Assembly: GCA_023701125.1 (NCBI GenBank)
Contig: JAMPXO010000010.1
Span: 1 to 64,000 of the forward strand
Direction: 5' to 3'
Origin: Vicinamibacteria bacterium
GTDB lineage: Bacteria > Acidobacteriota > Vicinamibacteria > Fen-336
Length of the DNA: 64,000 nucleotides
Numbering within the stretch: position 1 is the first letter of the stretch; each line of letters starts with the position of its first letter. Both the position numbers and the translations under genes were made by a program. Below are positions 1 to 64,000 of this stretch, one piece after another. The notes under the pieces are model-generated. The model was given only the letters and a program-made list of their open reading frames with translations. It searched no databases and was not told where the DNA came from.

Positions 1-3
1 ACC

Positions 4-1650
4 GTGCGGGTGCGGGTGCCGCGCAGCGGGGGGCGGGTGTTGCGGGGGCTGCTGGCGCTGGTGCTGGCGGCGGTGGCGGCCGGGTCGTGGTTCGCGGTCG
101 CGCGGACGCGGGACACGCTCGAACTGCAAGCAGCACTCGCGGCGCTCGCCCGTGGCGAGGCGGCGCTCGCCCGCGAGGCGCTCGCGGCCCACGTCGACTG
201 CGACCGCCACGAGGGCACCGCCCGGGCCGGCGTCGCGCTGGCCTCGGCCTGGCTCGGCGAGGGGCCCGCGCCGACGCCCGCGGCGGCCGACCTGCGGGCG
301 GCCGGCGTGCTGCTGCTGTTCCAGCGTGGCCTGCACGCGCGAACCCCGGAGTCGCTCGAACGAGTGGCCGCGCTCGGCGTCGCCGCCGGCGAGCCGCTGG
401 CGGCGGCGTTCCTGCTGGCCGCCCAGGTCGAGCGACCGGACGAGGTCGCGGCCGCGGGCACGCTCGCCCGCCATCACGCGGCGATCGCCGCGGTGGGGCT
501 CGGCCGCGAGGCGACCCGCGTGCTCGGCCTGCGCCAGGCCGGGGCGCTGGCGATCGTCCGCGACCGTCGCGGGCGCGCGCTCGGCACCGTCGGCGCCGAC
601 GCCTTCTTCCGGCCCGAGCCGGAACTCGATCCGCGGCTGCTGCAGCCGCCGTTCGAGGCCGCCGCCGCCCGCTTCGGGCCAGGCCTCGGCCTGCGGCTGT
701 CGATCGATCTCGACCTGTCGCGGCTGGCGCTGCGTGCGCTGGGCGGCGCGCGCGGCTCGGTCGTGCTGCTCGATCCCGAGAGCGGCCACGTGCTGGCCGC
801 GGTGTCCGACGAGCGCACGCTGCGGCGCGAGCCGGCCGCGGCGTTCGAGCAGCGGCGCGAGCCGGCGTCGATCTCGAAGCTGGTGACGAGCGCGGCGGGC
901 TTGCGGGCGGGGCACGACATCGACGCCGAGATCGCCGCCATGACCTGTCGCGGCCACGAGACCTACACCGGCGGCACGCTGTGGTGCTCGTTCCCCGGCG
1001 GCAGGATGGGCGGCCTGGCCCACGCGATGGCGATCTCGTGCAACACGGTCTTCGCCAACCTCGGCGTGCGACTGGGGCGGGCGGCGGTGCTCGCGGAGCT
1101 GGCGCGCTGGGGCTTCCAGCCGGGCGAGGCGGGGGCCGAAGTCGGGCGCGTGCTGCACGCGGAGGGCAACGACCGCCAGCTCGCGGACCTGTCGATCGGG
1201 CTGACCGACACCGACATCACGCCGCTGCACGCAGCGCGTTTCGCGGCGGTGCTGGCCCACGGCGCGATGCCGGAGTCGGCGCTGATCGCCGCCCGCGACG
1301 GGCTGCTGGGCGCCTCGCCCGAGCCGATCGGCCATGCGCCGGCGCGGCCGGTGCTGGAGGACCCCGCGTGGGTGGAGCTGCTGCGCCGCGGGCTCGCCGG
1401 CGTGACCGAGCGCGGCGGCACGGCTTCGGGCGTCGCTCCGCCGCGGTTCCCGGTCGCGATGAAGACGGGCACGGCGAGTCAGTGGGGCGTCGGCTACCAC
1501 TGCAACTACGTCGGCGTCGGCCCGCTGCCCCACCCGCGGATCGCGTTCGCGGTCCGCGTCACCCACGGCTCGAACTCGGGCCGCGCCGCCCAGGCCGCCC
1601 GCGAGGTCACCCGGCGCCTGCTCCACGCGCTGGAGAACGCGCCGCGGTAG
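4..1650 (+). CDS. Penicillin-binding protein, D,D-transpeptidase domain
   Basis: Encodes a 548-aa membrane-anchored peptidoglycan cross-linking enzyme. One membrane segment lies at about residues 14-33. Residues about 35-220 are an Ala/Leu/Arg-rich region I cannot assign. The transpeptidase domain follows with its three active-site motifs in order: SISK at 289-292 (nucleophile Ser289), SCN at 345-347 and KTGT at 487-490. The spacing is normal for class B-type or stand-alone transpeptidases. No transglycosylase domain is seen. The GTG at base 4 is the first possible start in the window; the true start could lie upstream, although the early membrane helix suggests it is close. Short for a PBP2/PBP3 and without a recognisable dimerisation domain, so the exact subtype (elongation or division) is unknown. 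Confidence 0.8.
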   Translation: MRVRVPRSGGRVLRGLLALVLAAVAAGSWFAVARTRDTLELQAALAALARGEAALAREALAAHVDCDRHEGTARAGVALASAWLGEGPAPTPAAADLRAAGVLLLFQRGLHARTPESLERVAALGVAAGEPLAAAFLLAAQVERPDEVAAAGTLARHHAAIAAVGLGREATRVLGLRQAGALAIVRDRRGRALGTVGADAFFRPEPELDPRLLQPPFEAAAARFGPGLGLRLSIDLDLSRLALRALGGARGSVVLLDPESGHVLAAVSDERTLRREPAAAFEQRREPASISKLVTSAAGLRAGHDIDAEIAAMTCRGHETYTGGTLWCSFPGGRMGGLAHAMAISCNTVFANLGVRLGRAAVLAELARWGFQPGEAGAEVGRVLHAEGNDRQLADLSIGLTDTDITPLHAARFAAVLAHGAMPESALIAARDGLLGASPEPIGHAPARPVLEDPAWVELLRRGLAGVTERGGTASGVAPPRFPVAMKTGTASQWGVGYHCNYVGVGPLPHPRIAFAVRVTHGSNSGRAAQAAREVTRRLLHALENAPR

Positions 1651-1680
1651 CGAGGATCCGGATCCCAGCAGCCGGCACAA

Positions 1681-1696
1681 CTCGGTCCGGACCGAG
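1681..1696. repeat. 16-bp perfect palindrome in intergenic region
   Basis: The bases CTCGGTCCGGACCGAG form a perfect inverted repeat with no loop, about 30 nt after the transpeptidase stop. A second small palindrome (GGATCCGGATCC) sits at 1654-1665. The 1651-2022 interval also holds a decayed antitoxin reading frame and a hairpin behind glnA. No intact gene is visible in it. The palindrome could be a protein-binding site or a weak transcription end for the transpeptidase gene; no T-run follows. Confidence 0.45.
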
Positions 1697-1704
1697 AACG
1701 AAGG

Positions 1705-1929
1705 TCAGTCGAACGGGTTGGGCAGGCGAACGAGCCGCTGCTGGCGCGGGCGCGGAATGGCCTCTGCGATCGATCCCAGGCAGGCGCGGAATGCCGGGGA
1801 CCACGCGTCCCGCGGCCCCTCGCGACAGTCCCGTCCCTCGCGTTGAGCTACGAGACGGCCAGCCTTGGGCGGCCGGACCGCCTGGCTGCCCCCGTTCGGG
1901 AAGCGGTTCGCGCGCATGACCATGGGCAC
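1705..1929 (-). pseudogene. Degraded AbrB-type VapB antitoxin remnant
   Basis: A 74-codon minus-strand frame begins with residues that resemble the start of VapB antitoxins of the SpoVT/AbrB swapped-hairpin family (…NRFPNGGSQAVRPPK…). Family members usually read NG.SQAVRLPK. It ends with a typical VapB-like tail (W-S-P-A-F … PRP … NPFD). The middle is about 10-15 residues shorter than usual, which would remove a strand of the DNA-binding barrel, and the conserved Leu of RLPK is Pro. No PIN-domain toxin follows before the transpeptidase gene. I read it as a relic of a VapBC pair downstream of glnA. It could instead be a shorter functional orphan antitoxin, or chance. The assignment rests on pattern memory, not on an alignment. 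Confidence 0.4.
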
Positions 1930-1987
1930 TCGAGTCTAGATGACCCTCCTGCACGAGAGCGAGGTCGACCGGCAGGCGCGAGGGCGA

Positions 1988-2007
1988 CGCCGGGGTGAGC
2001 CCCGGCG
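1988..2007 (-). terminator. Hairpin downstream of glnA
   Basis: An 8-bp perfect GC stem (CGCCGGGG / CCCCGGCG) with a 4-nt loop lies 16 nt after the glnA stop on the minus strand. There is no T-run, so this may be an mRNA-stabilising or Rho-assisted end and not a classical intrinsic terminator. Confidence 0.45.
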
Positions 2008-2022
2008 CCAAGCCCGATACGT

Positions 2023-3480
2023 CTAGAACTGGTTCCAGAGGTACTGGTTGGTGACCTCGTGGTGGAACTGGACCTCGCTGGTCTTGATCTGGGTGCCGAG
2101 CGCCTTCGGGCAGCGCTCCGCCTGGGCCAGCTTCAGCTCCGCGAAGCGGGCCTGCACCTCTTCGCCGAGCAGCTCCGAGACGAACTTGCTGGCCTTGAAC
2201 GGGCGCAGCGCGTCGTAGATGTTGTCGGGCAGGAAGCGGGTGCGGGTCTTCTTCTCGGCCTCGCCCTCCTCCGACTTCGGGCCCTCGAGCCCCGTGCGCA
2301 GGAACGTGTAGATCGTCATGTACGGGTTGGCGTCGGGGGCCACCGAGCGAACCTCGATGCGGGCGCTGCGCTCGTTGCCGAGCGGGATGCGCACCATCGC
2401 GCCGCGGTTGATCGCCGAGGCCTTGATCTGGTTCGGCGCCTCGAAGTGGGGGTCGAGCCGGCGGTAGGAGTTGACCGACGAGTTGAGGATCAGGCAGATG
2501 TCGGAGGCGTTGTTGAGGATGCGGTCGACGAACTCCCACGCCTCGGCCGACACGCCGTCCTGGCCGTCCTGCTGCCAGAACAGGTTCTTGCCGCCGCGGG
2601 CCAGCGAGATGTTGGTGTGCATGCCGTTGCCGTTGACGCCCGTCACCGGCTTGGGCAGGAACGACGCGGAGAGCCCCATGTTCTGCGCCACCTGGCGGCA
2701 CAGCAGCTTGTAGAGCTGGATCTGGTCGGCCGCGATCACCGCCTCGGTGTACGAGTAGTTCATCTCGAACTGCGAGGGCGCCACCTCCGGGTGGTCCTTC
2801 TCGTTGCCGAAGCCCATCGCGCGCTGGACCTCGGCGGCGGAGTCGATGAAGCGGCGCAGCACGTCGCCCGGCAGCGAGTGGTAGTAGCCGCCGGTCGAGA
2901 TGAACTCGAACTTGCCCTTCTCGGGGTAGCTGCGCTCGGCGTCCTTGCCCTCGAACAGGAAGCCCTCGATCTCGTTGGCCACGTTGCAGACGGTGCCGTC
3001 CTTCTCGTACAGCTTCTGCGCGTAGGCCTTGAGCCGCGAGCGCATGTCGCCGACGTAGGCCTGACCGTCGCGGTCCTGGACCTCGCCGAAGACCAGCACC
3101 TTGCCCGGCCCGAACACGTCGGCCGGCAGCCAGTAGAAGGCCGGCCAGTCGATCGCCAGCCGCAGGTCGGACTCCTGCTGCTGCGAGAAGCCGCGCACGG
3201 AGGAGCCGTCGAAGGTCAGGTTGTCGGCCGACTTGAGCAGGAACTTCTTGTCGTAGTCGAGCATGTGCAGGCGGCCCTCGAGGTCGGTGAAACAGACCGT
3301 CACCGCCTTGATCCGCTTCTCGTCTGTCAGGTACTGCATGCGCTCGTCGCGGGCGGCCTCGAGGGAGATCCGGTGGAGGCGCTGCTCCTTGACCCGCAGG
3401 TTCATCTCCTCGAGTTGCTCGTAGGAAATCGCCAGAAAGTCGCGCAGGGGGGGCAGCTCGATAGACCGGCTCATCTCCAC
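2023..3480 (-). CDS. glnA: Glutamine synthetase, type I-like
   Basis: Catalyses ATP-dependent glutamine formation from glutamate and ammonium in the cytoplasm. The 485-aa protein has the beta-grasp region with the DGSSVRGF signature, the catalytic core with NEIEGFLFE-type metal ligands, the K-P-(V/I)-G-x-N-G-N-G-M-H ATP-binding segment and the R-x-P ... RIEVR arginine-rich substrate region. Tyr422 sits in a NIYD context that matches the adenylylation loop of GSI-beta enzymes, so covalent control is possible. The N-terminus is about 40 residues longer than in E. coli GlnA. Two starts compete: GTG at 3480 (GGAGG at 3485-3489, only 4 nt away) and the in-frame ATG at 3474 (10 nt away). It is transcribed alone from the promoter at 3503-3532. 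Confidence 0.95.
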   Translation of the reverse strand: MEMSRSIELPPLRDFLAISYEQLEEMNLRVKEQRLHRISLEAARDERMQYLTDEKRIKAVTVCFTDLEGRLHMLDYDKKFLLKSADNLTFDGSSVRGFSQQQESDLRLAIDWPAFYWLPADVFGPGKVLVFGEVQDRDGQAYVGDMRSRLKAYAQKLYEKDGTVCNVANEIEGFLFEGKDAERSYPEKGKFEFISTGGYYHSLPGDVLRRFIDSAAEVQRAMGFGNEKDHPEVAPSQFEMNYSYTEAVIAADQIQLYKLLCRQVAQNMGLSASFLPKPVTGVNGNGMHTNISLARGGKNLFWQQDGQDGVSAEAWEFVDRILNNASDICLILNSSVNSYRRLDPHFEAPNQIKASAINRGAMVRIPLGNERSARIEVRSVAPDANPYMTIYTFLRTGLEGPKSEEGEAEKKTRTRFLPDNIYDALRPFKASKFVSELLGEEVQARFAELKLAQAERCPKALGTQIKTSEVQFHHEVTNQYLWNQF

Positions 3481-3502
3481 ATATCCTCCGTTAATGTTCA
3501 GA

Positions 3503-3532
3503 ATGCTATTTCAAGGCTTAATTCTGTGTCAA
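3503..3532 (-). promoter_or_regulatory. Sigma70-type promoter of glnA
   Basis: In an AT-rich pocket unusual for this window, the minus strand reads TTGACA (3532-3527), an 18-nt spacer and TAGCAT (3508-3503). GGAGG at 3489-3485 follows as ribosome binding site. The same 18-nt spacing and the same TAGCAT hexamer recur before rpmB. Confidence 0.75.
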
Positions 3533-3590
3533 TAAGAATTAATGGCGATTCTGATGGCATTTCTTGCGCGAGGGTCCATACTTTCCCCTG

Positions 3591-4109
3591 ATGCGCGACG
3601 GAGGGCTGCGGCGGGCCGTGAAGGGGGTGGCGCTCGCCCACTTCCGGCTGAACCTCGCCGTGCACCGGGCGTGGCGGCGGTTGCGCGGCGAGCGGCCGCA
3701 CACCCTCGCCGGCGACTGCGGACGCTGCGGGGCCTGCTGCGAGGCGCCGGCGATCCAGGTCTCGCCGCTGACCTGGTTCCTGCCGACCGCGCGGGCGCTG
3801 TTCCTCGCCTGGCAACGCCGGGTCAACGGCTTCGAGTGGACCGGGGTCGACCGCCGCCAGCGCGTGTTCACCTTCCGTTGCACCCACTTCGACCCCGCCA
3901 CCCGCCGCTGCGACAGCTACGACTCGCGGCCCGGCCCGTGCCGCGACTACCCGCGGCTGCAAGTGTGGTCGGCCGCGCCCGCGTTCCTGCCGGGCTGCGG
4001 CTACCGCGCGGTCGTCCCCAACGCGGCCGGGCTGATCCGCGAGCTGGCCGTGCGCCGGCTCGACCCCGAGCGCGAAGCCCGGCTGCGGCGCGACCTCGAC
4101 CTCGATTAG
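3591..4109 (+). CDS. YkgJ-like cysteine-cluster protein
   Basis: A 172-aa protein of the YkgJ/UPF0153-like family, thought to bind an Fe-S cluster or zinc. The cysteine pattern is complete: C43-x2-C46-x2-CC49/50, then C97, C107, C117 (followed by R-D-Y-P) and C136 in a GCGY context. No signal peptide, so likely cytoplasmic. Biochemical role is unknown; some family members are linked to modification or oxidoreductase genes. I start it at ATG 3591; an in-frame TTG at 3564 would add nine residues. It diverges from glnA and is followed by a short palindromic spacer. A second, longer member of the same cysteine-cluster type lies at 36059-37183. Confidence 0.75.
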   Translation: MRDGGLRRAVKGVALAHFRLNLAVHRAWRRLRGERPHTLAGDCGRCGACCEAPAIQVSPLTWFLPTARALFLAWQRRVNGFEWTGVDRRQRVFTFRCTHFDPATRRCDSYDSRPGPCRDYPRLQVWSAAPAFLPGCGYRAVVPNAAGLIRELAVRRLDPEREARLRRDLDLD

Positions 4110-4169
4110 GGTTCCGGCGGCTCCGCCGTTCCCCTACACTGCCGGCATGGGCGGCACGCGAGGTCTGGC

Positions 4170-4955
4170 ATGAACGTGAAAGCGATGGCGCTGACGATGT
4201 TGCTGCTGGCACCCGTGGCCAGCGCCGACCTGGCGGAGATCAAGGCGCGCGGCACGCTGGTCGTGGTGGCGGTGTACGAGCCGAAGGCGCCGGAGTTCCT
4301 GGAGCTGGCCGAAGGCCGGACCGGCGGCTTCGACCGCGACGTGCTCGAGGGCTTCGCGCGGGCCCAGGGCCTGAAGCTCGAGATCCGCACGGTGCCGACC
4401 TGGGCCGAATTGCCCGCCGTCGTCGCCGACGGCAAGGCCGACCTGCTGTGCAACCGGGTCAGCGCCACCGCCGCGCGACGCCTGGTCGTCGACTTCACGG
4501 ACGAGGTGTTCCCGACCCGGGTGGTGGTGATGAACCGCAAGCCGGCGGCGCCGATCGCCACGCTCGAGCAACTGAAGGCCGTGCCGCGGCTGGCCTCGAT
4601 CGCCGGCACCAGCATGATGGATGCGCTGCAGGCGGCCGGCCTGACGAAGGTCGACACCTCGGTCCCCCACGGCGGGTTTCCGGACGCGCTCCGCAGCGGC
4701 CGCATCGACGCCGCGGTGTGGTCGCTCGAGGCCGTGATCCGCGAGCAGCGGCTGGACCCGGACCTGCAGCTCGGCCTGTTCCTCGGCCCGCCCGAGAGCC
4801 TCGCCTACGGGGTCTCGAAGCAGTCGCCGCAGTTGCGAGCGGCGCTCGACGAGCACCTGCGCATGCTGCGCCAGACGGGCACCTGGAATCGGCTGGTCGT
4901 GAAGTACTTCGGCACCGGCGCCCTCGACCTGCTGCGGCGCGCGCGCGAGCAATAG
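4170..4955 (+). CDS. Extracellular solute-binding protein, family 3
   Basis: A 261-aa periplasmic binding protein of the amino-acid type. A signal peptide covers residues 1-19 with cleavage expected after A-S-A. The mature part starts with the family pattern (a strand ending in G-x-L-x-V near residue 30), then a glycine-rich G-G-F-D-x-D turn near residue 55 that usually contacts the ligand, and a second lobe with the G-T-S-M segment. No permease or ATPase gene is adjacent, so it is an orphan. It may serve a distant transporter, or be a periplasmic enzyme or sensor built on the same fold. An 8-codon frame at 4147-4173 overlaps its ATG (see findings). The rlmN GTG directly abuts its stop, suggesting co-transcription. 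Confidence 0.75.
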   Translation: MNVKAMALTMLLLAPVASADLAEIKARGTLVVVAVYEPKAPEFLELAEGRTGGFDRDVLEGFARAQGLKLEIRTVPTWAELPAVVADGKADLLCNRVSATAARRLVVDFTDEVFPTRVVVMNRKPAAPIATLEQLKAVPRLASIAGTSMMDALQAAGLTKVDTSVPHGGFPDALRSGRIDAAVWSLEAVIREQRLDPDLQLGLFLGPPESLAYGVSKQSPQLRAALDEHLRMLRQTGTWNRLVVKYFGTGALDLLRRAREQ

Positions 4956-6011
4956 GTGGACTCTCTGGGCGCGCTGCCGTTCGCGGCCCTCGCCGGGCGG
5001 CTCGGCAGTCACACCCGGGCGCTGGCCGTGCGCAAGTGGCTGTTCGGGCGCGGGCCGCTCGCGCACGACGGGCGCATCCCCGGCGTGCGCGGCAGCGAGC
5101 GGCTGCTGGCCGAGGCGCCGCTGCCACCGCACGAGCTGGCCGCGCGACAGGTGGCGCCCGACGGCACCACCAAGCTGGCCCTCGCGTTCCCCGGCGCCAC
5201 CGTCGAGGCGGTGATGATCCCCGGCCGCGGGCGCAGCACCGTGTGCCTGTCGAGCCAGGCCGGCTGCACCCGCTCCTGCACCTTCTGCGCGACCGCGCGG
5301 CTCGGCTTCGCACGCAACCTTTCGGCCGCCGAGATCGTCCTCCAGTACGCGCGGGCCGCGCGCGAGGCCGCCCCGGACGCTCCCGCCCGCAACGTCGTGT
5401 TCATGGGCATGGGGGAACCGCTGGACAACCTCGACGCCGTGCTGGCCGCGGAGGCGGTGCTGATGGAGCCGCCGTTCCCGCGGCTGTCGCCGGCCCACGT
5501 CACGGTCTCGACGTCGGGCGTGGTGCCGGGCATGAAGCGCTACCTGCGCGAGGGCCGCGGGCGGCTGGCGCTGTCGCTGAACGCGACCAGCGACGCGCTA
5601 CGTCGCGAGCTGATGCCGCACACCCGGACGTGGCCGATCGCGGCGCTGCTCGACACCGTGCGCGCGGCGCAGGCCGAAGACGCGTCGAAGAGCGTGTTCG
5701 TCGAGTACGTGCTGTGGGACGGCGTGAACGACTCCGACGCCGAGGCGGACGCACTGATCGCGCTGCTCGACGGGATCGCCGCCCACGTCAACCTGATCCC
5801 GCACAACCCGGTGGACGGGCTGCCGTTCGCACCGCCGCCGCTGGCCCGGGTGCGGGCGTTCCAGAAGCGGCTGGCCGACAGCGGGCGGCGCACGATCGTG
5901 CGCTGGCCGCGCGGCGTGGGAATCGCCGCCGCCTGTGGGCAGTTGGCGGGCCAGGGTGCCAACTCTGAGCGGCTCTTGTCCGTCTCAAGGAGCGAGGAGA
6001 GGCCTGCTTGA
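4956..6011 (+). CDS. rlmN: 23S rRNA/tRNA adenine-C2 methyltransferase RlmN
   Basis: A radical-SAM enzyme that methylates C2 of A2503 in 23S rRNA and A37 in some tRNAs. The 351-aa protein carries the C-x3-C-x2-C cluster motif (C104, C108, C111), the SAM-contacting GMGEP at 151-155 and the methyl-carrier cysteine C327 in the AACGQL context typical of RlmN. Another conserved element is the VSTSGVVPGM strand near 184-193. The GTG start follows the preceding stop without a gap. The stop overlaps the next gene's TTG start (TTGA). Length and motifs are normal. The C-terminal 24 residues after AACGQLA are extra relative to the core. Confidence 0.93.
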   Translation: MDSLGALPFAALAGRLGSHTRALAVRKWLFGRGPLAHDGRIPGVRGSERLLAEAPLPPHELAARQVAPDGTTKLALAFPGATVEAVMIPGRGRSTVCLSSQAGCTRSCTFCATARLGFARNLSAAEIVLQYARAAREAAPDAPARNVVFMGMGEPLDNLDAVLAAEAVLMEPPFPRLSPAHVTVSTSGVVPGMKRYLREGRGRLALSLNATSDALRRELMPHTRTWPIAALLDTVRAAQAEDASKSVFVEYVLWDGVNDSDAEADALIALLDGIAAHVNLIPHNPVDGLPFAPPPLARVRAFQKRLADSGRRTIVRWPRGVGIAAACGQLAGQGANSERLLSVSRSEERPA

Positions 6012-8236
6012 AGCTCCGGACCCAGCTCGCACTCGCGTTCTTCCTGCTGGCCGTCGTGCCGCTGGTCGCGCTGACCCTGCTCTCGCACCAGTCGTCGCAG
6101 CAGGCGCTGCAGAAGGCGACCGAGGTCGAGGCCGCGCAGATGGCGTCCGAGATGGGCGTGCGGCTGGCCCGAATCTCGGCCGATCTCGACCGCCGGCTGG
6201 CCGAGGCCGGCGGGTCGGAGGCGATGGCTCGCTACGCGCGGGGGCCGTCCGAGGGCTCGCGCGAGGCCGCACTCGCGCGGCTGCGTACCGAGCTGGGGGA
6301 AGCGGCGACGCTCGTCGAGTCGATCGAGGTCGTGCCCGAGGCGCCCGAACCGCCCGCGGAGCCCGCAGCGCCCGCGCCGGAGGCCCGACACTCGAAGCGG
6401 CCTCCGCCACCACCGCCGCCGATGCCAGGAGTGCCCGGTGTGCCCGGTGTGCCCGCGGTGGCCGGCGTTCAGGCGGCGGCCGCTGTGGGGCCCGTCGCCC
6501 CACCCGCACCGGCGAGCTTCGTGCTCGACCTGCCCGAGGCGCGGATCTCGCTCAACCTGGAGGCTCTCGGCGCGCTGGCCGCCGCGGTCGAAGGCCGCGG
6601 CCAGGACCCGGCCGCGCGCGAGCAGTTCCAGCGCGAGATCGAGGCCCACGTGCGCGAGATCGCACGCGTCGCCGAGGCCGCGCGGAAAAAGGCGGTGCGA
6701 CAGCACCAGGCGACGGAAGTCCAGGACGAGATGACCCGCGAGGCGAACGCGGCAGCGCGGGTCGGCGAAGCCGAAGCGGCGCGCGCGTTGCGGGAGCAGG
6801 CCGCGGACGCCGCTGCGCGCGAGCGCGAGCTCGCCGCCGACCGCGAGTCCCGCCAGCGGCGCCTGGCCGAGCTGCAGGAGCGGCTGCACCGCCGCGAGCA
6901 GGAGATGCAGCGGGTGCTGGGCCGCGAGTTCGACACCGAGATCCGCGACAAGGGCGGCGCCTCGCACGGCCGGATCCGGGCCCAGGTCAAGGCCGCCCAG
7001 CTCGTGCGCGTCGCGCTGGCCCCGCTCCACGGCAGTGACGACGAGCTGGCCTTCGCCGTCGACCGCGAAGGCGGGCTGCACACGCTGAAGCCGGAGGACG
7101 AGGCCCGCGTGCGCGAACTCGGCCTCGATGCCGTCGCCCGCGGCGAGAAGACCGCAGGCACCGCGAAGGACTGGGTGCTGGCGGCGCGGCCCGACCCGAA
7201 GAGCGGGCTGACCTTCGCGGTCGCCCGGCCGCTGGCCCAGCCGCTCTCGGAGCTGCGCCGCGCCACCGCCCGCAACCTGGCGCTGGGGCTGGGCCTCGCG
7301 GTCGTCGCCTTCCTCGGCATCCTGCCGCTCTCGCGGGGCCTGACCCGCGACCTGAACGCGCTGTCCGCGGGCGCCGAGCGGGTGGCCGCCGGCGACCTCG
7401 CGACGCGCGTGCCGGTGCGCTCGAAGAACGAGGTCGGCCGCCTCGCCGGGCAGTTCAACCGGATGACGGAGGACCTCGCGCGGCGCCAGCACGAGCTGGT
7501 CGAGAAGGAGCGGCTGCGCAAGGAGCTGGAGCTGTGCCGGCGGATCCAGGAGGAGCTGCTGCCGCACGGCGCGCTGCACTTCCCGTTCGCGGAGGTCAAG
7601 GGCGTGTCGATCCCGGCCCGCGAGGTCGGCGGCGACTTCTTCGACTACTTCGCGCTGCCCGGCGGTCAGGCGGTGATCCTGGTGGGCGACGTGTCCGGCA
7701 AGGGCGTCGGCGCCGCGCTGCTGATGGCCAACGTGCAGGCGACGCTGCGGGCGCGGCTGCCGCTGGTCAAAGACCTGGCGGAACTGGCGACGGCGCTCGA
7801 CGAGGAGATCGAGAAGACGACGCCGGCGGCGGTCTACCTGACGCTGTTCCTCGCCATCCTGGAGCCGGAGCGGCGCGCGTTGCGTTACGTCAACGCGGGC
7901 CACAACACCCAGTTCCTGCTGCACGGGGCCGGCGGCTTCGAGGAGCTGAGTTCGACCGGGCGGCCGCTGGGGCTGCTGCCGGGCGGCGGCTACGAGGAGC
8001 GGGAGGTGTCGTTGCAGGCGGGCGACTGCCTGTTCCTGTTCACCGACGGCCTGACCGAGGCGGAGAACGCGGAAGGCGAGCCGTTCGGCGCGGAGCGCCT
8101 GCCGGAGCTGCTGGCCTCGGAGCGCACCCACGGCCCCGACGACATCCTGCGCGTGATCGAAGAAGCGGTGCGCGCCCACCGCGGCGCGGTCGAAGCCGCG
8201 GACGACGCCACGATGGTCGCCCTGAAGGTCGGGTAG
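6008..8236 (+). CDS. Membrane PP2C-type (SpoIIE/RsbU) phosphatase with HAMP domain
   Basis: A 742-aa signalling phosphatase. TM1 spans about residues 8-28. The extracytoplasmic part contains a proline-rich stretch around 135-160 (PPPPPPP and three PGV repeats encoded by tandem 9-bp units) and an Ala/Glu/Arg-rich, probably coiled-coil section at about 185-325. TM2 is at about 424-441, then a HAMP linker (about 442-495), a helical connector and a PPM phosphatase domain from about 535. Metal-binding motifs are GGDFFDY near 541 and GDVSGKG near 560; F-T-D-G-L-T-E-A follows near the end. Such proteins dephosphorylate anti-anti-sigma factors in partner-switching pathways, but no STAS or anti-sigma gene is nearby. 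TTG at 6008 is chosen because GGAG lies upstream and it overlaps the rlmN stop. Confidence 0.85.
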   Translation: MKLRTQLALAFFLLAVVPLVALTLLSHQSSQQALQKATEVEAAQMASEMGVRLARISADLDRRLAEAGGSEAMARYARGPSEGSREAALARLRTELGEAATLVESIEVVPEAPEPPAEPAAPAPEARHSKRPPPPPPPMPGVPGVPGVPAVAGVQAAAAVGPVAPPAPASFVLDLPEARISLNLEALGALAAAVEGRGQDPAAREQFQREIEAHVREIARVAEAARKKAVRQHQATEVQDEMTREANAAARVGEAEAARALREQAADAAARERELAADRESRQRRLAELQERLHRREQEMQRVLGREFDTEIRDKGGASHGRIRAQVKAAQLVRVALAPLHGSDDELAFAVDREGGLHTLKPEDEARVRELGLDAVARGEKTAGTAKDWVLAARPDPKSGLTFAVARPLAQPLSELRRATARNLALGLGLAVVAFLGILPLSRGLTRDLNALSAGAERVAAGDLATRVPVRSKNEVGRLAGQFNRMTEDLARRQHELVEKERLRKELELCRRIQEELLPHGALHFPFAEVKGVSIPAREVGGDFFDYFALPGGQAVILVGDVSGKGVGAALLMANVQATLRARLPLVKDLAELATALDEEIEKTTPAAVYLTLFLAILEPERRALRYVNAGHNTQFLLHGAGGFEELSSTGRPLGLLPGGGYEEREVSLQAGDCLFLFTDGLTEAENAEGEPFGAERLPELLASERTHGPDDILRVIEEAVRAHRGAVEAADDATMVALKVG

Positions 8237-8249
8237 TAAGCTCTCCATC

Positions 8250-8651
8250 GTGAAGGATCTCGAGGCGCTGTGCCGAGATCACGGGCTGCTCGCGATCTAC
8301 CTGTTCGGGTCGCGCGAGCAGGACGGGGTGCGGCTGCTGGCCGGTGAACCCGTCGAGCGCGAGGGGTCGGACCTCGACGTCGCTGTCGTGTTCGCGGGGC
8401 CTCCGCGGGTCGAGCGGCTGCCCGCCCTTCAGGTCGCGCTCGAGGACGCCTTCGCGCCGCTGCGCGTCGACCTGGTGCCGGTGCAACGCACCGACGCGCT
8501 GTTCGAGTTCCGCGCGATCGACGGCACGCGGGTGGCCACACTGGACGACCACCGCGCGAACGTCTACGAACTCACGGTGATGCGCCGCGCCGCGGAACTG
8601 CTGCCGATCCAGGCCGCTCTGGACCGCGACCGCTTCAAGGCCACTCCATGA
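8250..8651 (+). CDS. mntA: MNT-domain nucleotidyltransferase antitoxin
   Basis: A 133-aa minimal nucleotidyltransferase. The GS motif is at 20-21 (LFGS) and the D-x-D metal pair at 41-43 (SDLDVAVVF). The gap between them is about 19 residues, longer than the roughly 10 usual in MntA, because of a loop containing two short acidic stretches. In HEPN/MNT modules this enzyme AMPylates the toxin on a tyrosine and so neutralises it. It overlaps the HEPN gene by 4 nt (ATGA). GTG at 8250 is the only sensible start. A TANNNT hexamer (TAAGCT, 8237-8242) lies 7 nt before it, so a leaderless transcript is possible. Confidence 0.85.
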   Translation: MKDLEALCRDHGLLAIYLFGSREQDGVRLLAGEPVEREGSDLDVAVVFAGPPRVERLPALQVALEDAFAPLRVDLVPVQRTDALFEFRAIDGTRVATLDDHRANVYELTVMRRAAELLPIQAALDRDRFKATP

Positions 8652-9079
8652 CCGGTGGCGTGATCGACCTCAAGGTCGTCGGGGATCGGCTGCAGATCGT
8701 GGCCGAGGCACTCGAGCGCCTGCGTTCGCTGCCGGTGGAACGGGAGCCGTTCGCGGCCGACTGGAGAAACGCGGCGGCAGCCGACGCCGAACTCCGCCGC
8801 GGCATCGAGGCACTGTTCGATGTGGCGCGACATCTGTTGTCGAGGAGGTTCGGGCTGGGCGCCCTCGAATACCGTCAGGCGGCGCGTGCGTGCGCGGACA
8901 AGGGACTCGTCCCTGATCCGGAACTCGCCGCCCGGTTCGTCGAGATCGCCGGGTTCCGCAACCGGCTGACGCACTTCTACGACGAGGTGACGGCCGAGGA
9001 ATTGCTCGCTGTTCGGGCCGGGCACCTCGACGAGCTGGAGGCGCTGGCGGCGGCGTTGCGCGCCGCCGCCAGTCCGTAG
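8648..9079 (+). CDS. hepT: HEPN-domain toxin (HepT/DUF86 family)
   Basis: A 143-aa all-helical protein with the R-x4-H-x-Y active-site motif intact: R104, H109 and Y111 in RNRLTHFY. In this family the motif forms an RNase site in a dimer, and the tyrosine is the residue AMPylated by the cognate MNT protein. The gene overlaps mntA by ATGA, the standard order for this module (antitoxin first in this subtype). The toxin target (mRNA or tRNA) is not deducible. The gene ends directly against a copy of the dispersed repeat. Confidence 0.88.
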   Translation: MTGGVIDLKVVGDRLQIVAEALERLRSLPVEREPFAADWRNAAAADAELRRGIEALFDVARHLLSRRFGLGALEYRQAARACADKGLVPDPELAARFVEIAGFRNRLTHFYDEVTAEELLAVRAGHLDELEALAAALRAAASP

Positions 9080-9168
9080 GGTTCCGGTGCCGGGCAAAGC
9101 CCGTCACCGGTCCCATGGGGGCTCCGTCGCGAACGGACGCTCCTCGGCCCCCAACCCCCCCGGCGGGA
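9080..9168. repeat. Dispersed structured repeat, copy A
   Basis: Fills the whole gap between the convergent hepT and mdh stop codons. Stem I pairs CCGGTG (9084-9089) with CACCGG (9105-9110) around an inner stem CGGGC/GCCCG, flanked by GGG...CCC. Stem II pairs TGGGGGC (9115-9121) with GCCCCCA (9146-9152) around an inner hairpin TCCGT-cgcga-ACGGA (9123-9137). Reverse-complement copies occur at 16524-16658 and 56687-56774, and a same-strand copy at 48041-48125. Its position suggests a two-way transcription end. Confidence 0.75.
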
Positions 9169-10149
9169 CTAACCCAGCAGCGACTCGACTGCCGCGCGCT
9201 CTTCGCGCAGCTCCTTCTCCGTCGCCTGCAGCTTGCCCTTGAGGAACTCGTCCAGCGGCAGGTCCTTCACCACCTGGTAGTCGCCGCCCTTGCACGTGCA
9301 GGGGTAGCTGAACACCACTCCTTCGCCGACGCCGTAGCTGCCGTCAGCCGGGACCGCCATCGAGACCCAGTCGCCCTCGGGCGTGCCCTGGATCCAGTTG
9401 CGCATGTGATCCATCGCCGAAGACGCCGCGGAGGCCGCCGAGCTCTGGCCGCGAGCCGCGATGATCGCGGCGCCGCGCTGCTGCACGGTGGGGATGAACG
9501 TGCCCTTGTACCAGTCGGCGTCGACCAGCGACATCGCGGACTTGCCACCCACGGTCGCCTGCGACAGATCGGGCACCTGGGTCGAGGAGTGGTTGCCCCA
9601 GATCGTGACCTTGCGGATCTCGCGCGGGTGCGAGCTCGTCTTCTCGGCGAGCTGCGAGATCGCGCGGTTGTGGTCGAGCCGGGTCATGGCGTGGAACTGG
9701 CGCCGGTCGAGGCCCTTGGCCGCGGACGACGCGATCAGCGCGTTGGTGTTGGCGGGGTTGCCGACGACGAGCACGCGGACGTCCTTCTTCGCCCGGGCCG
9801 CGATCGCCTGGCCCTGGGGCCCGAAGATCGCGCCGTTGGCGGAGAGCAGGTCCTTGCGCTCCATGCCCGGGCCGCGCGGGCGAGCGCCGACCAGGAAGCA
9901 GACGTCCGCCTGGTCGAACGCCTCGTTGGCGTCGGCGGTGGCGACGAGGCCGTCGAGGGTGGGGAATGCGCAGTCGCGCAGCTCCATGCACACGCCCTCG
10001 AGCGCCTTGAGCGCGGGGGCGATCTCGAGCATCTGAATGATCACGGGGCGGTCGGGACCGAGCAGGTTGCCGGCCGCCAGGCGGAATGCGAGGGCGTAGC
10101 CAATGTTGCCGGCGGCGCCCGTGATGGCGATGCGAAGAGGTTTTTCCAT
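9169..10149 (-). CDS. mdh: Malate dehydrogenase (NAD-dependent)
   Basis: Interconverts malate and oxaloacetate in the TCA cycle. The 326-aa protein starts with a Rossmann glycine motif GAAGNIG at 11-17, has the substrate-binding arginines in the mobile loop ([14 protein letters not shown], about 88-101), the NPAN strand at 130-133 and the catalytic histidine H186 in WGNHSS; the D-H-N-R-A segment near 158-162 carries the partner aspartate. This is the cytosolic/bacterial MDH type found in Thermus and many proteobacteria (about 325-330 aa), not the lactate-dehydrogenase-like type. ATG at 10149 is the natural start, since the frame upstream has no homology. It diverges from a beta-propeller gene 76 nt away. 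Confidence 0.95.
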
Positions 10150-10225
10150 GGCGTCCCGGATTCTAGCGCCGCGGCTGCGGGGCCGGGCTATCCTGCCGGC
10201 GGGAGCGGAAGAGGAGCCGAAGGCG

Positions 10226-11482
10226 ATGCGAGGAACCACGATGCTGATGGCGGGCGCGCTGCTGGCGGCGCCATTGGCCGCGGAGTGGCCGCAGTGGCGC
10301 GGCCCCGCGCACCTCGGCTCGTCTTCCGAGCGCGAGCTGCCGCTGCGCTGGAGCGCGACCGAAGGCCTGGCCTGGACGCTGGCGCTGCCCGAGATCAGCG
10401 GCGCGACCCCGATCGTCCATGGCGAGCGAGTGTTCCTGAACGTCGCCCGCGGCGACGCACTGGAACTGTGGAGCGTCGACCGCAACACCGGGAAGGTGCA
10501 GTGGCAGGCGCCGGTGGGCACCGGCAACATCAGCACCCGCAAGCAGAACATGTCGTCGCCGTCGCCCGTCACCGACGGCCGCCACGTCGCGGTGCTGACC
10601 GGCACCGGCGTGCTCAAGGGCTTCGACCTCGACGGCAAGGAGTTGTGGGCCCGCGACTTCCAGAAGGAGTACGGCAAGTTCGGCCTGATGTGGGGCTACG
10701 CCAGCTCGCCGCTGCTGTTCGAGGGCAGCCTGTACGTGCAGGTGCTGCACGGCATGCACACCGACGACCCGTCGTACGTGACGCGGATCGAGCTGGCCAG
10801 CGGCAAGACCGTGTGGCGCGTGGAGCGACCGACGGATGCGCCGAAAGAATCGCCCGACGCCTACACGACGCCGACGATCGCCCGCACGGCGAGCGGCCCG
10901 GAGCTGGTGATCACCGGCGCGGACTACGTCACCGGCCACGACCTGAAGAGCGGCCAGGAGCTGTGGCGCTCGGCGGGCCTCAACCCCGGCCGCGAGGGCT
11001 TCTACCGGGTGGTGGCCTCGCCGCTGGCGCTCGGCGACCTGGTGATCGCGCCGACGCGAGTGCGGCCGATGCTGGCGCTGCGCGCGGGCGGTCGCGGCGA
11101 CGTCACGACCTCGCACCGGGTCTGGGCCCACGACGCCGGTCCCGACGTGCCGACTCCCGCCAGCGACGGAGAGATCCTCTACATCGTCAACGACAAGGGC
11201 ATCGCCAGCGCGCTCGACGTCAAGACCGGCGCCGTGCTCTACGCCGAGCAGCGGCTGAAGGTCGGCACCTACTCGGCGTCGCCGCTGGTCGCCGCCGGCC
11301 GCGTCTACGCGACCAGCGAAGACGGCGTGACGACCGTGTACCGCGTCGGGCCGAAGTTCGAGATCCTGGCGGAGAACACGCTGCCCGGCTTCACGCTCGG
11401 CTCGATCGCGGTCTCGGAAGGCCAGCTCTTCGTGCGCAGCGGCCAGAACCTGTACGCGATCGGCGAACGGCGCCGGCGGTAG
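10226..11482 (+). CDS. Secreted PQQ-type beta-propeller protein (1)
   Basis: A 418-aa exported protein with a signal peptide (about 1-20). Immediately after it comes the WPQWRGP signature that opens all the propellers of this window. Repeated blades follow with the pattern D-x-x-T/S-G-K-x-x-W (for instance near residues 85-95, 185-195 and 235-245), as in PQQ-dependent dehydrogenase and BamB-like folds. I see no catalytic Asp/Glu or disulfide motif of true quinoprotein dehydrogenases, so cofactor binding is doubtful; a scaffold or binding role in the periplasm is equally possible. ATG 10226 is chosen because it directly precedes the signal peptide and has GAGGAG about 10 nt upstream. Confidence 0.75.
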
Positions 11483-12229
11483 CTACTTCAGCCGCTCCAT
11501 CGCCGCGCGCAACCAGGCCGCGTCGGCGACCAGGTCGGTGTAGCCGTCGAGCGCGCCGTAGCGGCCGGGGCCGTTGCCGTCACCGTCGCCCCAGGCGCTG
11601 ACACCGAGCAGGCACGGCTGGGCCGCGTCGCGGAACAGCCCGCCACCGCTGTCTCCCGGCGCGCCGAGGCCCTCGAGAGCGGCACCACCCGGCGGCCCGT
11701 CGAAGCGCAGCACGACGAACCCACCGTCGCGGCGCAGGACGTGGTTCTGCGCCGCGCGCACGGCGCCATCGGAGGGTCGGGGGCCGGTCAGCCCCGTCCC
11801 GGTGTCGCCGCGCCCGGCCAGCAGTACGGCGTCGCCCTCGGTCGACGGGGTCGCGCAGACCTCCGCCGGTGTCGCGGCCGCGGGCTCGGCGAGCCGGACC
11901 AGCGCCAGGTCGTGGGGGCTGCCCGGGCCGGCATCGCGCCACTCGGGATGCCGCTCGACGGCCGCGACCACATGGCGGACGCCAGCCAGCTCGAACCCCA
12001 AGCCGCGTCGCTCCACGGCCTGGGCGACGTGGGCGGCGGTCAGCACCAGCCGCGGCCCGACCAGCGTGCCCCCGCCCGCCTTGTCGAAGGCCCCGGCGAA
12101 CGGCAGGCGCTCGGCGAGCGCGCGGTAGGCGGCGTCGTCGCGGTCGTGGCGGACCAGGACGGCTGGAGCCGGGATCGCGAGCACGAGCAGACCGCTCGCC
12201 AGGAACACACGGCGTTGGACAGGGTTCAA
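11483..12229 (-). CDS. Secreted trypsin-like serine protease (S1 family)
   Basis: A 248-aa exported protease. A signal peptide or anchor covers about residues 7-25. The catalytic triad is complete: H67 in TAAHV, D107 in HDLALV and S194 in GDSGGG. No PDZ or prodomain. Substrate specificity cannot be read reliably. I start it at TTG 12229, because GGAGGA (12240-12235) lies 5 nt upstream and no ATG or GTG gives the same context; the next in-frame GTG would cut into the signal peptide. Its stop codon ends one base after the stop of the convergent propeller gene. Nothing in the neighbourhood indicates its target. Confidence 0.85.
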   Translation of the reverse strand: MNPVQRRVFLASGLLVLAIPAPAVLVRHDRDDAAYRALAERLPFAGAFDKAGGGTLVGPRLVLTAAHVAQAVERRGLGFELAGVRHVVAAVERHPEWRDAGPGSPHDLALVRLAEPAAATPAEVCATPSTEGDAVLLAGRGDTGTGLTGPRPSDGAVRAAQNHVLRRDGGFVVLRFDGPPGGAALEGLGAPGDSGGGLFRDAAQPCLLGVSAWGDGDGNGPGRYGALDGYTDLVADAAWLRAAMERLK

Positions 12230-12313
12230 GGGACTCCTCCGGGAGGTCGAGATTGAGACGTACGGGACCGCGGCACGGTCGGCCTTGTTTGCGGCGTGTG
12301 GCGCGGCTGACGC

Positions 12314-13846
12314 ATGCTCCCGCGAATGCGTGGTCCGCTGCTCGCCGCCCTGCTCATGGCGGCCGCGATCGTCGTGCGCTTCGAGGGCACGGCGCTCGAG
12401 TACCTGCCGCTCGATTCGTGGATGTACGCCGCGATGGCGGACGACCCGCGGGTGTACACCGCGACGCCGTGGGGCTACCGGCTGCTGGGGCCGCTGCTGG
12501 TCAGCGTCGCGCCCAACGTGCGCGACGGTTTTGCCGCGCTGATGATGGCCTCGTTGTGCGGCGCGGCCGCGGCGCTGTTCCTGTTCCTGCGCGCGCTCGG
12601 CCACGGCGAGCGAGCGGCGCTCGTCGGCGTGCTCGTCTTCGGGGTGACCGACCCGGTGGCGACCGCGGTGCGCAACCCCTACCTGTGCGAACCGCTGACC
12701 GCGTCGTTCGCGTGTGCGTTCCTGGCCGCGCTGGCCACGCGCGCGCCGCTCGGCGCTCTGGCGCTGGTGGCCGTGCTGGGTGCGTTCTCCAAGGAGATCT
12801 TCCTCGGCCTGCTGCCGCTCGTGTTCCTGGTCCGCCGGCCGGAGCGCGGCGTGCGCCGCGCGCTCGCCGACGCCGCCCTGGTCGCGACGCCGGCGCTGGT
12901 GCTGACCGCCCTGCTGCGGGTCGCGTGGACGCCGCAGTTCCCGGCCGTGTGGGGACTGCCCGGCCAGCGCGTGCTGCCCGTGCTCTGGGAGCGGCTGGGG
13001 ACGGGGTTGCTCGACCCCGAGCTGCTGCTGCTGGGCCTGACGCCGCTGGCGCTGATCGGCGTCTTCACGGCCCGCGGCAAGGAGCTGCGCACGACCTGGG
13101 CGCCGATGGCGCTCGTCTACTACCTGCTGCCGTTCGCCGCCTGGCTCTACGACCCGCGGCCGGGGCGGCTGCCGTTCTTCGGCGAGACGCTGCATCGGCT
13201 GTGGATCTACGCGGTGCCGCTGATGATCCCGCTGGCGCTCGCGTTGTGGCCACGCAGCACGCCGGGCGGGTCGGCGCCCGCCCCGCTCCCGGCGTGGCCC
13301 CGGCCCGCGGGCCTCGCGGGCTGGGTCGGCGCTGCTGTGATCGCCAGCCTGCCGCTGTGGGCGCTCGACGACTATCGCCGCGGGCCGCTGCCCGAGCGCT
13401 TCAACGGCCCCGTGGTGCGCGCGCTGTTCGGCGAGAGCCTGCACGTCGCCCGCGCCATGGGCCGCGGCGACACGCTGCGTTACGACCTGGAGGCGGAGCT
13501 GCCGGGGCGCGCGACGCGGCGCGCGGCGCAGCGCTTCTTCCTGCGCGGCGGCTGGGGCCCGTTCCCGTACCTCGCGCCGGGCCCGGCGCAGCTCGAGCAG
13601 CCGAGCGGCGAGATCTCGGTGCCCGCGGGTTCGTCGCGGCCGCTGTTCCTGCAGTTGACGCTGTCGGCCCCGGTCCCGACCCCGGTGCGACTCGAGCGGG
13701 CGGGCGTTGAGGTCGCGCGCTTCGAGGTCGCGGAGCGCCAGGCGTTCGGCGTGTGGCTCGAGGATCTGGTCCGCGGCGACAACGCCGTGCGCGTCGTCGC
13801 CGCACCCGGGCTGCGGCTGCACGCCTACGAGCTGCAGCCGCGCTGA
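12314..13846 (+). CDS. Polytopic membrane protein, possible glycosyltransferase
   Basis: A 510-aa protein with about 8-10 hydrophobic helices over residues 5-380 and a soluble C-terminal domain of about 120 residues with beta-rich character. An acidic pattern in the first loop (LPLDSWMY, about 32-39) and an aromatic, charged loop after it resemble membrane glycosyltransferases of the GT-C/DUF2029 type, which use lipid-linked sugars. I cannot name a family with certainty. The final domain (from about 435) has strands reminiscent of a carbohydrate-binding or jelly-roll module. ATG 12314 or ATG 12326 could start it; both precede the first helix. It stands alone between convergent/divergent neighbours. 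Confidence 0.55.
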   Translation: MLPRMRGPLLAALLMAAAIVVRFEGTALEYLPLDSWMYAAMADDPRVYTATPWGYRLLGPLLVSVAPNVRDGFAALMMASLCGAAAALFLFLRALGHGERAALVGVLVFGVTDPVATAVRNPYLCEPLTASFACAFLAALATRAPLGALALVAVLGAFSKEIFLGLLPLVFLVRRPERGVRRALADAALVATPALVLTALLRVAWTPQFPAVWGLPGQRVLPVLWERLGTGLLDPELLLLGLTPLALIGVFTARGKELRTTWAPMALVYYLLPFAAWLYDPRPGRLPFFGETLHRLWIYAVPLMIPLALALWPRSTPGGSAPAPLPAWPRPAGLAGWVGAAVIASLPLWALDDYRRGPLPERFNGPVVRALFGESLHVARAMGRGDTLRYDLEAELPGRATRRAAQRFFLRGGWGPFPYLAPGPAQLEQPSGEISVPAGSSRPLFLQLTLSAPVPTPVRLERAGVEVARFEVAERQAFGVWLEDLVRGDNAVRVVAAPGLRLHAYELQPR

Positions 13847-13861
13847 GCGGCGAGAGTCCTG

Positions 13862-15232
13862 CTACAGCGGGCCCGCGCTCCACGGGCCCGTCAGCGCCAC
13901 CGTGAAGCCGGGCTTGTGGACGTTGAAGAACAGCCAGCGGCCGTCGGGGGAGAAGCAGGCGCCGGCCAGCTCCGAGTCGGTGAAGTCGCCGCGCAGGCCG
14001 TTGCGCTCGCCGGCGAGGCGCACGTCGCCGCGGGCCAGCGTGAACAGCTTCCCGTCCGCTGTCAGGCCGCGCAGGTGCTGGGGCGGCGCGCCGTCTTCGC
14101 AGATCACCAGGCCGCCGCGCGGCGTCACGCACAGGTTGTCGGGGTGCTGCAGCAGGGCGGCATCGCGCGACTCGTAGACGAGGCGCAGCGTGGCCGCCTG
14201 CGGGTCGAGCTCGAAGATCTGGCCCTTGCGCAAGGCCCCGGCGTTGGTCGCGCTGACGTACACGCGCCCGCCGCCCCACCAGCAGCCCTCGAGCCGGCCG
14301 AACGTCGCGCCACCCGCGCGCTGGCCCTGGCTGAAGCAGCCAAGGGTGTCCTGCGCGACGGGGTCCGCGTGGGCTCGCTCCGGAAAGGCGATCGGCACCC
14401 ACTCGATCGCCAGCGCGTCCTCCAGCCCCACGCCCGGTCGCGTGTCGAAGCCCGGCCGGCCGCGCACGGCGAGCATCTCCAGCACGCCGCCGTCGCGCAG
14501 CGCGCCCGGCCGCTTCGGCACGAAGCGGTACAGGCCCGCGGTCTGGCGGTCCTCGGTCTGGTAGACGATGCCGGTGCCGGGGTCGATCGCGACGGCCTCG
14601 TGGAAGAAGCGACCCAGGCCGGGCAACGGCTCGGGCGCGGCCAGACCGCTGGAGGGCACCTCGAACACCCAGCCGTGGCTGCGGGCGAACGCGGGCTCGA
14701 CTTCCGGATCGGCGACCGTCTCCTCACACGACAGCCACGTGCCCCACGGAGTCGGGCCGCCGGCGCAGTTGGTGGCGGTGCCGAGCAGGCTGGCGCGGGC
14801 CTCCAGCAGCTTCGCGTTCGCCACGTCGACGACCAGCGTGACGGTGCCCGCGCCGCCGCCCGGGTCGTACGCGGCGCCCGGCGCGAACGGCGCGGCAGGT
14901 CGCGGGATCTCGTGGTTACGGATCAGGCGCACGCGGCCGTGGCCGGCGTCGAAGGCGGCCATGCCGTCGTGGCGGGTGGGCGTGGTGCCGCCGCCGTCGA
15001 GGGCGTCGCCGTGCCAGCCGAACGTGAAGTAGCGGAAGCCGGGCGGCAGGTGCAGCAGCGACAGTCCAGTGGTGTCGTCGCGGACCGGGGCCAGCGGGCC
15101 GTAGCCCGCGCTCGCGATCGAATCGGCCTGCGCGTGGCGGGCCAGCAGCGCGCCGAGCGGGCCGGCCAGCGAGAGCCCGCCGGCGACGCGGGCGGCGTGC
15201 TTCAGGAATCCACGGCGCGAGGGCGAGCGCAT
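13862..15232 (-). CDS. PhoX-like (DUF839) Tat-exported protein
   Basis: A 456-aa protein with a twin-arginine signal (SRRGFLK at 5-11, followed by a hydrophobic stretch to about 30 and A-x-A near 35). The body matches the PhoX/DUF839 beta-propeller family: a long N-terminal R-L-I-R-N-H-E-I-P segment near 103-111, N-C-A-G-G-P-T-P-W-G-T-W-L-S-C-E-E near 154-170 and H-P-D-N-L near 370. PhoX phosphatases are monomeric, calcium- and iron-dependent. Here the cysteines and acidic residues around C-E-E are kept, so phosphatase activity is plausible, although many DUF839 members are uncharacterised. ATG 15232 is favoured by the Tat motif; an upstream in-frame ATG at 15253 would add seven residues. Confidence 0.78.
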   Translation of the reverse strand: MRSPSRRGFLKHAARVAGGLSLAGPLGALLARHAQADSIASAGYGPLAPVRDDTTGLSLLHLPPGFRYFTFGWHGDALDGGGTTPTRHDGMAAFDAGHGRVRLIRNHEIPRPAAPFAPGAAYDPGGGAGTVTLVVDVANAKLLEARASLLGTATNCAGGPTPWGTWLSCEETVADPEVEPAFARSHGWVFEVPSSGLAAPEPLPGLGRFFHEAVAIDPGTGIVYQTEDRQTAGLYRFVPKRPGALRDGGVLEMLAVRGRPGFDTRPGVGLEDALAIEWVPIAFPERAHADPVAQDTLGCFSQGQRAGGATFGRLEGCWWGGGRVYVSATNAGALRKGQIFELDPQAATLRLVYESRDAALLQHPDNLCVTPRGGLVICEDGAPPQHLRGLTADGKLFTLARGDVRLAGERNGLRGDFTDSELAGACFSPDGRWLFFNVHKPGFTVALTGPWSAGPL

Positions 15233-15272
15233 GTGGCCCTCATCTTCTAGCATCCGGGGACCCGGAGGGAAC

Positions 15273-16523
15273 TTGCGCCTGCTCGTGTTCGCCCTGATCG
15301 TCGCCCTCGCCGTGCCCGCCCGCGCCCAGGAGGGCGCGCCGGCGATCGACGCCCTCGTCACGCGGCTGTCGAAGGAAGTCGAACAACTGCGCGGGCGGCG
15401 CTTCCTGCGCCCGGTCGCGGTCAGGCGGATCAGCGACGCCGCGGCGCGCGCCCACTTCGAGGCCCGCACGCTGGAGACCTGGCCCGCGGAGAAGATCGCC
15501 GCCGACAGCCTCGCCTACCAGGCGCTGGGCCTGTTGCCCGCCGGCCACGACCTGCTGAAGTCGCTGCTCGACCTGCTCGAAGAACAGGCCACGGGCTTCT
15601 ACGACCCGAAGACCGACACGTTCTTCCTGCTCGAGGACGCGACCGACGCCTCGCTGCCCGCGGTCATCGTGCACGAGCTGACTCACGCCCTCGACGACCA
15701 GCACTTCGGCCTCGACGCGGCGCTCGACGGGCTCAAGCACGACGACGATGCCTCGTCTGCCTATGCCGCCGTGGTCGAAGGCTCCGGCTCGCTGGTGATG
15801 AGCGCGTGGCTGCTGGCGGAGATCAAGTCGGGCCGGATGAGCGCGGAGGCGATGGCCGGGCTGGTCAACGCCGAGGCCGCCCGCGGCGCCAGCCTGCGCG
15901 CGGCGCCCGCTCTGGTCCAGCGCAGCCTGCTCGGGCCGTACGTGCTGGGCCAGGCATTCCTGCAGCGCGGCGACCCGCTGGCGCTGATCCGCGGCGTGGT
16001 GGCGGCCGACGTCGACGCCGCGTTCACGCGGCCGCCGCGCAGCACCGAGCAGGTGCTGCACCCGGAGAAGTACTGGAAGCAGGCGGAGGAGCCGGTCGCC
16101 GTCGACCTCGGCGACCTGTCGAGCCACCTCGGGCCGGGCGCGCGCCAGCGCGGCCAGGGCCGGCTCGGCGAGATGCTGGTGGCGCTGCTGACCCGCGGCC
16201 CCGCGTTCGATCCGCTGTCGCCGGCCGCCGCCGATGCTCGGCGCTGGACCACGCCAGGCGCCCGCGGTTGGGCCGGCGACCAGTACCAGCTCTACGAGAC
16301 CGCCGACGGACCGGTCACGCTGCTGACGACGGTGTGGGACTCGGAAGAAGAGGCGATCGAGTTCCGCAGCCAGTGGAAGCCGGCGCCGTCGTGCGCGCCG
16401 TTCCGCTCCGGGTCGGCCGTGCTGCTGGTGTGCGGCACGAGCCCGCGCGGGGCGGACCTGGCCGCCCCGGCGCTGGGCAAGGCGCGGGAGGCGGCGGCCT
16501 CCCGCGCCCGCGACGTCCGCTAG
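15273..16523 (+). CDS. Secreted HExxH protein, putative zinc metallopeptidase
   Basis: A 416-aa exported protein with a signal peptide (about 1-18). A clear zinc-binding HELTH motif lies at 134-138, followed by ALDDQHF. A glutamate in VVEGSGS about 30 residues later could be the third ligand, as in gluzincins. The rest is helical and not assigned. I do not recognise the family beyond 'HExxH protein found in several phyla'. TTG at 15273 is chosen because GGAGG (15264-15268) sits just upstream and because it starts the signal peptide; an ATG at 15231 would place non-hydrophobic residues in front. The gene ends against repeat copy B. Confidence 0.65.
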   Translation: MRLLVFALIVALAVPARAQEGAPAIDALVTRLSKEVEQLRGRRFLRPVAVRRISDAAARAHFEARTLETWPAEKIAADSLAYQALGLLPAGHDLLKSLLDLLEEQATGFYDPKTDTFFLLEDATDASLPAVIVHELTHALDDQHFGLDAALDGLKHDDDASSAYAAVVEGSGSLVMSAWLLAEIKSGRMSAEAMAGLVNAEAARGASLRAAPALVQRSLLGPYVLGQAFLQRGDPLALIRGVVAADVDAAFTRPPRSTEQVLHPEKYWKQAEEPVAVDLGDLSSHLGPGARQRGQGRLGEMLVALLTRGPAFDPLSPAAADARRWTTPGARGWAGDQYQLYETADGPVTLLTTVWDSEEEAIEFRSQWKPAPSCAPFRSGSAVLLVCGTSPRGADLAAPALGKAREAAASRARDVR

Positions 16524-16658
16524 GGGTAGCCCCCATGGGACCGGCGCCGGGTTCACCCCAGCGCCGGAACCCGACGGGGGTTTGGGGGCGGAGGAGCTTC
16601 CGTTCGCGACGTAGCCCCCATGGGACCGGCGCCGGGTTCACCCCAGCGCCGGAACCCG
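16524..16658. repeat. Dispersed structured repeat, copy B (partly duplicated)
   Basis: Fills exactly the space between two convergent stop codons. A 48-bp block is present twice without a mismatch, at 16526-16573 and 16611-16658 (85-bp period). Each block holds stem I (CCGGCGC pairing with GCGCCGG). Between them is the stem II part, with TGGGGGC (16583-16589) pairing with GCCCCCA (16614-16620). Orientation is reverse to copy A. The exact duplication looks recent compared with the divergence between copies. Confidence 0.8.
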
Positions 16659-17945
16659 TTATGACGCCTTCACGTCGTAGACGTAGAGGTCGTCCTGCTC
16701 GCGCAGGTACAGGCGACCGCCGAGCACGACCGGGTGCGACCACGACGGCCTGGTCACGCCCGGGATGTCGAAGCTGCCCTTCTCCTTGTAGCCCGTCGGC
16801 GTGGCCTCGATCAGCACCACCTTGCCGTTCTGGTAACGGAAGTAGAGGTGGCCGTCGGCGTAGTGGACCGCCGCCGAGCCACTGCCGGCGTTGCGCAGGC
16901 TGGCGCCGCCCCACAGCACCTTGCCCGTGGCCATCTCGATCGCGATCGGGTGGCCGCGGTTGTGGCCGTGACCCGCGTACAGCGTGTCGCCGACCAGCAC
17001 GATCCCGCCGTGGTGGTTCTGGAACGTGGAGGCGTCGAGGAAGTAGACCTCCTGGGCGGCGACGCCTGCGCCGTCCTTGACCAGCTTGAGCAGCGCCGAG
17101 CCCGTGCCGTAGCTCGTCGACGCGAACACGAAGTCGCCCTTGACGATCGGGGTCGGGATGTTGGCGACCGCGTTGGCGACGCGGCCGTAGTGCCACAGCA
17201 GCTTGCCGTCGGACGCGCGCACGCCGACCACGCCGCGGCCGACCATCTGCACGTACTGCCTGACGCCTGCGCCGTTCGAGATCACGACGCCCGCGTAGGC
17301 GGCGCCGGGCTTGCCCGTGGTGCCGAGGTCGGGCGCGGCGGTGCGCCACAGCTCCTGGCCCGTCTTCTTGTCGAGGGCGACCAGCAGCGCGTCGGGGCCG
17401 CCGGGGGTGACGATCAAGCGGTCGCCGTCGACCAGCGGCGACTCGGAGAACTTCCACATCGACATCATCACGCCGCCGAAGTCCTTCGGCAGACTGCGCC
17501 GCCAGCTCTCCTTGCCGGTCGCGGCGTCGAGGCAGACCAGGTCGCCCTCGGTGCCGACGGCGTAGACGAAGCCGCCGTCGACGCTGGGCGTCGCCCGCGG
17601 GCCCAGGAACTCGTCGACCCAGGCAGGGCCGACCGCGGTCGACCACAACTTGCGGCCGTCCTTCGCGTCGAGTGCCATCACGTGCTGGGTGCCGCCGACG
17701 TCGCCCATCGTGTAGAGCCGGCCGCCGGCGATCGCCAGCGAGGAGAAGCCGGTGCCGAGGCCGCTCGCCTTCCACGCGAGCTTCGGGCCCGTCGCCGGCC
17801 AGCTCGCGAGCAGGCCCTTGTCCGGCGACAGCGCGTCGCGCTGCGGGCCGCGCCAGCCTGGCCAGGCCGGCGCCTGCGCGGCGGACGTGAGCGCCGGCAA
17901 CAGCGCCAGCGCCGCGAGCCCGATCCTTCGTGCGGTGGTCCGCAT
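16659..17945 (-). CDS. Secreted PQQ-type beta-propeller protein (2)
   Basis: A 428-aa exported protein: signal peptide about 1-22, then WPGWRGP, then blades with the D-A-x-x-G-K-x-x-W pattern (near 92-100, 140-148, 193-201 and 240-248). A G-H-G-H-N-R-G-H histidine-rich loop near 325 is unusual among the seven paralogues and could bind metal. Quinoprotein dehydrogenase catalytic residues are not evident. GGAGG lies 8 nt before ATG 17945. No operon partner: it faces the HExxH gene and diverges from the symporter operon. Role unknown. Confidence 0.75.
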
Positions 17946-18073
17946 GCTTGTCCGCCTCCTTGAATGCCCGGGGTTGGGTGTAGTGATTGTGCCAAAGCGC
18001 CCGCCGGGCAGCAGCCCCCGCCCACAACGTTTGACAGCGGCCCGGTTGACGGCGCCCGCCCGCGCGGCTTCTC

Positions 18074-18325
18074 ATGCGCTTCGTGAAACGGCTCGGCCTG
18101 GTCCTGCTGTTCGTGATCCTGTACGCGCTGCACCAGGACGTCTGGCTGTGGCGCAGCACGCGGCCGCTGGTGTTCGGCTTCCTGCCGCCGGGTCTCGCCT
18201 GGCACGCGGCCTACACGCTGGTGGTGGCCGCGGCGCTGGCGCTGCTGGTCGAGGTGGCGTGGCCGCACGCGCTGGAGCGCGAGGCCGAGCAGGTGCCGCT
18301 GCGCCACCCGGAGGACGCGCCGTGA
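18074..18325 (+). CDS. Small membrane protein, DUF3311 family
   Basis: An 83-aa protein with two membrane helices (about 6-20 and 44-61) joined by a [13 protein letters not shown] loop typical of DUF3311. Members nearly always precede a sodium:solute symporter gene and are thought to be its small partner subunit. That is the case here: its TGA overlaps the symporter GTG by 4 nt. Too small to assign independently, but context and pattern agree. Confidence 0.8.
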
Positions 18326-19938
18326 TCCCGGCGCTGATCGTCTTCGCCTACCTGGGCGTCGTGCTCTACATCGGCATCTTCGCGTTCCGCCGCGCGCACG
18401 CGGGCGAAGCCGAAGACTTCTTCCTCGCCGGCCGCTCGCTGGGGCCCGCGGTGTTCCTGCTGTCGCTGTTCGGCACCCACATGACCGCGTTCGCGATCCT
18501 GGGTTCGTCGGGTCACGCTTTCAGCAACGGCATCGTCACCTACGGGTTGATGGCCAGCTCGTCCGCGCTGATCGTGCCGCTCGGGCTGTTCCTGGTCGGC
18601 ACCCGGATCTGGGCGCTCGGCAAACGCTTCGGCTTCATCACGCCCGTGCAGATCTTCCGCGACCGCTGGGAGACCTCGCACGTCGGGACCGTGATCTTCG
18701 TCGTACAGGCGGCACTGCTGGTGCCGTACATCATCATCGGCGTCAAGGGTGGCGGTGCCACGCTGTCGGCGGTGTCGGGCGGGCTGGTGCCGTTCTGGCT
18801 CGGCGGCGCGGTGGTGGCGCTGGTGGTGATGAGCTACGTGTTCTTCGGCGGCATGCGCGGCACCGCCTGGGTGAACACGTTCCAGACCGTGCTGTTCCTG
18901 CTGTTCGGCGCGGTCGCGATCGCGGTCGTCGCCCGCGGCGTGGGCGGCTTCCCGGCGGGCATGGAGGCGCTGCTCGCCGACCCGCGCACTGCGCCGCTGC
19001 TGACCCGGGAGCGGGTGTCGGCGCTCTACTTCTTCTCCTACACGTTCATCCCGCTCAGCTCGATCGCGTTCCCGCACATCGCGATCTTCTGCCTGACCGC
19101 CCGCCACATGCGGCAGTTCAAGCGCACGGTGGTGCTGTACCCGCTGTGCATCCTGCTGCTGTGGCTGCCGTGCGTGCTGCTGGGGGTGATGGCCCACCGC
19201 TTCGCGTCGGAGCCGAAGATCGCCGACAAGCTGGAAGCGCGGGCGGAACTGGTCCGCGGCGGGGCCAGCCTCGCGCCCGAGGTCCGGTCCGACCTGCAGC
19301 GGCGCGCGCAGGCCGACGACGTGATGCTGCTGATGCTGGAGCGCCACGCGCCCGTGTGGCTGGTCGGGCTGCTGGGCGCCGGGATCATGGCCGCGGTGAT
19401 GGCCTCCGACTCGCAGATCCTGGCGCTGTCGACGATGTTCACCGAGGACGTGTTCGCCCACTACGGCGGCAAGGAGCGCTTCGGCGAGGCAGTGCAGGTC
19501 GCGACCGGGCGCGGCTTCGTGGTGGCGCTGACGCTGCTCGCCTACGTGATCGCGCTCAACGCGCCGGCGACGATCTTCGACCTGGCGGTGCAGTACGCGT
19601 TCTCCGGCTACGCTGCGCTGGCCCCGCTGATCTTCGCGGCCCTGTTCTGGAAGGGCTCGACCAAGTGGGGCGCGCTGGCCGCCACGCTGTGGGTCGCGCT
19701 GTCGACCACCGGCGTCGCGCTGTTCCAGGCGCTGGTGCCGGCGCCGCCGCCAGGGCCACCGGTGGTCGTCGTCAGCGCCTTCGGCCTGGACTTGTTGACG
19801 CGCACGGGTGGCGGCACTGCGGTGCTCGGGCTGCTGCCCGTGGTGCCGATGGTGCTCGTCTCCTGCCTGCTGCTGTGGATCGTCTCGGCATTGACGCCGA
19901 AGCCCTCGGCGGCGACGATCTCCCGCTATTTCTCGTAG
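18322..19938 (+). CDS. Sodium:solute symporter (SSS family)
   Basis: A 538-aa polytopic transporter with 13 or so hydrophobic helices. The first cytoplasmic loop carries the family signature ([12 protein letters not shown], about 33-44), and unwound TM1/TM8 helices with small residues flank the sodium site. Near residue 230-245, [11 protein letters not shown] contains the serines used for sodium binding in this family. The solute is not predictable; neighbours give no catabolic pathway. GTG 18322 is coupled to the DUF3311 stop. A GC-rich hairpin follows the stop. Confidence 0.88.
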
Positions 19939-19954
19939 GGCAGTAGGGGGTGCG

Positions 19955-19980
19955 GCGGAGCCGCCCCAAGGCGGCTCCGC
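19955..19980 (+). terminator. Strong hairpin after the symporter gene
   Basis: An 11-bp perfect stem (GCGGAGCCGCC / GGCGGCTCCGC) with a CCAA loop, 16 nt after the stop. No T-run follows, so it is either a Rho-assisted end or an mRNA-stabilising structure before the downstream transporter-like gene. Confidence 0.5.
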
Positions 19981-20000
19981 GACTCCAGAATGAGGCCTGA

Positions 20001-20456
20001 ATGAAGCTGTGGATGGCGTTCGTGTTGATGGCGTTCCTGGCCTGGGGCAGTTACGTGCCGACGATGCACGCGGCGCAGATGGCGTTCAAGGGCGGCGCGC
20101 TGCGCGCGTTCCTGATGGTCGGCCTCGCCTACTGCCTGACCGCGGTGCTGGTGCCGCTCGGGCTGCTGCTGCTCGGCAAGATGGAGCCGTGGGAGTGGAG
20201 CACGCAGGGGCTGCGGCTCGGCTTCCTGGGCGGGGTACTGGGCGCGATCGGGGCGCTGGGCGTGATCCTGGCGCTGAAGACGGGCGGCACGCCGCTGGTC
20301 GTGGCGCCGATCGTGTTCGCCGGCGCGCCGATCGTCAACACGCTGGTCAGCATGAGCCTGCACAAGCCGAAGACGGCGCCGGAGCCGCTGTTCTACATCG
20401 GCCTGCTGCTGGCCGCCGCCGGCGCCTTCCTGGTCCTCCGCTTCCGCCCGCAGTAG
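20001..20456 (+). CDS. Small EamA-like (DMT) membrane protein
   Basis: A 151-aa protein with four to five membrane helices (about 3-20, 36-58, 72-94, 97-113 and 129-146). The helix pattern and the G-x-L-G-A-I-G-A-L-G motif resemble one half of an EamA/DMT-type permease, which would act as a dimer. Substrate is unknown. ATG 20001 follows the symporter stop by 62 nt, with the hairpin in between, so it may share the symporter transcript. Confidence 0.6.
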   Translation: MKLWMAFVLMAFLAWGSYVPTMHAAQMAFKGGALRAFLMVGLAYCLTAVLVPLGLLLLGKMEPWEWSTQGLRLGFLGGVLGAIGALGVILALKTGGTPLVVAPIVFAGAPIVNTLVSMSLHKPKTAPEPLFYIGLLLAAAGAFLVLRFRPQ

Positions 20457-20458
20457 CT

Positions 20459-20495
20459 TTGACATCTTGATGTCTGACTTCTAACATCTTGATGT
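20459..20495 (+). promoter_or_regulatory. vapBC promoter with two identical operator palindromes
   Basis: TTGACA (20459-20464), a 17-nt spacer and TAACAT (20482-20487) form a sigma70-type promoter. Two identical 12-bp palindromes, ACATCTTGATGT, lie at 20462-20473 and 20484-20495, 22 bp apart (two helical turns). One overlaps the -35 box and the other overlaps the -10 box and the start codon. The expected transcription start falls on or next to GTG 20494, so the mRNA is probably leaderless. VapB-type antitoxins commonly repress their own promoter through such inverted repeats. Confidence 0.75.
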
Positions 20496-20739
20496 GCGTA
20501 CGACTCTGACACTCGACGACGACGTGGCGGCCCGTCTCAAGCGCGAGGTGCGGCAGACCGGCGAGCCACTGAAGACCGTCGTCAACCGGGTGCTGCGCCA
20601 GGGTTTCGTGACCAGTCCGCGAGAGCCGCGCGAGCGGTTCGTGGTGGCCGCTCGTGACCTGGGGGGCCTCAAGCCCGGGCTCTCGCTCGACAACATCGGC
20701 GAGCTGCTCGAGGCCCTCGAGGGGCCCGACCACCGATGA
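20494..20739 (+). CDS. vapB: VapB-type ribbon-helix-helix antitoxin
   Basis: An 81-aa antitoxin. The N-terminal strand and two helices (RTTLTLDDDVAARLKREV, then ...LKTVVNRVLRQG) form a ribbon-helix-helix DNA-binding domain; the C-terminal 40 residues should wrap the toxin. It overlaps vapC by 4 nt (ATGA). Its start is GTG 20494; an ATG two bases earlier is out of frame. No ribosome binding site is possible within a normal leader if transcription starts where the promoter predicts. Likely autoregulates by binding the two palindromes above. Confidence 0.85.
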   Translation: MRTTLTLDDDVAARLKREVRQTGEPLKTVVNRVLRQGFVTSPREPRERFVVAARDLGGLKPGLSLDNIGELLEALEGPDHR

Positions 20740-21161
20740 TTCTGGTCGACGCGAACGTCCTGCTCTACGCCTACAACCCCGCCGCGCCACAGCACACCGC
20801 GAGTCGGGCGTGGATCGAAGAGGCGTTCAACCGCGACCCGGGGGCGACCGCCCTGTGCTGGGCCTCGGTTTTGGCCTTCCTGCGCATCGGCACCCATCCG
20901 CGGGTCTTCGAACGGCCCTTCACGCGCAGCGAGGCGCTGGCGATCGTGGCGACCTGGCTGCCGCGCGTGCGCATGCTGGTACCGGGCGAGGGTTACGCCG
21001 AGTTGCTCGCGCGGATGATCGAGGAGGGCCAGGCCAGCGGCCCGCTGGTGATGGACGCGGCACTCGCCGCGCTGGCCCTCGAGCACGGCGCGACGCTGTG
21101 CACCACGGACCGCGACTTCGCCCGCTTCCCGGGCCTGCGCCTGGTGTCGCCGCTGGGCTGA
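20736..21161 (+). CDS. vapC: VapC-type PIN-domain ribonuclease toxin
   Basis: A 141-aa PIN-domain toxin. Acidic metal ligands are visible: D5 (ILVDANVLLYA), a second acidic cluster around the conserved helix near 100-108 (V-M-D-A-A-L-A-A-L-A) and D-R-D near 128-130 (C-T-T-D-R-D-F). The W-A-S-V-L-A-F-L-R-I segment with the following T-H-P-R-V-F is typical of one VapC branch. VapC toxins cleave tRNA or the 23S sarcin-ricin loop. The pair stands between an EamA-like gene and a convergent beta-propeller gene only 6 nt away. Confidence 0.88.
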   Translation: MILVDANVLLYAYNPAAPQHTASRAWIEEAFNRDPGATALCWASVLAFLRIGTHPRVFERPFTRSEALAIVATWLPRVRMLVPGEGYAELLARMIEEGQASGPLVMDAALAALALEHGATLCTTDRDFARFPGLRLVSPLG

Positions 21162-21167
21162 GTCGGG

Positions 21168-22583
21168 TCAGCGGCCGAGGCGGTAGAGCTTGCTGGCCGT
21201 GCGCAGGAACACGCTGCCGTGGGCCAGGGCCGGGGTCGCCAGCGACATCTCGTCGAGCGGGTTGTGGCCGAGCAGCTTGAACTCGTCGCCGGCCGCGACC
21301 AGCCAGGTGGTGCCGTCCTCGGCGAGGTTGAAGATCGTGTCGCCGTGGACCCACGGAGAGGCGGAGAAGGTCGGCACGCCCTCGGGGAAGCGGGCCTTGT
21401 AGAGCTGCTTCCCGGTCTCCAACTCGTAGGCGCCGAAGAAGCCCTGGTCGTAGAGCACGTAGACGCGGCCGCCGTGGACCAGCGGCGAGGTGATGTAGGG
21501 CCCGCCGCGGAACTGGCGCCACAGCGCGAACGCGTTGTGCTCCTCGCCTTCCTTCAGCGACACGTTGCCGGACGCACCCGGCTTGAACACGACCAGCGGC
21601 CGCACCGGCTCGGAGGGCGAGCCGCAGCCGACCACCAGGCGCTCGGTCGTGGCGACCGGGGTCGGCGCGCCGACCATGCTGACGCCCTCGAAGCGCCACA
21701 GCTCGCGGCCGTCGAGGTCGTAGCTGATCACCGTCTGCGGCCCCAGCGTGATCAGCTCCGTGCGCAGCGTGTTCTTCCACACGAACGGCGTCGTGAACGT
21801 GGTGCGCACGAACTTGCCGGTGAAATCCCGCGGCGTGCGCCACAGCTCCAGGCCGGTCTTCGCGTCGAGCGCCGCGAAGTAGCCCGCGTCCTGGTTGTCG
21901 TGCAGGAAGTGGACGCGGCCCTGGTGGACGACCGGCGAGCTGGAGGTGCCGAAGTCGTTGTACGTGGGCTTCGGCTCGACCGCGTGGCTCCACACCGGCT
22001 CGCCCGCCATCGTGAACGCGAACAGGCCGACGTTGCCGAGGTACACGTAGACCCGCTCGCCGTCGGTGGCGGGCGTCTCGGAGGCGTACGTGTTCTTGCG
22101 GTGGCGGCCGCCGAACGGCTGGCCCTTGTGGATCACGCGCGAGAAGCGGGTGGCGCCGGTCGCGGCGTCGAGCGCGATCAGCCGCCACTCGAGGTCGCCG
22201 CCGACCTCGGACGGCGCTTCGTTGTCGCGGGCCCGCACCCGGCGCGTGATCTCCTCGTTGGAGAGGCCCTGGGCGCGCAACTCGGCGATGTAGTCGTTGC
22301 CGTAGATGCCGGGCGAGGGGGCCTTGAACGCGCCGGGGCTGACCGCGGTGGTCAGGTACACCGTGTCCTTCCAGACGATCGGCGACGACCAGCCATTGCC
22401 GGGCACGTCGACGACCCAGGCCACGTTCTCGGTCTTCGACCACTTCGTGGGCAGCGTCGCTTCGGTCGAGACGCCGGCCGCCGCGGGCCCGCGGAACTGC
22501 GGCCACGCGTCACCCCCGCGCGCGGGGGCGGTGACGGCGAGCGAGACGAGAGCGAGCGACACGGCGCGCAGCACGAGCCTCAT
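21168..22583 (-). CDS. Secreted PQQ-type beta-propeller protein (3)
   Basis: A 471-aa exported protein: signal peptide about 1-23, WPQFRGP at about 27-33, then an insertion of roughly 60 residues with a helical, charged character (about 90-130, including LSNEEITRRVRARD) before the second blade. It is closest in the window to the protein at 30331-31641: both have a G-x-P-x-x-x-R-H-R-K-x-x-Y-A segment and then a matching blade. It is the last gene of a minus-strand run of six. 33 nt separate it from the OsmC gene. Function unknown; probably periplasmic. Confidence 0.75.
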   Translation of the reverse strand: MRLVLRAVSLALVSLAVTAPARGGDAWPQFRGPAAAGVSTEATLPTKWSKTENVAWVVDVPGNGWSSPIVWKDTVYLTTAVSPGAFKAPSPGIYGNDYIAELRAQGLSNEEITRRVRARDNEAPSEVGGDLEWRLIALDAATGATRFSRVIHKGQPFGGRHRKNTYASETPATDGERVYVYLGNVGLFAFTMAGEPVWSHAVEPKPTYNDFGTSSSPVVHQGRVHFLHDNQDAGYFAALDAKTGLELWRTPRDFTGKFVRTTFTTPFVWKNTLRTELITLGPQTVISYDLDGRELWRFEGVSMVGAPTPVATTERLVVGCGSPSEPVRPLVVFKPGASGNVSLKEGEEHNAFALWRQFRGGPYITSPLVHGGRVYVLYDQGFFGAYELETGKQLYKARFPEGVPTFSASPWVHGDTIFNLAEDGTTWLVAAGDEFKLLGHNPLDEMSLATPALAHGSVFLRTASKLYRLGR

Positions 22584-22616
22584 GCGACGTCCACCTTCCT
22601 GGCCCCCCAGGACTCG

Positions 22617-23045
22617 CTAGACGAGCTTGGCGAACAGCTCGATCTTGACGCCGCCCAGCGCCCGCGACACCGGGCACGCCAGCTTGGCCAGCTCCGCCAG
22701 CTCGCCGAAGCGCTTGGCGTCGGCGCCGGGCACCTTGGCCTCGGTGTGCAGCTCGATGCTGGTGATCGTGAAGCCCGCCTCGAGCTTCATCAGGTGCACC
22801 TTGGCCTCGGTGGCGATCCACTCCACGGTCATCCCGCTCTTGGCCAGCGTGCCGGTCAGCGCCATCGAGTAGCAGCCCGCGTGGGCCGCGCCGATCAGCT
22901 CCTCGGGGTTGGTACCCGCGCCGTCCTCGAACCGCGACTGGAACGAGTACGGGCCCGAGAACGCGCCGCTGCCGAGCGTCATCGTGCCCTTGCCGCCCTG
23001 GACCGTCGCCCCTTCCCACTTCGCCTTCGCCGTGCGAATCGCCAT
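22617..23045 (-). CDS. OsmC-family peroxiredoxin
   Basis: A 142-aa thiol peroxidase of the OsmC/Ohr superfamily, detoxifying organic hydroperoxides. The two reactive cysteines are present: C58 in HAGCYSMAL and C124 in ACPVSRAL. Glu49 and Arg38 in the first part fit the active-site partners. Sequence features favour the OsmC branch (length and G-T-N-P-E-E-L), not Ohr. AGGAGG precedes ATG 23045. Placed between two beta-propeller genes in an apparent operon with an iron-dependent alcohol dehydrogenase, which would fit protection during oxidative metabolism of alcohols, but this is inference. Confidence 0.9.
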   Translation of the reverse strand: MAIRTAKAKWEGATVQGGKGTMTLGSGAFSGPYSFQSRFEDGAGTNPEELIGAAHAGCYSMALTGTLAKSGMTVEWIATEAKVHLMKLEAGFTITSIELHTEAKVPGADAKRFGELAELAKLACPVSRALGGVKIELFAKLV

Positions 23046-23084
23046 CTGCCCGCCTCCTGAGATATTGATGAAACCGCGAGGATG

Positions 23085-24215
23085 TTAGCCGAGCGCCACG
23101 ACCCGCCCGTCCTGGGTGCCGACCACGAGCCGGCCGGCGGCGATCGCGGGCGAGGCCGAGATCGGCGCGCCCAGCTCCACCTGCTGCACGACCGCTCCGG
23201 TCTGCGCGGCGAGCACGTAGAGCGAGCCGTCGCCGGAGCCGATGTAGACGTGGCCGCCGGCCACTGCCGGCGACGACTCGACGCGAGCCCGGGTGGCAAA
23301 CGTCCAGGCCGGCTGGCCGGTCTTCTGGTCGAGGGCGTGGACGTGCTTGTCGCGGCCGCCGAGCAGGACCTTGCCCGCGAACAGCGCGGCCGACGAGTAG
23401 AACGGGAACTTGCGCGCGGGCTCGTAGCGCCACAGCAGCTTGCCCGTCGCCAGATCGACCGCCAGCACCTCGTTGTCGAAGGTGCCGTAGTACGCGACGC
23501 CCGCGGCGACGGCCGGCGAGGCCGCGGTGTAGCCGCCCGAGTCGACCGTGCGCACGACGCTGCCGTCCTGGACTCGAATGCCACGCAGGCGAGCGTCGCA
23601 GCCGGTGACCCAGGCCAGCCCGTCGACCACCGCCGGCGTGCCGTGGACCGGGCCTTCGGTCTCGCAGCTCCAGCGCGCCGCGCCGGTCTTCGCGTCGCGG
23701 GCGTGGAGCTTGTTGTCGTACGAGCCGATCATCACCACGCCGTCGGACACGACCGGCGACGACTTGACCTCGGTCCCCGTGGCGTGGCGCCAGAGCAGCT
23801 TGCCGGTCGCCGCGTCGACCGCGTGCAGCGCGCCGTCGAGGTCGCCCACGTAGGCGAGGCCGCCGGTCACCGCCGGCGACGACTCGCCGATGCCTTCGCC
23901 GTCGATCTTGTGGGTCCAGACCCGGGCCCCGGTCTGGAGGTCGAGTGCCACCAGGCCGGTGCCGCGTACGCCGACGTGGACGCGGCCGCCGACGATCGCC
24001 GCCGAGGACTCGACGGACTCGCCCGCCTCGTGGGTCCAGAGCACCTTGAGTTGCGGCGGCAGCCGCACGGGCGAGACGCCGTCGAGGTGCGGGTTGCGGC
24101 GGAACTGCGGCCAGGAGTCGACGCCGGGCTGGGCCTGGGCCCGCCGCGTCCCCGCGGCCAGCGCCGCGGCGCCGGCGGCCAGCAACAGTCCCCGTCGCGA
24201 GATCAGAGTGCGCAT
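23085..24215 (-). CDS. Tat-exported PQQ-type beta-propeller protein (4)
   Basis: A 376-aa protein with a twin-arginine-type signal (SRRGLLLAAG at 6-15). The mature part begins with W-P-Q-F-R-R-N-P. Blades are very regular, each about 40 residues with G-x-V-Y-V/I-G and A-L-D-x-x-T-G-x-x-x-W, so the protein looks like a complete 7-8-blade propeller without insertions. Export by Tat implies folding, or cofactor loading, before export, unlike its Sec-type paralogues. Its ATG overlaps the upstream alcohol dehydrogenase gene by 13 nt, indicating coupled expression. Confidence 0.78.
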   Translation of the reverse strand: MRTLISRRGLLLAAGAAALAAGTRRAQAQPGVDSWPQFRRNPHLDGVSPVRLPPQLKVLWTHEAGESVESSAAIVGGRVHVGVRGTGLVALDLQTGARVWTHKIDGEGIGESSPAVTGGLAYVGDLDGALHAVDAATGKLLWRHATGTEVKSSPVVSDGVVMIGSYDNKLHARDAKTGAARWSCETEGPVHGTPAVVDGLAWVTGCDARLRGIRVQDGSVVRTVDSGGYTAASPAVAAGVAYYGTFDNEVLAVDLATGKLLWRYEPARKFPFYSSAALFAGKVLLGGRDKHVHALDQKTGQPAWTFATRARVESSPAVAGGHVYIGSGDGSLYVLAAQTGAVVQQVELGAPISASPAIAAGRLVVGTQDGRVVALG

Positions 24216-25351
24216 GCGTAGAGCTCCCGGGCCGCGGCCGCGTCGAACGGCCGTGGGTTGTGCGTCCCCGTCCACTGCGTGGCCGCATCCTCGGCCAGGG
24301 CGGGGATCGCGTCGAGTGACACGCCGCGCTCGCGCAGGTGGCGCGGCAGGTCGCCGAGGCGGGCCAGCGTCTCGAGCCGCAGCGCCAGCGCCTCGCCCGC
24401 GACCTGGGGCGCCACGGACTCGCCGATCTCGGCCAGCAGCGACGCGTAGCGGGCGCCGACCACCGCGGCGTTGAAGCGCACCACGTGCGGCAGCATCAGC
24501 GCGATCGCCTCGCCGTGGGGCACGCCGTAGCGGGCGGTCAGCGGGTTGGCGCAGGCGTGGGCCGCGCCCAGCATCGACTGCTCGATCGCGGAGCCGGCGA
24601 GGAAAGAGCCCATCAGCATCGCGCCGCGGGCCTCGACGTCCTGCGGCGCCTCCAGCACCCGCGCGTAGTGGCGCGCCAGCAGGGTGAAGGCCTCGCGCGC
24701 GAACAGGTCCGAGAACGGGCTGCGCACGCTCGTGACGTAGCTCTCGACCGCGTGCGACAGCGCGTCGAAGCCGGCCGTGGCCGTCACCGCCCGCGGCGCC
24801 GTGACGCACAGCTCGGGGTCGAGCACCGCGACCCGGAACGCGGCCGAGGGGTCGCCGCAGGCCAGCTTCTCGTGAGTGTCCTCGTCGGACAGCAGCGCGT
24901 AGCTCTGCGCCTCGCTACCCGTGCCGGCGGTGGTCGGCACCCCGATCATCGGCGGTAGCGGCCGCCTGGCTTTGGCCCAGCCACGGTAGTCGCGGACCCG
25001 GCCGCCGCCCGTCGCCAGGAAGCCGATGCCCTTGGCGCAGTCGAGCGAGGAGCCGCCGCCGAGGGCCACCAGGGCGTCGGCATCGGCCTCGCGGAAGGCG
25101 GCCAGGCCGCGCACGCACATCAGGCCATCGGGGTTCTCGCCGAAGTCGGAGAAGCGGGCGAAGTCGAGACCCGCCGCATCGAGCGCAGCCTCGGCGCGGG
25201 CGACGTGGCCGGCGGCCACGAGACCCGGGTCGGCCACCAGCAGCACGCGGGTGAACCCCTCCGCCCGGGCCAGCTCGCCCAGCCGCGACACCGCGCCGAC
25301 GCCCCACACGACACGCGTGCGGAGCGTCAGCCCTCCCCGCTCGACGGCCAC
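24203..25351 (-). CDS. Iron-dependent (group III) alcohol dehydrogenase
   Basis: A 382-aa Fe-ADH. The N-terminal domain has G-G-G-S near residue 99, the dinucleotide site of this family, and T-T-A-G-T-G-S-E near 141. The metal ligands are expected at the D in F-D-A-L-S-H-A-V-E-S-Y, the H of that segment, a histidine in Y-G-V-P-H-G-E-A and H in the G-T-H-N-P-R-P near the end; all are present. Substrate is unknown; members use primary alcohols, diols or lactaldehyde. The start is uncertain: GTG 25351 lacks a good ribosome site, but homology begins about 10 residues later. Genes on both sides are exported propellers, so a link between cytoplasmic ADH and periplasmic proteins is not obvious. Confidence 0.85.
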   Translation of the reverse strand: MAVERGGLTLRTRVVWGVGAVSRLGELARAEGFTRVLLVADPGLVAAGHVARAEAALDAAGLDFARFSDFGENPDGLMCVRGLAAFREADADALVALGGGSSLDCAKGIGFLATGGGRVRDYRGWAKARRPLPPMIGVPTTAGTGSEAQSYALLSDEDTHEKLACGDPSAAFRVAVLDPELCVTAPRAVTATAGFDALSHAVESYVTSVRSPFSDLFAREAFTLLARHYARVLEAPQDVEARGAMLMGSFLAGSAIEQSMLGAAHACANPLTARYGVPHGEAIALMLPHVVRFNAAVVGARYASLLAEIGESVAPQVAGEALALRLETLARLGDLPRHLRERGVSLDAIPALAEDAATQWTGTHNPRPFDAAAARELYACAL

Positions 25352-25362
25352 GGCGGAGGCGG

Positions 25363-26850
25363 CTACTGGGCGGGGCCGGTGAAGCTCGCCCCCTCCTTGA
25401 ACGCGTAGAGCTGGTTGCGGGAGAGCAGGAACAGCGCGCCATCCTTCGCGTAGACGGTGGCGTAGACCGACTGGCCGACGTTCGGCTCGTCGAGCACCTC
25501 GAGCTTCTTGCCCGCGCGCAGGATGCTGATGTCGCCGTCTTCGTCGCCGAGGTAGATCTTGCCGTCGGCGAAGTAGGGCGAGCCCCACACCGCCGCCAGC
25601 AGGTCGTGCTTCCAGAACAGCTCGCCGGTCTTCGCGTCGAGCGCGTAGAGGAAGCCCGACAGGTCCGCGGCGTAGAGGATCCCGTCGTGGATCGCCACCG
25701 TCGAGATCGTGCGGTGGAAGTCGTTGCCGCCGCGGTGCCAGACCTTGGCCTGGGTGGTGACGTCCTCCCCCTTGCCGCCCTTCGTGGCGTCGATCACCCA
25801 GAAGTTGCCGACGCCTTCGCCGTGCTCGGGGTCCTGGCCGACGCCGATGTAGACCTTGTCGTCGTGGATCACCGGGGTCGAGATGAAGTCGTTCTTGGTG
25901 CCGCGGGCGCCCAGCACGTAGACGGCGTCCTTGGGGTTGCCGTCGAACTTCCAGAGCAGCTCGCCCGTCTTCGGCTCGAACGCGTAGACCCAGCCGTCGC
26001 CGCCGCCGAACACGACCTGCGGCTGGCCCTTGACCACGCCCACCGCGGCGTTCGACCAGTTGCTGTGGATGATCTTCTCGCCCGGCAGCGCCGACTCCCA
26101 GGCCAGCTTGCCGGTGTTCTTGTCGATCGCCACGAACGACGGCGCCTTCGGCGAGGGGATGTTGACGTGGCCCTCGTCGACGCCGTTGGCGGTGGTGATG
26201 AAGATCAGGTCGCCGTGGACGACCGGCGAGCTGGCGGCCAGGTTGTGGGGGAACACGTCGAGCTCGGCCATCAGGTCGAATTCCCAGATCACGTCGCCGT
26301 GCGCGTCGCCCTTGTACTTCTCGGTCTGCAGGCCGTCGTTGCCGTTCTTCAGCCCCTCGGTGTCGAGGGCCACCAGCTTGGCCTGGTTGGAGACGTAGTA
26401 GAGGCGCTTGCCCTCGACGTACGGGGTCGAGCACACGCCCTGCTGCGGCCAGTCGTTGACGCGGCCGGTCGACAGCTTGTCGGTCACCATCTGCCACAGG
26501 AACGCGCCGGTCTTCTGGTCGAAGGCCATCAGCACGCCCTTGTCGCCCTTGATCGCGGCGTCGCGCTCGGTCTCGTTGTTGGTGCCGATGAAGACCTTGC
26601 CGTCGCCGACGATCGGGCCCGCGTAGCTCTGCGAGCCCGCCTTCGCCGACCACAGCACGTTGGTGCCCGCCTTGACGTCCCACGTCGCCGGCAGGCCCTT
26701 CTCCAGCGAGACCTGGTTGCGCGCGCCGTCGAAGCCGAACAGCGCGACGTCGGGGCCGGCGGCGCGGACGGCGGGCGCTTCCGCTCGCGGGTTCGACAGG
26801 GCGAAGGCCGCCGCGCCCGCCGCGGCCAGGGTCAGTGCCGTGCGCTTCAT
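25363..26850 (-). CDS. Secreted PQQ-type beta-propeller protein (5)
   Basis: A 495-aa exported protein: signal peptide about 1-22, then a region that lacks the usual WPxFRGP but keeps W-D and a blade (about 55-70). Blades carry K-T-G-A-F-L-W-Q-M, N-T-G-K-L-A-W-E, K-T-G-E-L-L-W-K and K-T-G-E-L-F-W-K. H-R-G-G-N-D-F-H-R near 375-383 is an unusual histidine-rich loop. Its ATG shares one base with the stop of the 728-aa propeller gene before it. Among the seven it most resembles quinoprotein dehydrogenase large subunits in overall layout, but the disulfide and catalytic residues are not evident. Confidence 0.75.
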   Translation of the reverse strand: MKRTALTLAAAGAAAFALSNPRAEAPAVRAAGPDVALFGFDGARNQVSLEKGLPATWDVKAGTNVLWSAKAGSQSYAGPIVGDGKVFIGTNNETERDAAIKGDKGVLMAFDQKTGAFLWQMVTDKLSTGRVNDWPQQGVCSTPYVEGKRLYYVSNQAKLVALDTEGLKNGNDGLQTEKYKGDAHGDVIWEFDLMAELDVFPHNLAASSPVVHGDLIFITTANGVDEGHVNIPSPKAPSFVAIDKNTGKLAWESALPGEKIIHSNWSNAAVGVVKGQPQVVFGGGDGWVYAFEPKTGELLWKFDGNPKDAVYVLGARGTKNDFISTPVIHDDKVYIGVGQDPEHGEGVGNFWVIDATKGGKGEDVTTQAKVWHRGGNDFHRTISTVAIHDGILYAADLSGFLYALDAKTGELFWKHDLLAAVWGSPYFADGKIYLGDEDGDISILRAGKKLEVLDEPNVGQSVYATVYAKDGALFLLSRNQLYAFKEGASFTGPAQ

Positions 26851-29036
26851 CAGTTCACCACCACCTTGAGGTTGTCCCAGTCGAGGTCCGTCGACGAGTC
26901 CGCGTACACGCCCGGCGCGCCCGTCAGGATGCCCGACGGGTCGTCGAACTCGAGCGCCCAGGCCGCGGGCTCGGGCTCACCACGCTTCCACACCTTGCCG
27001 CGCACCTTGCAGGTGGCACCGTTTTCCACCCGCAGCTTCATCCGATACCACGTGTCGGGCTCCCAGGCGAAGTCGACCTGCTTCGAGAACGAGAGCTCCG
27101 AGGCCCACGAGCGCACTTGCAGGCGCTGGTGAGCGCCCTGCAGGTCGAGCGTGTAACCGCCGGCGATCAGGCCGATGTCGCCCTGGCGGCGACCCTTCTT
27201 CGCGGCCTTGATGTCGGCCTCGATCGTCGTGTTGGCGAGCGAGGCGGGGCCGATGAAGGCGGTGCCACGGTTGAGGCCGACCGCCGCTGGCACCTTGTGC
27301 AGCGTCTTGCCGCCCGACGGGTCGTCCGCCAGCGCGAAGCGGCCGGCGCCGATCCAGTGGCCCGGCTGCCGCGGCCGCGCGTCGAAGTTCTCCTCCCACG
27401 GCAGCGGCGCGAACACGCGGACCCGCGACACGGCTTCCTTGCCGCCGTAGGTGACCTTGACCTTGCCGCCCTGCGAGCCGGCCGCGACATCGGGCCGGAA
27501 GCCCGCCGCGTCGACTGCGCCCTTCAGCACGTCGAGCGAGAAGGCCGCCTTGTCGAGCGGCAGGTCGGCGAGCCGCGCGCCGTTGGCGTCGAACGCGCGC
27601 AGCGTGAACTTCAGCGTGTCGCCGGCGCCGATCTGGGCCTCGGCGGGCACCAGCAGGATCGAGGCCGGCTCGCCGCCAGCCAGCGCCGCAGGCGTGGCCT
27701 TCTTCGCCAGCGCCTGGCCGGGCGCCGGGCCCGAGTACGGCGTCTTCGCATCGCCCAGGCAGTACAGGCCGTCCTCGGCCATGAAGTAGAGCCGACCGTA
27801 AGCGACGGCGAACTGACCCCACAACTCGGTCTGGCGGCCGTCGAGCGTGAGGTGGTCCTGGTCGAGGATCTCGAAACGGTCGGCGTGGGCCTTCAGGATC
27901 GTGATCGCGCCGTTCATCTCGGTCGCGTAGATCTTGCCGTCGGCGACCACCACGGCGGAGCGGCCGACGGTGCCGAGGTTCGCGTCATAGAGCTTGGCCC
28001 CCGTCTTCGCGTCGAGCGCGTGCAGGTTGGCCGAGACGTCGACGACGTACAGCCGGCCCTCGTGGTAAACGGGCGCAGCGAAGCCCGCCAGGATCCCGTC
28101 GTGCTTCCAGATCTGGGCGGTGGCGGTGATGTCGCCGGTGCCGCGGCCGTCGAGGGCGACGACGCGGCCGAGGAAGCTCTCGTCGACGGGCTCGCCGTCG
28201 TAGTTCGCGTACACCGTGTCACCGACGACCGTGACCGGCGCGTTGAGCGACTTCTGCGACAGGTGGTACTTCCAGACCAGAAGGCCGGTGCGCGAGTCGA
28301 CCGCGTACAGCCAGCCGTCGGCGCCGCCACCGATCGCCAGCCGGCGGCCGCCGATGGTGGCGATGATCGAGTTGCTCTGGTTGTTGAAGTCCTCGACGTT
28401 GACGTCGTTGGGGGTGGTGATCCACAGCACGGCGCCCGTCTTCTTGTCGAACGCGACGTAGCGCTGGCGCAGCGCGCCGAGATCGCCCCAGGCGGCGCCG
28501 ACGACGCTGAGGATCGCGCGGTCCTCGTCGAGCAGCACCGTGTGGGTGCGGCCGCCATAGCCGGACACGCGGCCCAGTTCCTCGCCGATGCGGCGCTCCC
28601 AGACCGTCTTGCCGGCGCGGTCGAGCACCACCAGCAGCCCGTCGCCGTTCTGGGCGTACAGCCAGCCCGTCTCCGGGTCGCCGGTCACCGACGCCCAGCC
28701 GACGCGGGTGTACGGGATGGTGGTGTTGTAGACCGGGAAGCGGCGCTCCCACAGCTTCTTGCCATCCTTCGCGTCGAAGCAGGCGACCGCTTCCAGCCGG
28801 CCCGCCTCGCGGCCGCTGGCGCAGACCCGGCCGTCGAACACCGCGGGCGTCGAGCGCCCGGTCCACGGCTGGCGCCAGAGCTGGCCCCCGCCGTCGCGAG
28901 TCCAGCTCGAGGGCAGGCCCTTCTCGGTCGCGATGTTGTCGGCGTTGGGGCCGCGGAAGTGGGGCCACTCACCAGCCTGCGCAGGCGCACACAGCGCCAG
29001 AGCCAGGCCGGCGAGCACAAGGCGAGTGCTCGTCAT
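26850..29036 (-). CDS. Secreted PQQ-type beta-propeller with C-terminal lectin-like domain (6)
   Basis: A 728-aa exported protein. Signal peptide about 1-22 is followed by WPHFRGP and a propeller to about residue 430. Then comes an Ig-like segment (about 445-530, with L-V-P-A-E-A-Q-I-G-A-G-D) and a C-terminal beta-sandwich (about 540-728) resembling concanavalin-A-like/DUF1080 domains (E-N-F-D ... W-Y-R-M-K-L-R-V-E ... W-D-N-L). Such domains often bind polysaccharides, so the protein may anchor the propeller to a glycan. GAGGAG lies just before ATG 29036. First gene of the six-gene minus-strand run. Confidence 0.72.
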   Translation of the reverse strand: MTSTRLVLAGLALALCAPAQAGEWPHFRGPNADNIATEKGLPSSWTRDGGGQLWRQPWTGRSTPAVFDGRVCASGREAGRLEAVACFDAKDGKKLWERRFPVYNTTIPYTRVGWASVTGDPETGWLYAQNGDGLLVVLDRAGKTVWERRIGEELGRVSGYGGRTHTVLLDEDRAILSVVGAAWGDLGALRQRYVAFDKKTGAVLWITTPNDVNVEDFNNQSNSIIATIGGRRLAIGGGADGWLYAVDSRTGLLVWKYHLSQKSLNAPVTVVGDTVYANYDGEPVDESFLGRVVALDGRGTGDITATAQIWKHDGILAGFAAPVYHEGRLYVVDVSANLHALDAKTGAKLYDANLGTVGRSAVVVADGKIYATEMNGAITILKAHADRFEILDQDHLTLDGRQTELWGQFAVAYGRLYFMAEDGLYCLGDAKTPYSGPAPGQALAKKATPAALAGGEPASILLVPAEAQIGAGDTLKFTLRAFDANGARLADLPLDKAAFSLDVLKGAVDAAGFRPDVAAGSQGGKVKVTYGGKEAVSRVRVFAPLPWEENFDARPRQPGHWIGAGRFALADDPSGGKTLHKVPAAVGLNRGTAFIGPASLANTTIEADIKAAKKGRRQGDIGLIAGGYTLDLQGAHQRLQVRSWASELSFSKQVDFAWEPDTWYRMKLRVENGATCKVRGKVWKRGEPEPAAWALEFDDPSGILTGAPGVYADSSTDLDWDNLKVVVN

Positions 29037-29137
29037 GCGCCTCCTCGGGAGCGCGCCGACACGTCGTCCGGCGCGCGGGTGTGATGGCAACCCGCCCATC
29101 GTAGGAGCCTCGGGCGGGAGCCGCAAGTCAAAGCCTG

Positions 29138-30247
29138 TCAATGTCCAAGGGTGCGGACCACGGTCCACCACGCGCCCGTCGAGCCGATCAGCAACGAGGC
29201 CGGGACGACCACTCGCGAGCGGTACCAGGGCCGGTCGCGGAACGCGCCCACCGCGGCGAAGGCGAGGCCGATCACCGTCAACTGGCCGGCCTCGACGCCG
29301 ACGTTGAAGGCGACCAGCGCGGAGAAGAACGCCTCCCGCGGCAGGCCCAGCTCGCCCAGCACACCGGCGAAGCCCAGGCCGTGCAGCAGGCCGAACGCGA
29401 ACACCAGGCCTGCCCGCCACGGCCGCAACTCCGAGGTCAGCACGTTCTCGAACGCGACCCAGGCGATCGACAGCGCGATCAGCGGCTCGACGATCGAAGG
29501 CGACAGCCGCACCAGGCCGAGCGTCGACAGCGCGAGGGTCGCGGTGTGGGCGAGCGTGAACAGCGAGACCTGGATCAGCAGCGGCTTCAGCTTCGGGCTG
29601 AGCAGGAACAGGCCGAGCACGAACAGCACGTGGTCGAGCCCCGCCGGCAGGATGTGCTCGAAGCCGAGCAGCGCGTAGCGCCACGCGGTCGCGGCCCGCG
29701 CCTCGATCGTGCCCGTGCCGTGGACCGGGAAGGCCGGGCTCTCCTCGGCCGCCGGCAGCAGGTGGCGCACCGCTTCGGCGCCGGGGCGCTCCAGCGTCAG
29801 CCGCACCGCGGGGAACGCACGCGAGGCCCAGAACGTGACCTGCTGGGCGCCCGCCGGCACCGCGCCCTCCATCCGCGCCACGATCCCGAACACCATTTCA
29901 GGCAACTCGGGCGACGGCCGCTTCCCGGCGCCGGGGAAGGTGAGCGCGAACGGCGCGGGCGTGCCGTCGAAGCGGACGCGGACGCGGATCTCGAAGTAGC
30001 GCTGCAGCCGGGCCGCGGTCGCCTCGCGCTCGGCCGGCGGCAGGGCGCGGATCGCGGCGGCGACTCGTGCGGGATCGAGGGTGGGGTCGACCCCGAGTGC
30101 CAGCGCGTCGAGGTCGGCCACCATCAGGGCGACGAAGCGGCCGTCGCCGGTCAGCGTCACCCGCGTGTCCGTGAACTCGAACACGTGAGCGCGGGCGGCG
30201 GGTGCTTGCAGCGCGGCCAGCAACAGCAGGATCGAGAGACGTCGCAC
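29138..30247 (-). CDS. HupE/UreJ-family membrane protein
   Basis: A 369-aa protein: signal peptide about 1-20 ending near A-R-A-H, an exported N-terminal domain of about 170 residues, then six to seven membrane helices. The membrane part has the HupE/UreJ signature (G-F-E-H-I-L-x-G-x-D-H-V-L-F near 196-209, H-T-A-T-L near 235 and G-L-L-H-G-L-G-F-A near 285-293), where the histidines and aspartate may bind a metal such as nickel or cobalt. No urease or hydrogenase genes are in the window, so it may serve another metal. Start GTG 30247 has GGAGG upstream. Confidence 0.82.
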   Translation of the reverse strand: MRRLSILLLLAALQAPAARAHVFEFTDTRVTLTGDGRFVALMVADLDALALGVDPTLDPARVAAAIRALPPAEREATAARLQRYFEIRVRVRFDGTPAPFALTFPGAGKRPSPELPEMVFGIVARMEGAVPAGAQQVTFWASRAFPAVRLTLERPGAEAVRHLLPAAEESPAFPVHGTGTIEARAATAWRYALLGFEHILPAGLDHVLFVLGLFLLSPKLKPLLIQVSLFTLAHTATLALSTLGLVRLSPSIVEPLIALSIAWVAFENVLTSELRPWRAGLVFAFGLLHGLGFAGVLGELGLPREAFFSALVAFNVGVEAGQLTVIGLAFAAVGAFRDRPWYRSRVVVPASLLIGSTGAWWTVVRTLGH

Positions 30248-30261
30248 GGGCCTCCTCGTGA

Positions 30262-30306
30262 ATCCAGGCGCCTGGATCGACCGCGCTCGACGGCGCGGCC
30301 TATGAT
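30262..30306 (+). promoter_or_regulatory. Divergent promoter with 16-bp palindrome
   Basis: The 16-bp perfect palindrome ATCCAGGCGCCTGGAT lies at 30262-30277 between the divergent HupE-like gene and the propeller gene at 30331. TATGAT at 30301-30306 is a good -10 box; TCGACC (30277-30282, 18-nt spacer) is a weak -35 box abutting the palindrome. A regulator bound to the palindrome would be well placed to act on both directions. GGAGG lies 6-7 nt before ATG 30331. Confidence 0.55.
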
Positions 30307-30330
30307 CATCGCCTCGAACGGAGGACCTCG

Positions 30331-31641
30331 ATGCGGCGTGTGGGACTCGGGCTCGTGATCACCCTGGCACTGCCGTTGAGCGCCGCGGAACCGGAAGCGC
30401 GCTGGAGCGGCTGGCGCGGCAACGACGGCCGCGGCATCGCCGACGGCGCGAAGCTGCCGGTCGCGTGGAGCGCCGACAAGGTGTTGTGGAAGACCGCGAT
30501 CGCCGGTCGTGGCCACTCCTCGCCCGTGGTCTGGGGCGACACGGTGTTCCTGACCACCGCGATCGAGGGCGACGTGGTGCCAGGCGCCACCGCGGTCAAG
30601 CACATCGAGGACGGCAAGGAGTTCAAGCACCCCGACTCGATCGGCGCCGACCGCCGCCACCAGTTCCAGGTGCTGGCGATCGATGCGAAGACGGGCGCGG
30701 TGCGCTGGACCCGGACCGCGTGGCAGGGCACGCCGTACGACGACCGCCACCGCAAGTCGAGCTACGCGGCGCCGACCCCGGTCACCGATGGCCTTCGCGT
30801 CTACGCCTTCTTCGGTGCCGAGGGCCTGTACGCCTACGACTTCGAGGGCACGCTCGTGTGGAAGGCCGACCCCGGCCAGCTCAAGACCTGGGGCATGGGC
30901 GCGGGCACGTCGCCGGTCCTGTACCGGGACCTGCTGATCCTGCAGTGCGACGAGGGCAACGGCAGCGACTCGTTCCTCGCCGCGTACGACCGCAAGACGG
31001 GTGCGGTGCGCTGGAAGGTCGCGCGCAAGGTGCAGGCGAGCTGGGCGACGCCGGTGATCGCGCGCGGTGCGGGCCGCGACGAGCTCATCACCTCGGGCTT
31101 CGAGGCGGTGATCGCCTACGACCCGGCGACCGGCCAGGAGCTGTGGCACGCGAAGGGCGTCAACTCCAACGCGATCCCCACGCCGCTCGCCGGCGACGGC
31201 TTCGTGGTGCTCTCGGCGGGCTACCCCGAGAAGGTCGCGGTGGCGTTCGCCACCGGCGGCAGCGGCGACGTCACCGACAAGGCGCTGTGGAAGTACGCCA
31301 AGGGCACGGCCTACGTGCCGTCGCCGATCCTGTACCAGGGCCTCGTGTACCTGATGACCGACGCCGGCCTCGTCACCTGCCTCGACGCGAAGACCGGCGA
31401 GGTGAAGTACGAAGGCGGGCGACCGACGACGCCGGCCAAGTTCGTGGCGTCGCCGATCGCCTACGACGGCCAGTTGCTGCTGATCTCGGAAGAAGGCGAC
31501 GGCTACCTGCTGCAGGCGGGACCGGAGCACAAGGTGCTGGCGAAGAACCCGCTGGGCGAGGCGGTCTACGCATCGCCGGCCGCGGCCCCCGGCCGCCTCT
31601 ACATCCGCGGTGAACGCCACCTGTACGCCATCGGCTCGTAG
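30331..31641 (+). CDS. Secreted PQQ-type beta-propeller protein (7)
   Basis: A 436-aa exported protein: signal peptide about 1-19, W-S-G-W-R-G-N, then blades with D-A-K-T-G-A-V-R-W, D-R-K-T-G-A-V-R-W-K, P-A-T-G-Q-E-L-W and D-A-K-T-G-E-V. It is the closest relative in this window of the 471-aa propeller at 21168, sharing an R-H-R-K-S-S-Y-A-A-P-T-P segment near 140-151. It is transcribed away from HupE, apparently from the palindrome-associated promoter. Cofactor and function unknown. Confidence 0.78.
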   Translation: MRRVGLGLVITLALPLSAAEPEARWSGWRGNDGRGIADGAKLPVAWSADKVLWKTAIAGRGHSSPVVWGDTVFLTTAIEGDVVPGATAVKHIEDGKEFKHPDSIGADRRHQFQVLAIDAKTGAVRWTRTAWQGTPYDDRHRKSSYAAPTPVTDGLRVYAFFGAEGLYAYDFEGTLVWKADPGQLKTWGMGAGTSPVLYRDLLILQCDEGNGSDSFLAAYDRKTGAVRWKVARKVQASWATPVIARGAGRDELITSGFEAVIAYDPATGQELWHAKGVNSNAIPTPLAGDGFVVLSAGYPEKVAVAFATGGSGDVTDKALWKYAKGTAYVPSPILYQGLVYLMTDAGLVTCLDAKTGEVKYEGGRPTTPAKFVASPIAYDGQLLLISEEGDGYLLQAGPEHKVLAKNPLGEAVYASPAAAPGRLYIRGERHLYAIGS

Positions 31642-31668
31642 CGGGCGCCGGCGCTCGCCCGCGCCGGC

Positions 31669-32358
31669 TCAGGCCACGCGGCCGCTGCCGTAGAGAAAGT
31701 AGTTCGGCGTCGCGCGCAGCGCGGCGGCGAAACCGAGCCGGGCCAGGCGCGCGGTGAGCGCCTCGGGCGCGTGGTAGACCTTGACGACCTCGAAACGGCG
31801 GCCGTCCGCGAGGCGCCGGGCCTGAACTCCTGCCGCGGCCGGCGCCAGCGCGTGGTCGCGGGCGGTCGAGGTCGCCTCGTGCAACGAGTCGACCAGGAAG
31901 AACTGCCCGCCCGGGGCCAGCGCGTCGCGCACCAGGCCCCAGAAATCGTCGAAGCGCTCCTCGGGCACGTGCGAGAGCCAGAAGCCGAAGCAGACGCGGT
32001 CGAAGCGCCGCGGCGGTCGCCAGTCGAACAGGTTCGCGGACTCGAAGCGCACGTGCGCCTCGCCGCGCAGCCGGGCCGCCGCCAGCGCCAGCGCCTCGGG
32101 TGCTCCGTCGACGGCCAGCAGCGACGAGGCGTGCGGCGCGAGACGCGCCGTCCAGATCCCGGTGCCGCAGGCCAGCTCCAGCGCCGCGCCGTGCGGCGCC
32201 ATCGCGTCGAGCGCCTTTTCCACCTCGGCGGCCTCGGCCCGCCACGTGGCGCTGGCCTCCGGGCCGCGGTCGTAGCGGCCGCGCCGCAGCCACCAGTCGT
32301 CGTACTCCCCCGCCCGGGCGCGGTAGTAGGCGAGTTGCTCCGCGAGGAGATCGCTCAT
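31669..32358 (-). CDS. Class I SAM-dependent methyltransferase
   Basis: A 229-aa Rossmann methyltransferase. Motif I is L-E-L-A-C-G-T-G near 60-67, followed by an acidic strand end (V-D-G near 84) and a motif IV region with F-G-F-W-L-S-H-V-P. An N-terminal Y-Y-R-A-R-A-x-E-Y-D-x-W-W-x-R-R-G-R-Y-D-R-G resembles a group of small-molecule methyltransferases. Target unknown. Its ATG overlaps the kinase stop by 4 nt, so it is the third gene of a coupled kinase operon. Confidence 0.8.
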   Translation of the reverse strand: MSDLLAEQLAYYRARAGEYDDWWLRRGRYDRGPEASATWRAEAAEVEKALDAMAPHGAALELACGTGIWTARLAPHASSLLAVDGAPEALALAAARLRGEAHVRFESANLFDWRPPRRFDRVCFGFWLSHVPEERFDDFWGLVRDALAPGGQFFLVDSLHEATSTARDHALAPAAAGVQARRLADGRRFEVVKVYHAPEALTARLARLGFAAALRATPNYFLYGSGRVA

Positions 32359-33611
32359 CGCCCGCGCAGGCGCTTGAGGGCGAGGGCGGCGGCCGAGCGC
32401 ACGAACATCGAGTCGTCACGCAGGGCGCGGGTCAGCTCCGGCAGCGCAGGGCGGGCCGCGGCGCCGAGGTCGGCCAGCGAGTTGGCCGCGCGGAAGCGTA
32501 GCTGCGGATCGGCGGAGGACAGCGCCGTGCGCCAGCGTTCGATCACCGACTCGGCCGGCTCGAAGTCCTCCGCCCAGTCGCGCGCCGCCGCCAGCGGCGA
32601 CGCGCCGAGTGGCGCGGGCGCGGCGGGCGGCGGCTCCGCGGGCGCGGACGACGTCGGCGGAGGCGTCACGAACGTGGCGGCCAGCAACTCCGGCGGCATC
32701 GCCACCGCGGCCTGCTGCCAGGCCTGCCACAGCTCGAGCCGCAACTGCTCGACGCTCGGGTGACGCTGCTCGCGGTCCTTGCAGAGCCCCCGCCGCAACA
32801 CCTCGCGCAGCGGCGGCGGCAGTCGCTCGCCCGCGCCGCTGTCGAGCGGCGGCTCCTCGCGCAGTTGCTTGAGGATCACGTCCATCGGGCTGCCGCCCTG
32901 GAAGGGCAGGCTGCCGGTGAACAGCTCGAACACCAGCACCGCCAGCGAGTAGACGTCGGTGCGGAAGTCGAGCGGCGCGCCGCGGATCTGCTCCGGGCTC
33001 ATGTACTCGGGGGTGCCGACGACCTTGCCGACGGCGGTCAGGCCCTCGGCGCCCCACTCCTTCGCGATCCCGAAGTCCATCAGCCGCACGACCCCGGCAG
33101 CGTCGCGCATGGCGTTCGAGGTCTTGAGATCGCGGTGCATGATGCCGGCGTCGTGGATCGCGGCCAGCCCGTCCGCGATCTGCAGCGCCGCGCTCCACGC
33201 CTCCTCCAGCGGCAGCGGGCCGTGGGCCCGCATCTGCGCTCGCAGGTCGGTGCCCTCCACCAGCTCCATGGCGATGAAGAGCAGGCGGCCGTCTTCACCG
33301 TAGTCGTGGATCGCGCACACGTTGCGATGGCGGACCCGGCGCGCGAGCTTGACCTCGGAGCGGAAGCGGCGCACCGCCTCGGGCGAGGCCGCGGCGTCGG
33401 TGCGCAACACCTTGAGCGCCACCGCCTCGTCGAGCACGCGGTCGTGGGCACGGAACACGGTGCCCATGCCGCCCTGGCCCAGCTCGCGTTCGATCACATA
33501 GCGGCCAGCGATCACCGTCCCCGCCCGCACCGTCGGCGCGGGCGGCGCGGTGCAGCGCGGGCACGGCAGGCTGGCCGCCGGCAGCGGGGTCGCGCAGTCG
33601 GGACAGTTCAC
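32355..33611 (-). CDS. Serine/threonine protein kinase with zinc ribbon and HEAT repeats
   Basis: A 418-aa cytoplasmic Hanks-type kinase. An N-terminal zinc ribbon has C-P-D-C (3-6) and C-P-R-C (17-20). The kinase domain covers about 37-300: glycine loop GQGGMG at 45-50, K67, HRD at 159-161, DFG at 179-181 and the P-E-Y-M-S-P-E activation-loop end. The invariant residues are all present. A proline-rich linker leads to about 50 residues of HEAT-type repeats. No transmembrane segment or PASTA domain. GTG 33611 overlaps the TPR gene stop (GTGA). Expected to phosphorylate a partner read by the HEAT or zinc ribbon part; the TPR lipoprotein upstream is a candidate. Confidence 0.87.
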   Translation of the reverse strand: MNCPDCATPLPAASLPCPRCTAPPAPTVRAGTVIAGRYVIERELGQGGMGTVFRAHDRVLDEAVALKVLRTDAAASPEAVRRFRSEVKLARRVRHRNVCAIHDYGEDGRLLFIAMELVEGTDLRAQMRAHGPLPLEEAWSAALQIADGLAAIHDAGIMHRDLKTSNAMRDAAGVVRLMDFGIAKEWGAEGLTAVGKVVGTPEYMSPEQIRGAPLDFRTDVYSLAVLVFELFTGSLPFQGGSPMDVILKQLREEPPLDSGAGERLPPPLREVLRRGLCKDREQRHPSVEQLRLELWQAWQQAAVAMPPELLAATFVTPPPTSSAPAEPPPAAPAPLGASPLAAARDWAEDFEPAESVIERWRTALSSADPQLRFRAANSLADLGAAARPALPELTRALRDDSMFVRSAAALALKRLRGR

Positions 33612-35971
33612 GGCTGTTCCGGCCCGGCCTCGTGTTCGGCGCGGCGGGCCAGGGCCAGGAAGCCGGCGGCCCGGGCGTCGCGGGCGACCGCCACCAGCAG
33701 GCCGCGCCCGCTGCGTTCGCGGCCGAACCGGAGCTCGAGGCGAGCCGCCAGCCACCGCGCTTCCAGCAGGACCCCGCGCAGGCCGCGGCGGGCCGCCTCG
33801 CGGCGGAGGCCTTCGATCCGCTCGAGCGCCGCGCCGACGCGGCCCGTGGTCGTCGCCTGCATCCAGGCGTCGGTGAGGCCCACCCGCAGCCGGACCCGGG
33901 CCTGCTCGGAGCTCGCGGCCAGAGAGGCGGCCCGCGCCCGCGCGGCTTCCGCGTCGGCTTCGCGGCCCGCGCCCAGCAGCGCCAGCGCCCGCACCGCCTC
34001 TGCCCACGCCATCGCGTCGCGCTCGCCCTGGCGGCGCCAGGTGTCGGCCGCGCGCGAGGCGGCGGCCTCGGCGGCCACGAAGTGGCCCTCCTCCAGCTCG
34101 ATCTCGGCCAAGCTCAGGTGCGACTCGGCGACCCCGCCCTCTTCGCCCAGCCGCTCGCGCAGGCGCAGCGACTCCTCCGCGAAGCGGCGCGCGGCGGCCA
34201 GATCGCCGGCGTGGAGCGCGGCCTGGGCGAGGCCGACCAGGGTGAAGGCGATCGAGCGCTCGCTGGCGAGCGCGCGGTTGATCTCGAGCGTCTGCTCGAA
34301 GCCGCGCCGCGCGGCGGCCAGGTCGCCGGCGTCGAACGCCACCCAGGCCAGGGTGTTGAGCGCGATCGCCTCGGACAGCCGGTGCCCGATCTGGCGCGAG
34401 AGGGTCAGCGCCTCGGTCATCAGCGCCCGGGCCGGCTCGAGGTCGCCCTGCAGCCGGCGCACCCAGCCGGCACTGGACAGGGCGATCGTCGTGCCTTCGA
34501 CGTCGCCGATCTTGCGGTACGCCGCCAGCACCTCCTCGTGGCGGCGGCGGGCGGCGCCGAGCTGGCCCTGCTGTCGCAGCAACACCGCGAGCTGGTTGCG
34601 GGCGAGAGTGGCGCGCCGTTCGTCGCCGATCGCGTCGGCGACCGCGAGCGCCGCCTCGTAGGTCGCACGCGCCTCGGCCAGGCGACCGAAGCGGCGCTCG
34701 ATCGTGCCCCGCCAGTTGAGCGACTGGGCGACGCCGCCGGGGTCGCCCGCCCGCTCGAACAGCACCCGCGCTTCTTCGGTCGCCTGCAGCGCGGCCGGCA
34801 ACCGACCCAGGTCGCGCAGCGCCAGCGCGCGCTGGACGAGGGCGCGGGCGACCAGGCCCGGGGCGTTGCGGGCGCGACCCGCGGCCTCGGCACGGGCGGC
34901 GGCGGTCTCGGCCCGCGCGTAGTCGCCGAGCCCGTGCGCGGCCTCGGCTTCGGCGAGATCGAGCCGCGGGTCATTCGCGCCGGCCGCTCGCAACTGCTCG
35001 ATGGCGAGGATCGCCGGCCGCCGCTGACCGGCCGCGATCTGCGCCCGCACCGCCTCCAGTGCGTGCTCGGGCTGATCGGGGAACAGCCGCTGCAGGCCCT
35101 GGTAGATCAGCGTGGCGCGCGCGGAGTCGTGGCGGCGCCGGCGCCACAACGCCTCCAGCAGCATCCGGTCCTCGCGCGGCAACCCGCCCGCCAACTGGTG
35201 CGCGCGCTCGGCTTCTTCGCCGGCGCGGCGGTCGAAGCCGAGCTGCTCCCAGGCCTCGGCCAGGGCGGCGTGGACCAGTGGGTGCTCGGGGGTCAGCAGC
35301 GCGGCCCGCTGCAACACTTGCTGGGCGCGGCGCGGCTCGTGGGCGCGCAGCAGCTCGAGCCCGGTCGCGTACAGGCGGGCCGCTTCCGGCAGACGCGGCA
35401 ACTCGGCGTGCGGGCGGTCCGGCGTCGGCCGCGGCCGGTCGAGCGCCTTCAACACCGCCTCGCCCGCAGTGCTCAACGCATTCAGCAACTCGTCGGGCGA
35501 GCTCTCGCCGCTCCACACCTCGCGGGCCGGCGCGGCCCCGAGCAGCTCGACCCGGAGGCCGACCTTGATGTTGGGCGGCTCCGCCCCCGAACCCCCGGAG
35601 GCGCGGACCACGCCCCAGACCACCGCGGTGACCGCCAGCCGGCGGCGCAGTTCCTCCGCGCCGGCCGGCTCCGGAGCCGCGGCCGTCGCCAGGCCGATGT
35701 CGCGGCTGACGGCGGCGACGGTGTCGGCCGGCACCACGCGCAACCCCTCGTCACCCGCGAGGTCCGCGCGCAGGCTCTCCGCGACCAGCGTCGCGAGGCC
35801 CGGGACTTCGGCGAAGCCGAGCACGGCGACCGACGGCCGCGGGGGCGGCGCCGCCGAGCGGGCGGGCAGCGCGGGCGCCGGCGCGCAGGCGGACAGACAG
35901 AGGGCGAGGGCGGCGACCCGGCGCCGCGGGTGTGTCGTCGATCCGTCCGCGGCCACGAGGGAGAGCGACAA
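33608..35971 (-). CDS. TPR-repeat lipoprotein
   Basis: A 787-aa protein. The N-terminus has R-R-R, a hydrophobic stretch and a lipobox-like L-S-A-C, suggesting a lipoprotein. Residues about 40-200 form an alpha/beta domain seen before TPR arrays in bacterial regulators (V-A-V-L-G-F start, as in TolB-N-like or adenylate-cyclase-linked domains). The rest is a long array of TPR repeats rich in A, E, L and R. It heads the coupled TPR-kinase-methyltransferase set. Start is uncertain: I choose TTG 35971, which has GAGG 7 nt upstream; an ATG at 36022 would add 17 residues without a good ribosome site, and GTG 35956 would shorten it. Confidence 0.72.
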   Translation of the reverse strand: MSLSLVAADGSTTHPRRRVAALALCLSACAPAPALPARSAAPPPRPSVAVLGFAEVPGLATLVAESLRADLAGDEGLRVVPADTVAAVSRDIGLATAAAPEPAGAEELRRRLAVTAVVWGVVRASGGSGAEPPNIKVGLRVELLGAAPAREVWSGESSPDELLNALSTAGEAVLKALDRPRPTPDRPHAELPRLPEAARLYATGLELLRAHEPRRAQQVLQRAALLTPEHPLVHAALAEAWEQLGFDRRAGEEAERAHQLAGGLPREDRMLLEALWRRRRHDSARATLIYQGLQRLFPDQPEHALEAVRAQIAAGQRRPAILAIEQLRAAGANDPRLDLAEAEAAHGLGDYARAETAAARAEAAGRARNAPGLVARALVQRALALRDLGRLPAALQATEEARVLFERAGDPGGVAQSLNWRGTIERRFGRLAEARATYEAALAVADAIGDERRATLARNQLAVLLRQQGQLGAARRRHEEVLAAYRKIGDVEGTTIALSSAGWVRRLQGDLEPARALMTEALTLSRQIGHRLSEAIALNTLAWVAFDAGDLAAARRGFEQTLEINRALASERSIAFTLVGLAQAALHAGDLAAARRFAEESLRLRERLGEEGGVAESHLSLAEIELEEGHFVAAEAAASRAADTWRRQGERDAMAWAEAVRALALLGAGREADAEAARARAASLAASSEQARVRLRVGLTDAWMQATTTGRVGAALERIEGLRREAARRGLRGVLLEARWLAARLELRFGRERSGRGLLVAVARDARAAGFLALARRAEHEAGPEQP

Positions 35972-36058
35972 GGTGGACCTCAGTGACGGTTCGTTGGGTG
36001 ATCGAGCGTCGCGATTATGCACCGGCTGCCGCCGGAGGCTGCGCCGTTACACTGCGGC

Positions 36059-37183
36059 GTGCGCACCTTCGCGCTGTCGCTGCACGCCACGTGGCGCTGT
36101 CGCTCGTCGCTGCGCTGCTGCACCTCGTCGTGGCCGATCCCCGTCGAGCCGGCCGTGCGCCGCCGGATCGAGCGCGGCGCGGCGCGCGGCGCGCTGGGGC
36201 TCGACGAAGCGGCGGCCGGTGCGCTGCCGGCTGCGGACTGGCTCGTGCAACGCAGCCGGCGGCGCTGGCTCGCGACCGCGGACGACGGCCGCTGCGTGTT
36301 CCTCGAGGACCGCGGCAGTTGCGGCCTGCAGCGCGGGCTGGGCGAGACCGCGCAACCCGTCTCCTGCCGCGAGTTCCCGCGGCTGGCGGTGATCGAGGAG
36401 CGCGGCGTCAGCCTGTCGCTGACCCACTACTGTCCGTCGGCGGCGGCCCTGCTGTTCGACGCCCTGACCCCGCTCACGCGGGTCACCGACGCCGCCGCGT
36501 TCCCGCCGCAGCGCGCCTACGAAGGCCTCGACGTGCGCGGCGTCGTGGCGCCGTGGCTGCGGCCCGGGGTGTGGCTGGACCCCGAGGCCCGCGACGTGTT
36601 CGAGCTGCAGACGCTGGCCCGGCTCGACCGCGACACGAGCCCCGAGCTGGCGCTCGCCGCGCTGCGCGCCGGAGTCGTGGCCGCGAGCCGCTGGCGCCCG
36701 GCGGACGGACCGCTCGCGGCCCACCTCGAACGCGCGCTGGGCGGCGCGGAGGCGGCGACCGCGGACGACCTGACGCCCGCCGCGGCCGTGGCGGCGCTGC
36801 GGGCGATCGACGCCTGCGCGCCACGCGGGCTGCGCGACGCGCCGGTGGACGAGCGCACCGCAGCGGCGTGGGCGGCGGCCGACGCCGCGGGGGTGGCCCC
36901 GGCGTGGGCGTCGTTCGCGCGCCCGCTGCGGGCCTGGCTCGCCGCGCGGCTGATGGCGAGCTGGGTGCTGTGGCAGGGCGACGGGCTGCTGGCCACGGTC
37001 CGCGCGCTGGAGCTGGGCCTGCTCGCCCTGCGCGCGCTGTGCGCGCGGGAGAGCGCGCGGGCGGGGCGGGCGCTGGATCGCGCGCTGCTCACGGCCGCGA
37101 TCGGCGAGGCCGACCTGCGCCTCGTGCAGCGCGCCGACCCGCGGGCTCTCGCCCGCCGGGCCAGCGCGCCCTGGTCGGCCTAG
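36059..37183 (+). CDS. Large cysteine-cluster (YkgJ-like) protein
   Basis: A 374-aa protein with a cysteine set like that of the YkgJ family: C14, CC at 20-21, C79 and C88, C103 in S-C-R-E-F-P and C125 in the Y-C-P-S context. The N-terminal cluster is spaced C-x5-CC and not C-x2-C-x2-CC, so it is a variant. The C-terminal 240 residues are helical and unassigned. GTG 36059 is preferred because the first cysteines follow at once; ATG 36017 would add 14 residues. TTACACT sits just upstream. It ends on a CTAG that also holds the stop of the opposite gene. Confidence 0.65.
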   Translation: MRTFALSLHATWRCRSSLRCCTSSWPIPVEPAVRRRIERGAARGALGLDEAAAGALPAADWLVQRSRRRWLATADDGRCVFLEDRGSCGLQRGLGETAQPVSCREFPRLAVIEERGVSLSLTHYCPSAAALLFDALTPLTRVTDAAAFPPQRAYEGLDVRGVVAPWLRPGVWLDPEARDVFELQTLARLDRDTSPELALAALRAGVVAASRWRPADGPLAAHLERALGGAEAATADDLTPAAAVAALRAIDACAPRGLRDAPVDERTAAAWAAADAAGVAPAWASFARPLRAWLAARLMASWVLWQGDGLLATVRALELGLLALRALCARESARAGRALDRALLTAAIGEADLRLVQRADPRALARRASAPWSA

Positions 37184-39822
37184 CCCTGCGCCTTCCGGCA
37201 CGCCGCCTCGAAGCGCGCCTTCAGCGCTTCGAAGTCGGGCACGCTGGGGTCGGCGCTGCGCGCGAATGCCTGGCGCGCCGCGTTCACCTCGTCCTGGTTC
37301 GCGCGCCGGCTGGCCTCCTGCGCGCCGCGGCCGCCGAGCGCGTTCTGGGCCAGTGCCTCGCGCAGCCGCGAGCCGAGGTCGGCGGTCACCGGCGCCGCTT
37401 CGACGGCCGTGGCCGCCAGCGCCTCGACCTTGGCGATCACCTTCTCCAGCCGCTGACGCTTCAGCTCCGGGTCGTGCTCGGTGCCCGTGAACGCCTCCGG
37501 CGCGCGCGCCACGACCGCCGCGCGGGCGGCGAAGAAGCGGGCCTGCAGCGCGGCGGCTTCGGCGCCGTCGAGAGCCGGGGCCTGGCGCCAGGCGGTGAGC
37601 CGCGCCTCGAGCCCCTCGCGCGCGTCGCCCGCCGTGGCGGCAGCGGCGAACGCCTCGAGGTCGACCACCAGCGCCGTCCGCGCCTCGAGCGCCGCCGTCC
37701 GGGTCAGCTCGTCGCGTTTCTTGTAGCGGTCGAAGAACAGATCACCGGCGGCCTTGAAGCGGTTCCAGATCTCGTCCGACTTCTTCTTCGGCACCGGGCC
37801 GGCGGTCTTCCATTCCGCCTGCAGCCGCTTCAGCTCCGCGGACGCGGCGTCCCAGTCGGCGGACTGCGCGAGTTCCTCGGCGCGGGCGCACAGCGCCTCC
37901 TTGCGTTCGAGGTTCTTCGCCCACGCCTCCTTCTTGCCGGCGAGGTCCTCCTTGCGGCGCGAGAAGAACGCGTCGCAGGCGGCGCGGAAGCGCTGCCACA
38001 GCGCATCCGACTCCTTGTGGGGCAGCACGCCCGCGGCCTTCCACTCGGCCTGCAGCGCCTTCAGTTCCTCCGCGGTCTTGACCCACTCCCCGGAGTCCTT
38101 GAGCGCCTCGGCGCGGGCAATCAACTCCTCGCGCTTCGCGCGCGCGGCCGCGAACTCCTGGGCCCGCTTCGCGAAGTGCTCGTCGAGCCGGGCCCGGACC
38201 TGGTCGCGGGCGGCCTTGAAGCGCAGCCACAGCGCCTCGCCTTCTTCCTTCGGCACCTGGCGCGCGGACTTCCAGCGCTCGTCGATCTCGCGCACGACCC
38301 GAGCGGCCTTGTCGGAATCGGTCTCGGCGACCAGCGCCTCGACCTGCTGGACCAGTTGCTCCTGCACGCCGAGGTTCGAGAAGCGACTCCACTCGTCGGC
38401 CTCGCGCGCCTCCTGGGCGCGCGGGAACAGCGCGGAGCGGGCGGCCTTCAAGCGCTCGGCGAAGGCGTCCTTCTGCGGCTTGCCGGGGAACGGGCCGGGG
38501 TTGTCGAGCAGCACCTTGATCTCGCGCAGCGCGTGGTCGAGGTCCTTGAGCGGGGCCTGCTCGTGGGCGACGACCTTCTCGATGGCCGCGGCCCGCCGCT
38601 CGCACTTCAGGACGTTCTCGCGCGCCTTCTGCTCGCGCTCCTCGCGCTCCGCGGCGGACTTCGCGAGCAGCGCCTGGCTCACCACCTTGAAGCGCTCGTC
38701 GAGGTCGCGCGGCACCGGAGCGCTGCGCTCCCACTCGCGACGCAGGTCGCCCGCCTGGCGCCGCTCCTCGGCCGTGGGGGCCTCCGCGGCGGCGATCCGC
38801 TCCAGCACGGCGAGCTTCTCCTCGAGCTGCGGACGGCGAGCCTCGGCCTGTTCGCGCTCCTGGGCGGCCTGATGGGCGGCGGCGCAGGCGGCCGTGAAGC
38901 GCTCCGCGACGGCGGCGGCCTCCGCGCCGTCGGTCGCCGGCAGCGCCTGCCACTCGTGGCGCAGGGCCTCGATCGCGGCGGTGTCGGCCGCGGTCGACTG
39001 CAGGCCCTGGGCGCGGGTCACGAACGCCTCGCGCTCCGCGATCGCCGCGGTCCGGTCAGCGGCGGGCTCGGGCGTGGCCGCAGGCACCGCCGCGACGGAC
39101 GGCTCGGGCGTCGCGGGCTCGGCCTGCGGTTCGGGTTCGGGCTCGGGCTCGATGACTGGCGCCGGGGCGGGTGGCGGGAACAGCGTCGCCAGCCGGCTGC
39201 GGGCCTTCTTCTGCGCCGACTTGGCGCGGCCACGCTCGGCCACGGAGCGCAGCGCGTCTTCGCTGGTCAGCGACTCCGCCGCGGCGGCGGCCACGTCCTT
39301 GTGCTCGCACTTCAGGGCGACGTCGAGCCGCAGCGCCGGGTCCTGGACCCGCAGCAGGGCGTCCATCCGGGTCTTCGGGTGGGGGGCGGTCTTGGACAGC
39401 GTGGCCAGCGCCCGCTCGTCCGTGATCCGGAGGAGGGCGGCGTCGCGCACGCCCTCGAGCTTCGCGTCGCGGCTGATCGCCAGCAGCACCCGGGGCTCGA
39501 CGAGGGCGGCGGCGGCCGGCCGCGCAACCGCGTCGTCGCCGCTCTCCAGTGCCATCTTGAGCAGCGCCTCCTGGGCCTCCGACCGCACGGCGGTCTCGGC
39601 GTCGCCGCGCAGTACCTCGAGGGCGAGACCGAGGTCCGGCATCAGCCGGGCCAGCGCGGCGCGGCGGACGCGGGCGTCGGGGTCCACCTTGACCAGCGAG
39701 CGGGCCACGTCCAGGTGGTCTTCGGTCAGGTTGCGCACGGCGCTGGCGCGCAGGACGGGGTCCTCGGCCTCCCAGGCGGGGGGCTTGCGGCGGAAGCGGT
39801 CGAGGATGGTGGCGAGCGGCAT
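37180..39822 (-). CDS. DUF349 multi-repeat protein
   Basis: An 880-aa, highly charged helical cytoplasmic protein. Residues about 1-200 resemble HEAT-like helices. A proline/glutamate-rich linker (about 215-260, E-P-E-P-E-P) follows. The rest consists of repeats of about 70-75 residues with W-x-x-x-x-x-V-P-x-x-x-x-x-L-W-x-R-F-x-A, the DUF349 pattern; at least five are visible (for example V-P-K-E-E-G-E-A-L-W-L-R-F and V-P-K-K-K-S-D-E-I-W-N-R-F). DUF349 proteins have no settled function; long helical bundles suggest a scaffold. Stop overlaps the stop of the opposite cysteine-cluster gene (CTAG). Confidence 0.85.
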   Translation of the reverse strand: MPLATILDRFRRKPPAWEAEDPVLRASAVRNLTEDHLDVARSLVKVDPDARVRRAALARLMPDLGLALEVLRGDAETAVRSEAQEALLKMALESGDDAVARPAAAALVEPRVLLAISRDAKLEGVRDAALLRITDERALATLSKTAPHPKTRMDALLRVQDPALRLDVALKCEHKDVAAAAAESLTSEDALRSVAERGRAKSAQKKARSRLATLFPPPAPAPVIEPEPEPEPQAEPATPEPSVAAVPAATPEPAADRTAAIAEREAFVTRAQGLQSTAADTAAIEALRHEWQALPATDGAEAAAVAERFTAACAAAHQAAQEREQAEARRPQLEEKLAVLERIAAAEAPTAEERRQAGDLRREWERSAPVPRDLDERFKVVSQALLAKSAAEREEREQKARENVLKCERRAAAIEKVVAHEQAPLKDLDHALREIKVLLDNPGPFPGKPQKDAFAERLKAARSALFPRAQEAREADEWSRFSNLGVQEQLVQQVEALVAETDSDKAARVVREIDERWKSARQVPKEEGEALWLRFKAARDQVRARLDEHFAKRAQEFAAARAKREELIARAEALKDSGEWVKTAEELKALQAEWKAAGVLPHKESDALWQRFRAACDAFFSRRKEDLAGKKEAWAKNLERKEALCARAEELAQSADWDAASAELKRLQAEWKTAGPVPKKKSDEIWNRFKAAGDLFFDRYKKRDELTRTAALEARTALVVDLEAFAAAATAGDAREGLEARLTAWRQAPALDGAEAAALQARFFAARAAVVARAPEAFTGTEHDPELKRQRLEKVIAKVEALAATAVEAAPVTADLGSRLREALAQNALGGRGAQEASRRANQDEVNAARQAFARSADPSVPDFEALKARFEAACRKAQG

Positions 39823-39867
39823 TGCTGGAAGCTCCTGAGGCCCCGGAAGAACGGCTGAAGATCGACT

Positions 39868-40725
39868 TTAACCCCGGTTCGGAAACAACTGCAGGCCGGT
39901 GACCACCGAAGCCAGCAGCGCGGCGAGGCTGGCCAGCAGGGCGAGGCCGGCGGCGGCGGCGTGCCACGGCCGCGGGGGCTGCCGCGGGTCGAACACGCGG
40001 GCCAGCACGTAGCCGCCGACGTAGCCGCCTGCGTGGGCCCAGTTGTCGATCCCCGGCAGGATGAACCCGATCACCACGCCACCGATCAGCCAGGCGCGGA
40101 TGGTCTGCTTCAGCAGCGAGTTGCCACTGATCTCGCTGTAGTGCTGCAGGGCGCCGAAGAAACCGAACACGGCGGCCGAGGCGCCGACCGTGAAGCTGGC
40201 GCCACCGAGGAACGGGATGTCGGGCAGGAAGCGGGCCGCCAGCGTGCTGGCCAGGAAGCCGCTGGCGCCGGCCAGCACGTAGACGAGGATCGTGCGCCCG
40301 GTGCCGAACACGTGCGCCATCACCGGCCCCAGGTCGCGCAGCCACAACATGTTGAAGACGATGTGGACGAGGCCGCCGTGGAGCCAGCCCGCCGACAGGA
40401 ACGTCCACCAGCGGCCGAGCCGGAACACCGGCACCTCGCCCGACGAGCCGAGCACGAACAGCGCGGCGTTCGACGGCCGGAACAGGTCGCCGCCGAAGCG
40501 GATGCCGGAGACGTCGATCGCCAGCGCGCACAGGAACAGCGCCGCGCAGGTCCACATCACCAGCGTCACGAACACGTGGTCGGCGTCGAAGCCGCGCAGC
40601 AGGCCCGCGTAGCCGAACAGGCCGGGGTTCTTGCGGCCGCAGTGGAAGCACTCGGGGTCGTTGACGCCGACCAGTTGCCGACACGAGGGGCACAACAGGC
40701 TGCCCGTCCGCTGTCGCTCGAACAC
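39868..40725 (-). CDS. Rhomboid intramembrane protease with N-terminal zinc ribbon
   Basis: A 285-aa membrane protease. A zinc ribbon (C-P-S-C at 12-15, C-F-H-C at 26-29) precedes six to seven helices. Rhomboid active-site elements are present: H116 and H121 with N125 in the H-G-G-L-V-H-x-x-F-N segment, nucleophile S183 in G-A-S-A-A-V-F-G and catalytic H231 in W-A-H-A-G-G-Y. GTG 40725 is chosen because GGGAGC lies about 8 nt upstream and the zinc ribbon begins right after. It diverges from the addB-like gene by 69 nt. Substrates unknown. Confidence 0.9.
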   Translation of the reverse strand: MFERQRTGSLLCPSCRQLVGVNDPECFHCGRKNPGLFGYAGLLRGFDADHVFVTLVMWTCAALFLCALAIDVSGIRFGGDLFRPSNAALFVLGSSGEVPVFRLGRWWTFLSAGWLHGGLVHIVFNMLWLRDLGPVMAHVFGTGRTILVYVLAGASGFLASTLAARFLPDIPFLGGASFTVGASAAVFGFFGALQHYSEISGNSLLKQTIRAWLIGGVVIGFILPGIDNWAHAGGYVGGYVLARVFDPRQPPRPWHAAAAGLALLASLAALLASVVTGLQLFPNRG

Positions 40726-40794
40726 CTCTTTGCTCCCCCTCGCCCCTGGTCCTTGGCGGCACGTCGATTCTATGCGGTTAGGATTGGCGCGCCG

Positions 40795-43700
40795 ATGCCG
40801 CTCGCCCCCAGGCTCCTGCTCGTGCCCTCGCGTGCGGCCGCCGCCGAGCTGCCGCGGCGGGTCGCGGCCCGCGAGCGGCGGGCACTGGCCGGGCTGTTCC
40901 CGCTCACCCTCCTGGACCTGGCCCGGCTGATCGCCGAGCCGCGCCTGCTGGGGCGCGGGCTGCGGCCGTGGGACCACGGCCGGCTGGCGCTGATCGCCCG
41001 CGAGTGGCTGCTGGCCGGCGGCGCTCGCGCGCTCGGCCTCGACCCCGACCTGCCGATCGGCCCGGTCGCGGCGGCGCTGGGCCGCACGTTGCGCGAACTG
41101 CGGCTGGCCGGGGCCAGCACCCGCGCGCTCGCGGAATTGCCGGCAGACCCGGGCATCGGCGGGGTGGACGCGGCCCGGCGCCATGCCGTGGCCGAGGCCT
41201 TCCGCCATGCGCTCACGCGGATCGAGGGCCGGATCGCCGATCCCGCGACCGTGCTGGCGGCCGCCACCGAGGCGCTGCTGGGCCGCGACGCGCAGGCCAC
41301 GGCCTGGCTGGACGGCGCTCGCTGCGCGTGGATCGCCGGCCCGGACCTGTGGCCGCTGGAGCGCGACCTGCTCGTCGCACTCGCCCGCCACCTGCCGGTC
41401 GAACGCTGGGACCCGCCGCTGCCGCCTGGCTTGCGCGCCGGTGCGCCGGAGGTCCGCGGCGCGACCCGTGGCGAGCCCTCCGCCGACTTCGTGGGGTTCG
41501 CGGCGCTGGCCGCGGGCGAGCGCCCCGCGGGTCTCGCGCGGCTGGCCAGTCACCTGTTCGAGCCGGGCCCTGGCGAGCCCGCTTTCGACGGGCTGACCTT
41601 CATCACCGCCCCCGGCGAAGCGGCCGAGGCGCGGGCGATCGCGCGCCGGCTGCTGGCCGCCGCCGGCGACGGATTCGGCTTCGAGGACATGGCCGTGCTG
41701 CTGCCGCGGGCGGAAGGCGCGACGCTGTACGCCGAGACCCTGCGCCGCGCCCGCATCCCGTGCCGGCTGCACCCCTCGCTGCCGCTGGCGACCGGCCCCA
41801 CGGCCCGCGCGCTGCTGCTGCTGCTGCGCTGCCGCGGGCTGGGCCGGGCCGAGGTGCTGGAGTTCCTGGGCTTCTGCCGCGCGCCGTTCGGGCGCTGGCT
41901 GGCACCGGGCCACGACGCCCTGCCCTCGCGCTGGGAAGCGGTCAGTCGCGACGCCCGGATCGTGTCCGGCCTCGACCGCTTCCGGGCCGGCCTGCGCGGG
42001 CTGGCCGAAGACGCCCGGCGGGCCGGGCGCGCGGCGCGGGCGGACGACGCACTCGACCTGCTGGTGGTGGTCGAGGCGCTGGCCCGAACCCTCGCAGAGT
42101 TCGAGGCCGGCGCGCCGTGGGCGACGTGGTCGCAGCGGCTGCGGAGCGCGCTCGAGGACTGGGTCGGACCCGACGCCGACCGCGAGGCCGTGCAGGACGT
42201 GATCGCCGACCTCGGTGGGCTCGGCAGCGGCCCTGCGTCGCTCGACGAGGTGGAGACGGCACTCGTGGCCCGCTTCGAGTGGGAGCGCATGCCGCTGGTC
42301 GCGCCGCGCGAAGGCGCCGTCCACGTCGGCGTCTTCGACGCGCTGGCGGGCGTGCCGTTCCGCCTCGTCTGCATCCCCGGCCTGGTCGAGGGCGGGTTCC
42401 CGGCGCCGATCCGCCCCGACCCGTTCCTGCTCGACGCCGAGCGCACGATGCTGGGGGCTCCGTCGCAAGCTGCCTCCGCCCCGCCGCCTTCGCGCCGGGC
42501 GAGCGTCGCGGGCGGCCAGCTCTCGCTGTTCGAGGCGCCGGCGGCGCCGACCGTTGCCCTGCTGCCGACGGTCGCCGACCGCCTGCGCGGCCTGCGCCGC
42601 GCGTTCCACGCGGCCGCGTCCCAGGCGACCGAGCGGCTGGTGCTCTCGTACCCGCGCGCCGATCCGCGCACGGGCAAGGAGCGGCTGCCGTCGCTGTTCT
42701 ACGTCGCTGCGCTGTCGGCGGCGCTGGGCCGGCCCGCGGGCGGCGCGGACCTCGAGAACCAGGTGGCCGAAGACGATCCCGCGATGCTGCCGCCCGAGCA
42801 GGCCCTCGACGCCGGCGAACGCGACCTGTGGCGGATGCGCCAGGGCGGCGAAGCGGCCGCCGACCAGATCGCGGCCGGCTCGCCGAGCTTCCGGCTGTCG
42901 CGGCTGGCGAGTGTCGCCCGCTTCCAGTCGTCGCTGACCGCGTGGGACGGCCGGCTCGACCCGCTGACGCCGGCGATCCAGGAGCGGATCGACCCCATCA
43001 GCCGCGTGCTCTCCGCCTCGCGCCTGCACGACTACGCGGGCTGCGGCTTCCAGTACCTGCTGAAGCACGTGCTGAAGCTGGAGCCGGCGCTGGCGCCCGA
43101 GGAGCGCACGGCGCTCGACCCGCTGGAGCGCGGCACCGCGTTCCACGCCGTCGCCGAGCAGTTGCTGCGCGAGTGGCGCGACGCCGGGGCGTTCCCGCTG
43201 CAGGACGATGCGGCGACGCGGGCCCGCGCGGAGGAGATCGCGCGCGCGGAACTGGCGAAGATCGTGGCCCAGAGCCCGCCGCGGTTCACAGCGCTGTGGG
43301 AGCGCGAGTGCGCGCTGTTCCTCGACCTGGTGCGGCAGTTCGTGAAACGCGAGGCGCAGTCCCAGGCGGCACCCGGCGCGCCACGCCCGGCCCACTTCGA
43401 GCTGGCCTTCGGCCGCGTCCACGACGCGGAGCCGGGCGAGCCGCACCGCGCGGAGCCGCTCACCATCCCGCTGCCGTCGGGGGCGACGCTGCGCCTCTCC
43501 GGCCAGATCGACCGCGTCGACCGCAACGCCGACGGCAGCTACGTCGTGCGCGACTACAAGACGGGCCGGGCGCCGAAGGACGAAGGGGCCGTGTTCCGCG
43601 GCGGGCGCCAGCTCCAGATCCCGCTCTACATCCGCGCGCTGGGCGAGATCCTGCCGGGGGCGAAGGTCGAGAAAGCGTTCCTCGACTACGTCAACGGCGG

Positions 43701-43932
43701 CCGGCCGGTCGCGATCCGGCCCGAGGTGGCGAACTCGGACGAGTTGCTGCGGCTGCTCGACGAGGTGGTCGGCCTGATGCGGCGCGGCGTGTTCCCGCAG
43801 GAGGCCTCCGCCTGCGTGTGGTGCGATTTCACGACCGTGTGCGGGCCGCAGCCGCTGGTCGCCCAGCGCCTGCGGATCAAGGAGCGCGACGCCGAGTTGC
43901 GGCGCTACGTGCGGCTACGGGACTTCCGATGA
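40795..43932 (+). CDS. addB: AddB-like subunit: nuclease with iron-sulfur staple
   Basis: A 1045-aa partner of the AddA helicase-nuclease in double-strand-break end processing. The N-terminal part has the superfamily-I-like fold seen in AddB (L-L-L-V-P-S-R-A) but no Walker A, as in RexB-type proteins. The C-terminal PD-(D/E)XK nuclease has the R-D-Y-K-T-G catalytic segment near 918-923 and an iron-sulfur staple: C750 upstream, then C1007-x2-C1010-x5-C1016. A stretch near 551-570 (M-L-G-A-P-S-Q-A-A-S-A-P-P-P) is low-complexity, and its DNA resembles the dispersed repeat. It overlaps addA by 4 nt (ATGA). Confidence 0.82.
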   Translation: MPLAPRLLLVPSRAAAAELPRRVAARERRALAGLFPLTLLDLARLIAEPRLLGRGLRPWDHGRLALIAREWLLAGGARALGLDPDLPIGPVAAALGRTLRELRLAGASTRALAELPADPGIGGVDAARRHAVAEAFRHALTRIEGRIADPATVLAAATEALLGRDAQATAWLDGARCAWIAGPDLWPLERDLLVALARHLPVERWDPPLPPGLRAGAPEVRGATRGEPSADFVGFAALAAGERPAGLARLASHLFEPGPGEPAFDGLTFITAPGEAAEARAIARRLLAAAGDGFGFEDMAVLLPRAEGATLYAETLRRARIPCRLHPSLPLATGPTARALLLLLRCRGLGRAEVLEFLGFCRAPFGRWLAPGHDALPSRWEAVSRDARIVSGLDRFRAGLRGLAEDARRAGRAARADDALDLLVVVEALARTLAEFEAGAPWATWSQRLRSALEDWVGPDADREAVQDVIADLGGLGSGPASLDEVETALVARFEWERMPLVAPREGAVHVGVFDALAGVPFRLVCIPGLVEGGFPAPIRPDPFLLDAERTMLGAPSQAASAPPPSRRASVAGGQLSLFEAPAAPTVALLPTVADRLRGLRRAFHAAASQATERLVLSYPRADPRTGKERLPSLFYVAALSAALGRPAGGADLENQVAEDDPAMLPPEQALDAGERDLWRMRQGGEAAADQIAAGSPSFRLSRLASVARFQSSLTAWDGRLDPLTPAIQERIDPISRVLSASRLHDYAGCGFQYLLKHVLKLEPALAPEERTALDPLERGTAFHAVAEQLLREWRDAGAFPLQDDAATRARAEEIARAELAKIVAQSPPRFTALWERECALFLDLVRQFVKREAQSQAAPGAPRPAHFELAFGRVHDAEPGEPHRAEPLTIPLPSGATLRLSGQIDRVDRNADGSYVVRDYKTGRAPKDEGAVFRGGRQLQIPLYIRALGEILPGAKVEKAFLDYVNGGRPVAIRPEVANSDELLRLLDEVVGLMRRGVFPQEASACVWCDFTTVCGPQPLVAQRLRIKERDAELRRYVRLRDFR

Positions 43933-46900
43933 AGCCCGTCGACGAAGACGTCCGCGTGCGACTGCGCCGCGACCACGCGACCAGCTTCGTGCTGGAGGCC
44001 GGCGCCGGCACCGGCAAGACGACGCTGATCGTCGATCGGGTGGTCGCCCTGATCACCGCGGGCGACGCGAGGCTCGACGAGATCGCCGCCGTCACCTTCA
44101 CCGAGAACGCCGCGGCGACGCTCAAGCTGCGGCTGCGCGAGGCGCTCGAGCTGTGCCGTGCGGATGCGGCGCGGCCGCAGGCGGAGCGCGAGCGCGCGGC
44201 GCTGGCGCTGGAGACGCTGGAGAGCGCGCCGGTCACCACCATCCACGCGCTGTGCGCGGCGCTGCTCGCCGAGCGGCCGCTGGAGTGCGGCGTCGTGCCC
44301 GGCTTCCGCGTCGCCGACGACGCCGAGATGGACCGCTTCTTCGCCCAGGCCTGGGACGAGTGGCTGGCCGAGCACCTGGTCGCGGGCGATCCGGCGCTGC
44401 TGGAGGCGCTCGACGACGGCGTGCCGCTGGCCAACGACTTCGTCTACGCCCAACGCTCGTCGCTGCGCGGGCTGTGCCGCACGCTGTGCGATCAGCGCGA
44501 CCTGCGGCCGCTGGTCGCCGCCGCCCCGCCCGATCCCGAGGCCTGGCGCGCGGAGCTGGTCGAACGCCTGCTGGTGGCGCTGCCCCACGCCGCCGGCGCG
44601 AAATCGGCCGACGCGCTGGCCGCCCGCCTGCTCGACCTCGGCGAGCAGGCCCGCGGGCTCGACGGCCTCGCGGGTGCCGCCCTGTCGGCGGCGCTGTTCG
44701 CGCTGCCGGAACTGAAGGTCCAGGGCGACAAGCGCCACTGGCCGTCGCCCGCGGCGCTGGAGGCGGGCCGCGATTTCGCGCGCTGGTGGCGCGACGCACG
44801 CGACTCGTGGACCGCCGCGCAAGGCGCCGCCCGCCACGGCCGGCTGATCGCACTCGCCGGCGACGTCGTGCGCCGCTACGAGGCGCGCAAGCAGGCGGCC
44901 GGTGCGCTCGACTTCCTCGACCTGCTGGTCCGCGCCCGCGACGCGCTTTGCCGCAACGCCGCGTTGCGCGACCACTTCCGGGCCCGCTTCCGGTTCGTGA
45001 TCATCGACGAGTTCCAGGACACCGACCCGCTGCAGGTCGAGATCGCGGAGGCGCTGACCGGCGGCGCGGCGGGCCGGCTGACCGTGGTCGGCGACCCCAA
45101 GCAGTCGATCTACCGCTTCCGCCGCGCCGAGGTGGCGCTGTTCGAGCGCCTGCGCGAGCGCGCAGAGGGCCAGCCCGGCCACGCGGTGGCGCGGCTGTCG
45201 CAGAACTTCCGCTCGCGGCCGGCGATCGTGCGCTTCGTCAACCGCACGTTCGAGTCGCTGCTGGTGCGCTCGGAAGAGGCTGGCCAGCCGGCCTACGCGC
45301 CGATCGCGCCGCGCGCCGATCTCGAAGGCGGCCCGGCGGTCCTCGCGCTGCGCTTCCCCGCCTTCGCCGAAACGGGCGCTGACCTGCTGGCGGCCGAGGC
45401 CCGGGTGGCGGCCTGCTTCGCGGCGCAGGTGGCGCAGGGCGGCTACCCGGTGCGCGACGGCCTTCACGAGCGGCCGTCGCGGGCGGGCGACCTGCTGGTG
45501 CTGGCCCGGCGCTTCACCCAGTTGCGGGCGCTGGAAGAGGCGCTCGACGCGGCCGGGATCGGGTTCGTGGTCGAGGGCGGCAAGAGCTTCTTCGACCGCG
45601 CCGAGGTCCATGAAACACGGGCGGTGCTGCAGGCGATCGACGACCCGTCCGACCGGGTGGCGCTGTTCGGCGCCCTGCGCAGCGCGTTCTTCGGCGTCTC
45701 CGACCGCGACCTGGTCGCCTACGCGCTGGCCGCCGGCCCTGGCTTCTCGCTGCTGCCGGAGCCGGACCCCGCCCGCGACGGCGGCCTGGCGGTGGCCCCC
45801 GCGCTGGCGCTGCTGCGCCTTCTGCACGGGCGGCGCCGCCACGACAGCGTGGCGCAGTTGCTGGAGACGCTGTTCGACCGCACCCGGGTCCAGGCCGCGC
45901 TGTTCGGCACCCGCCGTGGCGGCGCTCGCATCGCCAACCTCGACAAGGTCGTGGCGCTCGCCCGCGAGGCCGCGCGCTCCGGCGTGCCGACGCTGCGCGC
46001 GTTCCTCGGCCTGCTCGACGAGCGGATCGCCTCCGCCCGCGAGGAGCCCGACCTGCCGGAGACCCGGCCTGGCGACCCCGACACCGCGCGCGTGCTGTCG
46101 ATCCACCGCGCCAAGGGCCTGGAGGCGCCGATCGTGCTGCTGCACGACGTCGCCGACAAGGGCGGCGTGCGCAACGACACGATCGCGCTGTGGGAGCGCG
46201 GGGAGGTCGCGATCGGTTTCCGCGCCGGCTGCCAGCCGCCCGGCTGGGACGTGCTGCGACGGCAGGACGAGAAGCGCGGGCTGGCGGAGAACAAGCGCCT
46301 GCTCTACGTCGCCTGCACCCGCGCCCGCGACTGGCTGGCGATCCCGGACCCGCAGGGGGCGCAGGTCGGCGACTTCTGGAAGCCGCTGCTCGACGCGCTG
46401 CCGGTGAAGTCCGACCCGGACGTCGAGGTGGTCGACGCCGAGACGTTGCCGCTGCCACCGGAGCGGCCGAAGGCGCGCGGCCTGCGGTTGACCGCGGCCG
46501 CGGGCGGCGACGCCGTGGCGGCGCGCTGGGAGCAGGAGCGCGGGGCGGCGCTCGAGGCCGCCTGCCATCGCGACTTCACGCCGATCTCGGCGACCGCCGC
46601 CGCGGCCCGCGAGGCGCCGCCGGTCGCTGCGACCGGTGGCGGGCCCGGCGGTCGCGACTTCGGCGGCCTGGTCCACCGCGTGCTGCAGCACCTGCCGTTC
46701 CCCGACCCCGCGGCCGTGGAGCGGGCCCGGGCGCTGGCGACCGGCCTCGCCCCGCTGTGCGGCCTCGAGCCCGAGGCCGCGGCGCGGGCCGCGCAGTTGT
46801 GCGCGGAGCTGCTCGCCCACCCGCTGGCCGACCGCGTGCGGCGTTCGCCGCGGGTGCTGCGCGAACTGCGGGTGTGGCTGCCCGAGGAAGGCGAGCTGGT

Positions 46901-47117
46901 CGAGGGCGTCGTCGACCTCGCGTTCGAGGAGGACGGCGGGCTGGTCGTGGTCGACTGGAAGACCGACGCGATCGCTGCCGACCAGGCGATCGACCAGGCC
47001 GCCCACCACGCGCCACAGTTGCGGTTGTATGCGCGGGCGCTGGCGCTGGCCACTGGCCTGCGCGTGCGCGAGCGGCTCGTCTACTTCACCACGGTGGCGC
47101 GCGCGATCCCGGTCTGA
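43929..47117 (+). CDS. addA: AddA-like helicase-nuclease
   Basis: A 1062-aa UvrD/Rep-superfamily helicase with a C-terminal nuclease, which unwinds and resects DNA ends for recombination. Walker A is GAGTGKTT at 25-32, the Walker B-like motif is I-I-D-E-F-Q-D-T-D near 357-365, motif III is D-P-K-Q-S-I-Y-R-F-R-R near 390-400, motif V-like S-I-H-R-A-K-G-L-E is near 723-731 and Y-V-A-C-T-R-A-R is near 794-801. The nuclease has D-W-K-T-D-A near 1015-1020. Start ATG 43929 overlaps the addB stop. 50 nt separate it from the next nuclease gene. Confidence 0.9.
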   Translation: MKPVDEDVRVRLRRDHATSFVLEAGAGTGKTTLIVDRVVALITAGDARLDEIAAVTFTENAAATLKLRLREALELCRADAARPQAERERAALALETLESAPVTTIHALCAALLAERPLECGVVPGFRVADDAEMDRFFAQAWDEWLAEHLVAGDPALLEALDDGVPLANDFVYAQRSSLRGLCRTLCDQRDLRPLVAAAPPDPEAWRAELVERLLVALPHAAGAKSADALAARLLDLGEQARGLDGLAGAALSAALFALPELKVQGDKRHWPSPAALEAGRDFARWWRDARDSWTAAQGAARHGRLIALAGDVVRRYEARKQAAGALDFLDLLVRARDALCRNAALRDHFRARFRFVIIDEFQDTDPLQVEIAEALTGGAAGRLTVVGDPKQSIYRFRRAEVALFERLRERAEGQPGHAVARLSQNFRSRPAIVRFVNRTFESLLVRSEEAGQPAYAPIAPRADLEGGPAVLALRFPAFAETGADLLAAEARVAACFAAQVAQGGYPVRDGLHERPSRAGDLLVLARRFTQLRALEEALDAAGIGFVVEGGKSFFDRAEVHETRAVLQAIDDPSDRVALFGALRSAFFGVSDRDLVAYALAAGPGFSLLPEPDPARDGGLAVAPALALLRLLHGRRRHDSVAQLLETLFDRTRVQAALFGTRRGGARIANLDKVVALAREAARSGVPTLRAFLGLLDERIASAREEPDLPETRPGDPDTARVLSIHRAKGLEAPIVLLHDVADKGGVRNDTIALWERGEVAIGFRAGCQPPGWDVLRRQDEKRGLAENKRLLYVACTRARDWLAIPDPQGAQVGDFWKPLLDALPVKSDPDVEVVDAETLPLPPERPKARGLRLTAAAGGDAVAARWEQERGAALEAACHRDFTPISATAAAAREAPPVAATGGGPGGRDFGGLVHRVLQHLPFPDPAAVERARALATGLAPLCGLEPEAAARAAQLCAELLAHPLADRVRRSPRVLRELRVWLPEEGELVEGVVDLAFEEDGGLVVVDWKTDAIAADQAIDQAAHHAPQLRLYARALALATGLRVRERLVYFTTVARAIPV

Positions 47118-47167
47118 ACCGGGACGTCCGGGCCGGGACATCGCCTGTGATAGCGTCGCCGGCGACG

Positions 47168-48157
47168 ATGGAACCACGCCCGTTCTCCTGGTCGGTGTCG
47201 CGCCACGACACCTTCGACTCGTGCCGGCGCAAGTACTACTACTCGTACTACGGATCGCTCGAGGACCCCGAGATCGCGCGCCTGAAGAAGCTGTCGGCGC
47301 TGCCGCTGTGGACCGGGTCGGTGGTCCACGAGACGATCGAGGCGTTCCTCAAGGAACGCGACGCGTTGCCCTCGGAAGCCGAGCAGAAGGCGATCGCCGA
47401 GGCCGCCGTGCACGAGCGGATGAAGGGCGACTGGCGCGACAGCGAGCAGGCCTCGCTGCGCTTTCGGCTGTTCGAGCACGAGTACGAGCAGGAGGTCTCG
47501 GCCGACGACAAGAAGATCGCCGTCAGCACGGTGCGCCGCTGCCTGCGCGCGTTCTTCCGCTCGCAGACTCTGAAGGACGCGTTCGCCGCCGGCCGCGCGA
47601 ACTGGCTCTCGCTCGAGGACCTGATCGGCTTCGAGCTGGAGGGCGTGCCGGTGTTCCTGCGCATGGACCTCGCCTACCGCGCCACCAACGGACAGGTCGT
47701 GATCGTCGACTGGAAGACGGGGCGCAGCGAGGGCCGCTTCAACGCGGTCCAGCTCGCCGGTTACGCGCTGTACGCCGCCGCGCAGAAGTGGGCGGACGCG
47801 CCGGAGCAGATCGAGACCGAGCTCGCCTACCTGGCCGTGCCGCGCTTCGTGCGGCGCCGGGTCGACGCCGACATGCTGGCCGCTGCCCGCGCGTTCGTCG
47901 TCAGGAGCGCCGGCAAGATGCGCGGCCTGCTCGTCGACGCCGAGCGGAACCTGGCCCGGATCGACGACTTCGCCCGCATCGACAACCCGCGGCGCTGCCG
48001 CCGCTGCAACTTCCGCAGGCTGTGCTTCCCTCGTTTCGACGGGCTCCAGGGCCGGGGGGACCCCGGCCCTGGTCCCATGGGGGCTCCGTCGGACGACTCC
48101 GGCCTCCTCCGCCCCCAAGCCCCCAGGGCGCTCGTCGCCGTGGAGTCTCGGGCGTGA
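47168..48157 (+). CDS. Small PD-(D/E)XK Fe-S nuclease (Cas4/AddB-nuclease-like)
   Basis: A 329-aa nuclease of the PD-(D/E)XK superfamily. Catalytic V-D-W-K-T-G is near 180-185. Four cysteines (C19, C277, C280, C286) have the same C-x2-C-x5-C spacing as the staple of the AddB-like protein, so a [4Fe-4S] cluster is likely. No Walker A. Closest in kind to the PF12705/Cas4-like nucleases. Its last 37 or so residues (about 293-329) are encoded by repeat copy D and are probably not part of the fold. It starts at ATG 47168 and its TGA overlaps the GTG of ccmA. Together with addAB it gives three nuclease domains in a row. Confidence 0.75.
   Translation: MEPRPFSWSVSRHDTFDSCRRKYYYSYYGSLEDPEIARLKKLSALPLWTGSVVHETIEAFLKERDALPSEAEQKAIAEAAVHERMKGDWRDSEQASLRFRLFEHEYEQEVSADDKKIAVSTVRRCLRAFFRSQTLKDAFAAGRANWLSLEDLIGFELEGVPVFLRMDLAYRATNGQVVIVDWKTGRSEGRFNAVQLAGYALYAAAQKWADAPEQIETELAYLAVPRFVRRRVDADMLAAARAFVVRSAGKMRGLLVDAERNLARIDDFARIDNPRRCRRCNFRRLCFPRFDGLQGRGDPGPGPMGAPSDDSGLLRPQAPRALVAVESRA
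48041..48125 (+). repeat. Dispersed structured repeat, copy D (within a coding 3' end)
   Basis: Stem I is a 12-bp perfect stem, CCAGGGCCGGGG (48046-48057) with CCCCGGCCCTGG (48061-48072), loop GGA, flanked by GGG and CCC. Stem II pairs TGGGGGC (48078-48084) with GCCCCCA (48111-48117). Same strand as copy A. Base changes in stem I against copies A and B are matched on the other arm. The element is translated as the tail of the Fe-S nuclease. Confidence 0.75.
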
Positions 48158-48864
48158 CCACACCGCTCGCCCTCGACGTGCAGGGACTGGCCCGCCGCTA
48201 CGGCGGGCGCTGGGCGCTGTCCGGCGTCAGCTTCAGCCTCGAGGCCGGACAGGCGCTGGCGCTGGTCGGCCGCAACGGCTCGGGCAAGTCGACCCTGCTG
48301 CGGCTGCTGGCCGCCGCCCTGCGCGTGCACGCCGGCGAGGCCCGGGTGTGCGGCGCCGACCTGCGCCGCGACGCCGACACCGTGCGCCGGCGCACGGCCC
48401 TGCTCTCACACGCGGCCTACACCTGGGAGGCGCTGTCGGCGCGCGAGAATCTGGTCTTCACCAGCCGCCTGCTGGGCCAGGACCGGCCTCGGGAACGGGC
48501 CGCGCAGCGGCTCGAGCAGGTCGGCCTCGCGGCCCGCGGCGACGACCCGGTGAGCTCGTTCTCCGCCGGCATGCGCAAGCGCCTGGCGCTGGCGCGCACG
48601 CTGCTGCAGGAGGCACCGCTGGTGATGCTCGACGAGCCCTACGGGGCGCTCGACCCGCCCGGCTTCCGGCTGATCGACGGCATCATCCGCGCGGTCCGCG
48701 TCGAGGGCCGCAGCGTGGTGATGGCCACCCACCAGGTCGAGCGCGCGGCGGCACTGTGCGACCGCGGCCTGGTGCTGGAGCAGGGCCGGGTGGCATGGCA
48801 GGGCCCGGCGGCGGAGCTGCCGCTGAAGAGCGGCCTGCTGCGCGGCTCGGAGGAGGGCGCATGA
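48154..48864 (+). CDS. ccmA: Haem exporter ATPase CcmA
   Basis: A 236-aa ABC ATPase of the CcmAB(CD) module that releases holo-CcmE in cytochrome c maturation. Walker A is GRNGSGKST near 39-47, the signature is F-S-A-G-M-R-K-R near 133-140, Walker B is L-V-M-L-D-E-P near 155-161 and the switch histidine is A-T-H near 190. Length is normal (about 200-230). GTG 48154 overlaps the upstream nuclease stop by 4 nt; the stop overlaps ccmB by ATGA. Confidence 0.88.
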   Translation: MTTPLALDVQGLARRYGGRWALSGVSFSLEAGQALALVGRNGSGKSTLLRLLAAALRVHAGEARVCGADLRRDADTVRRRTALLSHAAYTWEALSARENLVFTSRLLGQDRPRERAAQRLEQVGLAARGDDPVSSFSAGMRKRLALARTLLQEAPLVMLDEPYGALDPPGFRLIDGIIRAVRVEGRSVVMATHQVERAAALCDRGLVLEQGRVAWQGPAAELPLKSGLLRGSEEGA

Positions 48865-49526
48865 ACGTGTTCTTCGCGGCCTTGCACAAGGAGCTGCTGC
48901 TGCAGTGGCGGACCCGGGCCCGGGTGCTGTCGGTGGTGGTCTTCGGCGCCACCGCGCTGTTGCTGATGAGCTTCGCGATCGGGCCCGACGCCGGCTCGTT
49001 GCGCCAGTACGCCGGCGGCTTCCTGTGGCTGGCGCTGCTGCTGTCCTCGACGCTGACGCTGGAGGCGAGCCTGGAGGCGGAGACCGAGCAGCAGGCGCTC
49101 GAGGGCCTGCTGCTGCTGCCGGTCGCGCCGACCATCCTGTTCTACTCCAAGGCGCTCGCCAACACCGCGCAGCTCGCACTGCTCGGCACGGTGCTGGTGC
49201 CGGTGGCGATCGTGCTGTACGGGGCCGGGACGGCACGGCCGCTGGCGCTGTTCGGCCTGATCGTGCTGGGCGCCGGCGGGCTGGCGGCCCCCGGCACGCT
49301 CTACGCGACGATGACCGCCCGCGCCCGGGCCAAGCAGACGCTGCTGCCGTTGCTGCTGTTCCCGCTGGTCGTGCCGGTGCTGATCGCCGCCACCAAGGCC
49401 AGCTCGCTGCTGATCCTCGGCGATCCGATGCGCCAGTTGAGCGCGTGGTTGACCCTGCTTGTCGCGTTTTGCGGCATATACTGGACCTTGTGCGGGTTGA
49501 TGTTCGGAGTGATCGTGGAGGACTGA
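48861..49526 (+). CDS. ccmB: Haem exporter permease CcmB
   Basis: A 221-aa inner-membrane protein with six helices, matching CcmB in size, in the K-E-L-L-L-Q-W-R-T-R start, and in the L-x-L-E-x-x-x-x-x-E-x-E-Q-Q-A-L-E-G-L segment near 65-90. Partner of CcmA. ATG 48861 is coupled to the ccmA stop; the ccmC gene follows 2 nt after its stop. Confidence 0.88.
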   Translation: MNVFFAALHKELLLQWRTRARVLSVVVFGATALLLMSFAIGPDAGSLRQYAGGFLWLALLLSSTLTLEASLEAETEQQALEGLLLLPVAPTILFYSKALANTAQLALLGTVLVPVAIVLYGAGTARPLALFGLIVLGAGGLAAPGTLYATMTARARAKQTLLPLLLFPLVVPVLIAATKASSLLILGDPMRQLSAWLTLLVAFCGIYWTLCGLMFGVIVED

Positions 49527-49528
49527 GC

Positions 49529-50236
49529 CTGCCCAGGCTGGCGAGCCCCGGTTTGGGGTTCCTGCTGGTGGCGGTCGGCGTGGTGCTGCTGCTGTCGGGC
49601 TCCTGGTACGGGCTGTTCGTCTCGCCCCAGGAACGCTACATGGGCGACGTGCAGCGGATCATGTACGTGCACGTGCCCACCGCCTGGAACGCGTTGCTGC
49701 TGTTCACCTTCGCCATGGGCTGTGCGCTGATGAGCCTGTGGCGCGGCGGCTGGGGCTGGGACGCCCACCACGAGGCGCTGCTTGAGGGCGCCGCGGTGCT
49801 GTCCGCGCTGCTGTGCGTGCAGGGTGCCATCTGGGCCAGGCCGACCTGGGGCGTGTGGTGGGACTGGGACCCGCGGCTGACCACCACCGCGGTGATGTTC
49901 CTGGCCCTGCTCGGCATCCTGGCCCTGCGCAGTGCGGTCGACGACCCCGAGAAGCGGGCGACGTGGTCGGCGGTGGCGACCATCATCGCCTTCGTCGACG
50001 TGCCGATCGTCTACTTCTCCGTGCGCTGGTGGAACTCGCTGCACCAGATGCAGAGTTCGCCCGAGACCGTCTCCGCGCCCTTCATCGTGCCGCTGCGGCT
50101 GAACGCCTTCGGCGTGCTGGCGCTGATGGGTGGCCTGGCGCTGCTGCGGGCCCGGGTCGCCGCCCGGCGCACGGCCCGTGAGCTGGGCCCCGCGCTCGAG
50201 CCGCTGCCCGCCGGCGCGCTGGTGGAGGCGCGATGA
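49529..50236 (+). CDS. ccmC: Haem-handling membrane protein CcmC
   Basis: A 235-aa protein with six helices that places haem on CcmE. The tryptophan-rich motif W-G-V-W-W-D-W-D-P-R-L-T-T near 108-120 and the histidines flanking it (H-V-P-T-A-W-N near 47 and H-Q-M-Q-S near 172) are typical. No ATG, GTG or TTG keeps the whole first helix: the best fit is CTG at 49529 with GGAGG (49517-49521) 7 nt upstream. TTG 49553 is the next option and removes eight residues. Coupled to ccmD through ATGA. Confidence 0.88.
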   Translation: MPRLASPGLGFLLVAVGVVLLLSGSWYGLFVSPQERYMGDVQRIMYVHVPTAWNALLLFTFAMGCALMSLWRGGWGWDAHHEALLEGAAVLSALLCVQGAIWARPTWGVWWDWDPRLTTTAVMFLALLGILALRSAVDDPEKRATWSAVATIIAFVDVPIVYFSVRWWNSLHQMQSSPETVSAPFIVPLRLNAFGVLALMGGLALLRARVAARRTARELGPALEPLPAGALVEAR

Positions 50237-50397
50237 GCGCGCTGCTGCTGCTGCAAGTCGAAGCGGCGAGCCCGGACGGCGTCGTCCAGGGCGGCTGGGA
50301 CTACGTCGTGGCCGCGTACGCGATCTCCGCGGCGGTCTTCTTCTTCTACGCCGTCACCGTGGTCGTACGGCTGCGGCGCGCCAAGGACGTCCAGTGA
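50233..50397 (+). CDS. ccmD: CcmD-like small membrane protein
   Basis: A 54-aa protein, starting M-S-A-L-L-L-L-Q, with one membrane helix (about 25-45) followed by a basic R-L-R-R-A-K end. This matches CcmD in size, topology and operon position between ccmC and ccmE; CcmD stabilises the CcmC-CcmE complex. ATG 50233 overlaps the ccmC stop and its own TGA overlaps the ccmE GTG, so no other frame competes. Confidence 0.8.
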   Translation: MSALLLLQVEAASPDGVVQGGWDYVVAAYAISAAVFFFYAVTVVVRLRRAKDVQ

Positions 50398-50894
50398 CCG
50401 ATACCGTTCGCCTGCCCGCTCCGCCGGTCCGCCGCAACAACAACAAGCGCTGGCTCGCCGTGCTCGCCCTGGTCGTCGCCGTGGCCGGTTTCGGCCTGCT
50501 GACCGCCGGCGGCATCGGCGAGAACCTCGTGTACTACTGGGGCCCGTCGGACGTGCGCAACGCGGGGGACCAGGCGGTCGGCGCGACGATCCGGCTCGGC
50601 GGCCAGGTGGCCAAGGGCTCGATCCGCCAGAGCGCGGAGGGCTCGCTGCTCGAGTTCTCGGTCACGGACGGCAAGGCCGTGGTGCCGGTGCGCTCGACGG
50701 GCGTGCCGCCGCAGATGTTCCGCGAGGACATTGGCGTCGTCGTCGAGGGCACGATGACGAAGGACGGCGTGTTCGAGTGCAAGCGGTTGATGGTCTCGCA
50801 CGGCAACGAGTATCGGGCGCCGGTCGACTCCGAGACCCCCGACATGGAGAAACTGATCAAGTCGACCGAGGGCCTCAAGAGCTCCGGCGACTGA
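50394..50894 (+). CDS. ccmE: Haem chaperone CcmE
   Basis: A 166-aa periplasmic haem carrier with a signal-anchor helix (about 20-40) and an OB-fold. The covalent haem ligand is H136 with Y140 in H-G-N-E-Y, the H-x3-Y form of CcmE and not the cysteine form. Expected to hand haem from CcmC to CcmF. GTG 50394 overlaps the ccmD stop. 22 nt of non-coding sequence separate it from ccmF. Confidence 0.92.
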   Translation: MTDTVRLPAPPVRRNNNKRWLAVLALVVAVAGFGLLTAGGIGENLVYYWGPSDVRNAGDQAVGATIRLGGQVAKGSIRQSAEGSLLEFSVTDGKAVVPVRSTGVPPQMFREDIGVVVEGTMTKDGVFECKRLMVSHGNEYRAPVDSETPDMEKLIKSTEGLKSSGD

Positions 50895-50916
50895 CGCGCT
50901 CGCCAACCCGATACCG

Positions 50917-52878
50917 ATGACGCCCGCCCTCGGACGTGCCCTGATCCTGCTCTCCGTCGCCGCCGCCATCGCCGGCGCGTTCACCGCCTTCGCCGCAGGC
51001 AAGACCGGCAGCCGCGCCACGACGCTGATCGCCCGTCGCCTCGCCTACCTGTTCGCGTTCGGCATGATCGCCGCCAACCTGCTGATGGTGTGGGCACTGG
51101 TCACCGGCGACTTCTCGATCAGCTACGTGGCCCAGGTCGGCGCCCGCGACCTGCCGCTGTGGGTCAAGGTGTCGAGCCTGTGGTCGTCGCTCGAGGGCTC
51201 GATCCTGTTCTGGGGCCTGATCATCGGCGTCTACGTGGCGCTCGCGGCCCGCTCGCTGGGCGACCGCCACCCCGAGTACGAGCCGTGGGCGCTGGCCGTA
51301 TGGCTGGCCTGCGGCGCGTTCTTCGCCTTCCTGATCGCCGGCCCGGCCCAGCCGTTCCACACGGTGTTCCCGGTGCCGCCCGACGGTCCGGGCCCCAACC
51401 CGCTGCTGCAGAACCACATCCTGATGGTGGCCCACCCGCCGTTCCTGTACCTGGGCTACGTGGGGATGACGATCCCGTTCGGCCTTGCCTGTGCCGCGCT
51501 GTTCGCGGGCCGGCTCGACCACGAGTTCCTGGCACCGCTGCGGACGTGGCTGCTGGTGGCGTGGACGTTCCTCGCCGTCGCCATCGTGCTCGGCGGCTGG
51601 TGGGCGTACGAGGTGCTGGGCTGGGGCGGCTACTGGTCGTGGGACCCGGTCGAGAACGCCTCTTTCCTGCCATGGCTGACGGCGACCGCGGCGTTGCACT
51701 CGGTGATCGTGCTGGAGCGGCGCCAGGTGCTGAAGGCGTGGACGCTGGTGCTGGTGCTGTGCAGCTTCCTGCTCACCATCCTCGGCACCTTCATGACCCG
51801 CTCCGGCGTGTTCAACTCGGTCCACTCGTTCACCCAGAGCGACATCGGCCCCACCATCCTGACCTTCTTCGCCGCGGCGTTGCTGTTCTCGGTCGGGTTG
51901 CTGGCGCTGCGCGTCGACACCTTGCGGTCCGAGGGCCGCTTCGAGGCCGCGGCCAGCCGCGAGGCGTTCTTCCTCGGCAACAACCTGCTGCTGGTGCTGT
52001 TCACCTTCACCGTGCTGGTCGGCACCGTGTTCCCGCTGATCGTCGAGGCCGTGCGCGGAGTGCAGATGAGCGTCGGCCGCCCCTACTTCGACCGCATGTC
52101 GGTGCCGATCGGGGTGGCGCTGCTGTTCCTGATGGGGGTCGGCCCCGCGCTGCCGTGGGGTGCCGCCAGCGCGGCCCAGGTCCGCAGCGCGCTGCTGCCC
52201 CCGCTGACCGGCGGCTTCGTGTTCGCGCTGCTCGGGGCGCTGGCGGGCGTGCGCAATCCGTGGACGCTGGTGACGCTGCTGGCCGGCGGCTACGCCGCGC
52301 AGGTCACGCTGGCCGAGATGCTGCGGCCCGTGCTGCAGCGCCGCTCGCGTGGCGAGGCGCTGGGCGCCGCGCTGCGCGGGGCGTGGTTCGGCACCGGCGC
52401 GCGCCGCTTCGGCGCCTACGTGGCCCACGCCGGCACGGTGCTGATCTTCGTCGCGATCGCGGTCAGCAGCACGATGGGGCGCCAGACCGAGGTCACCCTG
52501 CGCACGGGCGACATGGTCGAGATCGGCCGCTACGGCCTGCGCCTGCTGGCGATCGACCAGGTCAGCGAGCCGCATCGCGAGGCGACCGTCGCCCGCATCG
52601 AGGTGCTGATCGACGGTGCGGTGGTCGGCCGGCTGGAGCCGCGGATGAACTTCTACCCGACCCAGCGCGAGCCGATCGGCACGCCGGCAGTGCGCACCAG
52701 CGTCCGCGAGGACCTGTACCTGTCGGTGATGAACTTCGACACCGCCGGCGGCAGCGTGGGCCTGCTGGCGATGGTCAACCCGATGGTGGTGTGGATCTGG
52801 GTCGCCAGCTTCGTGATGGGGCTGGGCGCGTTGTTCGCGCTGTTCGGGACCCGGCGGCGGGCGGGAGAAAGCGCGTGA
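50917..52878 (+). CDS. ccmF: Cytochrome c-haem ligation protein CcmF
   Basis: A 653-aa integral membrane protein with about 14-15 helices that ligates haem to apocytochromes. The WWD-type segment W-G-G-Y-W-S-W-D-P-V-E-N-A-S-F-L near 233-248 is complete, as is the G-G-W-W-A-Y-E-V-L start. A soluble periplasmic domain (about 545-625) precedes the last helix. Length normal (about 640-660). Its TGA overlaps the ccmG GTG. No strong ribosome site is seen before ATG 50917; the short gap to ccmE may allow reinitiation. Confidence 0.93.
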   Translation: MTPALGRALILLSVAAAIAGAFTAFAAGKTGSRATTLIARRLAYLFAFGMIAANLLMVWALVTGDFSISYVAQVGARDLPLWVKVSSLWSSLEGSILFWGLIIGVYVALAARSLGDRHPEYEPWALAVWLACGAFFAFLIAGPAQPFHTVFPVPPDGPGPNPLLQNHILMVAHPPFLYLGYVGMTIPFGLACAALFAGRLDHEFLAPLRTWLLVAWTFLAVAIVLGGWWAYEVLGWGGYWSWDPVENASFLPWLTATAALHSVIVLERRQVLKAWTLVLVLCSFLLTILGTFMTRSGVFNSVHSFTQSDIGPTILTFFAAALLFSVGLLALRVDTLRSEGRFEAAASREAFFLGNNLLLVLFTFTVLVGTVFPLIVEAVRGVQMSVGRPYFDRMSVPIGVALLFLMGVGPALPWGAASAAQVRSALLPPLTGGFVFALLGALAGVRNPWTLVTLLAGGYAAQVTLAEMLRPVLQRRSRGEALGAALRGAWFGTGARRFGAYVAHAGTVLIFVAIAVSSTMGRQTEVTLRTGDMVEIGRYGLRLLAIDQVSEPHREATVARIEVLIDGAVVGRLEPRMNFYPTQREPIGTPAVRTSVREDLYLSVMNFDTAGGSVGLLAMVNPMVVWIWVASFVMGLGALFALFGTRRRAGESA

Positions 52879-53402
52879 ACCGCAAGGTGCTGGTGGGCGG
52901 GCTGCTGCTGGTGCTGCCCGTGATCGGCCTGTTCGTGCTCAGCCTGAGCCGCACGCCGGGCAAGATCGCCTCGCCGCTGATCGATCGCCCCGCGCCGCAG
53001 TTCTCGCTGGTGCCGGTCGGCGGCGGCCTGCCGGTGGCGCTCGAGGCGCTGCGCGGCAAGCCGGTGGTGATCAACTTCTGGGCCACCTGGTGCACGCCGT
53101 GCATCGCGGAGCACGGCACGCTGATGTCGGCGGCGCGCGCGTTCGCGGGCAAGGTCCACTTCCTGGGCGTGATGTACGAAGACGAGGAGGCCAAGATCCA
53201 GACCTTCATGACCCAGCGCGGCGCAGCCTACCCGACGCTCGTCGATCCCGGCGGCAAGACCGCGATCGCGTACGGCGTGTACGGCGTGCCGGAGACGTTC
53301 TTCGTCGACGCCCAGGGCACGGTGGTCGGCAAGTTCGAAGGCGCCCTGACGCCGGAGATGATCGACACCCTGCTGCGCAAGGCGGGAGCCGGCGCGCGGT
53401 GA
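52875..53402 (+). CDS. ccmG: Thiol-disulfide oxidoreductase CcmG/DsbE
   Basis: A 175-aa membrane-anchored thioredoxin-like protein that reduces apocytochrome cysteines. N-terminal anchor about 5-25; active site W-C-T-P-C with C73 and C76; G-V-Y-G-V-P-E-T-F near 138-146 holds the cis-proline. Normal length for CcmG/ResA-like proteins. GTG 52875 and stop both take part in 4-nt overlaps with ccmF and ccmH. Confidence 0.92.
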   Translation: MNRKVLVGGLLLVLPVIGLFVLSLSRTPGKIASPLIDRPAPQFSLVPVGGGLPVALEALRGKPVVINFWATWCTPCIAEHGTLMSAARAFAGKVHFLGVMYEDEEAKIQTFMTQRGAAYPTLVDPGGKTAIAYGVYGVPETFFVDAQGTVVGKFEGALTPEMIDTLLRKAGAGAR

Positions 53403-54019
53403 GGCGCCGCACGACGTGGGTTGCGCTGGCGACGCTCGCGCTGGCGACGTCGCTCGGTGCCCAGGACACGGCCGGGCCCGACGTCGTGCTGCCCGACCCG
53501 ATCGTCGTGGTCGGCGCGCCGAAAGGGCCGCCTGTCACCGGCGACGCGCTCGAGGCGCTGACCACGGTCGTCGCCTCCAAGCTGCGCTGCCCCGTCTGTC
53601 AGGGGCTGTCCGTGCAGGACTCGCCCACGGGCGGCGCCCGCAACATGCGCGACCAGATCAAGGAAATGCTGGCCCGCGGTTTCGACGAAGAGCAGGTGTT
53701 CGTCTACTTCGAGACCTCCTACGGCGAGTTCGTGCGGCTGGAACCGCCGATGCGCGGCATCAACTGGCTGGTGTGGCTGGCGCCGCTGCTCGGTCTGGCC
53801 CTCGGCGGTGCCGGGGCCGCGTTCGCGTGGCGCCAATTGGTCGCGCGTGGCGCCGCCCCCGTCGAACCCGTGACCGCGCTGCCGGACCGCGACCGGCTGC
53901 CGGACGATCCGGCGCTGGCCGCCGCGGTGCTGAAGGTGAGGGAGCGGGTCTGGGGCTGGCCGGGCGGGCTCAGCCCGGAGCGGCGGGCCCCGGCTGGCGG
54001 TGGGCGGGGCGAGGCGTGA
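53399..54019 (+). CDS. ccmH: Apocytochrome thiol reductase CcmH
   Basis: A 206-aa protein with signal peptide (about 1-21), the L-R-C-P-V-C-Q-G motif with C64 and C67 near the start of a three-helix bundle, a membrane helix (about 122-140) and a charged C-terminal tail. This is the N-terminal-type CcmH (CcmL-like); the TPR part is a separate gene next door. Transfers electrons between CcmG and apocytochrome. GTG 53399 and stop overlap neighbours. Confidence 0.9.
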   Translation: MRRRTTWVALATLALATSLGAQDTAGPDVVLPDPIVVVGAPKGPPVTGDALEALTTVVASKLRCPVCQGLSVQDSPTGGARNMRDQIKEMLARGFDEEQVFVYFETSYGEFVRLEPPMRGINWLVWLAPLLGLALGGAGAAFAWRQLVARGAAPVEPVTALPDRDRLPDDPALAAAVLKVRERVWGWPGGLSPERRAPAGGGRGEA

Positions 54020-55371
54020 ACGGCCACACGACGGACTGGGGCCCGGGTCTCGTCGCCCTCTTCGCGGGGCTGGTGATCGGCTTCTTCCTGCTGCGGCGCA
54101 GTTTGCGGCAGTCGGGAGCCGCGGCGGCTCCGGTCGCCGGGCCGGCGCCGCGGCGGGAGGCGGCGGCGCGCTACGAGGCGCTGGTCGCGCAGTTGCGCGA
54201 CCTCGAGGACAACGCCAGCCAGCTCGAACCCGAGCGCCTGGCGCGCGAGCGTTACGCGCTGGAGTTGTCCGCGGCGGGCGCGCTGCTCGAGATGGAGGCG
54301 GGTGCCTCGCGGTCGGCAGCGACGGCGACAGCGCAGGCGGAGACGGTCACGGCCGACGCGGCCGCGCCGGCCACCGTCGGCAGCCCGGCCCTGCGCGGTT
54401 TCTTGTGGGGCGCCGGTGGCGTGGCGGCGCTGGCCCTGCTCGGTGTGATGGTGTCGCGACAGGCGACCGAGCGGCGCGAAGGTGGCTCGCTGACGGGCAG
54501 CATCCCGGGCGAAGAGGAACAGGCTGCGGTGCCCGACGACGTCGCCCGGCTGCAGGCGGCGGTGGCTGCCCGCCCCGACGACCTCGACGCCCGGCTCGAG
54601 CTTTCGCTGGCCCACCTCCAGCGCCGCGAGTTGATGGCGGTGTTCGAGCAGACCCAGTACGTGCTCGAGCGGCGACCGAAGGACCCGCGCGCGCTGTCCT
54701 ACCAGGCGCTGGTGCGGCTGGCGATGGGCCAGGCGCCCGAGGCGGAGGCCATGCTGCAGACGGCGATCGCCGCCGACCCTGACTCGCTCGACGCGCGCCT
54801 GCACCTGGGTCTCGTCTACCTGCAGCAGGGCCGCATGACGGAGGCCGAGGCGTCGCTGGCCGAGGCGATCCGGCGCCATCCCGAAGAACGCGAACAGATC
54901 GAGGGGCTGCTGCAGCAGATGCGGGAGCAGGCGGCGCAGCAAGCGGCGGCGCCCGCGGCCGGCGCGGGCGCGAGCCCGGACCCACACGCCGGCGTGGCTC
55001 CGGTCGCACCTGCCGCCACCGCCACCGCCACCGCGGCGACGGTCGGTGCGGATGGAGTCGGGGTCTCGATCCGGCTCGGGGCCGGGCTGCAGGGCCGCGG
55101 CGTGCTGTTCGTGGTCGTGCGCGAGGCGGGACAGCAGGCGGGACCGCCGATCGCGGCCCGCCGCGTGGCGAGTCCGGTGTTCCCGCTGCAGGTCGTCCTC
55201 GGCGCGAGCGACTCGATGATGGGTCAGCCGCTGCCGGAGAAGCTGTCGCTCGAGGCGCGGCTCGACAGCGACGGCGACGTCACCACCCGCGATCCCGGCG
55301 ACCTGGTCGCGCGCCGCGACGGCGTGGCCCGGGGCAGCGCCGACACCGTCCTGGAGTTGAAGAAACCGTGA
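54016..55371 (+). CDS. ccmI: CcmI/CycH-type TPR protein
   Basis: A 451-aa apocytochrome chaperone: first helix about 11-26, a helical section to about 100, a second helix about 129-150, TPR repeats about 175-310 and a C-terminal beta domain (about 345-451) that resembles the CycH/CcmI end (F-P-L-Q-V-V-L ... L-S-L-E-A-R-L ... G-D-L-V-A). An Ala/Thr-rich linker (about 310-345) is encoded by short GC repeats. GTG 54016 overlaps the ccmH stop; its stop overlaps the VKOR gene GTG. Confidence 0.85.
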   Translation: MNGHTTDWGPGLVALFAGLVIGFFLLRRSLRQSGAAAAPVAGPAPRREAAARYEALVAQLRDLEDNASQLEPERLARERYALELSAAGALLEMEAGASRSAATATAQAETVTADAAAPATVGSPALRGFLWGAGGVAALALLGVMVSRQATERREGGSLTGSIPGEEEQAAVPDDVARLQAAVAARPDDLDARLELSLAHLQRRELMAVFEQTQYVLERRPKDPRALSYQALVRLAMGQAPEAEAMLQTAIAADPDSLDARLHLGLVYLQQGRMTEAEASLAEAIRRHPEEREQIEGLLQQMREQAAQQAAAPAAGAGASPDPHAGVAPVAPAATATATAATVGADGVGVSIRLGAGLQGRGVLFVVVREAGQQAGPPIAARRVASPVFPLQVVLGASDSMMGQPLPEKLSLEARLDSDGDVTTRDPGDLVARRDGVARGSADTVLELKKP

Positions 55372-56672
55372 GCACCGACCTGCATGCGGCGGGCGAGCCC
55401 AGCCGGGAATCGCTGGCTGGGCTGACCGTGCTCGGCTTCCTGTCGGCCCTGTGGTCGGTCGTGCTGTGGGGCGAGTTGTGGCTGGCTCGTGTCACCGGCA
55501 GCGCGACCTGCGCGTTCGGCGACTCGGGTTGCGGCGCGCTGTGGGACTCGCGCTTCGCGCGCGCGCTGCACGATTTCTCCGGCGTGCCCGTGGCCGGCTG
55601 GGGCCTGGCCTGGGGCCTGGCCGCGGCGGCGCTGCCGCTGCTGCTGCTGGCTCGGCGCTTCGAACCCGGCCGGGCGACGGCGCTGCGCACGGCCGTGCGC
55701 CTGGTGGCCGCCGCCGGGGCCGCGTCGGTGGTGCTGCTGGCGCTGGTCAGCGCAGGGCTGGGCACGCTCTGCACGGGCTGTGCAGTGGTCTACGTCCTGG
55801 TCGGGGGCTATGCGGGGATCGCCCTCGCCGGCTGGCCCGGCGCGGGCTGGGCGGGTCTGCCGCAGGCCACGGCGTGGGCCGCCGGGGCTTCCGCGCTGGC
55901 CCTGCTGGTGCTGCTGCCCGTCGGCCGCAGCACGCCGCGATCGCTGGCCGCGGAGGGCCGGGCTGGAATCGGCACCGCAGCGGCGCCCGCACCCGGCGGC
56001 GGCGACATCGTGGCGCGGATGCTGGCGGTGCTGAACCCGCAGCAGGCGCAGACGCTCGCCGATTCGCTGGGGCTGTTGCGGGCGGCCGCGGCGCGGCCGA
56101 TGCCCGCGCCGCGCGCGCTGTTGGGCTCGGCCCAGGCACCGCTGCGGATCGTCGCCTGGAGCGACGTGCGCTGTCCGCACTGCGCGGAACTGCACGAGAC
56201 GCTGCGGCTGCTGCTGGAAACCTATCCGCAGCAGCTCGCCGTCGACAGCCGGTTCTTCCCGCTCGACGGCGAGTGCAACCCGGCGGTCGACCGCCGCGGC
56301 GATCCGACCCGCTGCCTGGCGGCGCGGGCCGCGGCCTGCTTCGAGGGCCGGCCCGATGCGCTGGCTTTTGCCGGCGAGATGTTCGCCGAGGCGGAGACCT
56401 TGGACGTCGCCCGGGTGCGGGCGCTCGCCACCGCGCGACTGGGCGCGCAGGCGAGCTGTCTCGATTCCGCCGACGCCCTGGCCCGGGTGCGCACGGACGT
56501 CGACGCCGCGATGGCCTTCGGGATCGAGGGCACGCCGCTGGTCGTGCTGAACGGGCGCACCGGCACCAGTTTCCCGCCGTTCCTGGAGGCGATGGTGCTG
56601 GCGAGCGGCAACCCCGACCACCCGTCCTTCGCCGCGCTACCCCCCGCCAACCCGAGCGCCCACCTGCATTGA
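55368..56672 (+). CDS. VKOR-DsbA fusion, disulfide-bond oxidoreductase
   Basis: A 434-aa protein fusing a vitamin K epoxide reductase-like membrane domain to a DsbA/thioredoxin-like domain. The VKOR part (about 20-190) has the loop cysteines C48 and C55 and the quinone-side C-T-G-C (C135, C138), plus the S-G-V-P-V-A-G-W-G segment. The second part (about 235-434) has C-P-H-C (C269-C272) and a cis-Pro-like G-T-P near 389. VKOR normally re-oxidises the Trx-like domain with quinone. Its GTG overlaps the ccmI stop, so it belongs to the Ccm operon: it oxidises thiols while CcmG/CcmH reduce them. The stop is followed by repeat copy C. Confidence 0.88.
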   Translation: MSTDLHAAGEPSRESLAGLTVLGFLSALWSVVLWGELWLARVTGSATCAFGDSGCGALWDSRFARALHDFSGVPVAGWGLAWGLAAAALPLLLLARRFEPGRATALRTAVRLVAAAGAASVVLLALVSAGLGTLCTGCAVVYVLVGGYAGIALAGWPGAGWAGLPQATAWAAGASALALLVLLPVGRSTPRSLAAEGRAGIGTAAAPAPGGGDIVARMLAVLNPQQAQTLADSLGLLRAAAARPMPAPRALLGSAQAPLRIVAWSDVRCPHCAELHETLRLLLETYPQQLAVDSRFFPLDGECNPAVDRRGDPTRCLAARAAACFEGRPDALAFAGEMFAEAETLDVARVRALATARLGAQASCLDSADALARVRTDVDAAMAFGIEGTPLVVLNGRTGTSFPPFLEAMVLASGNPDHPSFAALPPANPSAHLH

Positions 56673-56686
56673 GTTTGGCCAGCAGG

Positions 56687-56774
56687 CCCGGTGGGGGTGC
56701 GGGGGCGGAGGAGCGTCCGGTCGCGACGTAGACCCCGCGGGACCGGCGACGGGTTCACCCCGGCGGCGGAACCC
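56687..56774. repeat. Dispersed structured repeat, copy C
   Basis: Lies between convergent stop codons (VKOR gene and GTPase gene), in the orientation of copy B. Stem I is slightly mismatched; inner stem CGGG/CCCG kept. In stem II, GCGGGG pairs with CCCCGC instead of the TTGGGG/CCCCAT-type pairing of the other copies, a double change that keeps the helix. Identity to copy B over the shared part is high by eye. Confidence 0.72.
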
Positions 56775-56784
56775 GGTAGTCGGG

Positions 56785-58398
56785 TTACGCCGGGAAGAAG
56801 AGGCGCGACTCGAGGCCGCCCGTGGGCAGCGGCGCGAAGCGCACGAAGCCTCCCAGCTCGCGCACCAGGCGGCACGCGTCCCCGTAGGTGCCGGGCGAGG
56901 TGCCGGCCACGATCTGCTGCTGTTCTTCCGCGGGAACGACCGGACCGTGGGCGGCCGCGAACATCAGGAACTCGCGCCGCACCTCGGAGCCGTCGCGGCC
57001 GCGCAGCAGCACCGGCTTGCGCTCGGCGCGGGCGACGAACGTGGTTCCTGCGGAGCGGTCGCCGGCGGCCTGCAGCAGCAGGCCGATCGCGCGCGCGGCG
57101 TTCTGGGCCGGGCAGCGCGGCAGGCCCAGGCCGGGCGCCACGCGGTTGTCGACCAGCACGCCCTTCGACTGCAGGGCGGCCTGCACGCCGGCGATGCCGT
57201 CGCGCACGATCGCCTCGAAGCCCGCGGGCGCGGCCGCCGGCGCGGCCGCCGCAGCGGCGCGCGGCGCAGCAGCGCCAGCCCGCGACTGGGTGCCGATGCC
57301 GGAGCGGGTGATCGCCGAGGTCTGGCCCGGGGCGACGCCGCCAAGCTTCTGGATCAGGCCCCGCAGGCGGTGCGCTTCCTGGTGGATGGCCATGATCGCG
57401 GCTTGCCGTTTCTCGCGGGCGTCTTCCTTGTAGACCTGCAGCAACTCGGAGTGGGAGAGGATCGTGCCGAGGCCCTGGTTCATGTCGCGGACCACGTCCG
57501 ACAGCGTTTCCGCAAGGTCGACGTTCGACTTGATCGCCCGCTGCAGCAACTCCTCGGAGACCAGGCCGGTCTCGGGCGAGGCCTGCAGGGTCGACACCTG
57601 CGAGGTCGAGGCCTGCTGGACGAGCGTGATCTTGGGTGGCGTCTGGACCTGGGGAGCCGCGGACGCGGCGGCCTGGTCGTCGCCACCGGGCACCGAGACG
57701 CTGCTGCCCGCGGGCGGGATGCCCGCGGCGGCGGCTCCGCGCGCCAGCACCGCGAAGGCCTCCTCGACCAGCGCCGGGACCGAGGCCGGGTCGAGGCCCT
57801 TCTCCTTCAGGTTGTACTTGACCGCGATCGCGCCGAGCATCTCCTTCACGATCGCCGTGAAGGTCTCCATCACGCCCTGGCCCGTGGCCGCGACCGCACC
57901 GACGGCGACGCGCCCCCACGGGTTGAGGGCCTTGGTCATCTCGGCTTCGCTCTGCAGGTCGGGCAGGTCGCGCTTGTTGTACTGGAGCACGAGCGGCACC
58001 TTCTCGGGAACCAGCCGGTTCGCGAGCAGGTTGACCTTCATGTTCTCGAACGCGGTCTGGTTGTCCTTCGCCATCGACTTGCGCGAGTCGGCGACGAACA
58101 CCACCGCGTCGGCCCCCGCCAGCACCACGCGACGGGTCGCGTTGTACTGGACCTGGCCGGGAACCGTGTAGAGCTGGACCTTGAAGTCGTAGCCGGACAC
58201 GGTGCCGAGGCTGAACGGGAGCAGGTCGAAGAAAAGCGTGCGGTCCTGGCCCGTGTTGAGCGAGATCAGGCTGTTGGCCGCGGCCGGGTCGGTCAGCCGA
58301 TGGATCTGCTCCAGGTTGGTGGTCTTGCCGGACTGGGCCGGCCCGTAATAGACCACCTTGGCCTTGATGGTCCGTTCGCTGAAATTGAACTGGACCAT
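56785..58398 (-). CDS. MglA-type GTPase fused to a degenerate histidine-kinase module
   Basis: A 537-aa cytoplasmic protein. Residues about 1-195 are an MglA-like small GTPase: P-loop G-P-A-Q-S-G-K-T (19-26), V-P-G-Q in the switch II region (79-82, as in MglA, replacing the D-x-x-G of Ras) and N-K-R-D (141-144). A linker follows (about 225-280), then a helical hairpin (about 285-352) similar to the HisKA dimerisation domain, and a C-terminal ATPase-like fold (about 393-537). In the H-box position the phospho-histidine is replaced (V-V-R-D-M-N-Q-G-L-G, with R304), and the G-boxes are poor, so kinase activity is unlikely. No MglB/Roadblock gene is adjacent. Confidence 0.75.
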   Translation of the reverse strand: MVQFNFSERTIKAKVVYYGPAQSGKTTNLEQIHRLTDPAAANSLISLNTGQDRTLFFDLLPFSLGTVSGYDFKVQLYTVPGQVQYNATRRVVLAGADAVVFVADSRKSMAKDNQTAFENMKVNLLANRLVPEKVPLVLQYNKRDLPDLQSEAEMTKALNPWGRVAVGAVAATGQGVMETFTAIVKEMLGAIAVKYNLKEKGLDPASVPALVEEAFAVLARGAAAAGIPPAGSSVSVPGGDDQAAASAAPQVQTPPKITLVQQASTSQVSTLQASPETGLVSEELLQRAIKSNVDLAETLSDVVRDMNQGLGTILSHSELLQVYKEDAREKRQAAIMAIHQEAHRLRGLIQKLGGVAPGQTSAITRSGIGTQSRAGAAAPRAAAAAAPAAAPAGFEAIVRDGIAGVQAALQSKGVLVDNRVAPGLGLPRCPAQNAARAIGLLLQAAGDRSAGTTFVARAERKPVLLRGRDGSEVRREFLMFAAAHGPVVPAEEQQQIVAGTSPGTYGDACRLVRELGGFVRFAPLPTGGLESRLFFPA

Positions 58399-58446
58399 GG
58401 CGTTCTAGAAAGGAAAAGGGCTCCTGTTGAAGGGCGACAGGCCGGC

Positions 58447-58452
58447 ACTATA
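58447..58452 (-). promoter_or_regulatory. Extended -10 element of the GTPase gene
   Basis: On the minus strand, TGG followed by TATAGT gives an extended -10 box about 50 nt before ATG 58398. No convincing -35 box lies at the right distance; the extended TG could compensate. Weak call. Confidence 0.4.
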
Positions 58453-58495
58453 CCACGGCCGCGCGGGGCCGAAAGCGCCAACACCGGGGTCCGGT

Positions 58496-58525
58496 TTGAC
58501 GCCCGGGCGGCCGGGAGGGTAGCAT
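58496..58525 (+). promoter_or_regulatory. Sigma70-type promoter of rpmB
   Basis: TTGACG (58496-58501), an 18-nt GC-rich spacer and TAGCAT (58520-58525), 46 nt upstream of the rpmB ATG. GGAGG lies at 58556-58560. Same -10 hexamer and spacing as the glnA promoter. Confidence 0.75.
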
Positions 58526-58571
58526 CCGTGGTTCTGGGCGTCAGGGCCCCGAAACGGAGGACGTGAAGATC

Positions 58572-58790
58572 ATGGCTCAACAGTGCGAAATCTGCGGGAA
58601 GGGGCCGCAGTTCGGCAACCGGGTCAGCCACGCCCACAACGTCACGCACCGCAAGTTCAATCCGAACCTGCAGGAGGTGCGGACGGTGATCAAGGGCGTG
58701 CAGAAGCGCGTGAAGCTGTGCACCCGCTGCCTGCGTTCCGGCAAGGTGGCGAAGCCGGTGCCGCGGTCGCGGGCCCAGGCCAGCGCCTAG
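58572..58790 (+). CDS. rpmB: 50S ribosomal protein bL28
   Basis: A 72-aa ribosomal protein with the zinc-binding (C+) form: C-E-I-C-G-K-G-P near the start and C-T-R-C-L-R-S-G-K near 53-61. S-H-A-H-N-V-T-H-R-K-F-x-P-N-L is the family signature. ATG 58572 has GGAGG 11 nt upstream. A GTG at 58563 is in frame but only 2 nt from that site, so the ATG is preferred. Monocistronic, between promoter 58496-58525 and terminator 58835-58875. Confidence 0.93.
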   Translation: MAQQCEICGKGPQFGNRVSHAHNVTHRKFNPNLQEVRTVIKGVQKRVKLCTRCLRSGKVAKPVPRSRAQASA

Positions 58791-58834
58791 CCAGCTCCCT
58801 CGCCCGCGAGGGCGGGAGCGCAAGAGATCCGGAG

Positions 58835-58875
58835 GAGGGCCGCCGCGCGTGACGCGAGGCGGCCCTCGGCCTTTT
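58835..58875 (+). terminator. Intrinsic terminator of rpmB
   Basis: A 10-bp perfect stem, GAGGGCCGCC with GGCGGCCCTC, 13-nt loop, followed by GGCC and TTTT. Clear Rho-independent signal between the convergent rpmB and ridA; the stem could serve both strands, though only the plus strand has the T-run. Confidence 0.85.
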
Positions 58876-58885
58876 CCGGGAGGCG

Positions 58886-59266
58886 CTAGAACGCCGCGAT
58901 CAGGTCGATCTCGACCTGGACGTTGCGAGGCAGCCCGGCGGCCTGGATCGTCGTGCGGGCCGGCGGCTCGCCCTTGAAGTGGCGCGCATAGACCTCGTTC
59001 ATGCGCGGGAAGTCCTTCATGTCCGCCAGGTAGACCGTGGTCTTGACCACGTTGTCGGGGCTGACCCGGGCTTCCTTCAGCACCGCGAGCAGGTTCAGGA
59101 TCGCGCGCTCGGTCTGGGCCTCGATGTCGCCCTCCACGACCTCACCGGTCTCGGGGTCGATCGGAGTCTGGCCGGAGAGGAACAGCAGGCCGCCGGCGGC
59201 GACCGCCTGCGAGTACGGTCCGATCGGCTTGGGCGCCTGGTTGGAGTTGTAGATCTTCTTCGGCAC
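58886..59266 (-). CDS. ridA: RidA family enamine/imine deaminase
   Basis: A 126-aa trimeric RidA/YjgF protein that hydrolyses reactive enamines and imines formed by PLP enzymes. Key residues are present: Y18, and R104 in P-P-A-R-T-T. GTG 59266 has GGGAG upstream and matches family length; the longer frame from 59302 would add 12 unrelated residues. 51 nt from the upstream rel gene, probably co-transcribed. Confidence 0.93.
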   Translation of the reverse strand: MPKKIYNSNQAPKPIGPYSQAVAAGGLLFLSGQTPIDPETGEVVEGDIEAQTERAILNLLAVLKEARVSPDNVVKTTVYLADMKDFPRMNEVYARHFKGEPPARTTIQAAGLPRNVQVEIDLIAAF

Positions 59267-59317
59267 GGAGCTCCCTTTCTGGTGGTGGCGCGAGGATAAC
59301 AAGCCGCCCGCCGTTCG

Positions 59318-61489
59318 TCAGCGGCTGACGCCCTGGCGCTCCACGTCGAGCACGCCGGCGACGCCGCGGATCGACTTGACCACCTTCTCGAGGTGCTTGA
59401 GGTCCTGCACCCGCAGCGTCAGCTCGACGGCGGCGGTGCGATCGTCGAACGTGCGCGCCTCGGCGTTGCGGATGTCGGTGCCGAGGCCCGCCAGCACGGA
59501 GGTGATCGCCGCCAGCAGGCCGGGCCGATCCTCGACACCGACCGCGATCCGCACCTCGTAGGCGCTCTCGCCGTGGCGGTCCCACTCGACCGCGATCCGG
59601 CGCTCGGGGTCGTACATCAGGCTGGTGACGTTGGGGCAGCTCTGGGCGTGGACCGCGACGCCCTTGCCGCGGGTGATGTAGCCGACGATCGGCTCGCCCA
59701 TGATCGGGTTGCAGCAGCGGGCGCGGTAGACGAGCAGGTCGTCGCTGCCGGTGACCTTGATCCGCTCTTCGCCGACCCGCAGCAGGCGCTTGACCGCGTC
59801 GGTCAGCGGTCGCGCCTTCTCGGGCGGCGGCGCGTCCTTCAGCTTCTCGGGCGGCAGCAGCTTGGCGAGCAGGGCTCGAACCTCGACCTTGCCGTAGCCG
59901 ATGGCGCTGATCAGGTCGTCGGCCCTGGGCCCGGCGCCGAGCTCCGCGGAGAGCCCGTCGAGGCGGCCCGGCGTCGCCTGCAGCTTCTTGAGCGACAGGT
60001 CGTAACGCTTGAGCTCCTTGTCGAGGTGCTTGCGGCCGATGTCGAGCGCGCGCTGCCGCTCGTGCACGTTCAGCCAGTGACGGATCTTGGTGCGGGCACG
60101 GCTGGTGACCGCCAGCGTCAGCCAGTCGCGGCTCGGGTGGTGGCCCGGCGAGGTCAGGATCTCGATGATGTCGCCGTTGCGCAGCCGCGTCCGCAGCGGC
60201 ACGATCTTGCCGTTGACCCGGGCGCCGACGCACTGGTGGCCGACCTCGGTGTGGATCACGTAGGCGAAGTCGACCGGGGTCGCGCCGCGCGGCAGCGTCT
60301 TGACCTCGCCACGGGGCGTGAAGCAGTAGACCTCCTCCGGGTAGAGGTCCAGCTTGAGCGAGGTCAGGAACTCGTGCGGGTCCTGCACCTCCTGCTGCCA
60401 CTCGAGCAACTGGCGCAGCCAGGCGAAGGCCTGGTCGTCGTGCTCGACGCCGCTCTTGCCCTCCTTGTACTTCCAGTGTGCCGCGATGCCCTCTTCCGCG
60501 ACGCGGTGCATGTCGTGGGTGCGGATCTGGACCTCGAACGGGTGGCCCTCGTCGCCGACCAGCGAGGTGTGGATCGAGCGGTAGCCGTTCGGGCGCGGCA
60601 CGGCGATGAAGTCCTTGATCCGGCCGGGCACCGGCCGCCAGGCATTGTGGAGCACGCCCAGCACGGCGTAGCAGTCGGGCACCGAGTCGACCAGGATGCG
60701 CAGCGCGACGAAGTCGTAGACCTGCTCGAGGTCGATGCGCTGGCGGCGCAGCTTCTGGTGGATCGACCACAGGCGCTTGATGCGGCCCTCGACCTCGGCG
60801 GCGATGCCGGCCGCGCCGAGCTTCTCCTCGACGGCCGCTCGCACTCGCGAGATGAAGGCGGTCGCTCGCTGCCGGCGCTCGGCGACGCGGGCGGTCAGGT
60901 CCTTCCAGCTCTCCGGGTCGAGGTGCTGGAAAGCCAGTTCCTCGAGCTCGTTCTTCAGCCGGCTCATGCCCAGCCGGCCGGCGATCGGCGCGTAGATGTC
61001 GAGCGTCTCGCGGGCGATCTTCTGGCGCCGCTCCTCGGCCAGGAAGTGCAGCGTGCGCATGTTGTGGAGGCGGTCGGCGAGCTTGACGAGGATGACGCGG
61101 ATGTCGTCGACCATCGCCAGCAGCATCTTGCGGTACGTTTCCGCCTGGCGCTGCTCGGAGGTGGCGAACGGGATCTTGCTGATCTTGGTCACGCCCTCGA
61201 CGATGTGCAGGACGTCGGGGCCGAAGTAGTCCTTCAGCCGCTCCGGCGTGGTCAGCGTGTCCTCGAGCACGTCGTGGAGCAGGCCGACCGCGACGCAGGT
61301 CGGGTCCATCTGCATCTCGGCCAGGATGCCGGCGACCTCGAGCGGGTGGATGAGATAGGGCTCGCCCGAGGCCCGCGTCTGCCCCTTGTGCTCGACAGCG
61401 GAGAAGATGTAGGCCTTGCGCAGCAGCTCGAGGTCGGCAGTCGGGTGGTGCCGACGGACGGTCTCGTGGATGTCCTCGAAGCGAATCAT
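59318..61489 (-). CDS. rel: Bifunctional (p)ppGpp synthetase/hydrolase (Rel/SpoT)
   Basis: A 723-aa stringent-response enzyme. The HD hydrolase domain is intact (H-D at 72-73 and E-D at 76-77, with further HD histidine and aspartate in K-L-A-D-R-L-H-N-M), as is the synthetase domain (about 235-345: R-I-K-D-F-I-A-V-P-R-P-N-G-Y-R-S-I-H-T). TGS about 390-450 and C-terminal ACT about 645-720 follow, with a zinc-finger-like C-C in A-R-C-C-N-P near 595. So both making and degrading (p)ppGpp are expected. Start ATG 61489 has only a weak ribosome site. Only long-form RSH in the window. Confidence 0.95.
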   Translation of the reverse strand: MIRFEDIHETVRRHHPTADLELLRKAYIFSAVEHKGQTRASGEPYLIHPLEVAGILAEMQMDPTCVAVGLLHDVLEDTLTTPERLKDYFGPDVLHIVEGVTKISKIPFATSEQRQAETYRKMLLAMVDDIRVILVKLADRLHNMRTLHFLAEERRQKIARETLDIYAPIAGRLGMSRLKNELEELAFQHLDPESWKDLTARVAERRQRATAFISRVRAAVEEKLGAAGIAAEVEGRIKRLWSIHQKLRRQRIDLEQVYDFVALRILVDSVPDCYAVLGVLHNAWRPVPGRIKDFIAVPRPNGYRSIHTSLVGDEGHPFEVQIRTHDMHRVAEEGIAAHWKYKEGKSGVEHDDQAFAWLRQLLEWQQEVQDPHEFLTSLKLDLYPEEVYCFTPRGEVKTLPRGATPVDFAYVIHTEVGHQCVGARVNGKIVPLRTRLRNGDIIEILTSPGHHPSRDWLTLAVTSRARTKIRHWLNVHERQRALDIGRKHLDKELKRYDLSLKKLQATPGRLDGLSAELGAGPRADDLISAIGYGKVEVRALLAKLLPPEKLKDAPPPEKARPLTDAVKRLLRVGEERIKVTGSDDLLVYRARCCNPIMGEPIVGYITRGKGVAVHAQSCPNVTSLMYDPERRIAVEWDRHGESAYEVRIAVGVEDRPGLLAAITSVLAGLGTDIRNAEARTFDDRTAAVELTLRVQDLKHLEKVVKSIRGVAGVLDVERQGVSR

Positions 61490-61540
61490 GCCGAACTTTC
61501 AGTCTACGCCGACGCCTCGCGAGCGCGTGCGCGGGCTTCG

Positions 61541-61570
61541 TTGACGGGGTGGTGGCCGGGTGCCTATACT
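61541..61570 (+). promoter_or_regulatory. Sigma70-type promoter of the TPR lipoprotein gene
   Basis: TTGACG (61541-61546), 18-nt spacer and TATACT (61565-61570), giving a leader of about 55 nt before ATG 61632. Divergent to rel. Third promoter here with an 18-nt spacer. Confidence 0.75.
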
Positions 61571-61631
61571 TCGATGCTTCAAGGGTTTCGCTGCCGTTTT
61601 TCCCCCCTACTCGATCCGGGAGTCGTCGCTC

Positions 61632-62624
61632 ATGAGGTCTTCCGCCAAGGCGCTCGTCGTCTGCTGTCTCGCTGCCACTGCCCTCGCCGGCTGCGGTCCG
61701 CTCCAGGCCAAGCTGGCCTTCAAGGACGGCAACAAGTTCTACAAGGAAGAGAACTTCAAGCTGGCGGTGGAAGAGTACGAGAAGGTGGTCAAGCTCGAGC
61801 CCAACCTGCCCGAGGGCCATTTCTACCTGGCCAGCTCGCACCAGGCGTTGTTCCGCCCCGGCAAGGAGACCGCGGAGAACGCGGACCACCTCAAGATCGC
61901 GGTCGAGGAGTACCGCAAGACGCTCGACCTGCTGCCGTCGCCGCAGACCGAGAGCCAGAAGATGCTGCGCCGGAACACGCTGGGTGCGCTGACCGCGATC
62001 TTCTCGGACGACCCGCACAAGGACTACGACGTGGCGCGCGGATACGCCGAGCAGTTGCTGTCCGAGGCGCCGACGGACCCGAAGAACCTGTTCGCGATGG
62101 CGAACCTCTACGAGAAGTTCGAGAAGATCGCCGAGGCCGAGCAGACGTACAAGACGGCGTCGGAGAGCAACCCGCAGGACGTCAAGGCCTGCGGGGCGCT
62201 GGCCGCCTTCTACAACAAGCCGCTGTGGGAGGGGAAGTCGAAGTTCGACGACGCCATCGCGGAGCTGAACCGCTGCGCGTCGCTGGCGCCCGACGATCCG
62301 ACCGGCTACTACAAGGTCTCGACGTTCTTCTGGGACAAGGCGTTCCGTGACCCCGCGCTGTCGGACCAGCAGAAGGACAACTACGCGGACCAGGGCCTGG
62401 CCGCCGTCGACAAGGCGCTGTCGCTGAAGCCGGACTACGTCGATGCCCTCGTCTACAAGGGCCTGCTGTACCGCGTCAAGGCGCTGGTGACGACCAACCC
62501 GCGCGAGCGGCAGCGCTTCGTCGAGGAGGCGCAGATGCTCCAGAAGCGGGCGCTCGACCTCAAGAAGCAGCAGCAGGAGGCCGCCGAGGCCGCCGCGGCC
62601 GCCGCGCCGGCCCCCGCCCAGTAG
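61632..62624 (+). CDS. TPR-repeat outer-membrane lipoprotein
   Basis: A 330-aa lipoprotein: signal peptide with lipobox L-A-G-C, lipidated C21. Six or so TPR motifs follow, for instance G-N-K-F-Y-K-E-E-N-F-K-L-A-V-E-E-Y near 34-50, and a final Q/E/A-rich tail. Acidic-residue-rich and soluble, so it probably faces the periplasm. ATG 61632 is chosen over upstream in-frame starts because it opens the signal peptide. Function unknown; in this kind of genome, such lipoproteins often act with secretion or gliding machinery, but nothing here proves it. Confidence 0.8.
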   Translation: MRSSAKALVVCCLAATALAGCGPLQAKLAFKDGNKFYKEENFKLAVEEYEKVVKLEPNLPEGHFYLASSHQALFRPGKETAENADHLKIAVEEYRKTLDLLPSPQTESQKMLRRNTLGALTAIFSDDPHKDYDVARGYAEQLLSEAPTDPKNLFAMANLYEKFEKIAEAEQTYKTASESNPQDVKACGALAAFYNKPLWEGKSKFDDAIAELNRCASLAPDDPTGYYKVSTFFWDKAFRDPALSDQQKDNYADQGLAAVDKALSLKPDYVDALVYKGLLYRVKALVTTNPRERQRFVEEAQMLQKRALDLKKQQQEAAEAAAAAAPAPAQ

Positions 62625-62665
62625 CCATTCATAGCCCGGCGCTCGCCGGGATCGATCCGCCGTCA

Positions 62666-62700
62666 GCGGCCAGGCCTTCGGGTCTGGCCGCTTGCAGTTT
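62666..62700 (+). terminator. Hairpin terminator of the TPR lipoprotein gene
   Basis: An 11-bp stem (62666-62676 with 62681-62691, one G-U) and a TTCG tetraloop, followed by TTGCAGTTT. The UUCG-type loop closed by C-G-like pairs is typical of stable RNA hairpins. A second smaller hairpin (CCCGGC-gctc-GCCGGG) precedes it. The rest of 62625-62864 has no gene. Confidence 0.7.
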
Positions 62701-62806
62701 CGGCCGCGGCCCCGGGGCAACCGCCGTGGCCCGGGCGCAGGCCGCCTGGCCGGACTTCCGTGACGGCCTGGACGTGTGGCCCACCACCGGCCGGCCAAGA
62801 CACGAA

Positions 62807-62841
62807 GAGCCGGGAGCCGTCTGCTCGACGGGTCCCGGCTC
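62807..62841 (-). terminator. Hairpin terminator of the exb operon
   Basis: A 9-bp stem GAGCCGGGA/TCCCGGCTC plus an inner 5-bp stem CCGTC/GACGG separated by one G-G mismatch. It follows the last exbD stop by 24 nt on the minus strand and is followed there by a short T-rich stretch (TTCGTGTCTT). Confidence 0.65.
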
Positions 62842-62864
62842 GGGGCGGAAGATCGGTGCGGAGA

Positions 62865-63392
62865 CTACTGGGCGCTGGCCGGGGCGGGCGCCGTGCCCTC
62901 GGAGGCCGCGACCTGGCTCTCGGAGATGATGCCGATGCGCTCCACGCCGGCGCCGCGGGCGATGTCCATCGCCTCGACGACCTTCATGTAGAGCACCTTG
63001 CCCGAGGCCTTGACGAACATCGTCTTGTCCGAGCGGGTCTGGAAGATGTCCTTCAGCCGCTCGTCGAGCTCGTCGAGCGAGCCGACGGGGCTCTTGTTGA
63101 CCGTGATCGCCCCGGAGTCCTCGATCGCGAGGACGACGGTGTTGGTCTGCTGCGGCTTGTCCGCCTGTGGCCGGTCGGCCTGCGGCAGCGCGATGTCGAG
63201 CCCGCGCTGGGCGGTCGGCGTGACGACCATGAAGATGATCAGCAGCACCAGCAGCACGTCGATCAGCGGCGTGATGTTGATGTCGGACATCGAGCCCGAC
63301 GACATGGGCTTGGTGGCCTCGTGGGAGTGGACGATCCAGCGCCGCTTCTTGGGCGCCTGACCCGGCTTCTGGGGGGCCTTGGGCTGTGCCAT
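62865..63392 (-). CDS. exbD: ExbD/TolR-type proton-channel subunit (2)
   Basis: A 175-aa protein: basic N-terminal tail of about 33 residues, one membrane helix (about 43-58) with the proton-binding aspartate in T-P-L-I-D-V-L-L-V-L-L-I-I-F-M, then a periplasmic domain (about 65-160) with K-S-P-V and V-K-A-S. The motif S-D-I-N-I-T-P-L-I-D is the family signature. It works with ExbB/TolQ to power TonB or Tol. Ala/Pro-rich C-terminal tail. 4 nt separate it from the other exbD. Confidence 0.9.
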   Translation of the reverse strand: MAQPKAPQKPGQAPKKRRWIVHSHEATKPMSSGSMSDINITPLIDVLLVLLIIFMVVTPTAQRGLDIALPQADRPQADKPQQTNTVVLAIEDSGAITVNKSPVGSLDELDERLKDIFQTRSDKTMFVKASGKVLYMKVVEAMDIARGAGVERIGIISESQVAASEGTAPAPASAQ

Positions 63393-63396
63393 CTTC

Positions 63397-63819
63397 CTAG
63401 CCCTCCACCGAACGCTCGGCGATCAGCGCCACTTCTTCGACGCCGGCCTCGCGGCACAAGTCCATCACCCGCATCACCTCGGAGTACTCGAGGTTCTCGT
63501 CCGCCTTCAGGTAGACGACCTTCTCGGTCAGGTCCTCGAGCAGTTCCTTGAGCTTGGGCGTCAGCTCGGCCTGGCTCTCGAGCCGCACGTTCTTGAGGAA
63601 GATCTCCTTCTTGAGCGTGAGCCCGACCGTGATGTTGTCCTTCTCGTCCTTCTTCTCCTTGGTGTTGCCCGCCTTCGGGAGCGTCACGTCGACGCCCTTC
63701 GAGATCATGGGCGTGATCACCATGAAGATGATCAGGAGCACGATCATGATGTCGGCCATGGGCGTGACGTTGATGTCCGACATCGAGCCGCCCTTGCTGC
63801 CGCCGACTGCCATCGACAT
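63397..63819 (-). CDS. exbD: ExbD/TolR-type proton-channel subunit (1)
   Basis: A 140-aa paralogue of the following gene with signature S-D-I-N-V-T-P-M-A-D-I-M-I-V-L-L near 13-28, giving the conserved aspartate in the helix, and a periplasmic domain with K-A-D-E-N near 104-108. Two tandem ExbD-type genes behind one ExbB occur in several Gram-negative phyla; the pair may form a hetero-oligomer. ATG 63819 has GGAGGA 9 nt upstream; an ATG 39 nt earlier lacks one. Confidence 0.9.
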   Translation of the reverse strand: MSMAVGGSKGGSMSDINVTPMADIMIVLLIIFMVITPMISKGVDVTLPKAGNTKEKKDEKDNITVGLTLKKEIFLKNVRLESQAELTPKLKELLEDLTEKVVYLKADENLEYSEVMRVMDLCREAGVEEVALIAERSVEG

Positions 63820-63846
63820 GTGCGGATCTCCTCCGGGGGATATCGC

Positions 63847-63874
63847 GGGTGCGCCCACTGCGGCGGGCGCACCC
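63847..63874 (-). other. Hairpin between exbB and exbD
   Basis: A 10-bp perfect stem GGGTGCGCCC/GGGCGCACCC with an 8-nt loop, in the gap between the exbB and first exbD genes. It could stabilise the upstream message or allow partial termination; no T-run. Confidence 0.6.
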
Positions 63875-63900
63875 TCCCCCTGGTCAGCCCCAGTCGGGCC

Positions 63901-64000
63901 TTACGCGCCCTTCTTCATCAGGAAGTCGAGCAGCTCGGACGCCGTGTTGTCCATCTCGACCGTGAAACCTTCGACGCGGCCGTTGAAGTAGTTGTAGGCC
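63901..64000 (-). CDS. exbB: ExbB/TolQ-type proton channel, C-terminal end (partial)
   Basis: Minus-strand frame read from the window edge: A-Y-N-Y-F-N-G-R-V-E-G-F-T-V-E-M-D, then S-E-L-L-D-F-L-M-K-K-G-A and a TAA stop at 63903-63901. This is the typical C-terminal end of MotA/TolQ/ExbB proteins (Y-N-Y-x-x-x-x-x-x-x-x-x-x-E-M). The rest lies beyond the window. Order exbB-exbD-exbD on the minus strand. Confidence 0.8.
   Translation of the reverse strand, partial: AYNYFNGRVEGFTVEMDNTASELLDFLMKKGA

Follow-up and report, generated by a model that had tools for sequence, protein, structure and literature searches.

The stretch of DNA analysed here (the window; 64,000 nucleotides) belongs to a 5.4-Mb assembly of 254 contigs (G000), with Acidobacteria MAGs, several from the class Vicinamibacteria, as its named near relatives. 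It carries an addB-addA pair followed by the gene of a small stand-alone nuclease and by a gene that we take to be ccmA, with what are presumably further ccm genes, also seen as synteny, behind it; these ccm names are provisional readings of the sequence (Table 1). The genes are closely packed: addA starts 4 bp inside addB, the small nuclease gene follows addA after 50 bp (29 bp if an alternative GTG start at 47147 is used), and the 4-bp overlap between the nuclease gene and the ccmA candidate is also present in two genomes of the same genus, G001 and G002.

Table 1. Genes, domains and sequence features of the addBA-nuclease locus (positions in the window).
Feature	Position	Strand	Basis or remark
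addB, AddB-like subunit, 1045 aa	40795..43932	+	staple C750/C1007/C1010/C1016; D-x-K motif (VVRDYKTG)
AddB C-terminal PDDEXK_1 nuclease domain	43009..43842	+	domain match
addA, SF1 helicase with C-terminal nuclease, 1062 aa	43929..47117	+	motif VVVDWKTDAI
AddA PDDEXK_1 nuclease domain	46653..47093	+	domain match
Stand-alone PD-(D/E)XK nuclease, ACE1/Cas4-like family, 329 aa	47168..48157	+	four-cysteine staple; core about residues 1-290
C19, first staple cysteine of the small nuclease	47222..47224	+	sequence; invariant among 50 members
D181-W-K183, catalytic motif of the small nuclease	47708..47716	+	sequence; invariant among 50 members
C277-x2-C280-x5-C286, small-nuclease staple	47996..48025	+	sequence; invariant among 50 members
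Dispersed-repeat copy, about 86 bp, two hairpins, in the 3' end of the nuclease gene	48037..48125	+	covariance model, relatives' gene lengths
ccmA (candidate name)	48154..48864	+	start 4 bp inside nuclease gene

AddAB is usually regarded as a machine of two subunits and two nucleases. The first-pass annotation of this DNA had counted three nuclease domains in a row, AddA's own included, and Pfam bears this out, with PDDEXK_1 matches in the small protein (1.4e-23), AddB (3.5e-35), and AddA (7.5e-11). The annotation had also reported one and the same cysteine staple in AddB and the small nuclease, and the coordinates and cysteines of both proteins check out. The C-x2-C-x5-C staple is absent from AddA. 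PD-(D/E)XK nucleases that have this staple, in AddB, Cas4, and Dna2, cleave DNA at its ends.

The small nuclease is a member of a widespread family of stand-alone proteins, pfam12705 and Cas4-like, that is found in several phyla. The positions invariant in an alignment of 50 relatives from several phyla include C19, H54, D167, D181-W182-K183-T184-G185, Q195, Y199, C277, C280, and C286, and C-x2-C-x5-C is present at 79 of 80 loci, the exception (L106) being a reading frame that reaches the contig end upstream of this region. The structure model of the small nuclease, built with the window and named-contig proteins as input, has a mean pLDDT of 95.8 and a pTM of 0.91. Its top matches among solved structures are entries of ACE1 (Argonaute-associated Cas4 family protein 1; PDB 9iab and 9iac), with Z scores of 18.8 (9iac; 243 residues aligned, rmsd 3.4) and 17.7, followed by the AdnA nuclease (15.7), AddB (4cei_B, 13.2), AddA (12.1), and Cas4 (8d3l_I, 11.9); ACE1 also ranks first in Foldseek. 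ACE1 is likewise stand-alone and of similar size, but its identity to the small nuclease is 16-18%, and the window gene adjoins addA, with no pAgo beside it. A profile of the order to which the window belongs, run against PDB sequences, has a sole match at E <= 0.01, a weak one to 9iab (0.005). Both PADLOC Aga_Cas4-like_Nuc models, named for pAgo-associated nucleases (PDLC02406 and PDLC02410), match all 50 aligned members, and PDLC02406 matches residues 7-287 of the window protein, near full length, at 7.5e-24; a pAgo neighbour, however, is present in only two of the 80 outside-order loci. In a check for viral carriage of the family, 131 pattern matches yielded eight relatives, three of them near full length. 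Judged by the retained residues and the modelled fold, the small gene most likely encodes an intact PD-(D/E)XK nuclease with its catalytic and Fe-S residues kept, for which DNase activity and an iron-sulfur cluster are predicted. The open-licence literature yielded nothing usable on such stand-alone or addAB-linked nucleases, of which an earlier description may exist, and no paper on ACE1, which is known here from PDB titles.

The C-terminus of the window nuclease holds a genus-specific structured repeat. The gene exceeds its counterparts in G001 and G002, which encode proteins ending at 300 aa, by 87 bp, and the last ~38 residues of the window protein derive mostly from this insertion, an ~86-bp two-hairpin repeat copy that keeps the reading frame. 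Residues beyond ~290 should therefore not be counted as nuclease. Among the candidates scored with a covariance model (up to 150 per genome), repeat copies number at least 150 in G000, 46 in G001, and 62 in G002, and none was found in 23 other genomes searched in the same way. Pairing amounts to 99.5%; double changes number 14, where shuffling gives a mean of 1.7, a comparison biased towards pairing by a structure that comes from the same alignment. Rfam has no match within positions 36000-57000, a stretch that excludes the repeat copies at 9079 and 16528. A RAYT/REP origin was considered and set aside, as none of the three genus genomes has a Y1 transposase match.

The shared staple raises the possibility that the small nuclease is a copy of AddB's nuclease domain that now stands alone, as the first-pass annotation had suggested. 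The two have the superfamily, the staple, and the catalytic motif in common, but the small nuclease has no helicase-like part and, with strong support, stands in a group apart. This group, the 22 rows of the small family in a tree of 59, makes up one side of a branch with 100/100 support, and the window AddB groups with the AddBs of the order relatives G006 and G014 at 100/99. Constraining the order's small proteins and AddBs to form a clade costs 94.7 log units (p-AU 3.7e-45) and is rejected, and with it a duplication of AddB at the level of the order. A constraint that joins the small family and the AddB family as whole groups is not rejected (p-AU 0.065). The branching of the nuclease families at depth differs between two trees, both built without AddA nuclease domains: the small family groups with Cas4 at 79/81 (first tree) and with a helicase-fused group at 82/79 (second tree).

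The staple itself is present in 22 of 22 small-family rows, 12 of 12 AddB rows, 17 of 17 PF01930 Cas4-family rows, and five of eight other helicase-linked domains, where some of the three misses are domain matches that end too early. Being common to the small, AddB, and Cas4-family rows, it lends no weight to a special tie between the small nuclease and AddB, and the hint of kinship that the annotation had drawn from its spacing falls away. Genomes of other phyla (such as Priestia and Paenibacillus) carry an AddB-sized PDDEXK_1 frame far from the small nuclease gene, so both genes coexist unlinked outside the phylum. Further PDDEXK_1 genes were found with PF12705 in every one of 12 genomes that carry the small gene (two of the order, two other Acidobacteriota, and eight reached through named loci). 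Descent from the AddB domain is thus very improbable, and a C-x2-C-x5-C staple plus adjacency is insufficient to infer it.

CRISPR-associated Cas4 (PF01930, TIGR00372) is another relative with which the small nuclease shares superfamily and staple. The small nuclease scores 16.6 bits against the TIGR00372 model, however, far under the cut-off of 65, and PF01930 has no match in G000. An exact 20-mer spacing scan of the window turned up no CRISPR-like array, and Cas1 is missing from all 15 order genomes searched, the same search being positive in nine of 14 control genomes. The small nuclease is accordingly rejected as the Cas4 of a CRISPR system, and the annotation's view that a Cas4 role lacks CRISPR context agrees with the array scan, the Cas1 search, and the TIGR00372 score alike.

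A single-protein query finds the small nuclease gene in 15 of the order's 17 genomes, the two exceptions having a completeness of 63% and 78%, and in none of 23 genomes sampled elsewhere in the class; AddB has a match in 15 of the 17. In a wider phylum sample searched with the order profile at E <= 1e-10, 19 of 297 genomes match, three of the 19 from the order. The nuclease gene lies within 3 kb after addA in eight of the 15 (G000, G001, G002, G006, G010, G014, G015, and G016), and in G014, G015, and G016 a possible in-frame nuclease start lies 4 bp inside addA. Two families of the order retain this arrangement, and on the best nuclease tree (14 order rows, 13 labelled; backbone poorly resolved) the linkage is a single change. 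The linkage is nevertheless loose: a MacB/FtsX-type permease gene stands between addA and the nuclease in G001, and in G010 more than 5 kb separates addB from addA and a reverse-strand frame precedes the nuclease. In G004 the nuclease shares contig and strand with the end of addB, ~15 kb away; in G003, G005, G007, G008, and G012 the stretch read to either side of the nuclease contains no addA. G003 has the nuclease gene in two pieces, G013 has it at a contig end, and the addB contig of G008 bears a truncated start of it. In the window genus the nuclease is nearer to ccmA, with the 4-bp overlap, than to addA.

Wherever the linked loci are readable, the nuclease motifs of AddA (eight genomes) and AddB (seven genomes) are present. 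The small enzyme would hence supplement these nucleases rather than replace them, and a role as stand-in for a dead AddA or AddB nuclease is rejected. The proposal of an accessory nuclease, intact and linked to addAB in more than one genome, gains support from the invariant motifs and from the eight linked genomes. The two checks named in the first-pass annotation, a phylogeny and a neighbourhood survey, gave a divided answer: the small nuclease belongs to another family than AddB, and its linkage to addAB is seen in one order only.

Outside the order, the company of the family is diverse. No AddB occurs in the flanks read at 67 named loci (L070-L137 without L076), an SF1 helicase of some kind being present at two of them, and neither AddA nor AddB occurs at 15 fetched phylum loci. 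A partner survey covered 80 outside-order loci, with two genes on each side of the family gene. The partners observed include (i) an alkyltransferase-like gene directly upstream in 11, all Halobacillus and hence few independent events; (ii) MutT upstream in two, both Acidobacteriota; (iii) RecQ overlapping the family gene in one (Domibacillus); (iv) MutY in one, MGMT in two, and a 5'-3' exonuclease two genes off in four; (v) an OLD-like ATPase and a UvrD helicase ahead of the family gene in one (L109, Paenibacillus thalictri), the UvrD-type gene being one of the two SF1 helicases above; and (vi) an abutting long pAgo gene in two, both Acidobacteriota. The OLD-like ATPase and UvrD genes of L109 appear to be gajA and gajB, and a PprDinG-like gene lies further on. 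At L117, DpdF was considered as a partner and dropped, since Pfam gives RecQ domains. Sought partners are present in 23 of the 80 loci and absent from 57.

These contexts bear on whether the order's gene pair reflects cooperation at all. An independent repair or defence enzyme may simply have come to lie after addA, with no functional tie to AddAB; the unlinked genes in several order genomes and at all outside-order loci examined, the changing partners and the many loci with none of those sought, and the genes that intervene in G001 and G010 would all fit. Against mere chance stand the gene order kept in two families, the three genomes in which start and stop codons may overlap by 4 bp, and the single linkage change on the best tree. 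We regard a chance neighbourhood as a serious possibility, short of probable.

The pAgo-linked members lead to a further explanation. In one of these loci (L171) a 2-bp gap separates pAgo and nuclease; in the other (L172) the called genes overlap by 46 bp, which shrinks to 4 bp if a later ATG is taken as the start. In the second tree, both nucleases fall on long branches inside the family group (24 rows, 90/80, under the starred level). The family may serve defence, degrading invader DNA or supplying guides with pAgo, Gabija-like, or other systems, in which case the addAB-linked member would be a defence add-on. ACE1 as nearest solved structure and the apparent gajA/gajB pair of L109, with its PprDinG-like gene beyond, point the same way. 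So does S. elongatus, in which the transfer or maintenance of plasmids benefited when a Cas4-like gene was lost (PMC10653904). The gene's occurrence in 15 of 17 order genomes, however, resembles that of a core gene, and the Halobacillus (11), MutT (2), and RecQ (1) contexts look repair-like. The flanking genes read in the window are addA and ccmA, with no adjacent pAgo. PF02171 (Piwi) matches none of the 15 order genomes and none of 22 in a further search, and one of 14 control genomes; the model also misses both pAgos found here, so these negatives are insensitive and count for less. A defence function for the addAB-linked nuclease is, on balance, improbable.

The variety of partners agrees with published remarks: PMC5704561 notes several independent pairings of pfam12705 Cas4-like nucleases with UvrD, with other helicases, or with defence genes, and PMC6299218 mentions some pAgo operons that include Cas4 proteins. 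A tentative and rather doubtful generalization is that the family comprises partner-swapping DNA-end nucleases of the Fe-S type, which would have joined AddAB in one order, Argonautes in other Acidobacteriota, and RecQ, GajAB, MutT, or alkyltransferase-like proteins elsewhere.

For the window itself we lean towards recruitment: an Fe-S nuclease placed beside addBA in the history of this order and processing DNA ends, for which we infer activity, substrate, cluster, co-transcription, and cooperation with AddAB. This reading, which we hold to be somewhat better than an even bet, builds on the order and tight spacing of the genes, the intact motifs, the predicted fold, the placement in the family, and the confinement of the linkage, at the loci examined, to this order. 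The nuclease gene would have joined addBA during the order's history and, in at least some members, come to lie where it could be transcribed as one unit with addB and addA, as the third gene. The small enzyme may bind single-stranded tails arising from AddAB unwinding or fraying, its most likely targets being single-stranded or frayed ends and flaps, and would cut back or shorten strands unwound by AddAB. Such end processing would add to that of AddAB's own two nuclease domains, with clean-up, polarity choice, or fragmentation of the degraded strand as possible benefits.

If the recruitment is real, the addAB-linked order would have an end-resection system with three nucleases. If pAgos take their guides from what RecBCD/AddAB produce at breaks, it is plausible that one nuclease family serves both machineries. 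A common substrate, broken or unwound DNA ends, would then link recombination repair to Argonaute guide generation. A third Fe-S-type nuclease encoded with AddAB, whose kin in other lineages abut Argonaute genes, makes it possible to test for a connection between the processing of double-strand breaks and the production of DNA fragments for defence.

The stand-alone PDDEXK_1 nuclease occurs beside several other gene types outside the order of the window. In Halobacillus (L077, L079, L080, L081, L087, L091, L093, L099, L101, L111, and L121), an alkyltransferase-like gene (PF01035) lies directly upstream of the nuclease, and the two may form an alkyl-damage repair pair. In Acidobacteriota loci L171 and L172, the partners are pAgo genes, whose products are missed by the Pfam Piwi model (PF02171).

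The genome of the window (G000) also harbors a divergent second AddAB-like pair, around which the 20 kb examined lack a small nuclease gene, as well as a helicase frame that resembles published UvrD-Cas4 fusions in joining an SF1 helicase to a C-terminal PDDEXK_1 domain; the latter domain clusters with frames from G006 and G014 of the same order. In G008, another genome of the order, a truncated 5' part of the small nuclease gene on the addB contig ends after ~24 codons, and a full copy is present on a different contig.

A dispersed repeat of ~86 bp, containing two GC-rich hairpins, is confined to the genus of the window and reaches at least 150 copies in G000, part of them tandem. Its stems carry compensatory changes. 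An Rfam search of window positions 36000-57000 gave no match, and Y1 transposase had zero matches in the three genomes of the genus.

Coordinates of the nuclease-associated loci and repeat copies
Feature	Location	Position	Strand	Remark
Small nuclease gene, truncated start	L026	193-273		G008, addB contig
Repeat copy	window	48037-48125	+	in frame within nuclease gene
Repeat copy	window	9079-9160	+	
Repeat copies, tandem	window	16528-16659	-	one full, one partial
Repeat copy	window	56692-56775	-	
OLD-like ATPase, UvrD helicase, and family nuclease genes, consecutive	L109	4182-8906		Paenibacillus thalictri
SF1 helicase frame with C-terminal PDDEXK_1 domain	L043	7338-10274		G000 contig C97
AddAB-like pair	L042	8659-12003 and 12000-15071		G000 contig C235
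pAgo gene adjoining/overlapping family nuclease	L171	6565-9836		Acidobacteriota
pAgo gene adjoining/overlapping family nuclease	L172	6418-9629		Acidobacteriota

In the Paenibacillus locus, the ATPase and helicase genes are apparently gajA and gajB, and a PprDinG-like gene lies beyond the three consecutive genes; this is possibly an extended Gabija-type locus.

Follow-up and report, generated by a model that had tools for sequence, protein, structure and literature searches.

To our knowledge, MglA-type GTPases have been linked to two-component signaling only via separate proteins, namely Frz/RomR in Myxococcus and the conservons in Actinomycetota. The conservons (CvnA kinase, CvnB, CvnC and CvnD GTPase), like the locus described here, bring together a GTPase of the MglA type and a protein resembling a histidine kinase (PMC13343842, PMC4316618); they consist, however, of four separate proteins, among them a kinase in the membrane and a homolog of MglB, whereas our protein is a single polypeptide without a Roadblock domain. 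Group 1 MglA proteins (Myxococcus xanthus, Thermus thermophilus) have in common with it the GTPase fold and the catalytic set R53, T54, D58, Thr78, Q82 and NKRD, but our protein is multi-domain, has Ala or Pro rather than Gly at position 21, and has no adjacent mglB. The other half resembles DivL of Caulobacter, a DHp-CA fold with a substituted phospho-acceptor, no kinase activity and a switch role; it is an example of a kinase core that, though dead, works as a switch reading a receiver (PMC4211667). DivL, which is among the top ten Foldseek matches of our C-terminal half, contains PAS domains and lacks a GTPase. It retains weak binding of an ATP analogue (PMC4211667), but our protein lacks every ATP box. 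Histidine pseudokinases and MglA GTPases are already known, as are partnerships between GTPases and kinases such as the conservons; what is new here is an Acidobacteriota-wide MglA-connector helix-GAF-histidine kinase architecture, with our protein at its decayed end. In the searchable literature we found no description of a covalent MglA-kinase fusion family, the only matches being papers on conservons and Myxococcus. The main survey of prokaryotic Ras GTPases (Wuichet and Sogaard-Andersen 2014) overlooked this class of fusions because proteins longer than 240 residues were left out, a single-domain MglA limit that our 537-residue protein exceeds.

The gene lies in a 64,000-nucleotide stretch of DNA from a Vicinamibacteria bacterium (the window, meaning the whole stretch analyzed) and reads from 58398 to 56785 on the minus strand, which the initial annotation had not specified, as an intact frame with an ATG start (Table 1). 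The long open reading frames that cover it on the plus strand are typical high-GC shadows; the minus-strand frame is singled out because of its homologs and its codon evolution, and the order-wide alignment of orthologs spans residues 1-537. The linker, with pLDDT below 50 at residues 232-286 in the AlphaFold2 model and a dN/dS above that of the domains, occupies the place of the linker that precedes the connector helix and GAF domain in the relatives described below. No GAF match was found in the window protein, and the connector helix enters the DHp-like hairpin directly, continuing into the H-box helix. The CA-like domain carries an extended beta-hairpin with an invariant ExKPVL motif (459-464).

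Table 1. Features of the MglA-type GTPase/degenerate histidine-kinase fusion gene in the window
Feature	Nucleotide positions	Strand	Remarks
Whole gene, MglA-type GTPase/degenerate histidine-kinase fusion	56785..58398	minus	537 aa, stop codon included
GTPase domain, residues 1-195	57814..58398	minus	PDB MglA match, E 1e-49; Foldseek 48% identity to M. xanthus MglA 6hjo
GTPase-domain motifs			P-loop G19-PAQSGKTT27 with Ala21; R53/T54/D58; TVPGQ 78-82; NKRD 141-144
Linker, residues 196-283	57550..57813	minus	Low complexity; predicted disorder from about 232
Connector helix, residues 281-303 (SEELLQRAIKSNVDLAETLSDVV)	57490..57558	minus	Invariant columns among orthologs
DHp-like helical hairpin, residues 283-353	57340..57552	minus	Sub-threshold Pfam HisKA; hhalign; two AlphaFold2 helices
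R304 codon	57487-57489	minus	Phospho-acceptor histidine column
CA (HATPase)-like domain, residues 393-537	56788..57222	minus	hhalign; AlphaFold2 pLDDT; box table

The initial annotation had assigned residues 1-195 to an MglA GTPase, and this is borne out by the P-loop, TVPGQ and NKRD motifs and by a match of residues 4-188 to M. xanthus MglA (PDB 6hjh, 6h17, 5ymx; E about 1e-49). The MglA catalytic positions, with roles assigned from PMC6785124 and PMC3000849, are all in register (Lys25/Thr26, Arg53, Thr54, Asp58, Thr78 in TVPGQ, Gln82 and NKRD 141-144). A Foldseek search of the N-terminal half against the PDB also returns MglA, and in the GTPase tree the domain diverges from the canonical MglA branch. 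Position 21, which corresponds to Ras Gly12, is Ala in 14 of 16 orthologs and Pro in the other two, and never Gly; Ala at this position is also found in many other MglA relatives. The G21V substitution in T. thermophilus MglA is reported to reduce kcat 7-fold (PMC3000849), and Ras G12P is described as catalytically competent and non-transforming (PMC6662853). Extrapolating from the Val and Ras data, which amounts to a guess, Ala or Pro at position 21 should make hydrolysis slower and the GTPase less responsive to a GAP. The window GTPase retains R53, Q82 and the MglB-contacting beta2 residues F56/F57, and the equivalents of the M. xanthus MglA lysines K181 and K185, which contact the MglB C-terminal helix (PMC6785124), are not conserved. 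The absence of MglB recorded in the initial annotation applies to the neighborhood, since no mglB/Roadblock gene adjoins the window gene, but not to the genome, which encodes one canonical pair elsewhere (G000:C30:1401-2510, a single-domain mglA beside an MglB Roadblock gene).

The C-terminal half had been described as having the layout of a histidine-kinase core. In a single-sequence Pfam search of the window protein, HisKA is matched at residues 296-352 (E 0.0036, 17.8 bits, under the 26.9 cut-off) and HATPase_c is not matched at all, so that of the HMM check that had been proposed only the first part returned a hit, and a sub-threshold one; we consider single-sequence Pfam/NCBIfam results too weak to decide on this half. 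HisKA is matched in 8 of the 16 orthologs (best 6.6e-5). A family profile of the 16 orthologs was compared with 30 DHp-CA cores from kinases of the same genome. Residues 278-537 match these cores by hhalign at 98.6% probability (E 1.2e-15, 216 columns) with DHp followed by CA, and the two parts also match separately (DHp alone 94.4%, E 9e-8; CA alone 97.2%, E 2.8e-11; all E-values are for single pairwise comparisons). One reversed and 14 column-shuffled control profiles reached a probability of at most 3.5%. A search of PDB sequences with the family profile (hmmsearch) gave marginal kinase matches only, with a best E of 0.03. Structure prediction, which had also been suggested as a check, shows a hairpin of helices followed by a CA-like sandwich modeled with confidence: in AlphaFold2 models built on a shallow alignment of 16 sequences, the pLDDT of the CA-like domain is mostly 82-93 in the full model, where the GTPase half has moderate confidence only, and 89-96 in a model of the C-terminal half by itself. 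Foldseek searches of this half against the PDB return LvrB, DivL (4q20), RetS, HK853 and ChpT with probability 1.00; TM is about 0.4 and rmsd is large owing to a different hinge geometry. The proposed kinase-core layout is thus supported by profile comparison, predicted structure and comparative genomics. The nearest match outside the family in the same genome, a DHp-receiver-cyclase protein (C188), was set aside as showing generic kinase-type similarity; by eye, this 596-residue protein (L131:1903-3690) contains a DHp domain with an intact H-box and no CA domain, then a receiver and a class III cyclase-like domain.

The chemistry of the kinase has been lost. R304 aligns exactly with the phospho-accepting histidine in the profile alignment, as the initial annotation had placed it, and no intact H-box occurs elsewhere in the window protein. 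Neither of the two results named in the initial annotation as refuting it, a lack of HisKA/HATPase similarity or an H-box preserved at another position, was obtained. Across 16 orthologs, the phospho-acceptor column holds Arg in 10, Gln in 4, and Glu and His in one each. The H-box Pro and several DHp consensus positions are also missing. The ATP-binding boxes, previously described as weak, are indeed degenerate, but this understated their loss: the N-box Asn, the G1 Asp and the G2 (GxGxG) glycines are missing in all 16 orthologs, and the ATP lid is deleted in the window family. The single ortholog with His at the acceptor column (L005, G010:C47; VHDMN) lacks the ATP-binding boxes; its His is either due to chance or an acceptor that is phosphorylated in trans.

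Conservation of the fold contrasts with this loss. The CA-like domain is under strong purifying selection within the genus: NG86 comparisons of the window gene with its two genus mates give a CA dN/dS of 0.022, against 0.064-0.067 in the GTPase, 0.155-0.177 in DHp and 0.24-0.26 in the first linker. The low CA value holds within genera; at family distance, where sites are partly saturated, the CA ratio is about 0.65 and the domain is much more variable. Because divergence is so much larger at family distance, the CA fold is retained but tuned by lineage. Residues that are invariant across the order include E282, L284, L285, I289, S291, N292, V293, A296 and E297 of the connector helix, together with the ExKPVL hairpin and a GGFxRFA motif near the C-terminus.

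Full-length orthologs are present in 17/17 searched genomes of the order (Acidobacteriota, Vicinamibacteria), a count in which a few orthologs were matched in pieces and one is frameshifted, and a whole-genome search of 176 further genomes from the class did not find the fusion in any. The named public genomes that carry it are Acidobacteriota/Vicinamibacteria metagenome-assembled genomes (MAGs), and every sequence analyzed here comes from MAGs. In one of them (L016/L046; G011:C689, QHVP01000638.1), the ortholog extends over two frames near a contig end, reflecting either a frameshift or an assembly error. The window gene stands alone, divergent from rpmB and convergent with a VKOR-thioredoxin gene, and RidA and RelA/SpoT lie further upstream. 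The rpmB, RidA and RelA/SpoT neighborhood is kept in part of the order only and these genes look housekeeping, and we discarded it as a functional clue. The window genome also encodes other MglA paralogs with unrelated C-terminal parts. Two of them (L127, G000:C55; L128, G000:C148) and their relatives (L020-L029) are long proteins with Pro/Glu-rich linkers and a short conserved beta-rich tail; another (L129:1866-3524, G000:C55:61827 region) is a divergent MglA-like GTPase (GPATAGKTT, LSVPGQ) whose long C-terminal region has no Pfam match.

Relatives with a recognizable kinase occur in sister classes. Pfam assigns the domain order GTPase-GAF-HisKA-HATPase_c to two such proteins, L049 from Thermoanaerobaculia and L048 from Polarisedimenticola; HATPase_c clearly exceeds the cut-off in both, and HisKA exceeds it in L048. 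A search of the phylum, from which 40 long open reading frames were picked by length and similarity (this is not a census), yielded a kinase core in 34 of the 40. Across Acidobacteriota the architecture is MglA, connector helix, GAF and histidine kinase, graded from intact to decayed. In L174 the kinase is fully intact (SHELRTPL / NAIK / DSGIG / GIGLG). In others the acceptor His is lost and the ATP boxes are kept, with Ala (L049, L164), Asp or Asn (L169, L170), Gln (L172, L176), or Thr or Ser (L189, L193, L198) in its place, and the cores of L178-L182, L186 and L188 are further eroded. Among L163-L200 and L049, losses of the His with retention of the ATP boxes apparently occurred several times independently. 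These fusions (L048, L049, L163-L200) have the same order of GTPase, connector helix, DHp and CA as the window protein, and most have Ala21; they differ from it in carrying GAF and, in many cases, intact H, N, G1 and G2 boxes. The window family is the most decayed, GAF-less end of the series. In the genome of Candidatus Polarisedimenticola svalbardensis (JACXWD010000003.1; L048:4002-9491), the intact relative belongs to a cluster of signaling genes, in which genes for a GAF-SpoIIE phosphatase and a single receiver are followed by the fusion and then by a PAS-HisKA protein.

The connector helix links the window family to these relatives. A short helix of the form ELLxxAVxxNvxLAExL separates the GTPase from the GAF domain in almost all of these proteins, and also in GAF-only members; its individual scores are weak, and it is the constant position that carries the argument. 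The simplest reading is that the GAF domain and its coiled coil were deleted between the connector helix and DHp in the window family. By hhalign, fused intact kinases are a better match to the window profile (99.0%, E 2.7e-18) than free kinases are (98.6%, 1.2e-15). In a tree of the GTPase domain only, the 52 kinase-fused rows lie on one side of a branch (support 75/84; 81% of bootstraps), and with all rows the starred branches require kinase state to have changed separately three times or more. When the longest branches are dropped, three GAF-only proteins without a kinase fall within the fused group, which is what loss of the kinase from some members would produce. That all kinase fusions go back to one clean origin is supported with all rows but not with the long branches removed, and is not secure. 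Because of these GAF-only proteins, common descent of the kinase-fused proteins is put forward as likely rather than proven.

What, then, does the kinase-fold half do? That it has no kinship with kinases, its resemblance arising by chance in a helical, low-complexity region, would fit the sub-threshold HisKA match of the single sequence, but the full-length profile match with DHp and CA in order, the negative controls and a confident CA fold with kinase structure matches reduce this to a negligible prospect. It is also highly improbable that this half is a functionless relic in decay: the loss of every catalytic box and the fast evolution of the linkers would fit such decay, but it is rejected by the CA dN/dS of 0.02 within the genus, which is below that of the GTPase, and the ExKPVL and GGFxRFA positions, invariant across the order, and the retention of the fusion in all 17 genomes argue against it as well. 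The initial annotation suggested that the pseudokinase part may take the regulator role in place of MglB; put as a built-in GAP or GEF, in which the kinase-fold half promotes GTP hydrolysis or nucleotide exchange by the GTPase it is joined to, this idea draws on the lack of an adjacent mglB, the retention of R53, Q82 and F56/F57, and the non-conservation of the lysines for the MglB C-terminal helix. We consider it unlikely, since canonical MglB is encoded elsewhere beside its own MglA, the GTPase-kinase relatives with an intact kinase also lack obvious GAP features, and Ala/Pro21 would tend to blunt GAP action.

The main rival concerns the direction of the signal. As in DivL, the flow may be reversed: a phosphorylated response regulator, or another kinase, would dock on the dead DHp-CA core, which would relay the signal to the GTPase as the output of a two-component pathway. 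In its favor are the structural similarity of the C-terminal half to DivL by Foldseek, the repurposing of the DivL core to read DivK~P (PMC4211667), the use of DHp helices as the usual response-regulator docking site, and the single-domain receiver gene directly upstream of the intact Polarisedimenticola relative. No receiver gene, however, adjoins the window gene, where the neighbors are RidA, RelA/SpoT, rpmB and VKOR-thioredoxin, and the upstream neighbors are conserved in part of the order only; this reading has a minor, though real, share of the probability.

We favor, with a probability of roughly 60%, a dimeric GTPase switch in which a non-catalytic kinase fold, derived from an MglA-GAF-kinase ancestry, acts as a scaffold or docking and regulatory module. 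The ancestor would have had the order MglA GTPase, connector helix, GAF, DHp and CA, in which the kinase can be intact; the window order would then have lost GAF and all kinase chemistry, with the fold kept under strong selection. DHp domains generally dimerise, and the DHp-like hairpin, from its fold, may likewise dimerise the protein and so pair two GTPase domains; the missing H-box Pro and DHp consensus positions count against this. In real kinases the CA domain moves against DHp; here the CA-like domain may be a docking or conformational module that works by shape only, with the conserved hairpin as its likely contact site. This module would report the GTP or GDP state to a partner, or would impose the state of a partner on the GTPase. 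Since Gly21 is replaced by Ala or Pro while R53 and Q82 are kept, the GTPase is predicted to bind GTP and to hydrolyse it at a low rate that depends little, if at all, on MglB.

More generally, and more tentatively, MglA nucleotide state may gate the fused histidine kinase in Acidobacteriota, with the chemistry repeatedly lost in several lineages, including that of the window, and information then passed by shape alone, possibly from a response regulator to the GTPase; we place this somewhat below even odds. The fusion illustrates that one molecule can combine a GTP switch with a two-component kinase. Since the fusion is covalent, is conserved across Acidobacteriota and has stages that range from active to dead kinase, it allows a direct test of whether the GTP state controls the kinase core and of what use a kinase fold still has after its chemistry is lost.
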